Shown here piece after piece: positions 1-34,441 of a DNA stretch of 34,441 nucleotides. This DNA comes from an uncultured Candidatus Saccharibacteria bacterium (GTDB taxonomy: Bacteria > Patescibacteriota > Saccharimonadia > Saccharimonadales > Saccharimonadaceae), in assembly GCA_944391325.1 (NCBI GenBank), contig CALXTC010000022.1, positions 1 to 34,441 on the forward strand, in the 5' to 3' direction. The notes under the pieces are model-generated. The model did no database searches and was not told the DNA's origin. It was given only the letters and a program-made list of their open reading frames with translations. The position numbers were made by a program, and so were the translations under genes. Within the stretch, counting starts at the first letter, position 1. The number at the start of each line of letters is the position of its first letter.

Positions 1-1
1 G

Positions 2-652
2 ATTATAATGATGCACCTGAGTCGCTTTAGCGAGGAGATAATTATCTGGAACAGTAATGAATACCAGTTTGTTGAAATTGATGATGGCTTTAGCACTGGC
101 AGTAGCATTATGCCGCAAAAGAAGAACCCTGATATTGCTGAGTTGGTGCGGGGCAAGACGGGGCGAGTTTATGGCCACCTGATGGCGCTATTAACGACGA
201 TGAAAGGGTTGCCACTAGCATATAACAAAGATATGCAGGAAGATAAAGAGGGCGCATTTGATGCAATTGATACTGTAAAAAGTTCCCTGGCGTTATTTAC
301 TGGTATGTTGAAAACCCTGCGATTTAACAAGGTGCGCATGGAGGATAGCGCTAAGCATGGCTTTACCAATGCTACTGATGTTGCTGACTATCTGGTGGGC
401 AAGGGAATTCCTTTCCGGGATGCTCACAGCATAGTTGGGCCATTAGTATTGATGTGTATAGAGCGAGGTATCCCGTTAGACGACTTGCCGCTAGAGGATT
501 ATCGTGGGTTGTCGCCAGCATTCGACGAGGATATTTATTCGGTCATTAGCCTAGATACCTGTGTTAATAAACGCCTAACAATTGGCGCCCCGGGACGCCA
601 GGCCATGCGGCAGGTGATAGATAAGGATGCAGAATACTTGACAAATTACTAA
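2..652 (+). CDS. argH: Argininosuccinate lyase, C-terminal part (5' end outside window)
   Basis: This is the 3' part of argininosuccinate lyase, which splits argininosuccinate into arginine and fumarate. The reading frame is open from base 2, so the ATG pair at 8-13 is internal (the residues MMHLSR match the helix before the signature). The fumarase/aspartase superfamily signature [12 protein letters not shown] is intact; its Ser lies in the flexible catalytic loop, and the flanking STG and DVAEL-like context is that of ArgH rather than PurB or FumC. The C-terminal helices ([23 protein letters not shown]) also match ArgH. The stop is TAA. Arginine biosynthesis genes are uncommon in reduced CPR genomes, so the neighbouring upstream gene (argG?) would be informative. 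The -35 box of the next gene lies inside its last codons. Confidence 0.93.
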
Positions 653-667
653 TAAGTGTCATAGAAT
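638..667 (+). promoter_or_regulatory. Promoter for the small gene at 745
   Basis: TTGACA (638-643), an 18-base spacer, then TAGAAT (662-667). The -35 box overlaps the argH 3' end. The predicted leader of about 70 nt contains a small hairpin, CCTCG...CGAGG, around 677-692. Inferred from consensus only. Confidence 0.6.
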
Positions 668-744
668 AGACATAACCTCGTTATGGCGAGGTGGATTTAT
701 CCAATGCCAGTGTTTTACTGGTTGCACTTTAGGAGGTAATGACA

Positions 745-951
745 TTGGCTGCTAAGTCTAATAGTAATGGAACGATTATGGATAATTGGCGTCGGACTCA
801 GGTCAAACGCGTTCTGCGCGAGGAAGAGGGTGGCTTCACCGTATTCCTGTCCGATGGGTCGATGTGCGATGCACAGATGTTCGATTGGCGCGTGCCGATG
901 GTCGGCGAAATTGTGTATGTCGACCAGTCGACTGGTCGAATCTTCTATTAG
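745..951 (+). CDS. Small GC-rich hypothetical protein (68 aa)
   Basis: I do not recognise this protein. It is short, charged and soluble: a basic stretch (NWRRTQVKRVL) followed by a compact beta-rich part (FTVFLSDGSMCDAQMFDWRVP...EIVYVDQSTGRIFY). A strong ribosome binding site, AGGAGGT, ends at 737. An ATG at 739 is too close to it, whereas TTG at 745 is optimally spaced, so TTG is preferred; ATG 778 is a further alternative. The gene has its own promoter and a strong terminator, so it is a monocistronic unit. Its codons are richer in G+C than those of the neighbouring genes, a trait shared with the genes at 22666 and 31026. The consensus-like expression signals suggest high expression. Confidence 0.7.
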   Translation: MAAKSNSNGTIMDNWRRTQVKRVLREEEGGFTVFLSDGSMCDAQMFDWRVPMVGEIVYVDQSTGRIFY

Positions 952-981
952 TCCATAGTATCTCGTCATGCGTCCAACCTG

Positions 982-1018
982 GCCCTCGCATACATCAGTG
1001 TGCGAGGGCTGCCCCTTT
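982..1018 (+). terminator. Intrinsic terminator after the 745 gene
   Basis: A perfect 9-bp stem, GCCCTCGCA (982-990) with TGCGAGGGC (1001-1009), has a 10-nt loop and is followed by TGCCCCTTTTAT. Confidence 0.8.
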
Positions 1019-1020
1019 TA

Positions 1021-1029
1021 TGGTATTAT
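1021..1029 (+). promoter_or_regulatory. Extended -10 promoter of the ileS leader
   Basis: TGGTATTAT is an extended -10 element directly after the preceding terminator. No good -35 is seen. Transcription would start near 1036, giving a leader of about 228 nt before ileS. Confidence 0.6.
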
Positions 1030-1035
1030 AGACAT

Positions 1036-1239
1036 AGATAAAGGCGTTTGAGCGACGGATCAGGTCGCGAGCCGTGGGAAGAAAGCCATGTTATTTTAAG
1101 ATGCACAAATGGCGACTAGACCCCGCCGGAACTGCCCGTTAGTCAGTAATTGAGTGTCGATGGTCAACGATCTGTTTGGTGGCTATCGGAAGTTGGATGG
1201 TAACGCCCGCCCTGGGTTCCAACGCCTGGGGCGGTTTTT
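1036..1239 (+). promoter_or_regulatory. T-box riboswitch controlling ileS, apparently with a very short Stem I
   Basis: T-box leaders sense uncharged tRNA and let transcription continue into a synthetase gene. A small hairpin GCGAC (1052-1056)/GTCGC (1064-1068) displays the loop GGATCAG, which contains the isoleucine codon ATC (1059-1061) followed by a purine; it could serve as a minimal specifier loop. The antiterminator is clear: GTTGGA (1192-1197) pairs with TCCAAC (1218-1223), a 7-nt bulge TGGTAAC (1198-1204; family consensus UGGNACC) follows, and GCCC (1205-1208) pairs with GGGT (1214-1217). TGGT would pair with the ACCA end of tRNA-Ile. A competing terminator, CCGCCC (1207-1212)/GGGCGG (1229-1234) plus T5, cannot coexist with it. 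The next gene is ileS, as expected. The region between 1069 and 1190 holds other possible stems, for example GCCAT (1085-1089)/ATGGC (1109-1113). An alternative, longer Stem I cannot be excluded by eye. Confidence 0.85.
1207..1239 (+). terminator. T-box regulated terminator
   Basis: CCGCCC (1207-1212) and GGGCGG (1229-1234) enclose a 16-nt loop and are followed by TTTTT. The loop includes the 3' arm of the antiterminator, so the two folds exclude each other. Confidence 0.8.
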
Positions 1240-1263
1240 GTTATATCTAGAAAGGAGTGAGCA

Positions 1264-4200
1264 GTGAAGTTCAAATCTGGCGAACGGCGTCGAGCTATCG
1301 AATACGAAAAGGATCTGGTTAAACAGTGGAAAAAGAACCGGACGTTTGAAAAGTCGGTGGAAATGCGTGATCCGGCTAATAGTTACGTGTTCTATGATGG
1401 GCCACCGTTTATTACTGGTGTACCACACCATGGGACGTTGCTAAGTTCTATTATCAAGGATGCTGTGCCACGTTATCAAACAATGAAGGGCAAGCGAGTA
1501 GAGCGCCGGTGGGGCTGGGACTGCCACGGCTTGCCGGCTGAAAACTTTGTTGAAAAGCAACTGGGTATTACGGACCGTCGACAGATTCTAGTAGATGATG
1601 ACCAAAAGGCGCCATTAGATAAAGATGGCAAGCCGATGCCGACTATTACATTGGAAAAGTATATTAAAACAGCCCGTGACTCCATGATTGCCAACAGTGA
1701 AACCTGGGAGGGCGTAATTGACCGGGTTGGCCGATGGGTGGACTTCAAGGGCGCCTATCGAACCATGAACAAAGATTTTATGGAATCGGTTTGGTGGGCT
1801 TTCAAACAGTTGTATCAGGCGGGGAAGATCTACGAGGGTGAAAAGGTGTTGATGTATGATACGCGTTTTGCCACACCTGTCAGCAAGGCTGAGGTGACGA
1901 TGGACAATGACGCCTACCAAACAGTTACCGACCCATCGGTCTATGTTAAGTTCAGACTGACTGATGAGGCCGCCGCCAAACTGGGGGTGCCGACTGGAAC
2001 GGCTTTTCTAGCCTGGACGACAACGCCGTGGACGTTGCCGGCCAACATTGTCTTGGCTGTCAATCCAGATATGGCCTATGTACTAGTTAAATCTGGCGAG
2101 GATAATTTGATTGTGGCGACGGAGTGTCTAGAACGAACCTTCCAGGATGACAAGCACCAGCCGCTTAAGTACGAGGTCGTCAAAAAGTTTAAGGGCAAGC
2201 AATTGGTCGGGCTAACCTATCAGCCGTTAGAAGTTGGTTCAACCTGGCCAACTGATGGTGAGACGGTTGGCAAAATCCATCGGGTTTATGTGGGGGATTT
2301 TGTCACCAGCGAGTCGGGTACGGGTATTGTTCACGTTGCACCTGCCTATGGTGAGGATGACTTTGCCCTATGCCAGGCCAATGGCATCAAGGCATTTCAC
2401 GTTATCGATGATAATGGCTATTACTTTGACAGCATTTATAAGGGGCGAGAGGTCTGGTCGAATAATAAATTTATTGCCAAAGACCTGCTAGAAAAGGGTA
2501 TTGTATGGCGAATTGAGTATATTCGACACGAATATCCCTTTAACCCCCGTAGCAAGCAACGGATTATGTATCGGGCAATTCCGTCATGGTTTTTCGATAT
2601 CCAGGATTCTAAGCCGCTACTACTAGAGCAGAACGAAAATATTAATTGGTTTCCAACCCATCTAAAACACGGTCGCTTCGCCAAGAATATCGAGCAAGCC
2701 CCAGATTGGAATCTTAGCCGTGACCGATTTTGGGCTAGTGCTATGCCAGTGTGGAAAGGTGACCAGGGTGGCATTATCGTGGTCGGCTCATACGATGAAC
2801 TGGAAAAACTGAGTGGACAGAAATTGGCCGATTACCACCGACCATGGGTGGATCAGGTCAAGATATATGCTGATAAACTGGATGCGACAACTCGTCAGGA
2901 ATACGGTATGCACGATGGCGAGGTCTTTACCAGGATAGATAAGGTTCTAGACTGCTGGTTTGAATCTGGGTCGATGCCGTTTGCTCAGTTGCACTATCCA
3001 TTTGAAAACAGGGAAAAGTTCGAACGGAATTATCCAGCCGACTTTATCGTTGAATACATTGGCCAGGTGCGAGCCTGGTTCTACTATGTTCATGTTGTCA
3101 ATACATCGCTGGCTAGTATCGGTGCCTTTGGTAAAGGGCGAATGGGGCAGAATGCCCATATGAACGCCTATCGCAATGTTATTACCACTGGTGTGGTGGC
3201 TGGCAATGACGGGCGCAAGATGAGCAAATCGCTGGGTAACTATACCGACCCGAACGAACTAATGGATCAGTACTCGGCTGATTCGTTGCGCTTCCTACTG
3301 TTGTCATCGCCACTGTTAAATGGTGAGGACTTTGCCCTACTGGACAAGGATGTTTCAGACGTCGCCAGAAAACTGGCAATGATTTGGAATATGTACGACT
3401 TCTTTACCATGTATGCCGAGGTAGATGGTTGGGAATACAACGGTGGGCCAGTGTCGACGATTAATCTAGATAAACTTAACAACCCATTGGACCGGTGGAT
3501 TGTATCGCGCGTTCATCAACTAACAGAACATATCCAGAAGTTTATGGACGAGTACAACATTCCTGATGCATTGAGTGCCGTCATTCCATTTGTTGACGAT
3601 GCTAGTAACTGGTATGTCCGACGCAGTCGTCGCCGTTTCTGGAAGAGCGAGGACGACGTCGATAAAGAGCAGGCCTACCAAACCTTGCATTACGTGTTGG
3701 TGCGACTAAGTATGATTCTGGCTCCGTTCACACCATTCCTGGCCGAGGAACTATATCAAAAGCTGACGGGTGGTGAATCGGTTCATCTACTAGATTGGCC
3801 GACGGACAATGCTATTGACCAGGTGGTTTTGCAGGATATGGCGCGAACTCGCGAACTAATCGCCGGTGGGTTGGCGCTACGAATGGATCGTGGCGATGAC
3901 TATGGTCAGATTAAGATTCGGCAACCGCTTAATTATGCTAGTTACACCGGCGAACGTCTGGACGATTATTATGAACAAATCATGCAGGATGAGTTGAATG
4001 TTAAGCGAATTAACTGGGTCGAGAAACTGGCCAGTTATCAGGTTGGTGGTGTGACGACTGGTGATGGCAAGCCAGAGACGTGGCTAGAACTGGACAAGCA
4101 ACTAACGCCAGAACTGCGATCCGAGGGATTGTCGCGCGAGATTGTCCGAGCCGTCCAGAAGGCTCGCAAGGATGCCGGATTAAATGTCGATGACCGCATT

Positions 4201-4377
4201 AAGTTGTGTCTACAATCAGCTGACGAACAGGTGACTGAATCAATTAGGACCTGGGCAGACTCCATCAGGGCAGAGGTGTTGGCTGTTGAATTGGCTGATG
4301 AATTGACGAATCCTAACTATTCAGTCGATACTACGGTAAATAAATTGCCACTAACGATTAGTCTAGCCAGGGCGTAG
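1264..4377 (+). CDS. ileS: Isoleucine--tRNA ligase
   Basis: IleRS charges tRNA-Ile in the cytoplasm. The 1037-residue length and motif style (FYDGPPF...., WGWDCHGLPAENFVEK) fit the longer eukaryote-like IleRS clade found in some bacteria. The class I signatures are PHHGT (residues 54-58, the HIGH site) and KMSKS (652-656). The usual last His of HIGH is Thr here, which is unusual, though the first His and Gly are kept. The editing domain TTTPWTLPAN and the tRNA-binding helical domain (NWYVRRSRRRFW) are present. The start is GTG with the ribosome binding site AAAGGAGTG at the right distance. The gene lies directly downstream of a T-box with an ATC specifier, so expression should rise when tRNA-Ile is uncharged. 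The stop is TAG. No terminator is visible before the next promoter. Confidence 0.97.
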   Translation: MKFKSGERRRAIEYEKDLVKQWKKNRTFEKSVEMRDPANSYVFYDGPPFITGVPHHGTLLSSIIKDAVPRYQTMKGKRVERRWGWDCHGLPAENFVEKQLGITDRRQILVDDDQKAPLDKDGKPMPTITLEKYIKTARDSMIANSETWEGVIDRVGRWVDFKGAYRTMNKDFMESVWWAFKQLYQAGKIYEGEKVLMYDTRFATPVSKAEVTMDNDAYQTVTDPSVYVKFRLTDEAAAKLGVPTGTAFLAWTTTPWTLPANIVLAVNPDMAYVLVKSGEDNLIVATECLERTFQDDKHQPLKYEVVKKFKGKQLVGLTYQPLEVGSTWPTDGETVGKIHRVYVGDFVTSESGTGIVHVAPAYGEDDFALCQANGIKAFHVIDDNGYYFDSIYKGREVWSNNKFIAKDLLEKGIVWRIEYIRHEYPFNPRSKQRIMYRAIPSWFFDIQDSKPLLLEQNENINWFPTHLKHGRFAKNIEQAPDWNLSRDRFWASAMPVWKGDQGGIIVVGSYDELEKLSGQKLADYHRPWVDQVKIYADKLDATTRQEYGMHDGEVFTRIDKVLDCWFESGSMPFAQLHYPFENREKFERNYPADFIVEYIGQVRAWFYYVHVVNTSLASIGAFGKGRMGQNAHMNAYRNVITTGVVAGNDGRKMSKSLGNYTDPNELMDQYSADSLRFLLLSSPLLNGEDFALLDKDVSDVARKLAMIWNMYDFFTMYAEVDGWEYNGGPVSTINLDKLNNPLDRWIVSRVHQLTEHIQKFMDEYNIPDALSAVIPFVDDASNWYVRRSRRRFWKSEDDVDKEQAYQTLHYVLVRLSMILAPFTPFLAEELYQKLTGGESVHLLDWPTDNAIDQVVLQDMARTRELIAGGLALRMDRGDDYGQIKIRQPLNYASYTGERLDDYYEQIMQDELNVKRINWVEKLASYQVGGVTTGDGKPETWLELDKQLTPELRSEGLSREIVRAVQKARKDAGLNVDDRIKLCLQSADEQVTESIRTWADSIRAEVLAVELADELTNPNYSVDTTVNKLPLTISLARA

Positions 4378-4385
4378 TCTTACTT

Positions 4386-4415
4386 TTGCATTTACCACCA
4401 CATCCATGCTACAAT
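4386..4415 (+). promoter_or_regulatory. Promoter of the large surface protein gene
   Basis: TTGCAT (4386-4391), an 18-base spacer, then TACAAT (4410-4415) as an extended -10 (TGCTACAAT). It ends 13 nt before the ATG at 4429, so the mRNA would have at most a few leader bases. This supports 4429 as the start codon. Confidence 0.65.
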
Positions 4416-4428
4416 AACCACTAACATT

Positions 4429-7400
4429 ATGGTGTGGTGGAATAAAACTAACAAAAACCCAGTAGGGGGGGGTAATTCCCAGAACCTAAACCAACGGTTT
4501 AGTTTCACCTCCCATACTAGGAAAGGTCACCTACAAGGACGACCGCAGAATAACCGTCATTCTCTACGCCTTACCCTTCCTACTAAGGAAGGTAACTTGC
4601 AAGGACGACCGCAGAATAACCGTCATTCTCTACACCTTGCCTCCCCTGCTAGGGGAGGTGACTTGCATCGCAAGTCGGTGGGGTTTAAAACCCTCACTAT
4701 CGCTTGCTTAGCCTTAGCCCTCATTAGCACCATCTCCCTCAACATCATCAGAACCTACTCCATCAACAACACTAGGACTAATGCCCTAGGCAATACTACC
4801 TCGGGTATAGCAACCCAGAGTGCTAGCGATGGTAATGCTCTAACTGGCCCCGCATTCATCTCTCTTAAACTATCCCCAGTTACCACCAATACCACTAGTA
4901 ACCCAGATGACGGCTCAGCCATCGTATCACTTAACATACCAGCCGATGGTGGTGTAGCTGTTGGTGGACATAGTGTTGAAGTAACTACCAATAGTACTGC
5001 TGGCTACAAGGTAACTATGAGCTTAGACAATGGACACGATAGTACCGACCTAGTAAACACAGACCTACCCAGCCAAATCATCCCATCACTACCTGAACCA
5101 ACGTCAGACACGCTAACTCCATTAGAAAACAAGACCTGGGGTATAGCTCTCTTAGTATATCCCTTTAGTAGTATATTTAGTGGTGATGAGATTTATTCGT
5201 CTGCTGACCAGGCTGTGCTGTCCCAAGCAAAATTTATAGCGCCGGGCTACATTCTGCGCTTTTTGGACTACGCAGATTGGTTTTTTGAACAACCAACCGG
5301 CCCTAACCATGATGGTACAGCAGCAGACAACCTTGGTAATATCTACTATGGTGTCCGGGTAGATGACCCATCAACCTTTACAGCTGGTCAATACACAACA
5401 TCAATTACCTACACAGCTATTGCTAATATCCCACCAGCCCCAGAACTAACCAAACTAGTCCTTAATGACTCAGTTCAACAAAACCAAACCAGTGAGTTTG
5501 CCATAGAGGGTACTAGCCTAGATGCCGTCTATAGCATTAAACTATGCCCAACTGGTCAACAACCAGATACTACTAACACCAACTGCTATGAAGTACCTAG
5601 CAAAGACATAGATACCTACCTAGACGATACTACTACCTCAACCAAAGGTACTGTCCTATCCTTTACTAACCCAGCTATCTCAGAACCAGGTACCTATGAT
5701 GTCTATGCTGTTAGTCAAGGTGGTACCTCTCAACCCCTAACTAATGCCTTCATTGTCCAAGAAGAATCTACCTGCCGTAATGGTGATCCTAACTCAGACT
5801 GCCAAGTAGACATAGACGCCAATATGATCCCGGTAGTCTACGATGGCTATGATGGTAATGGTGGAGGTAGCTGGAGGATTGTGACTAAGGAAGAGATAGA
5901 AAATGATGAGGGTAGTTGGTATGACTATAGCGAGAAGAAATGGGCTAATGCGATAACGCTCAGGGATGATTACGAGGGAGGCTGTTTTGCGCTATTAGGC
6001 GAGGGGAGTTCGAGTGAAGGAAAGATTGGCTATTTCTCGAGTAGCCTTCAATGTGAGATAAGCGCTCGTGGACAATCTGCAGATGTGCGCGCACCCGAGA
6101 TTATTTCAGGAACAATATACACGCCACTTGGTTTAGCCAAGGCCTGGAGCAATGGTGAGCTGCCGGATGGGGTCGATGCTAGCCAACTGAACGAGATACT
6201 CTTTAGTAGTGATGTCTCCGACGGTACTAGTGCAACGGAAGTTATTCTAGGTTACTGGGTCTACATCCCTAGATACGCCTATGAAGTCCAACGTCCTAAT
6301 GCCATAGACAGAGTAGTCACTGATGAGTATCCACTACCAGATAACGTTAATACTACAGGCGATAACTACTCTCCATACAACACTCATTCCATCAGAAATG
6401 AATTCTCCATCCACTTTGAGAAAGCAACCGATACTAAGAAAACCCCCGCTGAAACATGCAACACACTAAACATAACCAATCCTAACCAAATGTGGGCTAA
6501 TGGTACACCAACTCACGTAGCTGGCCCAGACAACACTAACATCCTAGCTAAAGACTACCGTACTGGCTGTGCTGCTCCAGGCAATACTAATGGTCAAAAC
6601 AATACAACCATCTCTCGTCTATACACTGATGCTAACACCACAGCTAACAACACCACCTGGGCTACTCATCCTGCCTTTAGTTGGTTAGATAACGATGGTA
6701 ATGGGGAAGAACTAAATGGTCTCTGGATTGGTAAGTTTGAAACCACCGGCAAGGTTAACGCTCCAACCGTCAAGCCTAACCAACATGCTAACGTCAGTGA
6801 ATACATTGGTGAGTTCTACACTATGGCTAAACACATTGGAGCTTACGATCCAAGTAATACTGGTGGTAATGACATAACAGCTAATGGCACTACCCTAAAT
6901 GCAACAGGGCAGTGGACAAGTTTGCATAACCTATCTACAGCTACCTCCCATATGCTCAAAAACTCTGAATGGGGTGCCATAGCCTACTTAGCCTCCTCTA
7001 AATATGGTGCCGGTACTAACAATGTCTCTAATAACAACGCCTACCCATCTAAGTCAGCTGATGCTGACGGAACTAGTTCTAGAGATGGCATCACTGGCTG
7101 TGGCCCCAATAATGCTAATCGCTCTACTGATGCTTACAGTTCCGTCACTACCTCAACTGGTGAAACAGTTGACCTACCAGAACTATCCAGTAGCCATATA
7201 GAGGATCCTTTAGCCTGTGGTGATGTAGAACACTCTTATATAGGGAAGATAGGTCAACTAGCCAGTACGACTAACAACGTCTACGGCATCTACGATATGT
7301 CTGGTGGAGTCTATGACTATGCTATGGGCAATTTAACTAGTTCAGATACTGAAACAACACCAAATACTACTGGAACAATGCAAAATCAAGCTAAGCCACC

Positions 7401-7752
7401 TTATGTAGATTTATACAAAGAATCCCTAGGCTTTGACTCAACTGGCAGCGATGATGCTAACCCCACTTGGTCATATTCGGCAAATGCTGAATACTACAAT
7501 AACGATATCTGCATCTGGGGTACCTGTGGCGGTCATGCCCTACACGAAACTAAGCATTACCAGTCGACTTCGTACAACAATCAGTCTTGGGGCGACGATA
7601 TCTCCTCCTTCGTCTACTCGAACCGTCGCTGGTGTGCTCGTGGCATGTACGCATGGGGCAGTTCCTTTGCTGGACTGTTCAGCTCAGCCTACGGCGATGG
7701 CGATACCGACGACTATTACGGCTTTCGGTCTGTGCTGCTGGCTGCTCCATAG
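4429..7752 (+). CDS. Large membrane-anchored surface protein with FGE/C-type-lectin-like C-terminus
   Basis: I infer a cell-surface, possibly adhesive protein of 1107 residues. Residues 1-87 are polar and basic and include a glycine run encoded by a G8 tract (4465-4472) and two copies of LQGRPQNNRHSL. A single membrane helix follows at about 88-110, then a Thr/Asn-rich exported region. An IPT/TIG-like beta domain is plausible at about 340-445. The C-terminal half (about 600-1107) has formylglycine-generating-enzyme/SUMF-like hallmarks: GYWVYIPRYAYEV, LKNSEWGAIAYLASSKYG, YGIYDMSGGVYDYAMG and a final GFRSVLLAAP. Proteins ending in this fold can serve as diversity-generating retroelement targets, but no reverse transcriptase is in the window. 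The coding strand is A/C-rich with G-rich patches, unlike the flanking G/T-rich genes, suggesting mosaic origin. The function is not established. Confidence 0.85.
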   Translation: MVWWNKTNKNPVGGGNSQNLNQRFSFTSHTRKGHLQGRPQNNRHSLRLTLPTKEGNLQGRPQNNRHSLHLASPARGGDLHRKSVGFKTLTIACLALALISTISLNIIRTYSINNTRTNALGNTTSGIATQSASDGNALTGPAFISLKLSPVTTNTTSNPDDGSAIVSLNIPADGGVAVGGHSVEVTTNSTAGYKVTMSLDNGHDSTDLVNTDLPSQIIPSLPEPTSDTLTPLENKTWGIALLVYPFSSIFSGDEIYSSADQAVLSQAKFIAPGYILRFLDYADWFFEQPTGPNHDGTAADNLGNIYYGVRVDDPSTFTAGQYTTSITYTAIANIPPAPELTKLVLNDSVQQNQTSEFAIEGTSLDAVYSIKLCPTGQQPDTTNTNCYEVPSKDIDTYLDDTTTSTKGTVLSFTNPAISEPGTYDVYAVSQGGTSQPLTNAFIVQEESTCRNGDPNSDCQVDIDANMIPVVYDGYDGNGGGSWRIVTKEEIENDEGSWYDYSEKKWANAITLRDDYEGGCFALLGEGSSSEGKIGYFSSSLQCEISARGQSADVRAPEIISGTIYTPLGLAKAWSNGELPDGVDASQLNEILFSSDVSDGTSATEVILGYWVYIPRYAYEVQRPNAIDRVVTDEYPLPDNVNTTGDNYSPYNTHSIRNEFSIHFEKATDTKKTPAETCNTLNITNPNQMWANGTPTHVAGPDNTNILAKDYRTGCAAPGNTNGQNNTTISRLYTDANTTANNTTWATHPAFSWLDNDGNGEELNGLWIGKFETTGKVNAPTVKPNQHANVSEYIGEFYTMAKHIGAYDPSNTGGNDITANGTTLNATGQWTSLHNLSTATSHMLKNSEWGAIAYLASSKYGAGTNNVSNNNAYPSKSADADGTSSRDGITGCGPNNANRSTDAYSSVTTSTGETVDLPELSSSHIEDPLACGDVEHSYIGKIGQLASTTNNVYGIYDMSGGVYDYAMGNLTSSDTETTPNTTGTMQNQAKPPYVDLYKESLGFDSTGSDDANPTWSYSANAEYYNNDICIWGTCGGHALHETKHYQSTSYNNQSWGDDISSFVYSNRRWCARGMYAWGSSFAGLFSSAYGDGDTDDYYGFRSVLLAAP
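4465..4472 (+). repeat. G8 homopolymer inside the 5' coding region
   Basis: Eight consecutive G bases span codons 13-15 of the surface protein gene at 4429. A change of one base would shift the frame near the start codon. This is a classic arrangement for slipped-strand phase variation, although here variation is only inferred. Confidence 0.9.
4506..4700 (+). repeat. Palindromic repeat cluster embedded in the coding sequence
   Basis: An exact 34-bp repeat occurs at 4534-4567 and 4600-4633, with a 66-bp period (22 codons). Interleaved palindromes follow the same pattern: an imperfect one at 4507-4527; CCCTTCC...GGAAGG at 4574-4592; CCTCCCCT/AGGGGAGG at 4640-4658 with loop GCT; ACTTGC/GCAAGT at 4661-4675; and GGGTTT/AAACCC at 4681-4693. 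They resemble intergenic palindromic repeats but are translated in frame as part of the N-terminal cytoplasmic segment. Confidence 0.8.
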
Positions 7753-7812
7753 GGTTGAAAACCTATGTTCCATTAATTTTCAGTTAGATTGCGTTATAGT
7801 ATTAACATAAAC

Positions 7813-9105
7813 ATGACAGAGATTGATCAACCTAATCCATTTAATCAGCAGTCGGATGACACATCGTCATCCCCAGGGCAATCGAACGTTAATCCGGCGA
7901 TGGCTAACGGCATTAACGTTCAGCCAATACTTACTGACCATTCAATTCACCAGTCATCGTTCTCGCGACGAAAAATTATTTCTATTGTGGCGTCGTCGCT
8001 GTTGGCTATGGTGTTGGTGGTTGGCGGCGCCTTTCTGATCGGCCATTTTAGCCTGGTGTCAACCTGCCAATCGGGGTTAGAGGCGTATAATCAGCAGGCT
8101 GAGGATCTGCGTGAACTGCTAGATGATAGTCAGGATTTACTGGATATTACCACTGATGATGTATTAGATACTGATAAATCAATTGTGAACGATTTCCAGT
8201 CGGCCTATAAGCAGGCACAGGAAGAGCTGAAAAAACAACCAGATGAAAATCAGTGTGCCAGTGGCCGCAGTAATGATGAATTGACCCAGGCTATCGCTGA
8301 TCTGGCTAGTTCATATAATCTGTTATCCGAGCTGGGATACCGAATTGACGACGGCGGGGCAGATGTCGAGTTAGCCAATGAAATCAAGCTACTGGCTGAT
8401 GCTAAATCAGCACTTAGCTCGACATTGCTATCGGCTCAAACTCTTAGCCAGAACAGAGTGGTTAGTGCGTCGGTTCGCACGCAACTGAATCGGGCTATTT
8501 CGCTAGCGTCGGGCATTTTAGAGACTGGCGATCTAGACGACATTGAATCGGCCAGAGATCAGCTGGACGACATTATTCAACAGGTTAACGATGCACTGTC
8601 GGCTGAAAACGAGGCGATTATCGATATCGAGGAGGCTGTCAGCCAGATCGCCACCTATGTTGGATCTGATGGTAGTTATACTGAATCGGCAGTGCAGATA
8701 TTGTCGGCGGCGGGCTTGGAACCAGTTTGGGGGCTAGAGCAGATGCGAGGTGCTTGTCAGATTAGCAACGAACAACTTAGTTCATGGTTGGCAGCATTTT
8801 GCTCGGCGACGCCAGGCAAGGTGTATATCAATACTAATTTAGGGGCGGATGTGACCAATGACGCCTATTTTGCAGATGCGATGCGCCACGAGATTGCCCA
8901 TTATTTGATTTATCGTCGGTGTGGGACGTCTGACCCACCATCAATTGGCAACCAAGCTAACGCTGAATCAGTGGCTAGTTCCTATGCCGTTTTGTATCTG
9001 GGTGCCAATGCCAAAACGCTAAATCGAGCCCTGGATAGTCGGTATCATATGGATCAGGCGTCGGACGAGGCAGCCGCCCGCATCCACGCCGGTCAGTGTT
9101 ATTAG
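7813..9105 (+). CDS. Membrane-anchored extracellular protein with HExxH motif, putative zinc metallopeptidase
   Basis: This 430-residue protein has a cytoplasmic N-terminus rich in Gln/Ser/Pro, one membrane helix at about 55-80 (IISIVASSLLAMVLVVGGAF), and a long helical extracellular part. Near the C-terminus, H359-E360-I-A-H363 forms an HExxH zinc-binding motif, and E385 in AESVASSY is a plausible third ligand, as in gluzincins. I infer peptidase activity; no family name is assigned, and paired cysteines around it suggest an exported fold. The ATG at 7813 is chosen because a -10-like TATAGT lies at 7795-7800, and the upstream in-frame TTG at 7789 would overlap that promoter. The gene follows the large surface protein by 60 nt and may act on the same surface layer. 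No ribosome binding site is seen. Confidence 0.75.
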   Translation: MTEIDQPNPFNQQSDDTSSSPGQSNVNPAMANGINVQPILTDHSIHQSSFSRRKIISIVASSLLAMVLVVGGAFLIGHFSLVSTCQSGLEAYNQQAEDLRELLDDSQDLLDITTDDVLDTDKSIVNDFQSAYKQAQEELKKQPDENQCASGRSNDELTQAIADLASSYNLLSELGYRIDDGGADVELANEIKLLADAKSALSSTLLSAQTLSQNRVVSASVRTQLNRAISLASGILETGDLDDIESARDQLDDIIQQVNDALSAENEAIIDIEEAVSQIATYVGSDGSYTESAVQILSAAGLEPVWGLEQMRGACQISNEQLSSWLAAFCSATPGKVYINTNLGADVTNDAYFADAMRHEIAHYLIYRRCGTSDPPSIGNQANAESVASSYAVLYLGANAKTLNRALDSRYHMDQASDEAAARIHAGQCY

Positions 9106-9151
9106 ATATGTATAACTGGATATTTCGATCCGTGATTAACGATTGCTATTC

Positions 9152-9181
9152 TTGACTTGCGATAGCGGCTGGTGATACACT
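9152..9181 (+). promoter_or_regulatory. Promoter of the 9221 gene
   Basis: TTGACT (9152-9157), an 18-base spacer, then TACACT (9176-9181), with TG one base upstream of the -10. Confidence 0.55.
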
Positions 9182-9220
9182 TATGCTTAGATAGGTATAT
9201 TAAAAATAAATAGAGGTAGT

Positions 9221-11647
9221 ATGGCAAATAAATATAACAGGGTCGGTAGCGGTAGTCGCACTGAGGCTGGCTCGGAGTGGGGGTCGCGACCCGAGCAAGG
9301 GCCGTCGTTTGACGATCTGAATAAGCTGTTGGATGAGATACGACAGGAGAATGCTGCACTGAGGCAGGCTATTAGTGCAGCCAAAAGTGAAAATGAGCAA
9401 CTACATCAGAAAATTAATCAGCTAGAGCAAAGAGTAGCCGACCTCCCGCCCATCGATGAAGCTGAGCAGCAGCCAGAGCAGTCCGCGCAGCCAACCGAGG
9501 AGGAGAGCAAGATTGAGGATAAGCAGTCGAGCCAGGCTTGGTCAGCGTTTGAGCTATCGTCTGACGTGCAATTTGACCCAGATGAATATAGTCGTTTCCT
9601 ACATGAGTACGACCCATCATTAGACGAGGACTATGACATTGAGCAGTCTGTAATTGACGATGCCACCAAACAAACGGATGTGGGGCGGCCCCACGAGTCA
9701 GGCAAGCGCCAAAGCCCTGATGAAGACAAGAGCGACGACGGTCATGACGAAAAGGAACAAACCAAGCCTGAGGCTGTGATAAGTCCAGAGCTAAAGGCGG
9801 TACAGGTTCCCGTTGACAGTGAAAGGGCTAGACAGATCCTTAGTGGCGAGAATCTCTCGGGGGTACAGGATCTGATGCATCAAAGGCATCACGATTTACC
9901 ACCCCAGGAAGTTCTGCGTAAGATGGCCGAGAAATACGTGTCTGGCGACGAGGAGGGTGTCACGGAGGTGTTTCAAGCCTGGGCAAATACAGCTGGCTAT
10001 GGTTGGCGTGACCCACTTAATCCAGGCGATTCATGTAGACAGGTGTTGGATATGATCGACCCAACCTCGCCAACTAGTTCCGAGCAAATACGTCAGGCTC
10101 AGGCTAAGTTGCCGAAACTTGATAAACGGTCTGGGAAACGCTCGAAAGAACAGTTAGACAAACGCCCGAATATTGTCAAAAGAGCTGCTGGTATAGTCTT
10201 TAATCATCTACCGCCATGGGCGCGTAAAGCGGTGGTCGGGCTAACTATTGGTGGAATAGCACTTTTAGCATCTTCGAATATAGCTTCGGCGGCTTCCAAC
10301 AAAATGACCGACACCTCGTCCAAAAATGCGATGGAGCGCACCGTTAGTAAAGATGAACTAGATCTGTTGACGGCAGATACGCTGACCAATGCAGTTGATG
10401 ATGCCGTGGCTAATTTTGGCCCTCAGATCAAGGATGCTATGCTTGGGGCTGAAACCGAGGCTGTTGGATTTGAGGTGCGCCATTACGATGCTAATAACCT
10501 ACCAGCTAATGATTACAGTTATTGGGGAGAACAAAATGCTGATGGTACCTGGGACCTAAGTAAAAAGATTTCTGGTACAGCATATACTGCACCAATTGAT
10601 ACCTCTAGCAAGGAGAGTATATACAACGGTGTTATGGATTCATGTGAACATAACAACGAACACCTCGCCATGATGTTAGGCCAATTAGCTCCAGACAAAA
10701 TGGAGGAATGGGGTGTTAGCGATGATATAAATACATTTGCTGACGAACTATCTGGCGACGCTGAATTGCGAGCCAAGGCATTGGAAGCTTTGTCTACCAG
10801 ACTAGCGTATGGTGATATCACTGAATATACCTTGCCAGATGGCACGGTCGTTAGAAATTCGGGCATCGCTCGAACACAGAACATGGATATGGAGTTGGTG
10901 ACAAGTGTCATGAATGCTAGCAACCGAGAGGTGATTGCGGCGCAATATGGTGAATATAATGTTGTATTCCTAGCTGACTGTTGTAACGTTGTCTTTATGA
11001 TCGACAATGAAGTGGTCAATATTGTGACGGCTGAGCGCACGACGCCGACACCTGAGACTCCACCAGAAAAGGAAACCCCACCGGGTGAGCAGACTCCACC
11101 AGGCGAAGAGACTCCACCAGAAACTCCACCGGGTGAGCAGACTCCACCGGGCAATCCAAATGACAAAAAAGAAACGACAAAGGTTAATGACAGGTTTGGT
11201 GAAGAAGGCAAGGTGACTGTTAATGAACAGACTGGTGGAGTAACTAACCCATCAGGTGTCACAGAAGGTGAAACGCCTCAAGGCCAGATGGAAAGCCAAG
11301 CCGACCAAGAAACACAGCAGTCTACTCAACATATTCAACAGCAACAAGGACAAGCGGTTCAGCCTAATGCCGGTACGGGCGAGCAAGTTGTTGAAACGCC
11401 GTCGCAGCCAGTTCAACACGAGGTTACAGGCACTGGTCAGCAGGTATCTACAACAGGTGGAACGTATGTACAGGGGCAGAACGGCACAAATTCTATTCAA
11501 AATGCCGAGGTTCAACAACCTACTGAGGTGACGACTGAGGAAGTCCATGATGCGTCTCAGGGTGCTGCAGTGAGTTCTACCGGTGAGTATAACGGACAGA
11601 CCGGTAACGCATCGGAGGGCTCATCGTCCGGCAATATTGGAATATAA
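9221..11647 (+). CDS. Large coiled-coil, Pro/Gln-rich membrane protein
   Basis: I do not recognise a family for these 808 residues. Residues about 28-75 form a predicted coiled coil (LNKLLDEIRQENAAL...). An acidic, Gln/Glu-rich stretch follows to about 200 and a helical segment to about 300. A hydrophobic helix at about 333-352 (VVGLTIGGIALLASSNIASA) ends in an AxA-like site and looks like an internal membrane anchor or a late signal sequence. About 250 residues downstream form the likely exported domain. Residues about 610-645 repeat ETPPGEQTPP-like units, and the tail is Gln/Thr/Gly-rich without a sortase motif. The start has the ribosome binding site GAGGT (9213-9217) and an upstream promoter. 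It probably shares a transcript with the gene at 11692. A cell-wall-spanning or surface role is inferred from architecture only. Confidence 0.8.
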   Translation: MANKYNRVGSGSRTEAGSEWGSRPEQGPSFDDLNKLLDEIRQENAALRQAISAAKSENEQLHQKINQLEQRVADLPPIDEAEQQPEQSAQPTEEESKIEDKQSSQAWSAFELSSDVQFDPDEYSRFLHEYDPSLDEDYDIEQSVIDDATKQTDVGRPHESGKRQSPDEDKSDDGHDEKEQTKPEAVISPELKAVQVPVDSERARQILSGENLSGVQDLMHQRHHDLPPQEVLRKMAEKYVSGDEEGVTEVFQAWANTAGYGWRDPLNPGDSCRQVLDMIDPTSPTSSEQIRQAQAKLPKLDKRSGKRSKEQLDKRPNIVKRAAGIVFNHLPPWARKAVVGLTIGGIALLASSNIASAASNKMTDTSSKNAMERTVSKDELDLLTADTLTNAVDDAVANFGPQIKDAMLGAETEAVGFEVRHYDANNLPANDYSYWGEQNADGTWDLSKKISGTAYTAPIDTSSKESIYNGVMDSCEHNNEHLAMMLGQLAPDKMEEWGVSDDINTFADELSGDAELRAKALEALSTRLAYGDITEYTLPDGTVVRNSGIARTQNMDMELVTSVMNASNREVIAAQYGEYNVVFLADCCNVVFMIDNEVVNIVTAERTTPTPETPPEKETPPGEQTPPGEETPPETPPGEQTPPGNPNDKKETTKVNDRFGEEGKVTVNEQTGGVTNPSGVTEGETPQGQMESQADQETQQSTQHIQQQQGQAVQPNAGTGEQVVETPSQPVQHEVTGTGQQVSTTGGTYVQGQNGTNSIQNAEVQQPTEVTTEEVHDASQGAAVSSTGEYNGQTGNASEGSSSGNIGI
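11049..11156 (+). repeat. Pro-Thr-Glu coding repeats
   Basis: Short degenerate repeats encode ETPPGEQTPPG/EETPPETPPG units inside the 9221 gene, a typical extended wall-spanning linker composition. Such units often change in number between strains. Confidence 0.75.
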
Positions 11648-11691
11648 TTTGTATTTGTCGAAATAATTAACAAAAATAGAGGAGGATATCC

Positions 11692-13149
11692 ATGCAAAGA
11701 CAAACAGCCAAACAAAAATATAGCCAGCCAACTAGCGCCGGGGCGTTTGGTCGGTGGCGTTCGCGACTTACGACTACCATCGCTGCTTCGTTGGTGGCGT
11801 TGTCGTCGTTCGCAATTGTTTTAGCTGGGAGTATGCCGGCTAGCGCCTGGGGACCAACGCGCCAGACGTTTACTATGAATGATCCAGCCGATTATGTGAC
11901 TTTTAACTCAATTACAGATGATCCAAGTTGGGGTGATGAGCGCGGTTTTACACTTATCAAGGATGTGACAGGGCAGGCGAATGACGCCAACACAGCATCG
12001 TCTGGCAACTTCCAAGAGGTGGCTACTGCTGAGGATGGTCATACATACATGGTTAAGGTGTTTGTTCACAATAATGCCGCAGCTAATCTTAACCTAGTCG
12101 CAAAAAATACTCGATTAATGGCCTATCTGCCAACAGCTAGTGGTGACAGTGCCATGATTCAGGCAATGCTCGCAGCGGATAACTGTGGTGCCAATACTGC
12201 CGGCGCTACCGGGTCGCCATGCGTGTTCTGGGATGAGGCCTATATCAAGAGCGATGATGAAAATGACACCTTTAAAGTCTCACTAGTTGATGGGTCGTTG
12301 CGCTATTACAACAATATTCGTGGAGCTACAAATGACGAGAGCTTTACCTTTGATAATGACGAAGATTTACTGACCGACAAGGGAGTGCAGGTTGGCTACG
12401 AACAGATGGACGGTAATGTTCCAGGCTGTTTCCAGTATTCTGGCTACTTTACCTTCCTAGTTAATGTCACTGAAGATCCAGCTAGTTTCACGCTAACTAA
12501 GCAATTCCGCGTTAATGGCGGTGAATGGACACACACTGGAACTGCCAATCCTGGGGACACCATCGAATATGCTGTTGGTTACGCAAATGTTGGCGAAACT
12601 AAACAAGAGCACGTGATTATTCGAGACACCTTGGCAAAGAATATTTCAATTCTGAATGATCAGCAAACAGATAATGAGTTTACTGGTAACACAGCACTAG
12701 ATCAAAATGCCATTGGATTGAATTATGTTGCCGGCTCGACATACTTACGTAATGCAACTTATCCAGACAAACCAGGTTTTCATGTAACTAACGATGAATG
12801 GACGACCAAGGGATTGGATATTGGCTCGTACGAAAAGGACTCTAATGCGTATGTTTATTACACGGTCAAGGTTCCTGACGAGGAGCAGTTGCAGTGTGGT
12901 CAAAATATCTTTGAAAATACAGTGATTGCAACTACGGCTGACGGCTCTAAGCTTGCTACTACTCAGGTTAGTGTAAATCGTGATTGTAGCGATACTCCTG
13001 ACCCAATTGTTCCAGGGGAAGAACAACCAGGTGCACCAGAGGCTGGTGCGGGCGTCAAGACAGCCGTAATTAGCCTAGTTGCCTTTATGATCTGTGGTGC
13101 AGTTTTGGCCGGCGTGCTACTACGTAAAAAATCAACGGATAAGAAGTAG
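11692..13149 (+). CDS. Secreted DUF11-like surface protein with C-terminal membrane anchor
   Basis: This 485-residue protein has a signal peptide with an Arg-rich n-region (RWRSRL), a hydrophobic core at about 27-46 and an ASA-W cleavage site after residue 52. The mature part starts with a beta-rich region containing HNNAAANLNLVAKNTRL. A DUF11/conserved-repeat-like module follows (GDTIEYAVGYANVG...VIIRDTLAKNISIL), as seen in bacterial surface proteins with repeated beta-sandwich domains. The C-terminus has a Pro/Gly spacer, a membrane helix (about 453-475) and RKKSTDKK, which resembles a wall-sorting signal, but the LPxTG box is replaced by a degenerate APEAGAG. The ribosome binding site GAGGAGG is excellent. 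It lies 44 nt after the 9221 gene and ends in strong terminators. A structural surface role is inferred. Confidence 0.82.
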   Translation: MQRQTAKQKYSQPTSAGAFGRWRSRLTTTIAASLVALSSFAIVLAGSMPASAWGPTRQTFTMNDPADYVTFNSITDDPSWGDERGFTLIKDVTGQANDANTASSGNFQEVATAEDGHTYMVKVFVHNNAAANLNLVAKNTRLMAYLPTASGDSAMIQAMLAADNCGANTAGATGSPCVFWDEAYIKSDDENDTFKVSLVDGSLRYYNNIRGATNDESFTFDNDEDLLTDKGVQVGYEQMDGNVPGCFQYSGYFTFLVNVTEDPASFTLTKQFRVNGGEWTHTGTANPGDTIEYAVGYANVGETKQEHVIIRDTLAKNISILNDQQTDNEFTGNTALDQNAIGLNYVAGSTYLRNATYPDKPGFHVTNDEWTTKGLDIGSYEKDSNAYVYYTVKVPDEEQLQCGQNIFENTVIATTADGSKLATTQVSVNRDCSDTPDPIVPGEEQPGAPEAGAGVKTAVISLVAFMICGAVLAGVLLRKKSTDKK

Positions 13150-13156
13150 CGTTACA

Positions 13157-13188
13157 CACCCTCTCCCTGGTGGAGAGGGTGAATTTTT
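13157..13188 (+). terminator. Terminator after the surface-protein cluster
   Basis: CACCCTCTCC (13157-13166) pairs perfectly with GGAGAGGGTG (13172-13181), with a 5-nt loop, followed by AATTTTTC. Confidence 0.88.
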
Positions 13189-13193
13189 CATCT

Positions 13194-13223
13194 AAAAAGC
13201 CCCCCTCTCTTTTGGGGGCTTTA
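13194..13223. terminator. Bidirectional terminator between the 11692 gene and rplU
   Basis: AAAGCCCCC and GGGGGCTTT enclose a pyrimidine-rich loop. The A/T flanks give a U-tract on both strands, and it mainly serves as the rplU terminator on the minus strand. Confidence 0.85.
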
Positions 13224-13243
13224 TCAATGTAGACTAGTTTTGT

Positions 13244-13549
13244 CTACTTAATCGCCACGATTTCGATGCGAGTCATTTGGCGACGACCACCGCGAATTTT
13301 GTTGACGCGCTTCTTAGCCTTGTAGCGAATGGCGCGAGTCTTGTCGCCCTTTACTAATGGGTCAACGACCTTGGCGGTGACTTTGGCGCCTTTCACGGTT
13401 GGTGTGCCGACTGTCGCGCCCTTGTCGTCGAAAGTCAGCAGTGCATCAAACGTGAGCTCTTTCTGGTCCTCTGGCAGCTTGTCTACCAAAAGGGTCTCTT
13501 TCTCGGCGACGATATATTGCTTGCCACCGGATGTAATGACTGCTTTCAT
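13244..13549 (-). CDS. rplU: 50S ribosomal protein L21
   Basis: L21 is a 23S rRNA-binding large-subunit protein. These 101 residues begin MKAVITSGGKQY, the canonical L21 N-terminus, and end with the RGGRRQ...I basic tail typical of the family (KIRGGRRQMTRIEI). The start at 13549 is chosen on that basis and on the ribosome binding site GAGGT; an upstream in-frame ATG at 13579 lies only 3 nt from the -10 box. The gene is alone: rpmA, the usual partner downstream, is absent. It is divergent from parA across about 100 nt. The stop is TAG. Confidence 0.96.
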   Translation of the reverse strand: MKAVITSGGKQYIVAEKETLLVDKLPEDQKELTFDALLTFDDKGATVGTPTVKGAKVTAKVVDPLVKGDKTRAIRYKAKKRVNKIRGGRRQMTRIEIVAIK

Positions 13550-13582
13550 ATTTACCTCATTTATTATTATTTCAGCCATAAT

Positions 13583-13588
13583 ACTATA
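13583..13588 (-). promoter_or_regulatory. -10 box of rplU
   Basis: On the minus strand TGATATAGT forms an extended -10, with TATAGT as the complement of 13583-13588. The predicted 5' leader is about 30 nt and carries the ribosome binding site. Confidence 0.55.
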
Positions 13589-13595
13589 TCATATT

Positions 13596-13623
13596 TTGGC
13601 TAGATGACAAAACTTGCTATAAT
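13596..13623 (+). promoter_or_regulatory. Promoter of parA
   Basis: TTGGCT (13596-13601), a 16-base spacer, then TATAAT (13618-13623) in the extended form TGCTATAAT. It is back to back with the rplU promoter. Confidence 0.65.
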
Positions 13624-13649
13624 AGACGTAAGTAATTTGAGGGTAATCT

Positions 13650-14447
13650 GTGAAGACTATAGCAATAACAAACCAAAAGGGTGGAGTAGGCAAGACAACA
13701 ACCGCCATTAATTTGTCGTATTATTTAGCCAAAAATCACGGGGCTAGGGTGCTATTGGTGGATTTTGACCCACAGGGCAATGCTAGTTCTGGGCTAAATA
13801 TTGATAAATCAGCATTGCGTTCTAACGAGAACTTGGCGGGTCAACCGACAATGCTAGAGGTCATTTCGGGCGAGGCGGCCATGGCCGAGGTTATTCAACC
13901 AACCGATTTCAGGGATTTATATATCGCACCATCTACCTCACAATTGGCTGATGCAGAGGTAGGGTTATCGACCGTCGATGGTCGGTTTACTAGACTGCGT
14001 GATGCGTTGCGGACTGTTGCGACTGATTATGACATTGTTATTATCGATTCACCACCGTCGCTTAGTTTGCTGACTCTCAATGTGTTGGCAGCGTCTGATT
14101 CAGTTTTACTACCTGTCCAGGCGGAATTTTATGCATTAGAGGGTCTGACGCAGTTGCTAGAGACAATGAAGCTGGTTCGTCAATCAATTAACCCAACATT
14201 AGAGTTGTTGGGCGTGTTGGTGACAATGATGGACGCTCGGACAGCTTTGAGCCAGCAGGTTTACGAGGAGGTGGCTAAGCATTTTCCGGGTAAAGTTCTA
14301 GAGACAAAGATTCCTCGCAATGTTCGGTTAGCTGAGGCTCCATCACACGGTCTGCCGGTGGGGGCGTATGATCGCTTTAGCAAGGGTGCGCGTGCTTACA
14401 AGGCGGTGTCGGCTGAGGTTGCCATGCGAATTGGCTGGGGCGACTAA
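13650..14447 (+). CDS. parA: Chromosome partitioning ATPase ParA (Soj)
   Basis: ParA is a deviant Walker ATPase that moves ParB-bound origins apart. The Walker A box KGGVGKTT (residues 10-17) carries the family's signature Lys and is followed by DFDPQGN (38-44). The Walker B IIDSPPSLSLLTLNVL is intact. The length of 265 is normal and there is no N-terminal HTH, as in chromosomal Soj. The GTG start has GAGGG 6 nt upstream. parB follows after 35 nt with its own promoter. A chromosomal parAB pair often lies near the origin, but no dnaA or gidB is visible here and no consensus parS was found. Confidence 0.96.
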   Translation: MKTIAITNQKGGVGKTTTAINLSYYLAKNHGARVLLVDFDPQGNASSGLNIDKSALRSNENLAGQPTMLEVISGEAAMAEVIQPTDFRDLYIAPSTSQLADAEVGLSTVDGRFTRLRDALRTVATDYDIVIIDSPPSLSLLTLNVLAASDSVLLPVQAEFYALEGLTQLLETMKLVRQSINPTLELLGVLVTMMDARTALSQQVYEEVAKHFPGKVLETKIPRNVRLAEAPSHGLPVGAYDRFSKGARAYKAVSAEVAMRIGWGD

Positions 14448-14470
14448 ATTATTATCTCTATTAGATATGG

Positions 14471-14476
14471 TATAAT
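14471..14476 (+). promoter_or_regulatory. Promoter of parB (leaderless)
   Basis: TGGTATAAT is an extended -10 whose last base is 6 nt before the parB ATG at 14483. Transcription should start at or next to the ATG, and there is no ribosome binding site. Confidence 0.7.
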
Positions 14477-14482
14477 ACACTT

Positions 14483-15376
14483 ATGGTAAAGAGGGGACTT
14501 GGTAAGGGTTTTGACTCCCTGATTCCAACTGATGTGTTGGATACTGATTTTGATACAACTGCCGCCGAGGACGAGCGGGTGTCGGATTTGCGATTATTAC
14601 CGATGACTGATGTGCAGCCAGACCCAGATCAGCCACGTCGTGTTTTTGACGAGGATGATATGAATAGCCTGGCGATGTCAATTCGCGAACATGGCGTTTT
14701 GCAACCAATTGTTGTCACGCCCAAGGGCGGTAAGTACGAAATTGTTGCCGGTGAACGACGTTATCGAGCCGCCGAGATGGCTGGTCTAACTAAAATTCCA
14801 GCTATTGTTCGTACGCTATCTGCTCAGCACAAATTGGAAATTTCCATTATTGAGAATGTCCAACGTCAGGATTTGAATCCATTGGAAACAGCAACTGCCT
14901 ACCTGAAACTTAGGACACAGTTCAACCTGACCGATCGTGAAATTGGCGAGCGTGTTGGCAAGGCACCCAGCACGGTTTCTAACGTGATGCGTCTACTGAA
15001 ATTACCCGAGGCGGCTAAGCATGCCTTGGCTGATGGTCAAATTTTCGAGGGGCATGCTCGACAAATTTTGGCAATTACCGACCCAGAGGTGCAACAACAT
15101 CTACTAGAGGAAATTATTAAAAACAAATGGTCAATTGCCCGAACAGAGCAATTTGTCATTGGCTACAAGGCCGACGGGGCGGCTGGCAAGAAGAGTGTTA
15201 GTGGCGGCAAGCGCGCCGTGCGTACTGAAACCGATTTGACCAAGAGCATTGCTAAGCGATTGGGCTTTAAGAGCAAGGCTGTTACGCAGAAAACAACGGC
15301 TCACGGTGGGCAAATCATCATTAAATATCGCAACGATGATGACATGGCCAAGATTAGCCAGGCTTTGGGACTGTAG
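14483..15376 (+). CDS. parB: Chromosome partitioning protein ParB (Spo0J)
   Basis: ParB is a CTP-dependent DNA clamp that loads at parS. The N-terminus KRGLGKGFDSLIP is the ParA-interacting motif. The ParB/Srx domain shows GERRYRAAEMAGL (the CTP-binding GERRxRA box) and ENVQRQDLNPLETA, followed by an HTH region (TDREIGERVGKAPSTVSNVMRLL). The dimerisation tail ends in a KYRNDDDMAKISQAL segment. The length of 297 is typical. The gene has a leaderless-type promoter, so it can be expressed separately from parA. It converges on lepB; the 50 nt between them holds no clear hairpin. Confidence 0.96.
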   Translation: MVKRGLGKGFDSLIPTDVLDTDFDTTAAEDERVSDLRLLPMTDVQPDPDQPRRVFDEDDMNSLAMSIREHGVLQPIVVTPKGGKYEIVAGERRYRAAEMAGLTKIPAIVRTLSAQHKLEISIIENVQRQDLNPLETATAYLKLRTQFNLTDREIGERVGKAPSTVSNVMRLLKLPEAAKHALADGQIFEGHARQILAITDPEVQQHLLEEIIKNKWSIARTEQFVIGYKADGAAGKKSVSGGKRAVRTETDLTKSIAKRLGFKSKAVTQKTTAHGGQIIIKYRNDDDMAKISQALGL

Positions 15377-15426
15377 ATAATAACACCCCAGCTTTCTGGT
15401 CTAGGCAGCAGCGGCTTGTCACCCCT

Positions 15427-16215
15427 CTAGAATACAGTAATTTTATTTAGTGGCCAGATGCGCATTGCGACTGGTCCAACAATGTCGTATAACGGAATAG
15501 TGCCTAGGCTGGCTCGACCATCGCCATTGCGGCTATCCATTGAATAGTTGCTAATCCTGTGGTCGCCCACAACAAAAACATGATTGCTGGGCACCGTAAC
15601 ATCTGTGCCATCGCCCTCTACGCAGGTGTTAATCTCGTCATCATTGTCGGCTAGATTATCAAAAGATTCGTATGGGTCAAATCCCTCGGGATGCTCCTCA
15701 TTGTAAACCAATAGTTGACAGTCGTTGACGGTGACGCGTTCGTTAGGCAGGCCAATGACGCGTTTAACGATGTACTCATCGCCACCAACGGAGTTGCCGT
15801 GTAGGGGGTTTTTAAAGACGATAATATCACCTCGATCGGGAACATAATCTTTGCCAGCAAGCTCAGCAGCAGTTACGGGCAGGCGATTGACGATTAGTCG
15901 ATCGCTAGTACCGCCCTCGCCCTCAAGCGTTGGCTCCATGCTAGGTCCAACAACATTGAAACTTTGGAAAACGAAATGATTAATCAGCCATGCCCCTACT
16001 AATACGACAGCAATAAAGACCAGCAAACTAACGACGTCGCGAAACCAACTAGGCGTTTCACGTTTGCCGACTGGGTTCGGCTGCTCATAGGTTGATGCCA
16101 CCAAGGGGGTGTTTAGATCCCCCGACGCCGGTTGCTGTTTGTCCTTAGCAGATGTCACATTGGGCTGTGACCTACCAACTGGCTTGGACTGGTTTTGCTC
16201 GGAATCGGATTTCAC
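15427..16215 (-). CDS. lepB: Signal peptidase I
   Basis: This membrane Ser/Lys protease cleaves signal peptides of exported proteins such as the surface proteins in this window. A long, disordered N-terminus of about 58 residues precedes one membrane helix (about 60-81). The catalytic Ser92 is in GPSMEPTL and the catalytic Lys151 in YIVKRVIGLP. Boxes GDIIVFK and VVGDHRISNYSMDSR are intact. At 262 residues it is longer than the minimal Gram-positive enzyme because of the N-terminal tail and an acidic insert (EEHPEGFDPYESFDN). The start is GTG; on the minus strand TAAAAT (complement of 16223-16228) lies 7 nt upstream, so the mRNA is probably leaderless. Confidence 0.95.
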   Translation of the reverse strand: MKSDSEQNQSKPVGRSQPNVTSAKDKQQPASGDLNTPLVASTYEQPNPVGKRETPSWFRDVVSLLVFIAVVLVGAWLINHFVFQSFNVVGPSMEPTLEGEGGTSDRLIVNRLPVTAAELAGKDYVPDRGDIIVFKNPLHGNSVGGDEYIVKRVIGLPNERVTVNDCQLLVYNEEHPEGFDPYESFDNLADNDDEINTCVEGDGTDVTVPSNHVFVVGDHRISNYSMDSRNGDGRASLGTIPLYDIVGPVAMRIWPLNKITVF

Positions 16216-16222
16216 TTAAGCT

Positions 16223-16228
16223 ATTTTA
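16223..16228 (-). promoter_or_regulatory. -10 box of lepB (leaderless)
   Basis: The complement reads TGTAAAAT and ends 7 nt before the GTG start. It is divergent from the promoter at 16257. Confidence 0.5.
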
Positions 16229-16256
16229 CACCACTGAGCGACTAATATCCATATGC

Positions 16257-16262
16257 TATAAT
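16257..16262 (+). promoter_or_regulatory. Promoter of the 16272 membrane gene
   Basis: TGCTATAAT is an extended -10 ending 9 nt before ATG 16272. It sets the start there and excludes longer upstream in-frame starts inside lepB. Confidence 0.65.
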
Positions 16263-16271
16263 GGACTAAAT

Positions 16272-17081
16272 ATGATGGAGTTTATTAAGTTGGCTCGTCG
16301 GCGTGGGGTAGTAGCTGACCTAATTCACACACTGTTTAATGTATTGTTTGCGGTGGCGGTCATTTGTTTGACGGCAATATTTGGTACGCCTTTGCCGGCC
16401 ATATTGCTAGTTGTGCTGTCCAAGTGGCGGGTTATTGCTGTGCGACCACGTTATTGGTGGGCTAACTTCCTAAGTAGTTTGCCAGACTTGATTTTCGGTG
16501 TTGGCATGGCGGTTATATCGTGGTGTTGCTCGCAATTGGCCGATGGCTACGCCTTGGCTGGTACACCTCTGCCGATTTCGCCACTAATCATTCAAATAAC
16601 TCTATGTGTTATCTATGCCTGGTGGTTAGTGTCAATTAAACCTAAACATAGCGAGGCAATGATTGGTTTTCAGGCGTTGGCGAGTCAAGTTGTTGGATTA
16701 ACGGCCATTTTTTCGGTGTCAGGTGGTTTGCCATTGTTGGCGGTAATGCTACTGGCCTTTGTAGTGGCTTTTAGTTCAGCCAGGCAGGCTATTGGAATTT
16801 TCGAGGAAAAGGATCAGGATTTACTGGCGACTGTTTGGGGTCTGCTAGTAATGGAGCTGACCTTTGTCTCGTGGCATTGGAGTGTCTTTTATCAGCTAAC
16901 GCCGTTGATTCGCGTTCCACAAATTGCAATTATTTCGGCGATGATTTCGGTGATTGCCTTTCGAGTGTATCGAGCCTGGCACGATGACCGTCGGGTTACC
17001 TGGGATGAGCTGGGCGCACCAGTTGTTTTAACATTGGCAATTACCCTGCTGGTGCTATTTGTTTTTAGTGGTCTGTACTAA
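16272..17081 (+). CDS. Polytopic membrane protein of unknown function
   Basis: I do not recognise this 269-residue protein. A basic N-terminus (KLARRRG) is followed by about seven hydrophobic helices separated by short loops, for example LFAVAVICLTAIFG, LIFGVGMAVISWC, LIIQITLCVIYAWWL, GLPLLAVMLLAFVVAF, IISAMISVIAFRVY and VVLTLAITLLVLFVFSGLY. Loop residues include several Trp and a WHWSVFYQ segment. There is no ATPase or transporter signature that I can name. The start is 16272 or 16275 (adjacent ATG codons), fixed by the upstream -10 box. Its stop overlaps the prmC stop by a few bases in a convergent arrangement, so the two transcripts must overlap at their 3' ends. Confidence 0.8.
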   Translation: MMEFIKLARRRGVVADLIHTLFNVLFAVAVICLTAIFGTPLPAILLVVLSKWRVIAVRPRYWWANFLSSLPDLIFGVGMAVISWCCSQLADGYALAGTPLPISPLIIQITLCVIYAWWLVSIKPKHSEAMIGFQALASQVVGLTAIFSVSGGLPLLAVMLLAFVVAFSSARQAIGIFEEKDQDLLATVWGLLVMELTFVSWHWSVFYQLTPLIRVPQIAIISAMISVIAFRVYRAWHDDRRVTWDELGAPVVLTLAITLLVLFVFSGLY

Positions 17082-17944
17082 TCTTTGTGTTGCAGGGTAA
17101 TGGTGTAGAGTAACCGGCTAATTAGTCTAAAATGATGCTGCTGGGCAAAGCCTATTATGGTGGGTACTTGCTGTTGATCCATCTCTAGAATTAAATGGCC
17201 GTGTGGCCGTAGATGATGTGTTGACTGAATAATTAATTGTTTGATCAGGCCTAGACTATCGCTGTCGCTATCGTCGTAAAGGGCTAGATCTGGCTCATAG
17301 GCTAGTTCTGGCGATAGCCACGGCCAGTGGCGATTAACATAGGGCAGGTTAGCGACAATGATATCAAATTGTTGCTGGCTGGTTAGATTGGATAATAAAT
17401 CTGACTTGGTAAGGTGCAGGTCGCTATCGGGATCTAGCCCGAAATTTTTAGCATTGTTGCGAGCGACTGACAGGGCGGGTTGGCTAATATCGGTTGCCCA
17501 GACTGTTAATTCGGGGTGCTCCAATTTAATGGTAATGGCTAGACACCCCGAGCCAGTGCCAACGTCGATAACGGTCTTGGCTGAATCGTCTGCCTGGAGC
17601 AATAAATTTAGTTGTTCAATAATTTGCTCACTTTCGGGGCGAGGAATTAAAACGTGATGATTAACCTGAAAATTCCGACCATAGAATTCTTTATAGCCGG
17701 TTAGAGAGGCGAGTGGGCAGTGTTGGGATCGCAAATACAGTAATTGACACAATTCATTCCATTGACTTTCGGCAATTTCAGCATCACCATGGGCTAGTAG
17801 CCATTCTCTAGATAACCCTAAACGACTCGATAGCAACAACTCGCTGTCTAGTCGAGCAGTGCTGATATTTGCAGCCTGTAAAGCCTGCGTCGACATAGTT
17901 AAAAAACTGTCGATAGTATTTGGACGATTTGTCTGTGCTGTCAT
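17078..17944 (-). CDS. prmC: Release factor glutamine methyltransferase
   Basis: PrmC methylates the Gln of the GGQ motif in release factors using S-adenosylmethionine. The SAM-binding motif VIDVGTGSGCLAI (residues 125-137) and the upstream PRPESE box are present. The catalytic (N/D)PPY motif reads NLPYV (199-203), with Leu for the first Pro. The N-terminal helical domain that contacts the release factor is present, and 288 residues is normal. The gene follows prfA with a 2-nt gap, so substrate and modifier are co-transcribed. Its 3' end overlaps the convergent gene at 16272. Confidence 0.94.
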   Translation of the reverse strand: MTAQTNRPNTIDSFLTMSTQALQAANISTARLDSELLLSSRLGLSREWLLAHGDAEIAESQWNELCQLLYLRSQHCPLASLTGYKEFYGRNFQVNHHVLIPRPESEQIIEQLNLLLQADDSAKTVIDVGTGSGCLAITIKLEHPELTVWATDISQPALSVARNNAKNFGLDPDSDLHLTKSDLLSNLTSQQQFDIIVANLPYVNRHWPWLSPELAYEPDLALYDDSDSDSLGLIKQLIIQSTHHLRPHGHLILEMDQQQVPTIIGFAQQHHFRLISRLLYTITLQHKD

Positions 17945-17946
17945 TG

Positions 17947-19032
17947 CTAGTGCCGATTAGAAGAAGTGCTTTGCTGTAGATTTAACTGTCGTTCCTGCGC
18001 TCTTAGCGCCTCTATAATGTCGTCAATGTCGCCGTTAAGGGCTGCTGGAATATTGGAACGGTTGTACTTAATGCGATGATCGGTGATGCGATCCTGGGGA
18101 AAGTTGTAAGTGCGAATCTTTTCACTGCGATCACCTGAGCCAATCAAGGCTCGTCGCTCGGCTGTTTCGGCGGCAGTCTGCTTGTCGATTTCCATTTGGA
18201 GCAGGCGAGAGCGTAATACCTCCATGGCCTTTTCCTTGTTTTGGATCTGTGATCGCCCATCCTGGTTAGTGACAACTAGACCAGTGGGTAGGTGGGTGAT
18301 GCGAACTGCCGAGTCGGTAGTGTTGACACCCTGTCCACCATGTCCAGACGAACGATAGATGTCAATGCGTAGATCCTTGGGGTCGATTTGGATATCTGTT
18401 TCGCTAGCCTCGGGTAGCACGGCCACTGTTGCTGTACTAGTATGGACGCGACCCTGGCTTTCGGTGACTGGAACTCGTTGAACCCGGTGTACACCAGACT
18501 CAAACTTGAGCTGAGCATATGGTTCGTCGCCAGTGATTTTTAGGATTACCTCCTTTATGCCGCCAGCGTCATTGGCATTCTCGGTGATGATTTCGGTTTT
18601 CAAATTATGGTTCTCGGCGTAACGCAAATACATCTTTAATAGATCGCCAGCGAATAGTGAGGCCTCATCACCACCAACACCAGCGCGGATTTCCATAATG
18701 ACATTTTTGTCGTCATTCGGGTCATGTGGCGCCAACATCTCGGCCAACTCTGTATTGACCTTATCTAGTTGTGTCTCTAGTTCGGGCAGCTCGGCCTTGG
18801 CCAGCTCGGCTAATTCTGGCTCATCCTTGCTATTTGCCAGTGTGCGATTGTCGTTAATCTGGTTGATTAGTTTGTCCCGTTCCTCAACCTTGTTGACTAA
18901 ATCGGTAATCTGGGAAAGCTGTTTGCTATTTTTAGCCAATTGTTCCATCGATAATGAGCCAGGATTCATTAATGATTCGGACAGTTTGGTTTGTTCGTTT
19001 TTTAATTCATCTAAATTAACGTCAATATTCAT
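17947..19032 (-). CDS. prfA: Peptide chain release factor 1
   Basis: RF1 ends translation at UAA and UAG. The GGQ catalytic motif is at 232-234 ([10 protein letters not shown]). The codon-recognition tripeptide is PVT at 188-190 in [10 protein letters not shown], where PxT is the RF1 type, not the SPF of RF2. The length of 361 is standard. Because almost every gene in the window ends in TAG or TAA, RF1 should do most of the termination work. On the minus strand TGATATAAT ends 6 nt before the ATG, giving a leaderless mRNA. prmC follows in the same operon. Confidence 0.97.
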
Positions 19033-19038
19033 ACAGCT

Positions 19039-19044
19039 ATTATA
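19039..19044 (-). promoter_or_regulatory. -10 box of prfA-prmC (leaderless)
   Basis: The complement is TATAAT with TG one base upstream, ending 6 nt before the prfA ATG. The T-run of the preceding rpmE terminator lies where the -35 would be. Confidence 0.65.
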
Positions 19045-19063
19045 TCAGGCGATTAGTGGTCAA

Positions 19064-19089
19064 TAAAAAAGCCCCATGACTATGGGGCT
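19064..19089 (-). terminator. Terminator of rpmE
   Basis: AGCCCCAT (19070-19077) pairs with ATGGGGCT (19082-19089) around a 4-nt loop. Reading the minus strand, a run of six T follows. Confidence 0.9.
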
Positions 19090-19106
19090 GTATTAGGCTA
19101 GGTGAG

Positions 19107-19442
19107 TTATTCCTGTGTGGCCTTGTCGGCAGCCTGCTTCTCGGCTTTAGCCTTGGCTGCAGCAGCTTTCTTAGCCAGCTCCTCACGGTGTGCCTGAGCA
19201 GCCTTCATCTTGGCTGCGAAACGGTCAACGCGACCCTCGGTGTCGATAATCTTCTCCTCGCCAGTAAAGAATGGATGGCTGGCTGATGAAATGTGAACCT
19301 TAACGACTGGGTATTCATTGCCGTCCTCCCACTTGATAGTCTCGTTAGTTGGAGCGGTGGAGCGAGTTAGGAATGAAAAACCCGCAGCCTCGTCCTGAAA
19401 GACGACCAAGCGATAATTATCGGGGTGAATACTTGTTTTCAT
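19107..19442 (-). CDS. rpmE: 50S ribosomal protein L31, type B, with C-terminal Ala/Lys extension
   Basis: The N-terminal 80 residues match type B L31, which lacks zinc-binding Cys: [57 protein letters not shown] further tail of about 30 residues rich in Ala and Lys ([19 protein letters not shown]) extends beyond the usual 80-90 residues. The start at 19442 is set by homology and by the complement of TATAAT at 19452-19457. Longer in-frame starts upstream would run through the terminator of the previous gene and are rejected. It has its own promoter (TTTACT, 17-base spacer, TATAAT) and terminator. Confidence 0.94.
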
Positions 19443-19451
19443 ATCCACAAA

Positions 19452-19480
19452 ATTATAAACGAAATCATCTGTAAAGTAAA
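19452..19480 (-). promoter_or_regulatory. Promoter of rpmE (leaderless)
   Basis: On the minus strand TTTACT (complement of 19475-19480), a 17-base spacer, then TATAAT (complement of 19452-19457) ends 9 nt before the ATG. The -35 overlaps the terminator of the upstream gene. Confidence 0.65.
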
Positions 19481-19501
19481 GCCCACTATGATAGTGGGCT
19501 T
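19479..19501 (-). terminator. Terminator of the 19528 gene
   Basis: AAGCCCACT (19479-19487) pairs with AGTGGGCTT (19493-19501), and the minus strand continues TACTTTAC. It abuts and partly overlaps the rpmE promoter. Confidence 0.75.
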
Positions 19502-19527
19502 GTATACAGTCTATTAGGCTAATAGTT

Positions 19528-20700
19528 TTACTGGCCAGCTGGTTGCGTCTGGCTAGTGGCGCCGGCCGTTTGCCCACCGGCGTTACCGCCGTTAGCCTCG
19601 ATGCAGACAGATGATTGACTCTTGTATGGCTCATTGGCACACATCGTTGTGATTAGACTTTGCATTTTGTCGCTAACCTGAGTGTCAGAGGTCAATTTGT
19701 TCTGGGCATCAGTCAGCTTGGTGTTTAGGTCACTTACCTGCTTATTCAGATTGTCGATAGTAGTTTTGTTCTCGTCGATGGTTTTTTGCTTTTCCTCATT
19801 TTGAGTAGTTAAGTCAGCAATTTTGTCCTGCAAGGCGTCGAACTGTGTCGATGACTTGTTGGATGAAGTTGTTGAGCTGTTGTTCTCGTCGGTTAATTGT
19901 TGCAATTTGGCCTGGGCATCACTTAGCTCGTTGCTGTTTTTATTGTTTTGGATGCCAAAGTAAACAGCAGTAGCGGTCGCACCCAGGAATAGAACAAAGA
20001 AGACGATTGTCAGAACAGAGATGGTCAATTGCTTGGGCTGGCCAGTTTTGCTGCCCTTGTTTTTCTTGGGCTGATTGGTGGGCGTTAACTCAATTCCGCC
20101 TGATTTGCTATCAGCCGCCTCAGCTGCCGCGGCTAGGCTGGCGCTGATTGGCGAGGCGGTGGCGTCGCTATCGCTATTACCAGTTTTGGTCGTTGCAACT
20201 GGGTTGGCTAGATCTGGCATTGGCGCATTGTTTAGTGAGTTGTTATCTGTCGACCCAAAAACATTCTCAATAGATGTTTTGTTGTTGGCAGCGTCAGCAT
20301 TGTCGGTTGCTTTTTTGCCACCAAATAGAGACTTTTTGGCCTTTGATTTTTTTTCTTTCTTAGACGTGGCATTGTTGAATAGGTCGGGCATTGTTGGGGA
20401 GGGAGTTGCATCCAAGTCGCCAAAACTACTGATGTCTGGCGTAGTGATCGGCTCGCCTAGCGTCATACCGCCTGTTGGCTCGGTCTGGTTGTTTGCAGTC
20501 GTTGCCATCTGATCCAAATGTGGAGTGGTGATATTATCGGTCGTCGGAACCGGCTTGACATTATCAATGGTTACGCCGGCGCGCTGAGCGAACTGGTCGT
20601 TGCCAGCTAGAAAGTTATCTGCTGCTGCATCAGTGGCTAGCACTGAATCATCAGCCGGCTTAGCTAAAGTCGGCTGGAATGGGTTATTGTCTTCCTTCAT
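19528..20700 (-). CDS. Single-pass membrane protein with extracellular coiled coil, unknown function
   Basis: I do not recognise this 390-residue protein. The N-terminal 220 residues are low-complexity, rich in Asn/Thr/Ala/Pro, with a Lys-rich patch ([18 protein letters not shown]) near residue 115. One membrane helix at about 225-252 ([20 protein letters not shown]) follows a KKNKGSKTG basic stop. The C-terminal side holds a long heptad-like coiled coil ([23 protein letters not shown]...), then two Cys (MCANEP..SSVCIEA) and a Gly/Gln tail. The positive-inside rule puts the coiled coil outside. The 5' leader of about 40 nt contains a GAGGTGGGAG ribosome binding site. It resembles other anchored envelope proteins in this window in layout, not in sequence. 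Confidence 0.82.
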
Positions 20701-20746
20701 TTTTTAATTTTCTCCCACCTCATAATTAATTACACTTAATAAATGA

Positions 20747-20752
20747 ATTTTA
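20747..20752 (-). promoter_or_regulatory. -10 box of the 19528-20700 gene
   Basis: The complement reads TGCTAAAAT, an extended -10 about 46 nt before the ATG. This unit is conventionally led, with a ribosome binding site, unlike rpmE and prfA. Confidence 0.55.
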
Positions 20753-20819
20753 GCAAAAGCATTATAAATGTGCAAGATGTAGTTGTCTGTTCTGACCTTG
20801 TACATCTAAACGGGCGACA

Positions 20820-20849
20820 TTGCATTAACTAATTAGGATATGATATTAT
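20820..20849 (+). promoter_or_regulatory. Promoter of rpsB-tsf
   Basis: TTGCAT (20820-20825), an 18-base spacer, then TATTAT (20844-20849) in the extended form TGATATTAT. The leader is about 85 nt. Confidence 0.65.
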
Positions 20850-20888
20850 CTAATACGCAATATTAATTTAATAAAACAGCTATTCGCA

Positions 20889-20934
20889 TAACTCCTGATA
20901 ATCTCGGGGCGGATAGCAGTGGTGAAAGGAGTTA
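20889..20934 (+). promoter_or_regulatory. Hairpin hiding the rpsB ribosome binding site
   Basis: TAACTCCT (20889-20896) is the perfect reverse complement of AGGAGTTA (20927-20934), which contains the rpsB Shine-Dalgarno sequence 6 nt from the ATG. The 30-nt loop includes CTCGGGGCGGATAGCAG. This fits an autoregulatory ribosomal protein leader; regulation is inferred, not shown. Confidence 0.55.
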
Positions 20935-20939
20935 CCTAA

Positions 20940-21680
20940 ATGTCAGCTGACATTAAACAGCTATTTGAGGCTGGTGCTCATTTTGGTCACAAGACCTCAC
21001 GGTGGAACCCCAAGATGTCCAAGTACATCTTTACTAAAAAGGATGGCATTCACGTCATCAATCTAGATACGACGGTTGCCCAACTTGACAAGGCTAGTGA
21101 CTTTGTTAAGGAAGTGGCTGGTCGTGGTCGTCAGATTCTATTTGTTGGCACTAGCAAACAGGCTAAGGATGTTGTTAAGGCTGTCGCCGAAGAGGCGGGC
21201 ATGCCATACGTGGTCGAACGTTGGATGGGTGGTATGCTAACGAATCAGCAGACCATTGTTTCACAGATTAAAAAACTAAAGCTATTGGAAAAGCGAATGG
21301 CTAGTGGCGAACTTGCTAGTCGCTACAATAAACTAGAAGTTCAGCGCTACCAGGAGGAGATTAACAGCCTAAATACTCGTTATGGTGGTATTAAGGAGAT
21401 GCGTGGCAAGCCAGGTGCTGTTGTAGTTATGGGCGCTGTTGCCGATAGGAACGCTATCGCCGAGGCTCGCAAGCTAAATATCCCAGTTATTGCTGTCTGT
21501 GACACCAACGCTGACCCAACTGGTATTGATTATGTAATCCCAGCTAACGATGATGCTATCGCCGTTCTACAGATGATTGCTACCCAGTTAGCTGATGGCA
21601 TAAAGGCTGGTTCTGCGGTTGCTGCCAAGCGTGCTGAGGAGCGCAAGGCTGCTGCTGACAAGGCTGAAGCTGATAAATAG
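20940..21680 (+). CDS. rpsB: 30S ribosomal protein S2
   Basis: S2 is a small-subunit protein placed between head and body. The 246 residues carry all family landmarks: LFEAGAHFGHKTSRWNPKM, FVGTSKQAKDVV, VVERWMGGMLTN, PGAVVVMGAVADRNAIAEARKLNIPVIAVCDTNADP. The C-terminus ends in an Ala/Lys/Glu tail. The ATG at 20940 follows AAAGGAGTTA, which can be sequestered in a hairpin. The rpsB-tsf order is nearly universal in bacteria and both likely share the upstream promoter. Confidence 0.98.
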   Translation: MSADIKQLFEAGAHFGHKTSRWNPKMSKYIFTKKDGIHVINLDTTVAQLDKASDFVKEVAGRGRQILFVGTSKQAKDVVKAVAEEAGMPYVVERWMGGMLTNQQTIVSQIKKLKLLEKRMASGELASRYNKLEVQRYQEEINSLNTRYGGIKEMRGKPGAVVVMGAVADRNAIAEARKLNIPVIAVCDTNADPTGIDYVIPANDDAIAVLQMIATQLADGIKAGSAVAAKRAEERKAAADKAEADK

Positions 21681-21728
21681 TTTGTATGTTCCCAATAATT
21701 TAAGCTAAAGAAATAAAAGGAGAGAATC

Positions 21729-22340
21729 ATGGGCGTTTCCCTAGATGAAATCAAAAAGCTAAAGGAGCTAACAGGTGTTGGTCTAACTGATGCTAAAAAG
21801 GCTTTGACTGAGGCTGAGGGTGATTTTGATAAAGCCCTAGAGGCGATGCGCAAGAAGGGTCTAACTAAGGCCGAGAAGCGCGGTGAACGCGAGGCGCGCG
21901 AGGGTATTATCGAGTCTTATGTTCACGGTGATCGCATTGGCGTGCTGGTTGAGTTGAACTGCGAGACTGATTTCGTGGCTCGTACCGACAACTTTCATGA
22001 GTTGGCGCATGAAATTGCTCTACAGGTGGCAGCTATGCGACCAAAATGGGTTAGTGAGGCCGACATTCCCGAGGAGGAAAAGGCTCGCAAGCGTGAGGAG
22101 TTAATTGCTGCTGCTAAGAATGACCCAAAGAACGCAAACAAGCCAGAGGATATTCTAAACAAGATTATTGATGGTCAGCTAACCAAATACTACAGTGAAC
22201 TAGTCCTATTGGATCAACCATACTGGAAGGACGATAGTAAAACTGTTGGTACCTTGGTTAAGGAAGGTATGGCTAAGTTAGGCGAGAACATCGTCGTCCG
22301 TCGCATCGCTCGTTTTGAGCTAGGCGTTACTGAGGACTAG
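21729..22340 (+). CDS. tsf: Elongation factor Ts
   Basis: EF-Ts exchanges GDP for GTP on EF-Tu. The N-terminal UBA-like domain (IKKLKELTGVGLTDAKKALTEAEGDFDKALEAMRKKG) and the TDFV motif (residues 80-83), which contacts EF-Tu, are present. At 203 residues it is of the short form, with only one core repeat well developed, rather than the ~280-residue E. coli form. The ribosome binding site AAAGGAGAG is clear. It lies 48 nt after rpsB and a terminator follows the stop. Confidence 0.97.
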   Translation: MGVSLDEIKKLKELTGVGLTDAKKALTEAEGDFDKALEAMRKKGLTKAEKRGEREAREGIIESYVHGDRIGVLVELNCETDFVARTDNFHELAHEIALQVAAMRPKWVSEADIPEEEKARKREELIAAAKNDPKNANKPEDILNKIIDGQLTKYYSELVLLDQPYWKDDSKTVGTLVKEGMAKLGENIVVRRIARFELGVTED

Positions 22341-22375
22341 GCAATAACTATCTGGTAACTATTCATTAGCGAGTT

Positions 22376-22404
22376 AAAGCACCCGCCTAAGAGGTGGGTG
22401 CTTT
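22376..22404 (+). terminator. Terminator of rpsB-tsf
   Basis: AAAGCACCC (22376-22384) pairs with GGGTGCTTT (22396-22404) around an 11-nt loop. Confidence 0.8.
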
Positions 22405-22460
22405 GGCGATTGTCGTTTGGTAATGCTAGTGTGCGACAAAATACCGATACAGGCTCCTAC

Positions 22461-22489
22461 TTGACTATATTGATAAAAAGTGTTAGAGT
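22461..22489 (+). promoter_or_regulatory. Promoter of the 22666 unit
   Basis: TTGACT (22461-22466), a 17-base spacer, then TAGAGT (22484-22489) with an upstream TG. The leader would be about 170 nt, long for this genome. Besides the possible 10-codon frame at 22531, I see nothing else firm between the tsf terminator and 22666. Confidence 0.6.
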
Positions 22490-22530
22490 AAGTAGTGAGT
22501 AAATTACTAGCACCTTAGGAAGGAGAGATA

Positions 22531-22563
22531 GTGGTTGAACAACTGGGTTCGTGTAAGTTCTAA
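22531..22563 (+). CDS. Possible 10-residue leader peptide
   Basis: AGGAAGGAGA directly precedes GTG at 22531, giving the short frame MVEQLGSCKF before TAA. The ribosome binding site is as strong as any in the window but no long frame follows it, so it may be a translated leader for the gene at 22666, or chance. It is not conserved-checked. Confidence 0.3.
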   Translation: MVEQLGSCKF

Positions 22564-22665
22564 CGACTAAAATTCGAGCCAACTATTGTAGTACTGGCAG
22601 TGCTCTGAACATAAGTAAGTAGTCAGTCTAAGCTTGACAATCGTCATAGACAGAGAGGAAGCAAC

Positions 22666-22983
22666 ATGGGCAACATGGACTACGCGGTGAACGAGTACGG
22701 CCTGAAGACCGTCAGGAGCTGCGATCTAGACGGCTACGTGGCGGCGCGGCTCCTGGAGCTGCTCAACCCCGGTAAGGTGGCTGTTACCAAGGATCCGTAC
22801 AACCAGTTCCGGATCATCGCCAACTGCCAGCCGGAGGACCTGATCTACCCCGAGGGGTGGTACTTCAACACGAAGAGCGGCTTCACCAACAAGCACTGGT
22901 CGTCTATCGGTCAGTACGAGACCATTGGCGTGTACGACCCGGATGGCTATCCGTGGACGGATGCTGGCTATATGGCCAGCTAG
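22666..22983 (+). CDS. GC-rich orphan protein (105 aa)
   Basis: I do not recognise this protein. It is soluble, with many aromatic residues (EGWYFNTKSGFTNKHWSSIGQYETIGVYDPDGYPW) and two Cys, and has no membrane helix. The N-terminal half (CDLDGYVAARLLELLNPGKVAV) looks helical and amphipathic. Codon use is strikingly GC-rich (about 60 percent in 22681-22740, with CTG, CTC, AAC, GAG and CGG codons), unlike rpsB, tsf and frr around it. It has a consensus-like promoter, a GAGAGGAAG ribosome binding site and a strong terminator, forming an isolated cassette. A second ATG at 22675 is possible. Horizontal origin, perhaps from a GC-rich host or neighbour, is a reasonable inference. Confidence 0.75.
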   Translation: MGNMDYAVNEYGLKTVRSCDLDGYVAARLLELLNPGKVAVTKDPYNQFRIIANCQPEDLIYPEGWYFNTKSGFTNKHWSSIGQYETIGVYDPDGYPWTDAGYMAS

Positions 22984-23025
22984 GAACGCCAGTTCTACCA
23001 ACGATCTCCTTCAACCTACTGAGTT

Positions 23026-23053
23026 GGGCGCCACGTACGTGGCGCCCCTTTCT
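23026..23053 (+). terminator. Terminator after the 22666 gene
   Basis: GGGCGCCAC (23026-23034) and GTGGCGCCC (23039-23047) form a perfect stem around GTAC, followed by CTTTCTG. Confidence 0.85.
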
Positions 23054-23090
23054 GTTCCAGTACACTGGCTTAGTGGTGGTGCCTATATGC

Positions 23091-23096
23091 TACAAT
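23091..23096 (+). promoter_or_regulatory. Promoter of frr (leaderless)
   Basis: TGCTACAAT is an extended -10 ending 8 nt before the frr ATG at 23105. There is no ribosome binding site. Confidence 0.65.
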
Positions 23097-23104
23097 ATAA
23101 CCAC

Positions 23105-23656
23105 ATGGATACAAGTACTTATGACCAGAAGTTTGACGCCGTTGTGGCTCACTTCGCCGATGAGGCCAAGAAGGTTCGCACTGGACGGGCTCACCCGGAT
23201 ATGCTTAGTGGCGTTCGCGTTGAGGTATATGGCACCAAGATGCCATTGAACCAGGTGGCTAGCATTACAGCGCCAGAGGCAACCCAGATAGTAGTCACAC
23301 CGTTTGATCCAGCTAACCTGCACGCTATTTCCAATGCCATTAGTGGTGATCCAAACTTAGGTTTTAATCCCAGTGATGATGGTCGCAATGTTCGCGTACC
23401 AATACCTCCGTTGACAGAGGAGCGTCGCCGAGAAATCGTTAAGGGGCTAAACGCTAAGGTCGAGGAGGCTCGTGTGGCGTTGCGCAGTGTGCGCGACGAG
23501 GCTCGCAAGGCTGCAAAGGTAGCCAAGGCTGGCAAGCAGATTACCGAGGACGACCAAGAGCGTATCGAGAAAGGTATTGACGATTCTGTGGCACAGGCTA
23601 ACGAAAAAATTGCCGCTATTGCCAAGGAAAAAGAGCAGGAAATAATGACCATTTAG
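23105..23656 (+). CDS. frr: Ribosome recycling factor
   Basis: RRF splits the post-termination ribosome together with EF-G. These 183 residues match the ~185-residue family: KVRTGRAHPDMLSGVRVEVYG, PLNQVASITAPEATQIVVTPFDP, AISGDPNLGFNPSDDGRNVRVPIPPLTEERRREIVK, and a C-terminal helix. The start at 23105 is fixed by that homology and by the -10 box 8 nt upstream; an in-frame upstream extension to 22925 would overlap the previous gene and its terminator. A 12-bp hairpin separates it from uppS. Unlike the usual tsf-pyrH-frr order, pyrH is missing here. Confidence 0.97.
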   Translation: MDTSTYDQKFDAVVAHFADEAKKVRTGRAHPDMLSGVRVEVYGTKMPLNQVASITAPEATQIVVTPFDPANLHAISNAISGDPNLGFNPSDDGRNVRVPIPPLTEERRREIVKGLNAKVEEARVALRSVRDEARKAAKVAKAGKQITEDDQERIEKGIDDSVAQANEKIAAIAKEKEQEIMTI

Positions 23657-23671
23657 TTAGGTCGGTGGTCT

Positions 23672-23702
23672 TGGTCTACGTAGTGTTGGACTACGTAGAC
23701 CA
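23672..23702 (+). repeat. Perfect 12-bp inverted repeat between frr and uppS
   Basis: TGGTCTACGTAG (23672-23683) and CTACGTAGACCA (23691-23702) enclose a 7-nt loop. There is no T-run, so it may be an mRNA-stabilising or processing hairpin rather than a terminator. Confidence 0.75.
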
Positions 23703-23727
23703 CTAACATAAATGGGGAGGAACGCTA

Positions 23728-24438
23728 ATGGACGAAACAGCAAAAATAGTTCCCACACACCTAGGCTTCATTGTCGATGGTAATCGTCGTTGGGCTAAGG
23801 AGCATGGCTTGCCGAGCTCAGAGGGGCATCGCCGTGGTTATGAGGTGCTAAAAAAGATCGCCTACGTCTGCAAGGATCGCGGCATTAAATATATGAGTGC
23901 CTACATCTTTTCGTCCGAGAACTGGGGGCGAAGTGCCGACGAAGTTGGTTATTTAATGAAATTATTCTTATTCGCCTTTCGTCATGATATGCGCAAATTT
24001 ATTGATGATGGCTTCAGGATTGTATTTCTGGGTCGTCGTGATCGTGTTTCGCAGGAGATTCTAGATATTATGGACGAGGCTGAAACTGAGTCAGCTGGGA
24101 ACTCTGACGCAACACTGGCAATACATTTTAATTATGGTGGGCATGCTGAAATTATCGATGCGGCTAGACACTTGGCGGCCGATGTTCAATCCGGTCGGGC
24201 TGATTTGGCCGAAATGACAGATGATAAATTCCGCCAGTATTTGTATCATCCAGAGGTGCCAGATATGGATATGATGGTTCGCACTAGCGGGGAACAGCGA
24301 GTGTCAGGGTTTGCTTTATGGCGAATCGCCTATAGCGAACTGATGTTTTTGGACAAAAAATGGCCCGATATGACCGAGGCGGATATTGACACAATTATTG
24401 CCGAATATTCACATCGTAATCGTCGTTTTGGTAAATAA
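23728..24438 (+). CDS. uppS: Isoprenyl transferase (undecaprenyl diphosphate synthase family)
   Basis: This cis-prenyltransferase builds the C55 lipid carrier for peptidoglycan and glycan export. HLGFIVDGNRRWAKEHG (residues 11-27) contains the catalytic Asp17 that binds Mg-diphosphate, and SSENWGRSADEV and RTSGEQRVSGFALWRIAYSEL are the other family boxes. The usual RTGGE is RTSGE. The length of 236 is normal. It has a GGGGAGG ribosome binding site and is followed after 13 nt by a trans-prenyl diphosphate synthase that would supply its allylic primer. Confidence 0.96.
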   Translation: MDETAKIVPTHLGFIVDGNRRWAKEHGLPSSEGHRRGYEVLKKIAYVCKDRGIKYMSAYIFSSENWGRSADEVGYLMKLFLFAFRHDMRKFIDDGFRIVFLGRRDRVSQEILDIMDEAETESAGNSDATLAIHFNYGGHAEIIDAARHLAADVQSGRADLAEMTDDKFRQYLYHPEVPDMDMMVRTSGEQRVSGFALWRIAYSELMFLDKKWPDMTEADIDTIIAEYSHRNRRFGK

Positions 24439-24451
24439 ATAGGGGGTATAA

Positions 24452-25339
24452 ATGGATTTTAAGCAGCGCCTAGGTGAGTATCAGCAACTTATTAATGACG
24501 AGCTGACAAAATATTTACGCCACGATGATTGCTATGAGCGACGCTGGAACGACGCCATGGAATACAGTTTAATGGCTGGGGGCAAGCGATTGCGCCCAAT
24601 CTTGGTGGTGGCAACCTATCGACTATTTCGTCAGGACATTGCTAGGTGTTTGCCGTTTGCCGTGGCTATTGAAATGGTTCATAACTTTTCGCTAATCCAT
24701 GATGATTTGCCGGGTATCGACAATGATGACTTTCGTCATGGCAAGCCAACGAACCACAGGCAGTTTGACGAGGCGACGGCTATTCTGGCTGGCGACGGCC
24801 TATTGAACGGTGCCTATATGGTTATTAGTAACGATTTGTTGCATAGCGATGTGGCAGATTTACCAGTTAAATTGCGAGTTTTTGGGGAATTTGCATGTGC
24901 TATTGACCGAATGGCGGCTGGCGAATACGTCGATACTATTGACGAGGGCAAACAAATTGATGCTGCCGAGCTGGAGTATATTCATCAGAATAAAACCGGC
25001 GCCCTATTGAAATTGTGCGTACGGATGGGGGCTATATTAGCCGGTGCAGACGAGGATAATTTGGCCAAGTTGACAACCTACGCTGATAAAATTGGTCTAG
25101 CATTTCAAATCAAGGATGACATTTTATCCGAAGAGGGCGACGAGAAAGTCTTGGGTAAACCAGTTGGCAACGACCGTGAGATGGGGAAGTGTACCTATGT
25201 GTCACAATATGGTTTGGACAAATCAAAGGAAATGCTGCATGACCTAGTTGCCGAGGCCAAGGCGCGACTGGTAGACTTTGGCGACCAGGCAGATTTTCTG
25301 ACTGGTTTGGCTGACTATATCGAAAATCGAAATAAATAA
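24452..25339 (+). CDS. Polyprenyl (farnesyl/geranylgeranyl-type) diphosphate synthase
   Basis: This trans-prenyltransferase condenses isopentenyl diphosphate with an allylic primer. The first Asp-rich motif, DDLPGIDND (D84, D85, D90), is of the bacterial FARM type with two extra residues. The second motif reads DDILS at 222-226, so the last Asp of DDxxD is Ser. Other boxes, GGKRLRP and GKPVGND...GKCTYVS, are intact. At 295 residues it is the size of IspA; chain length cannot be told from sequence alone. It is in an apparent uppS operon and probably feeds it. A GGGGG ribosome binding site lies 5 nt before ATG. Confidence 0.92.
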   Translation: MDFKQRLGEYQQLINDELTKYLRHDDCYERRWNDAMEYSLMAGGKRLRPILVVATYRLFRQDIARCLPFAVAIEMVHNFSLIHDDLPGIDNDDFRHGKPTNHRQFDEATAILAGDGLLNGAYMVISNDLLHSDVADLPVKLRVFGEFACAIDRMAAGEYVDTIDEGKQIDAAELEYIHQNKTGALLKLCVRMGAILAGADEDNLAKLTTYADKIGLAFQIKDDILSEEGDEKVLGKPVGNDREMGKCTYVSQYGLDKSKEMLHDLVAEAKARLVDFGDQADFLTGLADYIENRNK

Positions 25340-25358
25340 GATTATCAGCAATGATTGC

Positions 25359-25388
25359 ATTCGTTATGTTAAAATAACATTAACGAAT
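25359..25388 (+). promoter_or_regulatory. Promoter of rseP overlapped by a near-perfect palindrome
   Basis: TGTTAAAAT is an extended -10 (TAAAAT at 25370-25375). The arms 25359-25371 and 25375-25388 are inverted repeats with a single bulged base, so the palindrome is centred on the -10 box. It could be an operator, or a hairpin in read-through RNA. Confidence 0.5.
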
Positions 25389-25420
25389 TGAATGAGATGA
25401 AAGAGAGAGGATAATTAAGG

Positions 25421-26572
25421 ATGGATTTAACGTGGTGGCAAATTTTACTAGGGGCGGTAGTTGGCCTACTAATTCTAATGGTTTTGGTGGTATTGCATGA
25501 ATTAGGGCATGCCATCGTAGCGAAGCGCAATGGTGTCGAGGTCGAGGAGTTCGGCGTCGGCTTTCCGCCACGAGCCAAAGTTTTAGGCAAGGTTAAGGGA
25601 ACATTAGTGACGCTCAACTGGTTGCCCTTGGGTGGCTTTTGCAAAATGAAGGGCGAGAGTGATGATGCTACGGGCAAGGGAACCTATGGCGCAGCCAGTC
25701 TGTGGGCCAAGGCTAAAATTCTTTTGGCTGGCGTGACGATGAACTTTTTGGCGGCCTGTGTAATCTTTACTATTCTGGCCTTTTGGGGAATTCCCCAGAT
25801 AATGCCTAATCAGTTTGCAATTCAGTCAGATAATCATGGCGATAAGGGTATAGCAGCGGTCTACGGGGTAGTTGACGGTTCTCCGGCTCAGCAGGCAGGC
25901 ATAAAGGAGGGTGATGAAATTGTCTCGGTGGCTGGTCGGGATGTGTCAATGTCGGTGGAAGTGCCGGAAATTGTCGCCGATCACGCTGGCGAGCAAATAG
26001 AGATTGTCGTGCGACGTGATGGCCAAGAGCAAACGCTAAACGCCATGATTGAACAAGAAGATAATGGCAGCGGCCGGTTAGGTGTCCAGACTGGTCAAAA
26101 GCAAAGCGGCACCATCAAGGCTACCTGGAGTGCACCACTGGTCGGCGTTGTGACGGCCGGTCAGTTCTTCTGGCTAACTATTAGTGGTCTGTGGGATATC
26201 CTAGTTAATTTGTTCCAGGGCATCTTTAATTTGCTGATTGGCGTACCTACGGCCACAGCCGAACTTAGTGCTGCCTCTGATGGTGTGGCTGGTCCAGTAG
26301 GTATCCTTGGCTCAATTTTCCCCAGCGCAATGGTGGCTGGGCCAACAATGTTGTTGTATATCTCGGGGGTGATTTCGATATCGCTGGCTGTGATGAATCT
26401 GCTGCCAATCCCAGGTTTAGATGGCGGTCGATTGTATCTAACATTGTGGTATCGGGCTAGGCACAAGAAACTGACCAAGGAGCGGGAAGAGCAGATTGTT
26501 GGTCGTGGCATGATGTTTATATTTGGATTAATTATCCTAATTACGGTAATGGATATAGTCAAGGCGATTTAG
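25421..26572 (+). CDS. rseP: RIP metalloprotease RseP/MmpA (site-2 protease)
   Basis: This polytopic intramembrane zinc protease cleaves membrane segments of anti-sigma factors or leftover signal peptides. The first helix carries HELGH (H26, E27, H30), and the third zinc ligand lies in NLLPIPGLDGGRL near the C-terminus. A single PDZ domain sits in the middle (AAVYGVVDGSPAQQAGIKEGDEIVSVAGRD). The length of 383 residues fits one-PDZ forms of Gram-positives. GFPPRAKV...LNWLPLGGFCKMKGE is typical. The ribosome binding site is AGAGAGAGG. The next gene starts 1 nt after the stop, and both encode intramembrane proteases. Confidence 0.96.
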   Translation: MDLTWWQILLGAVVGLLILMVLVVLHELGHAIVAKRNGVEVEEFGVGFPPRAKVLGKVKGTLVTLNWLPLGGFCKMKGESDDATGKGTYGAASLWAKAKILLAGVTMNFLAACVIFTILAFWGIPQIMPNQFAIQSDNHGDKGIAAVYGVVDGSPAQQAGIKEGDEIVSVAGRDVSMSVEVPEIVADHAGEQIEIVVRRDGQEQTLNAMIEQEDNGSGRLGVQTGQKQSGTIKATWSAPLVGVVTAGQFFWLTISGLWDILVNLFQGIFNLLIGVPTATAELSAASDGVAGPVGILGSIFPSAMVAGPTMLLYISGVISISLAVMNLLPIPGLDGGRLYLTLWYRARHKKLTKEREEQIVGRGMMFIFGLIILITVMDIVKAI

Positions 26573-26573
26573 C

Positions 26574-27515
26574 ATGGCAAAAAGTCATAGCGGTCGACAT
26601 TCCTCCCGACAAAAGCGACCGGGTCGGGTAGTTGTCTCAGAGCCGGGCGCCAGTGACGAGAGTAAGTTGCAGGCTAAAATTGACCAGGTAATGTCCAACC
26701 AATCTCGTCAGCGACAGACTGAGATGGAATCAGTGATGCAACATGACGCTGAATCAACAAAGTTAACGTTAGCGTCTAGAATACTGTCGATGGTTGGTTG
26801 GTGCGCGTGGCTAGTTGCTGTTTGGCTATTGTCGTCAATGATTACTAGTGCTATTTCGGTTATTGTTTATCGGTCCTCGGGTTATAATTTACTGTCCGAT
26901 ACGGTTGGTGTGGCAGTTATGCAGGTGGGACAGTTGGTTCTGATGTTATTGATGGCTGTTAGCATCCCGTATCGCTTCGGTAAATATAAAATCTTAACTA
27001 AGGCAAAGCGTCGAGCAGTCCAAATGAACGTGACTGGTATGACCAGATTGCCAAACGCTACTGACTTATTGCCCTTTTTAACTGGCGTAGTGGGGTACTA
27101 CATAATTGTTTTGACGCTGACAATATTCGCCAGCCTAATCTTGCCAGAGAGTATTATTAGTCAGCAGCAGAATGTTGGTTTTGCGACGACGGGTAATGAT
27201 GTCTGGTGGCAAATCGGCGTTATTATGCTGGTTTTGGTTGTATTGACGCCAGTATTAGAAGAGCTGATTTTCCGGGGATTTTTGCTGGGCAAGTTGGAGC
27301 GAGTTGTACAATTTTGGCCGGCTGCCCTTGTCACGTCGTTGCTGTTCGCATTGGCTCATGGACAGGTGAATGTTGGTATTACGACCTTTATTCTGTCGAT
27401 GATTAACTGCTTGCTTAGACGCTATACGGGCTCGATTTGGGCGGGAGTTGGCGTGCACATGGTTGTGAACTTGGTGGCGACGCTATTGGTCTTTATCTGG
27501 CCAATGATGTTGTAG
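26574..27515 (+). CDS. CPBP-family intramembrane metalloprotease
   Basis: CPBP (Abi/Rce1-like) proteases sit in the membrane and use Glu/His residues. The hallmark EELIFRG (E229, E230, R234) and the second motif FALAHGQVN (H262) are present. The basic, disordered first 60 residues (SHSGRHSSRQKRPGR) are followed by about seven helices. The role in bacteria varies; peptide maturation, bacteriocin immunity and prenyl-protein processing have been assigned to the family. The gene is tightly coupled to rseP (1-nt gap), which suggests joint function in membrane proteolysis. The substrate is unknown. Confidence 0.9.
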   Translation: MAKSHSGRHSSRQKRPGRVVVSEPGASDESKLQAKIDQVMSNQSRQRQTEMESVMQHDAESTKLTLASRILSMVGWCAWLVAVWLLSSMITSAISVIVYRSSGYNLLSDTVGVAVMQVGQLVLMLLMAVSIPYRFGKYKILTKAKRRAVQMNVTGMTRLPNATDLLPFLTGVVGYYIIVLTLTIFASLILPESIISQQQNVGFATTGNDVWWQIGVIMLVLVVLTPVLEELIFRGFLLGKLERVVQFWPAALVTSLLFALAHGQVNVGITTFILSMINCLLRRYTGSIWAGVGVHMVVNLVATLLVFIWPMML

Positions 27516-27547
27516 TTGACTGTGGGCGAGCCTGGCTTGGCCTATGC

Positions 27548-27553
27548 TAAACT
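27548..27553 (+). promoter_or_regulatory. Promoter of proS (leaderless)
   Basis: TGCTAAACT is an extended -10 ending 7 nt before ATG 27561. It fixes that start and rules out the in-frame TTG at 27516. Confidence 0.6.
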
Positions 27554-27560
27554 ATTAACT

Positions 27561-28808
27561 ATGAAACGAACTGAGTTGTTTACCAAGACAAGCAAAACTG
27601 TCCCAGCCGACGAAACGGCACTGAATGCCAAGTTGCTAATCAGGGCTGGTTACGTGCATAAGGAAATGGCTGGTGTTTACGCCTATCTGCCACTAGGCTT
27701 GCGGGTACTAGAAAAAATCAAGGGTATTATCCGCGAGGAAATGAATGCGATTGGTGGGCAGGAATTACTGATGACTAATTTGCAGCCCAAGGCAGTTTGG
27801 CAGACAACTCAACGTTGGGACGATAACATCGTGGATATTTGGTTCAAGACAAAATTGCAATCTGGCGAGGACATTGGGTTGGCATGGTCGCATGAGGAAC
27901 CGATTATGAATATGCTACGGGACTATGTTCATAGTTATAAGGACTTGCCCGTGGCGGTCTATCAGTTCCAGACCAAGTTGCGCAATGAATTAAGGGCGAA
28001 GTCAGGCATTATGCGTGGTCGTGAGTTTTTGATGAAGGATATGTATAGTGTCCACGCGACCAAGGAAGATTTAGATGATTTTTACAACCAAACTATCGAG
28101 GCGTATAAGCGAGTCTACGATCGACTGGGGATCGGCAATTTAACCTATGTGACCTTTGCTAGTGGTGGGGCATTTACCAAGTTTAGCCATGAGTTCCAGA
28201 CGCTTTGTGAGGCAGGTGAAGATTGGCTGTATCTAGACCGCGAGCGAAACATTGCTGTCAACGAGGAGGTGCTAGATGATGCGGTTAAGGAACTGGGTCT
28301 AAGCAAGGACAAGCTAGAAAAACTGCGCAGTGCCGAGGTTGGTAATATCTTTAATTTCGGTACCGACAAGGCTGAGCAGATGGGTATCACCTTTGCCGAC
28401 CAGGATAATACGCAAAAACCATTCTATTACGGGTCGTATGGCATTGGCGTGACCAGGGTTATGGGTGTAATTGCCGAGCTATTTGCCGATGACCGCGGCT
28501 TGGTCTGGCCGGATAATATTGCTCCATATCGAGTTTATCTAGTAAATATTGGCAATAGTCCAGAGGTGCTGGCTCGTACCCAAGCAGTCTACGATGCATT
28601 GCAGGAAAGTGGAATTGACGTCCTATGGGATGACAGAGAGGCTCGCCCGGGTGAAAAGTTTGCCGACGGTGACCTAATGGGCATCCCGCATCGCGTGGTG
28701 ATCAGTGAAAAGACCATGGCGTCAGATAGTCTGGAATATAAGGGGCGAACCGATGAGACGCCAATAAATACTAGTTTAGAGGAGTTGCTAAATCGCCTGA
28801 CAGCGTAG
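27561..28808 (+). CDS. proS: Proline--tRNA ligase (short form)
   Basis: ProRS charges tRNA-Pro. The class II core is present: motif 1 region AGVYAYLPLGLRVLEKI, motif 2 YQFQTKLRNELRAKSGIMRGREFLMKDMYS, motif 3 YGSYGIGVTRVMG. The C-terminal anticodon-binding domain is also present (VYDALQESGIDVLWDDREARPGEKFADGDLMGIP). At 415 residues it is about 150 shorter than the E. coli enzyme because the cis-editing insertion (INS/YbaK-like domain) between motifs 2 and 3 is missing. Mischarged Ala-tRNA-Pro would need a free-standing editor or remain uncleared. The stop is TAG. Confidence 0.96.
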   Translation: MKRTELFTKTSKTVPADETALNAKLLIRAGYVHKEMAGVYAYLPLGLRVLEKIKGIIREEMNAIGGQELLMTNLQPKAVWQTTQRWDDNIVDIWFKTKLQSGEDIGLAWSHEEPIMNMLRDYVHSYKDLPVAVYQFQTKLRNELRAKSGIMRGREFLMKDMYSVHATKEDLDDFYNQTIEAYKRVYDRLGIGNLTYVTFASGGAFTKFSHEFQTLCEAGEDWLYLDRERNIAVNEEVLDDAVKELGLSKDKLEKLRSAEVGNIFNFGTDKAEQMGITFADQDNTQKPFYYGSYGIGVTRVMGVIAELFADDRGLVWPDNIAPYRVYLVNIGNSPEVLARTQAVYDALQESGIDVLWDDREARPGEKFADGDLMGIPHRVVISEKTMASDSLEYKGRTDETPINTSLEELLNRLTA

Positions 28809-28817
28809 CTAATCCAT

Positions 28818-28860
28818 ATATAGCGTTTATGTTTACATTATGGACGCTATATGCTAAAAT
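28818..28860 (+). promoter_or_regulatory. Upstream greA promoter with flanking inverted repeat
   Basis: TTTACA (28832-28837), a 17-base spacer, then TAAAAT (28855-28860, extended TGCTAAAAT). ATATAGCGT (28818-28826) and ACGCTATAT (28844-28852) form an inverted repeat around the -35 box, a possible operator. Confidence 0.5.
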
Positions 28861-28877
28861 GTCGGAATCGACAGACC

Positions 28878-28905
28878 TTGCATAGGGGGATGGATGTGCT
28901 ACAAT
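28878..28905 (+). promoter_or_regulatory. Second greA promoter
   Basis: TTGCAT (28878-28883), a 16-base spacer, then TACAAT (28900-28905, extended TGCTACAAT). The leader to greA is about 80 nt, with an AAGGAGG ribosome binding site at 28976-28982. Confidence 0.55.
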
Positions 28906-28989
28906 TTACTAAGTTAAAATTAAGTCTTAGGATTTAACATAGCTTAGCAAAAGTATAAACAGGTCTTATTTGATGAAGGAGGATTAAAA

Positions 28990-29448
28990 ATGGCTAAGAA
29001 AGTTTTTCATATTACCAAACAGGGTAAAGAGGATTTAGAGAAAGAACTAAAGGAATTAATCGATAGCCGCGGCGCAGTGGCCGACGAGATTGCCGCCGCT
29101 CGCGAAAATGGCGATCTAAGTGAGAATGCTGAATACACAGCTGCTCGCGAGAAGCAAAATCGGGTAGAGGCGCGAATTGCTGAAATCGAGGGCATTCTAG
29201 ACGGTGCCCAGATTATTAAATCTGATGGCGATGGCACCATTAGCCTGGGCGATCATGTGGTTGTGTCATTAAATGGCAAGGAATCAGCCTTTGACGTTGT
29301 TGGTGCAATCGAGGCTGATCCAGCTAATAACAAGATTAGTCACGAATCACCACTGGGCAAGGCACTGATGGGCAAAAGGGTAGGCGACGAGGTCAGCATT
29401 ACCACGCCTAAGGGTGAAAAGGTCTATAAGGTAGTTAGCGTCAACTAG
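28990..29448 (+). CDS. greA: Transcription elongation factor GreA
   Basis: GreA inserts a coiled coil into RNA polymerase and stimulates cleavage of backtracked RNA. The N-terminal coiled coil has the acidic tip (ARENGDLSENAEYTAAREKQ), and the C-terminal FKBP-like domain has SPLGKALMGKRVGDEVSITTPKG. The length of 152 is normal for the family (~158). It has two candidate promoters, a good ribosome binding site and a terminator. Confidence 0.97.
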   Translation: MAKKVFHITKQGKEDLEKELKELIDSRGAVADEIAAARENGDLSENAEYTAAREKQNRVEARIAEIEGILDGAQIIKSDGDGTISLGDHVVVSLNGKESAFDVVGAIEADPANNKISHESPLGKALMGKRVGDEVSITTPKGEKVYKVVSVN

Positions 29449-29471
29449 ACTGGCTATAGTTATTGTCGATA

Positions 29472-29507
29472 AAATAGGGGTGCTGATTATAACACCCCTT
29501 ATTTTTA
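29472..29507 (+). terminator. Terminator of greA
   Basis: AGGGGTG (29476-29482) pairs with CACCCCT (29493-29499), with further A/T pairs, then TATTTTT. Confidence 0.85.
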
Positions 29508-29514
29508 ATTCTGT

Positions 29515-29520
29515 TATAAT
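29515..29520 (+). promoter_or_regulatory. Promoter of the 29562 gene
   Basis: TGTTATAAT is an extended -10 immediately after the greA terminator. The leader is about 35 nt and has no clear ribosome binding site. Confidence 0.6.
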
Positions 29521-29561
29521 ATGGACATAGATAATATAAGTAAAAACAGAAAGACAAAAAG

Positions 29562-30443
29562 ATGCAACAAAGTGACAATGACCAATATGCAATTGACGAA
29601 GAGCGCCGTCGAGCTATGGCGTTTGAAAATTACAGTCTAAACCGCGATGCTGAACCTAAACCGTTTGATTACGATTCCTTGCCCGAGGCAGACAAGCAAC
29701 GCATTGACGGTTGGGAGGCAATTCGTGATGAGTGGGCTGATGCTAATGGCGAGGTGGCGCCTGAACAGACTTCGGTTGATGCTAATGGCGAGGTGGCGCC
29801 TGAACAGACTTCGGTTGATGCCGGTACCGAACGTGAGATTGCCTTGGAAAAGGCTGGGACTGAGAATCAGTCGCAGTTTATTAAAAATGCCACTGCTCAG
29901 CGGCTACGCGCCAAATACGGTGTCGATTCATTGGAGATGACGGAGGGTGAGCAGAAGGCGTATGATGATATGGTTTATCAAATGCGTCAGGGTAATAATG
30001 CTACTAATCTAGCCTCGATCAATGCTATTACGGGTGTTGATCGATACGACTCGCATAATACTGGTTTTGATCATACTATCACTGCCAACGGTGTCGCTGC
30101 GTTAATGCAAGAGGCTAAACAACCACCCGCCGAACAACGTCAGGGGCTAGACAACAGCGAGATGATACTGGCGGCTGGTGCTGGCAATACGCCCGACGGT
30201 CAATTGTCTAGTCAGATAGAATCTGTCCAGCCACTAGATAACCTGGGCGGCGATAATCCGAATGAGATTAATGCTACTGGTCAAGATATTGACCAAGCAG
30301 AGAGAACTCTGTCGTTTGTGGATAATGCTCAGAACTATGGTTTTAACGCTGGTAATGATTCCATTAGCGAACAAAATCGTCGTCGACTAGCTGAGGCTAG
30401 GGAAGATGTCGATGATATACAGTCGCTAGCCAAGGCTGCTTAG
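29562..30443 (+). CDS. Acidic soluble protein of unknown function with tandem duplication
   Basis: I do not recognise this 293-residue protein. It is acidic and Gln/Asn-rich, with no signal peptide or membrane helix, and looks mostly helical or disordered. A 13-residue unit, ANGEVAPEQTSVD, occurs twice in a row from an exact 39-bp DNA duplication. The central part (AQRLRAKYGVDSLEMTEGEQKAYDDMVYQM) and the tail (RRRLAEAREDVDDIQSLAKAA) contain amphipathic helices. It has its own extended -10 promoter. The neighbours, greA before and two small peptides after, give no functional clue. Confidence 0.75.
   Translation: MQQSDNDQYAIDEERRRAMAFENYSLNRDAEPKPFDYDSLPEADKQRIDGWEAIRDEWADANGEVAPEQTSVDANGEVAPEQTSVDAGTEREIALEKAGTENQSQFIKNATAQRLRAKYGVDSLEMTEGEQKAYDDMVYQMRQGNNATNLASINAITGVDRYDSHNTGFDHTITANGVAALMQEAKQPPAEQRQGLDNSEMILAAGAGNTPDGQLSSQIESVQPLDNLGGDNPNEINATGQDIDQAERTLSFVDNAQNYGFNAGNDSISEQNRRRLAEAREDVDDIQSLAKAA
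29739..29816 (+). repeat. Exact 39-bp tandem duplication in coding sequence
   Basis: Two identical 39-bp units (29739-29777 and 29778-29816), each starting GATGCTAATGGC and ending TTCGGTT, are followed by GATGC of a third. The unit length keeps the frame, so copy number can vary without breaking the gene. Confidence 0.95.
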
Positions 30444-30489
30444 CGACAAATTTGATTATATTTAGTGATGATTATATTATTAACTATGC

Positions 30490-30495
30490 TAAAGT
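30490..30495 (+). promoter_or_regulatory. Promoter of the small-peptide pair
   Basis: TGCTAAAGT is an extended -10. A small hairpin GCCGT (30498-30502)/ACGGC (30509-30513) lies at the start of the leader, and AGGAGG precedes the first peptide. Confidence 0.5.
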
Positions 30496-30549
30496 GTGCC
30501 GTGTAGCGACGGCATTGTCCGCCACCAGACTTAGGAGGTGAGTAATAGC

Positions 30550-30654
30550 ATGAAGGGGCTTAAGTTGGCTATTGGTATTCTGGCTGTGGCAGCTGTTGCA
30601 TCTATGGCGATTTGTCTGTGCGCAGCCGGCTGGAATGACAAGTATCCAGCCTAA
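30550..30654 (+). CDS. Small hydrophobic membrane peptide (34 aa)
   Basis: ATG at 30550 follows TTAGGAGGTGAGT, a near-perfect ribosome binding site. The 34-residue product is one hydrophobic helix (LAIGILAVAAVASMAICLC) after a basic MKGLK start, with two Cys and a polar tail, GWNDKYPA. It could be a short signal or lipoprotein-like peptide, or a small membrane regulator. It is 54 nt upstream of a second small membrane protein and likely shares its transcript. No family is recognised. Confidence 0.6.
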   Translation: MKGLKLAIGILAVAAVASMAICLCAAGWNDKYPA

Positions 30655-30708
30655 GGATGTCATTCAGTTCGTCGTGGCGTTGCCACCAAATTAAAGGAGT
30701 GTGACTAC

Positions 30709-30894
30709 ATGGATGCTGGTAAGATTATGACTGTTGTCGGCGTCGTGTCGATTGGTCTTGTACTGGTGGCAGCTTACTCGATTGTCAGGGTTGGTTCTCA
30801 GTCGTCGATTGGCGGGAAGATTCCCAACGACTTCTGCAACGACCACGGCTATCGTGATGACATCGATGGTGAGTCGTCTGACAACGAGGGTTAG
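30709..30894 (+). CDS. Small membrane protein with acidic tail (61 aa)
   Basis: An N-terminal membrane helix (IMTVVGVVSIGLVLVAAYSIV, residues about 6-26) is followed by a polar, acidic tail ending DDIDGESSDNEG, with one Cys. The ribosome binding site AAAGGAGTG lies 8 nt before ATG. A small hairpin GTGGC/GCCAC at 30675-30687 lies between it and the 34-residue peptide gene. A bidirectional terminator follows. I do not recognise a family. The strong signals suggest abundant expression. Confidence 0.65.
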   Translation: MDAGKIMTVVGVVSIGLVLVAAYSIVRVGSQSSIGGKIPNDFCNDHGYRDDIDGESSDNEG

Positions 30895-30934
30895 TTTTAA
30901 CCACTAGATCAACCACAGGTCTCTTACATGAGGA

Positions 30935-30964
30935 AAGGGGCGTCAGCTTGCGCTGGCGCCCCTT
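30935..30964. terminator. Bidirectional terminator between the small-peptide pair and phoH
   Basis: GGGGCGTCAGC (30937-30947) and GCTGGCGCCCC (30952-30962) form an 11-bp stem with one G-T pair and a TTGC loop; short A/T flanks lie on both sides. A second stem TTCCGT/ACGGAA lies near 30981-30996. Confidence 0.75.
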
Positions 30965-31025
30965 AACGATACTCGTACTATTCCGTTGTCACGGAACAAC
31001 AATGAGTGGCGACTGGGAGAAATGG

Positions 31026-32516
31026 CTACGCCGCATCGGCAGTCAACAGGTCGGCGGCGAATTGCGCCAGCTCCGACCGCTCGGACTTGGTGAAACTGAC
31101 GTGAGCAAACTCGGGACGTTGCATCAGGTCGCTAATGACACTCAGGATGCTGGTGCCGCGACTGATGAAGCGGTTATCCTGCTGGGACATGTCGTAGGTG
31201 AAGACGATCTTGGATCCGCGACCGAGTCGAGTAATGATACTCAGGATGGTTGAGCGCTCTAGTGACTGGGCGTCATCGACAATGATGAAGGTGTCGTTAA
31301 ACGTCCGGCCACGCAGGTAGCTTACCGGCTCGATGCTGATTTCGGGATGGCGCAACTGCGGCGTGTCGACGGCGTTGCTGTTGTCCACGTTTCCTTGAGT
31401 TATGGTGGGCTTCCGCTTCCGATCCTTTTTCTTCTTGGCGGGGCCGTATTCCTGGTCAATCTGGCCAATGTCATAGTACTCGTCAGAGACGATCTGACTC
31501 TTCTTCTTGGCAAGACCATTCGCCCGATCGATCTGGTCAACATTGTCCCAGATGGCTTGAGCCCAGGGTTGCATTTTGTTGCTTAGCTCTCCTGGCAAAA
31601 AGCCCACTTCCTGGCCGGCCACCTCGATCATTGAGCGAAAAACCATAATCCGCTCGTAGTGATGTTGGCTGGAATCCCGTCCGCTGGTTTGGGCAATGGC
31701 TGACGCAAGAGCCAGCAAACTTTTGCCTCCGCCGGCTACTCCGCCTAACGATACGGCCGTAATGTTGGGGTCCATAAGATATTGCAGGGCAATAGTCTGG
31801 TCAACGTTGCCTTCTCTGGGCCTAATGCTTCCAGCCGATATATCTGGGCGATACTCGATGAGGTGCTCGCCGTGCTTGAGATAGACGGTTGCCCCACAGT
31901 CGTTGAACGTAATAGCGGCATGGGATGGTGTTGGCATATCCAGTGCCTGACAACGCTTATCGACGCCTTTTAGGGCCTCGCTCATAGCCGACTTAGAGTG
32001 CGCAATATCACTCGATGGATCAAGCTCTACGTCAACGTTGTCGATCCTGCCGTCGAACTGCTTGAAAGAGCCCGCAAACGGCTCAGCGTGCAAGTCGGCT
32101 TCGTCGGCCCGCACTCGTGTCGAAAGAGTGTTGCTGATGAGGGTGACCTGCTGACCAGGGCGTTTGTTCTGTTGCTCCTTAGTGATTTCGATAGTCATCT
32201 GACTGTGGGTCATCCCAATTGCGGCCCGGGGTGTTGTGGCGACGATAACGATGTTGCCATTCTTGTCTATGACGCCTGTTGTGGTCAGTTTGTCGCCATC
32301 CTTTTCGGATGCCCGCAGGCGCTCAATGTAGTTAATGACGGCCTTGCAGGCCCAGCCTTGGTCGCGATCATCGATGCGCTTTTCCAGTGCATCCAGCACG
32401 TGCATCGGTACAACGATGATGGCGTCCCTGAACGAACGGAACGGACTGATGTCGGCGCCAATAAACACGTTGGCGTCAATCACGTAGACATTGCGCTTCT
32501 TGTCGTTGGTAGACAT
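31026..32516 (-). CDS. PIN domain-PhoH ATPase fusion (YlaK/PhoH2 type)
   Basis: PhoH2 proteins couple a PIN ribonuclease domain to a PhoH RNA helicase/ATPase domain and act on RNA. The PIN domain begins VYVIDANVFIG with the first metal-binding Asp at residue 14. The Walker A box is GGVAGGGKS (258-266). Family boxes FLPGELSNKMQPWAQAIWDN, EPVSYLRGRTFNDTFIIVDDAQSL (Walker B), GSKIVFTYD and FAHVSFTKSERSELAQFAADLL follow. Walker B has DDAQ where most have DEAQ. At 496 residues it is longer than YlaK (~440). Codon use is GC-rich, like the 745 and 22666 genes, and unlike lysS, from which it is divergent. The ribosome binding site is TTGGAGAG. Confidence 0.92.
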   Translation of the reverse strand: MSTNDKKRNVYVIDANVFIGADISPFRSFRDAIIVVPMHVLDALEKRIDDRDQGWACKAVINYIERLRASEKDGDKLTTTGVIDKNGNIVIVATTPRAAIGMTHSQMTIEITKEQQNKRPGQQVTLISNTLSTRVRADEADLHAEPFAGSFKQFDGRIDNVDVELDPSSDIAHSKSAMSEALKGVDKRCQALDMPTPSHAAITFNDCGATVYLKHGEHLIEYRPDISAGSIRPREGNVDQTIALQYLMDPNITAVSLGGVAGGGKSLLALASAIAQTSGRDSSQHHYERIMVFRSMIEVAGQEVGFLPGELSNKMQPWAQAIWDNVDQIDRANGLAKKKSQIVSDEYYDIGQIDQEYGPAKKKKDRKRKPTITQGNVDNSNAVDTPQLRHPEISIEPVSYLRGRTFNDTFIIVDDAQSLERSTILSIITRLGRGSKIVFTYDMSQQDNRFISRGTSILSVISDLMQRPEFAHVSFTKSERSELAQFAADLLTADAA

Positions 32517-32631
32517 GTTCTCTCCAATCGAAATAGTAGGTACTGACCGTCGTTGCGATCTTGCCTAGTAGCATACAATATTATTCATAAATTGGCAAAT
32601 TATTACAGTAGTGGTATAGGCTCTGGTCTGG

Positions 32632-32637
32632 TATAAT
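32632..32637 (+). promoter_or_regulatory. Promoter of lysS (leaderless)
   Basis: TGGTATAAT is an extended -10 ending 6 nt before the ATG at 32644. There is no ribosome binding site. Confidence 0.7.
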
Positions 32638-32643
32638 AGCCGT

Positions 32644-34146
32644 ATGGCAACATTGGCGGATTTTAGAAACGAAAGAATTAAAAAACTAGAGGCGTTGCAG
32701 ACGCTGGGTGTTAATCCATATCCAGCCCATGCCGATCGAACCATCGGGGCGGGTGAAATTGGTCAACGGTTCGATGAGTTAGCTGGCTCAACCCAAACGG
32801 TGGTTGGGCGAATTGTTAGCTTGCGCAAGTTTGGCAAATTAGCCTTTATTGTGGTCCGAGATATGACTGGCGAAATACAGTTATTCATCCAGGCCGGCCA
32901 GATCGAGGATTTGAATGCCGAGCAATCGCAACTGGGCATTAAACAGCTAAATCTACTGGACACGGGTGATTTTATTCAGGCGACTGGTGAGGTTATTAAA
33001 ACTAAAACTGGTGAAATATCTATCGGTGTCCGGTCATTGCGGTTGTTGACTAAATCGCTAAGACCGATGCCGGATCGGCAGGGCTTTACTAACAAAGAGG
33101 AGCGTTTGCGGCGGCGATATATCGATATGAATGTTAATCCTGATGTGCGAGAACGTTTTATTCGCCGATCGAAGTTCTGGCAGGCAACACGGGATTTTCT
33201 GAATCAGCATGGCTTTATCGAGGTGAATATTCCTGTCTTGGAGCATACTACTGGCGGGGCGGATGCCAACGCCTTTAGGACACATATGGATTCATTGGAT
33301 CAGGATTTGTATTTGCGAATTAGTCATGAACTGCCATTAAAGCGACTACTGGGTGGCGGCTTTGAAAAGGTCTATGACATCGGCCCGCGATTCCGCAATG
33401 AGGGTATTGACGATGAGCATCTACCCGAGCACGTGGCTATGGAATGGTACCACGCCTACTGGGACTGGCGGGACGGCATGCGCTTTATGGAGGAAATGTA
33501 TAAATATGTCATTAAACAGACATTTGGCAAGTTGCATTTTCAAATTGGCGATTTTGACGTCGACCTAGACAAAGAGTGGGAGGTCTGGGACTACGCCGAG
33601 GTGATTAAGAAAAACTTTGGCATTGATGTCTACAATACAACCCTAGACGAGGTTAAGGCTAAGCTAATTGAGAACAAGATTGAGGTAGGAAAAGCTGAAA
33701 ACATTTCCCGTGGTATCGACAAACTATGGAAGCATATTCGCAAAGATGTGGCTGGTCCGGTCTGGTTGGTCAATACGCCGAAATTTATTTCACCATTGTC
33801 CAAGGCTAATCCTGACGGTGTCAGCACTCAGCGTTTTCAGCCGGTTATCGCTGGTTCCGAGCTAGGTAATGGTTATTCCGAGCTAAATAATCCAATTGAC
33901 CAGTTAAGCCGCTTTGTCGAACAACAACAGATGCGTGATGCTGGTGACGACGAGGCGATGATGTTGGATATCGACTTTGTGGAAATGCTGGAATACGGTA
34001 TGCCACCAGCCTGTGGTTGGGGTTATAGTGAGCGTGTCTTTTGGATATTTGAGGGTGTGACGGCTCGTGAGGGCGTGCCATTTCCAACTATGCGCCACGA
34101 AATTGATCAGGTAACTAAGAAGATTTATCCGGACGTTAAATTATGA
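32644..34146 (+). CDS. lysS: Lysine--tRNA ligase, class II
   Basis: LysRS charges tRNA-Lys. The N-terminal OB fold is present (VVGRIVSLRKFGKLAFIVVRDMTGEIQLFIQ), then motif 1 and FIEVNIPVLEHTTGGADANAF, and motif 2 LYLRISHELPLKRLLGGGFEKVYDIGPRFRNEGIDDEH. Motif 3 reads GWGYSERVFWIFEGVTAREGVPFP. Textbook bacterial LysRS has GLGIGIDRLVM here, so the last motif is divergent, although the Gly-x-Gly and Arg are kept. The length of 500 is normal. It is the only gene in the window ending in TGA, and that codon lies in an ATGA overlap with the next start, so translation of the two is coupled. Confidence 0.95.
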   Translation: MATLADFRNERIKKLEALQTLGVNPYPAHADRTIGAGEIGQRFDELAGSTQTVVGRIVSLRKFGKLAFIVVRDMTGEIQLFIQAGQIEDLNAEQSQLGIKQLNLLDTGDFIQATGEVIKTKTGEISIGVRSLRLLTKSLRPMPDRQGFTNKEERLRRRYIDMNVNPDVRERFIRRSKFWQATRDFLNQHGFIEVNIPVLEHTTGGADANAFRTHMDSLDQDLYLRISHELPLKRLLGGGFEKVYDIGPRFRNEGIDDEHLPEHVAMEWYHAYWDWRDGMRFMEEMYKYVIKQTFGKLHFQIGDFDVDLDKEWEVWDYAEVIKKNFGIDVYNTTLDEVKAKLIENKIEVGKAENISRGIDKLWKHIRKDVAGPVWLVNTPKFISPLSKANPDGVSTQRFQPVIAGSELGNGYSELNNPIDQLSRFVEQQQMRDAGDDEAMMLDIDFVEMLEYGMPPACGWGYSERVFWIFEGVTAREGVPFPTMRHEIDQVTKKIYPDVKL

Positions 34147-34441
34147 AATACAAGATAACTGAATACACAACTAAGCGGGGCAGTAAGGGGTTAATCCTAA
34201 ATGTCGCTGATGCACCAGTAGTGTCAATGCGTTTTCAATTTCGGGCGGGTTATCGCTATGTCAAGGACTATGATCGCAAGTCGCAGGTTGCTCACGTGCT
34301 AGAACATGTGGCATCTGGGTAGAATGGCCAGTATCCCAACCAAAGGGATCTTGAATCGGTCTTTACAAAAAATGGGGCATATTACCATGCGATGACCGGC
34401 ATGATTGGCGTATCCTACGAGGAGTCCTGCGCTGACTTTGA
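34143..34441 (+). pseudogene. M16-family zinc peptidase, interrupted by in-frame TAG, truncated by window end
   Basis: The ATG at 34143 overlaps the lysS stop (ATGA). The first 59 codons read as an M16 (insulinase/pitrilysin-like) N-terminus, with SMRFQFRAGYRYVKD and the inverted zinc motif HxxEH in VAHVLEHVASG. Codon 60 (34320-34322) is TAG. The same frame then continues open to the window end with family-like sequence (NGQYPNQRDLESVFTKNGAYYHAMTG...YEESCADF), so homology crosses the stop. A single base change, for example from CAG, GAG or AAG, would explain it. It may be a young pseudogene, a sequencing error, or read-through. M16 enzymes degrade peptides or clip presequences. Confidence 0.75.

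What the first reader, a model, noticed from the sequence alone, without database searches (positions are those of the whole stretch)
4429..4700. G8 tract and tandem palindromic repeats in the start of a surface protein gene: possible phase variation
A run of eight G (4465-4472) sits at codons 13-15, and a 66-bp-period tandem repeat with an exact 34-bp core follows within the next 55 codons. Slippage in G8 would switch the downstream protein off or on, and repeat recombination would change length in steps of 22 codons without breaking the frame. Such contingency loci are known for surface structures in other bacteria; in this lineage I know of no described example. Variation itself is not visible in one sequence.
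Basis: partly seen in the sequence, partly recalled or inferred. Interest (0 to 1): 0.68.

Follow-up and report, generated by a model that had tools for sequence, protein, structure and literature searches.

The report
Poly-G on/off switch in surface proteins
A tiny Patescibacteria/Saccharibacteria-type bacterium carries six related surface-protein genes with a run of G's near the start whose length differs from gene to gene, leaving three readable and three shut off, which is the signature of a random genetic on/off switch (phase variation) for which I found no earlier report in this lineage.

Summary
In detail: G8 at 4465-4472 (codons 13-15) and two 66-bp units with a 34-bp exact core follow in an 1107-codon ORF.

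The phase-variation reading, a guess from one sequence, gains strong comparative support. The same 623-kb genome holds six paralogs (40-70% identical proteins) with a G tract at this place. Tract lengths are 8, 8, 9, 7, 9 and 10. Measured from each gene's own ATG, three are in frame (C22, C3, C7) and three out of frame (C23, C8, C19). The three OFF genes stop after 20-26 codons yet keep intact 959-1052-codon frames downstream, with dN/dS 0.23-0.39. A seventh paralog keeps the start motif without a tract.

Homologs in other genera of the family also carry G9 at the 5' end, two out of frame. In others the G tract lies between a -35 and a -10 hexamer. Homologs in gut Bacilli show the same. The C-terminal domain resembles DGR variable proteins of C-type-lectin fold (TaqVP), suggesting ligand-binding surface proteins. 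No reverse transcriptase was found in this genome.

The 66-bp unit is a palindromic element translated in frame: two in the window copy, one in four paralogs. Switching was not observed directly, because no reads or second strain are available.

The parts
4429..7752 (+). Gene for a 1107-aa surface protein (signal anchor plus C-type-lectin/FGE-like C-terminal domain); currently ON (G8 in frame)
4407..4415 (+). Extended -10 promoter element TGCTACAAT, 13 nt before the ATG; the same spacing in paralogs C8 and C19, similar in C3 and C1 (near-leaderless mRNA inferred)
   Evidence: read by eye across paralogs. The consensus scan did not report it because it needs a -35 hexamer
4465..4472 (+). G8 tract, codons 13-15; paralog tracts are G7-G10
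4515..4580 (+). 66-bp palindromic repeat unit 1, translated in frame (22 codons)
4581..4646 (+). 66-bp palindromic repeat unit 2 (window copy has one more unit than paralogs C3, C8, C19, C23)
4641..4658 (+). Palindrome CTCCCCTGCTAGGGGAGG of a dispersed REP-like element; further copies elsewhere on C17, C19 and C25
4663..4665 (+). In-frame TTG after GGGGAGG: possible internal start (rival explanation)
   Evidence: inference
4693..4746 (+). Hydrophobic signal-anchor segment (LTIACLALALISTISLNI)
   Evidence: read from the sequence
6253..7749 (+). C-terminal domain conserved in Patescibacteria and gut Bacilli; fold match to DGR variable protein TaqVP

Best explanation
The G8 tract is a translational phase-variation switch. 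Slipped-strand mispairing during replication adds or removes a G. In this gene 8 G's (n = 2 mod 3) keep the ATG in frame with the signal anchor and the roughly 1000-residue extracellular part; in the paralogs, other registers stop translation at the tract or within a few codons after it. The genome carries a set of such genes, each with its own tract, so a population would show many combinations of CLec-type surface proteins. The in-frame palindromic 66-bp units lie in the N-terminal segment before the membrane anchor and vary by whole units between paralogs, which changes leader length without touching the frame. Shown: tracts, registers, intact OFF frames, selection, recurrence in relatives. 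Inferred: slippage as the mutational process, reversibility, cell-to-cell variation, surface binding role.
For: Six paralogs with a tract at the same place: C22 G8 ON, C3 G8 ON, C7 G9 ON (59 nt from its ATG), C23 G7 OFF, C8 G9 OFF, C19 G10 OFF. ATG-frame products of the OFF copies are 20-26 aa, with the long frame open right after the tract. Body dN/dS is 0.23-0.39 at dS 0.77-1.33, including the OFF-OFF pair C19-C23 at 0.36. Zero stops in the three OFF frames limits untranslated time to under about 0.03 substitutions per site each. 6 of the genome's 12 G>=7 runs are in these leaders. G9 at the 5' end of homologs in other genera: L069 and L074 out of frame, L210 inside a promoter spacer. Perfect TTGACA/TATAAT pairs flank G8-G11 in G043 (5 of 39 runs in the three sampled genomes match >=10/12; 0.2 expected). 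In the loci around homologs from the genome scan (mainly gut Bacilli) all 16 runs of G>=8 are on the homolog's strand, and 11 of 15 distinct Bacilli runs are in promoter spacers (0.46 expected).
Against: No allelic or read-level variation could be examined; the length differences are between paralogs, not between cells. The genome is a fragmented assembly (27 contigs, 77.8% complete). The same-genus genome G001 has homologs without a tract. Most homologs in the family lack a 5' tract. An internal TTG after a GGGGAGG could bypass the tract.
Confidence: 0.85

Rival explanations
1. The out-of-frame paralogs are simply dying pseudogenes and the G tracts are inert relics of a shared leader; the window gene is constitutively expressed.
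For: Paralogs share the leader by descent or gene conversion (leader dS 0.03-0.31 against body about 1), so the tract need not be selected in each copy.
Against: The only break in each OFF gene is the tract register; 959-1052 codons stay open with dN/dS 0.23-0.39. The tract persists in the 40%-identical paralog C7, where the ATG-to-tract distance shifted and G9 keeps the frame open. G9 recurs in other genera, in coding and promoter positions.
Confidence: 0.05
2. Tract lengths are assembly or sequencing errors in homopolymers.
For: Fragmented assembly; homopolymers are a known weak point, and the sequencing technology is unknown.
Against: Errors would not place tracts of 7-10 G at one codon position of one family; runs elsewhere in the genome are rarer than expected. 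A mixed-length population would also look like this in a consensus. Promoter-spacer tracts in other assemblies need no exact length to be recognised.
Confidence: 0.05
3. Translation starts downstream of the tract (TTG 4663-4665 behind GGGGAGG), or ribosomal/RNA-polymerase slippage on the G run restores the frame in a fraction of products, so that tract length only tunes expression.
For: The TTG is in frame, 4 nt after GGAGG, and would give a normal signal-anchor protein; polymerase slippage on homopolymers is established biology (general knowledge).
Against: The GGAGG is buried in a strong palindrome. Frame is kept from ATG to anchor across paralogs (length differences of 21 and 66 bp; C7 ON by G9). 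The start region is shared with the tract-less paralog C1 and the promoter -10 lies 13 nt before the ATG. L210 and most Bacilli tracts act at the promoter, where translational slippage is irrelevant.
Confidence: 0.08

Closest known systems
Poly-G/poly-C ORF contingency loci of Neisseria (e.g. hmbR, hpuA; PMC3786947), Campylobacter and Helicobacter (H. canadensis, PMC2823697)
   Same: Homopolymeric G near the 5' end of surface-protein genes; register decides full-length or truncated product; several loci per genome.
   Different: Different phylum (Patescibacteria), different protein family; tract followed by a translated palindromic repeat leader; switching not yet measured.
Promoter-spacer homopolymer switches (general knowledge: Neisseria porA/opc, Bordetella fim)
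   Same: G tracts lie between -35 and -10 hexamers in related loci (L210, L228, L229, L238; Bacilli L131, L137, L153, L162, L171).
   Different: The window gene itself uses the coding, not the promoter, position.
Diversity-generating retroelement variable proteins (TaqVP, PDB 5vf4; PMC6328139)
   Same: Fold match of the C-terminal domain (Foldseek E 2.6e-6); in relative G004 a reverse transcriptase lies next to a homolog.
   Different: No reverse transcriptase and no template repeat found in this genome.
Hypervariable repeat gene of a Gracilibacterium (PMC6851277)
   Same: Slipped-strand variation proposed in a CPR bacterium.
   Different: There, 9-bp in-frame repeats change length; no on/off frame switch and no G tract described in the passages read.

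Membership tests
Homopolymer (simple-sequence) translational contingency locus | Homopolymer long enough to slip (about 7 or more G/C) early in the ORF | tested here: met
   G8 at codons 13-15; G7-G10 in paralogs
Homopolymer (simple-sequence) translational contingency locus | Length changes shift the frame and truncate the product | tested here: met
   Paralogs with G7, G9, G10 end after 26, 22, 20 aa
Homopolymer (simple-sequence) translational contingency locus | Coding frame behind the tract stays intact and selected in OFF copies | tested here: met
   959-1052 open codons; dN/dS 0.23-0.39 over all pairs
Homopolymer (simple-sequence) translational contingency locus | Length polymorphism at one locus among cells or strains, reversible | not testable with these tools
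   No reads or second strain; only paralog-to-paralog variation seen
Homopolymer (simple-sequence) translational contingency locus | Surface-exposed or host-interaction product | tested here: inconclusive
   Signal-anchor-like segment and CLec-type domain predicted; localisation not measured
Diversity-generating retroelement target | CLec-fold variable protein | tested here: met
   Foldseek 5vf4 E 2.6e-6, prob 1.00; model mean pLDDT only 67.5
Diversity-generating retroelement target | Reverse transcriptase in the genome | tested here: not met
   No RVT_1 match in G000 (77.8% complete) or G001
Diversity-generating retroelement target | Template repeat matching the variable 3' end | tested here: not met
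   Only paralog 3' ends match
In-frame palindromic elements (Rickettsia RPE-like, by analogy) | Dispersed palindromic repeat both outside the family and in frame in ORFs | tested here: met
   Palindrome in five paralog leaders and at other sites on C17, C19, C25; homology to RPE was not tested

The most novel reading that the evidence does not exclude
A Patescibacteria lineage carries an arsenal of independently switching CLec-type surface proteins: poly-G frame switches in a near-identical translated palindromic leader cassette kept uniform among paralogs, with poly-G promoter switches in sister genera. The same domain family is tied to poly-G switches in gut Bacilli as well, so this adhesin type and this switch type recur together across phyla.
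Probability: 0.6. Interest if true: 0.82.

Novelty: new member of a known kind. Interest (0 to 1): 0.73.

Why it matters
All cultivated Patescibacteria are obligate episymbionts on other microbes (PMC12206443), and how they recognise and change hosts, or evade phages, is open. A stochastic on/off repertoire of C-type-lectin-like surface proteins would be a direct, testable bet-hedging mechanism. I found no report of homopolymer phase variation in Saccharibacteria or other Patescibacteria in the held library; the nearest is repeat-length hypervariation in a Gracilibacterium. It also gives a simple rule for finding such genes in MAGs, where they would otherwise be annotated as frameshifted pseudogenes.

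Tried and rejected
Pfam, NCBIfam and PHROGs give no named domain for the protein; one relative weakly matches FGE-sulfatase. Rfam: nothing in the window. Plasmid records: no match. First genome-contig scan with the single protein: none. The leader sequence is absent from viral contigs. DGR in this genome: no reverse transcriptase and no template repeat. G>=8 runs in the same-genus genome G001 are mostly parts of palindromic non-coding elements, not switches. Literature hits for 'phase variation' with CPR were unrelated except the Gracilibacterium paper. Other long G runs of the own genome (C12:17948, C15:3061, C16:59805, C19:18426) are non-coding and were not counted as switches.

Full report
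Where it is. The window is contig C22 (34,441 bases) of a 623,616-base, 27-contig assembly, 77.8% complete. Genomes of its family that can be named through shared contigs are termite-gut MAGs labelled Candidatus Saccharibacteria or Nomurabacteria (e.g. WRLC01000003.1 has the length and match position of G106 contig C3). The lineage is therefore Patescibacteria, probably Saccharibacteria in the wide sense; the window's own record was not identified.

The observation. ORF 4429-7752 follows a class-I tRNA synthetase gene (probably isoleucyl). It starts MVWWNKTNKNPVGGGNSQNL and encodes 1107 residues. G8 is at 4465-4472. The 66-bp repeat and its 34-bp core are as described.

The paralogs. A DNA and a protein search of the own genome found six further members. 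All G>=7 runs of the genome were then listed and read in context. ATG-to-tract distance, tract, state: C22 36 nt, G8, ON; C3 36 nt, G8, ON; C19 36 nt, G10, OFF; C23 57 nt, G7, OFF; C8 57 nt, G9, OFF; C7 59 nt, G9, ON. C1 has the same start region (MMKWWSNMNHK) but no tract. ATG-frame products of the OFF copies are 20, 26 and 22 aa; the open frame behind the tract is 959-1052 codons. C7 is informative: at 40% identity its start-to-tract distance is 2 mod 3, and its tract is 9 rather than 8, so the frame is again open.

Selection. Over the body the pairwise dN/dS is 0.23-0.39 at dS 0.77-1.33; the OFF-OFF pair C19-C23 gives 0.36. With zero stop codons in 959-1052 codons, each OFF gene can have been untranslated for no more than about 0.03 neutral substitutions per site, a few per cent of the divergence. 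The OFF states are thus recent or transient. The stretch from tract to membrane anchor is far more alike (dS 0.03-0.31) than the body, so the leader cassette is being homogenised between copies or is constrained as DNA (inference).

Chance. In a Markov-1 model the genome should hold about 39 runs of G>=7 and 9 of G>=8; 12 and 9 are seen. The abundance is ordinary; the placement is not, since 6 of 12 are in the leaders of 7 paralogs. The binomial figure of 1e-14 treats paralogs as independent, which they are not, so it overstates the surprise.

Start codon. An extended -10 (TGCTACAAT) ends 13 nt before the ATG in C22, C8 and C19, with TGCTATAAT in C3 and TGATATAAT in C1; C7 instead has GAGGGG before its ATG. 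Together with the shared start motif in the tract-less paralog C1, this favours the ATG upstream of the tract. The internal in-frame TTG at 4663 after GGGGAGG remains a possible bypass.

The repeat. The unit belongs to a dispersed palindromic element (CTCCCCTNNTAGGGGAGG) found in the leaders of five paralogs and at other sites on C17, C19 and C25. C7 carries a different palindrome at the same place. C22 has two 66-bp units; C3, C8, C19 and C23 have one. Unit number thus varies by 22 codons in frame, but the two C22 units are 85% identical, so this is not a young expansion.

Relatives. The protein family is patchy: 19 of 394 genomes of the GTDB family. Among homologs, G9 near the 5' end occurs in L069 (G043; ATG, 13 codons, G9, out of frame) and L074 (G086; out of frame), L210 (G063; TTGACG - AACCCATTA - G9 - TATAAT, ATG 15 nt after the tract), and inside the frame in L209 and L070. 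Most homologs, including those of the same-genus genome G001, have none. Looking at G>=8 runs of G043, G001 and G082 regardless of gene, 5 of 39 lie in a -35/-10 spacer at 10 or more of 12 matches, three of them 12/12 in G043, against 0.2 expected from shuffled flanks and 0 of 39 for C runs. Genes behind three of them encode proteins with a hydrophobic N-terminal segment, two of them with RCC1 or TIG domains. In 760 kb around homologs from the genome scan, mainly gut Bacilli MAGs, all 16 G>=8 runs lie on the strand of the homolog; of 15 distinct ones in Bacilli, 11 lie in promoter spacers against 0.46 expected.

Protein. The C-terminal domain (6253-7749) aligns across Patescibacteria and Bacilli. 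An AlphaFold2 model (mean pLDDT 67.5, pTM 0.78) matches the DGR variable protein TaqVP, a C-type-lectin fold (5vf4, E 2.6e-6). In relative G004 a reverse transcriptase lies beside a homolog, but none is seen in the own genome and no template repeat matches the 3' end. Ligand binding at the surface is an inference from the fold.

Conclusion. What is known elsewhere (Neisseria, Campylobacter, Helicobacter) is new here in lineage, protein family and leader architecture, so I file it as a new member of a known kind. The missing proof is read-level or strain-level variation at a single locus.

Noticed in passing
L210 reverse strand 1482-1490; L228, L229, L238, L223 (G043); L257, L254, L255 (G082): Poly-G tracts inside sigma-70 promoter spacers in other genera of the same family, in front of secreted RCC1/TIG/CLec-type genes where the gene is visible: probable transcriptional phase variation.
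   Followed up: partly
L131, L137 (three sites), L143, L153, L162, L171, L122-L124; coding: L140, L173: Gut Bacilli MAG homologs of the same domain have G8-G10 in the promoter spacer (TTGACA-CC-G8-TATTA-TATAAT) or at the start of the ORF, in L140 shortly before a prepilin-like GFTLIELLAV.
   Followed up: partly
L054 reverse strand (G000:C12:12861-12867): G7 in the middle of an RCC1-repeat-like surface gene with the frame broken exactly at the tract: possible seventh switch locus.
   Followed up: no
L055 reverse strand (G000:C13:1398-1405): G8 between an ATG and the body of an ABC transporter ATPase-like gene, out of frame from the ATG; a GTG just after the tract could also serve as start.
   Followed up: no
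L072/L091/L217 (G004:C20:19491-21641): Reverse transcriptase gene beside a homolog of the C-terminal domain: likely diversity-generating retroelement target in a relative.
   Followed up: no
window 7540-7749: 3' ends of C22, C8 and C23 differ largely in codons ending in C or T while flanks agree, reminiscent of past DGR diversification; no template repeat found.
   Followed up: partly
window 29738-29821: Perfect 39-bp tandem repeat, 2.2 copies, in frame in ORF 29562-30443 of unknown function.
   Followed up: no
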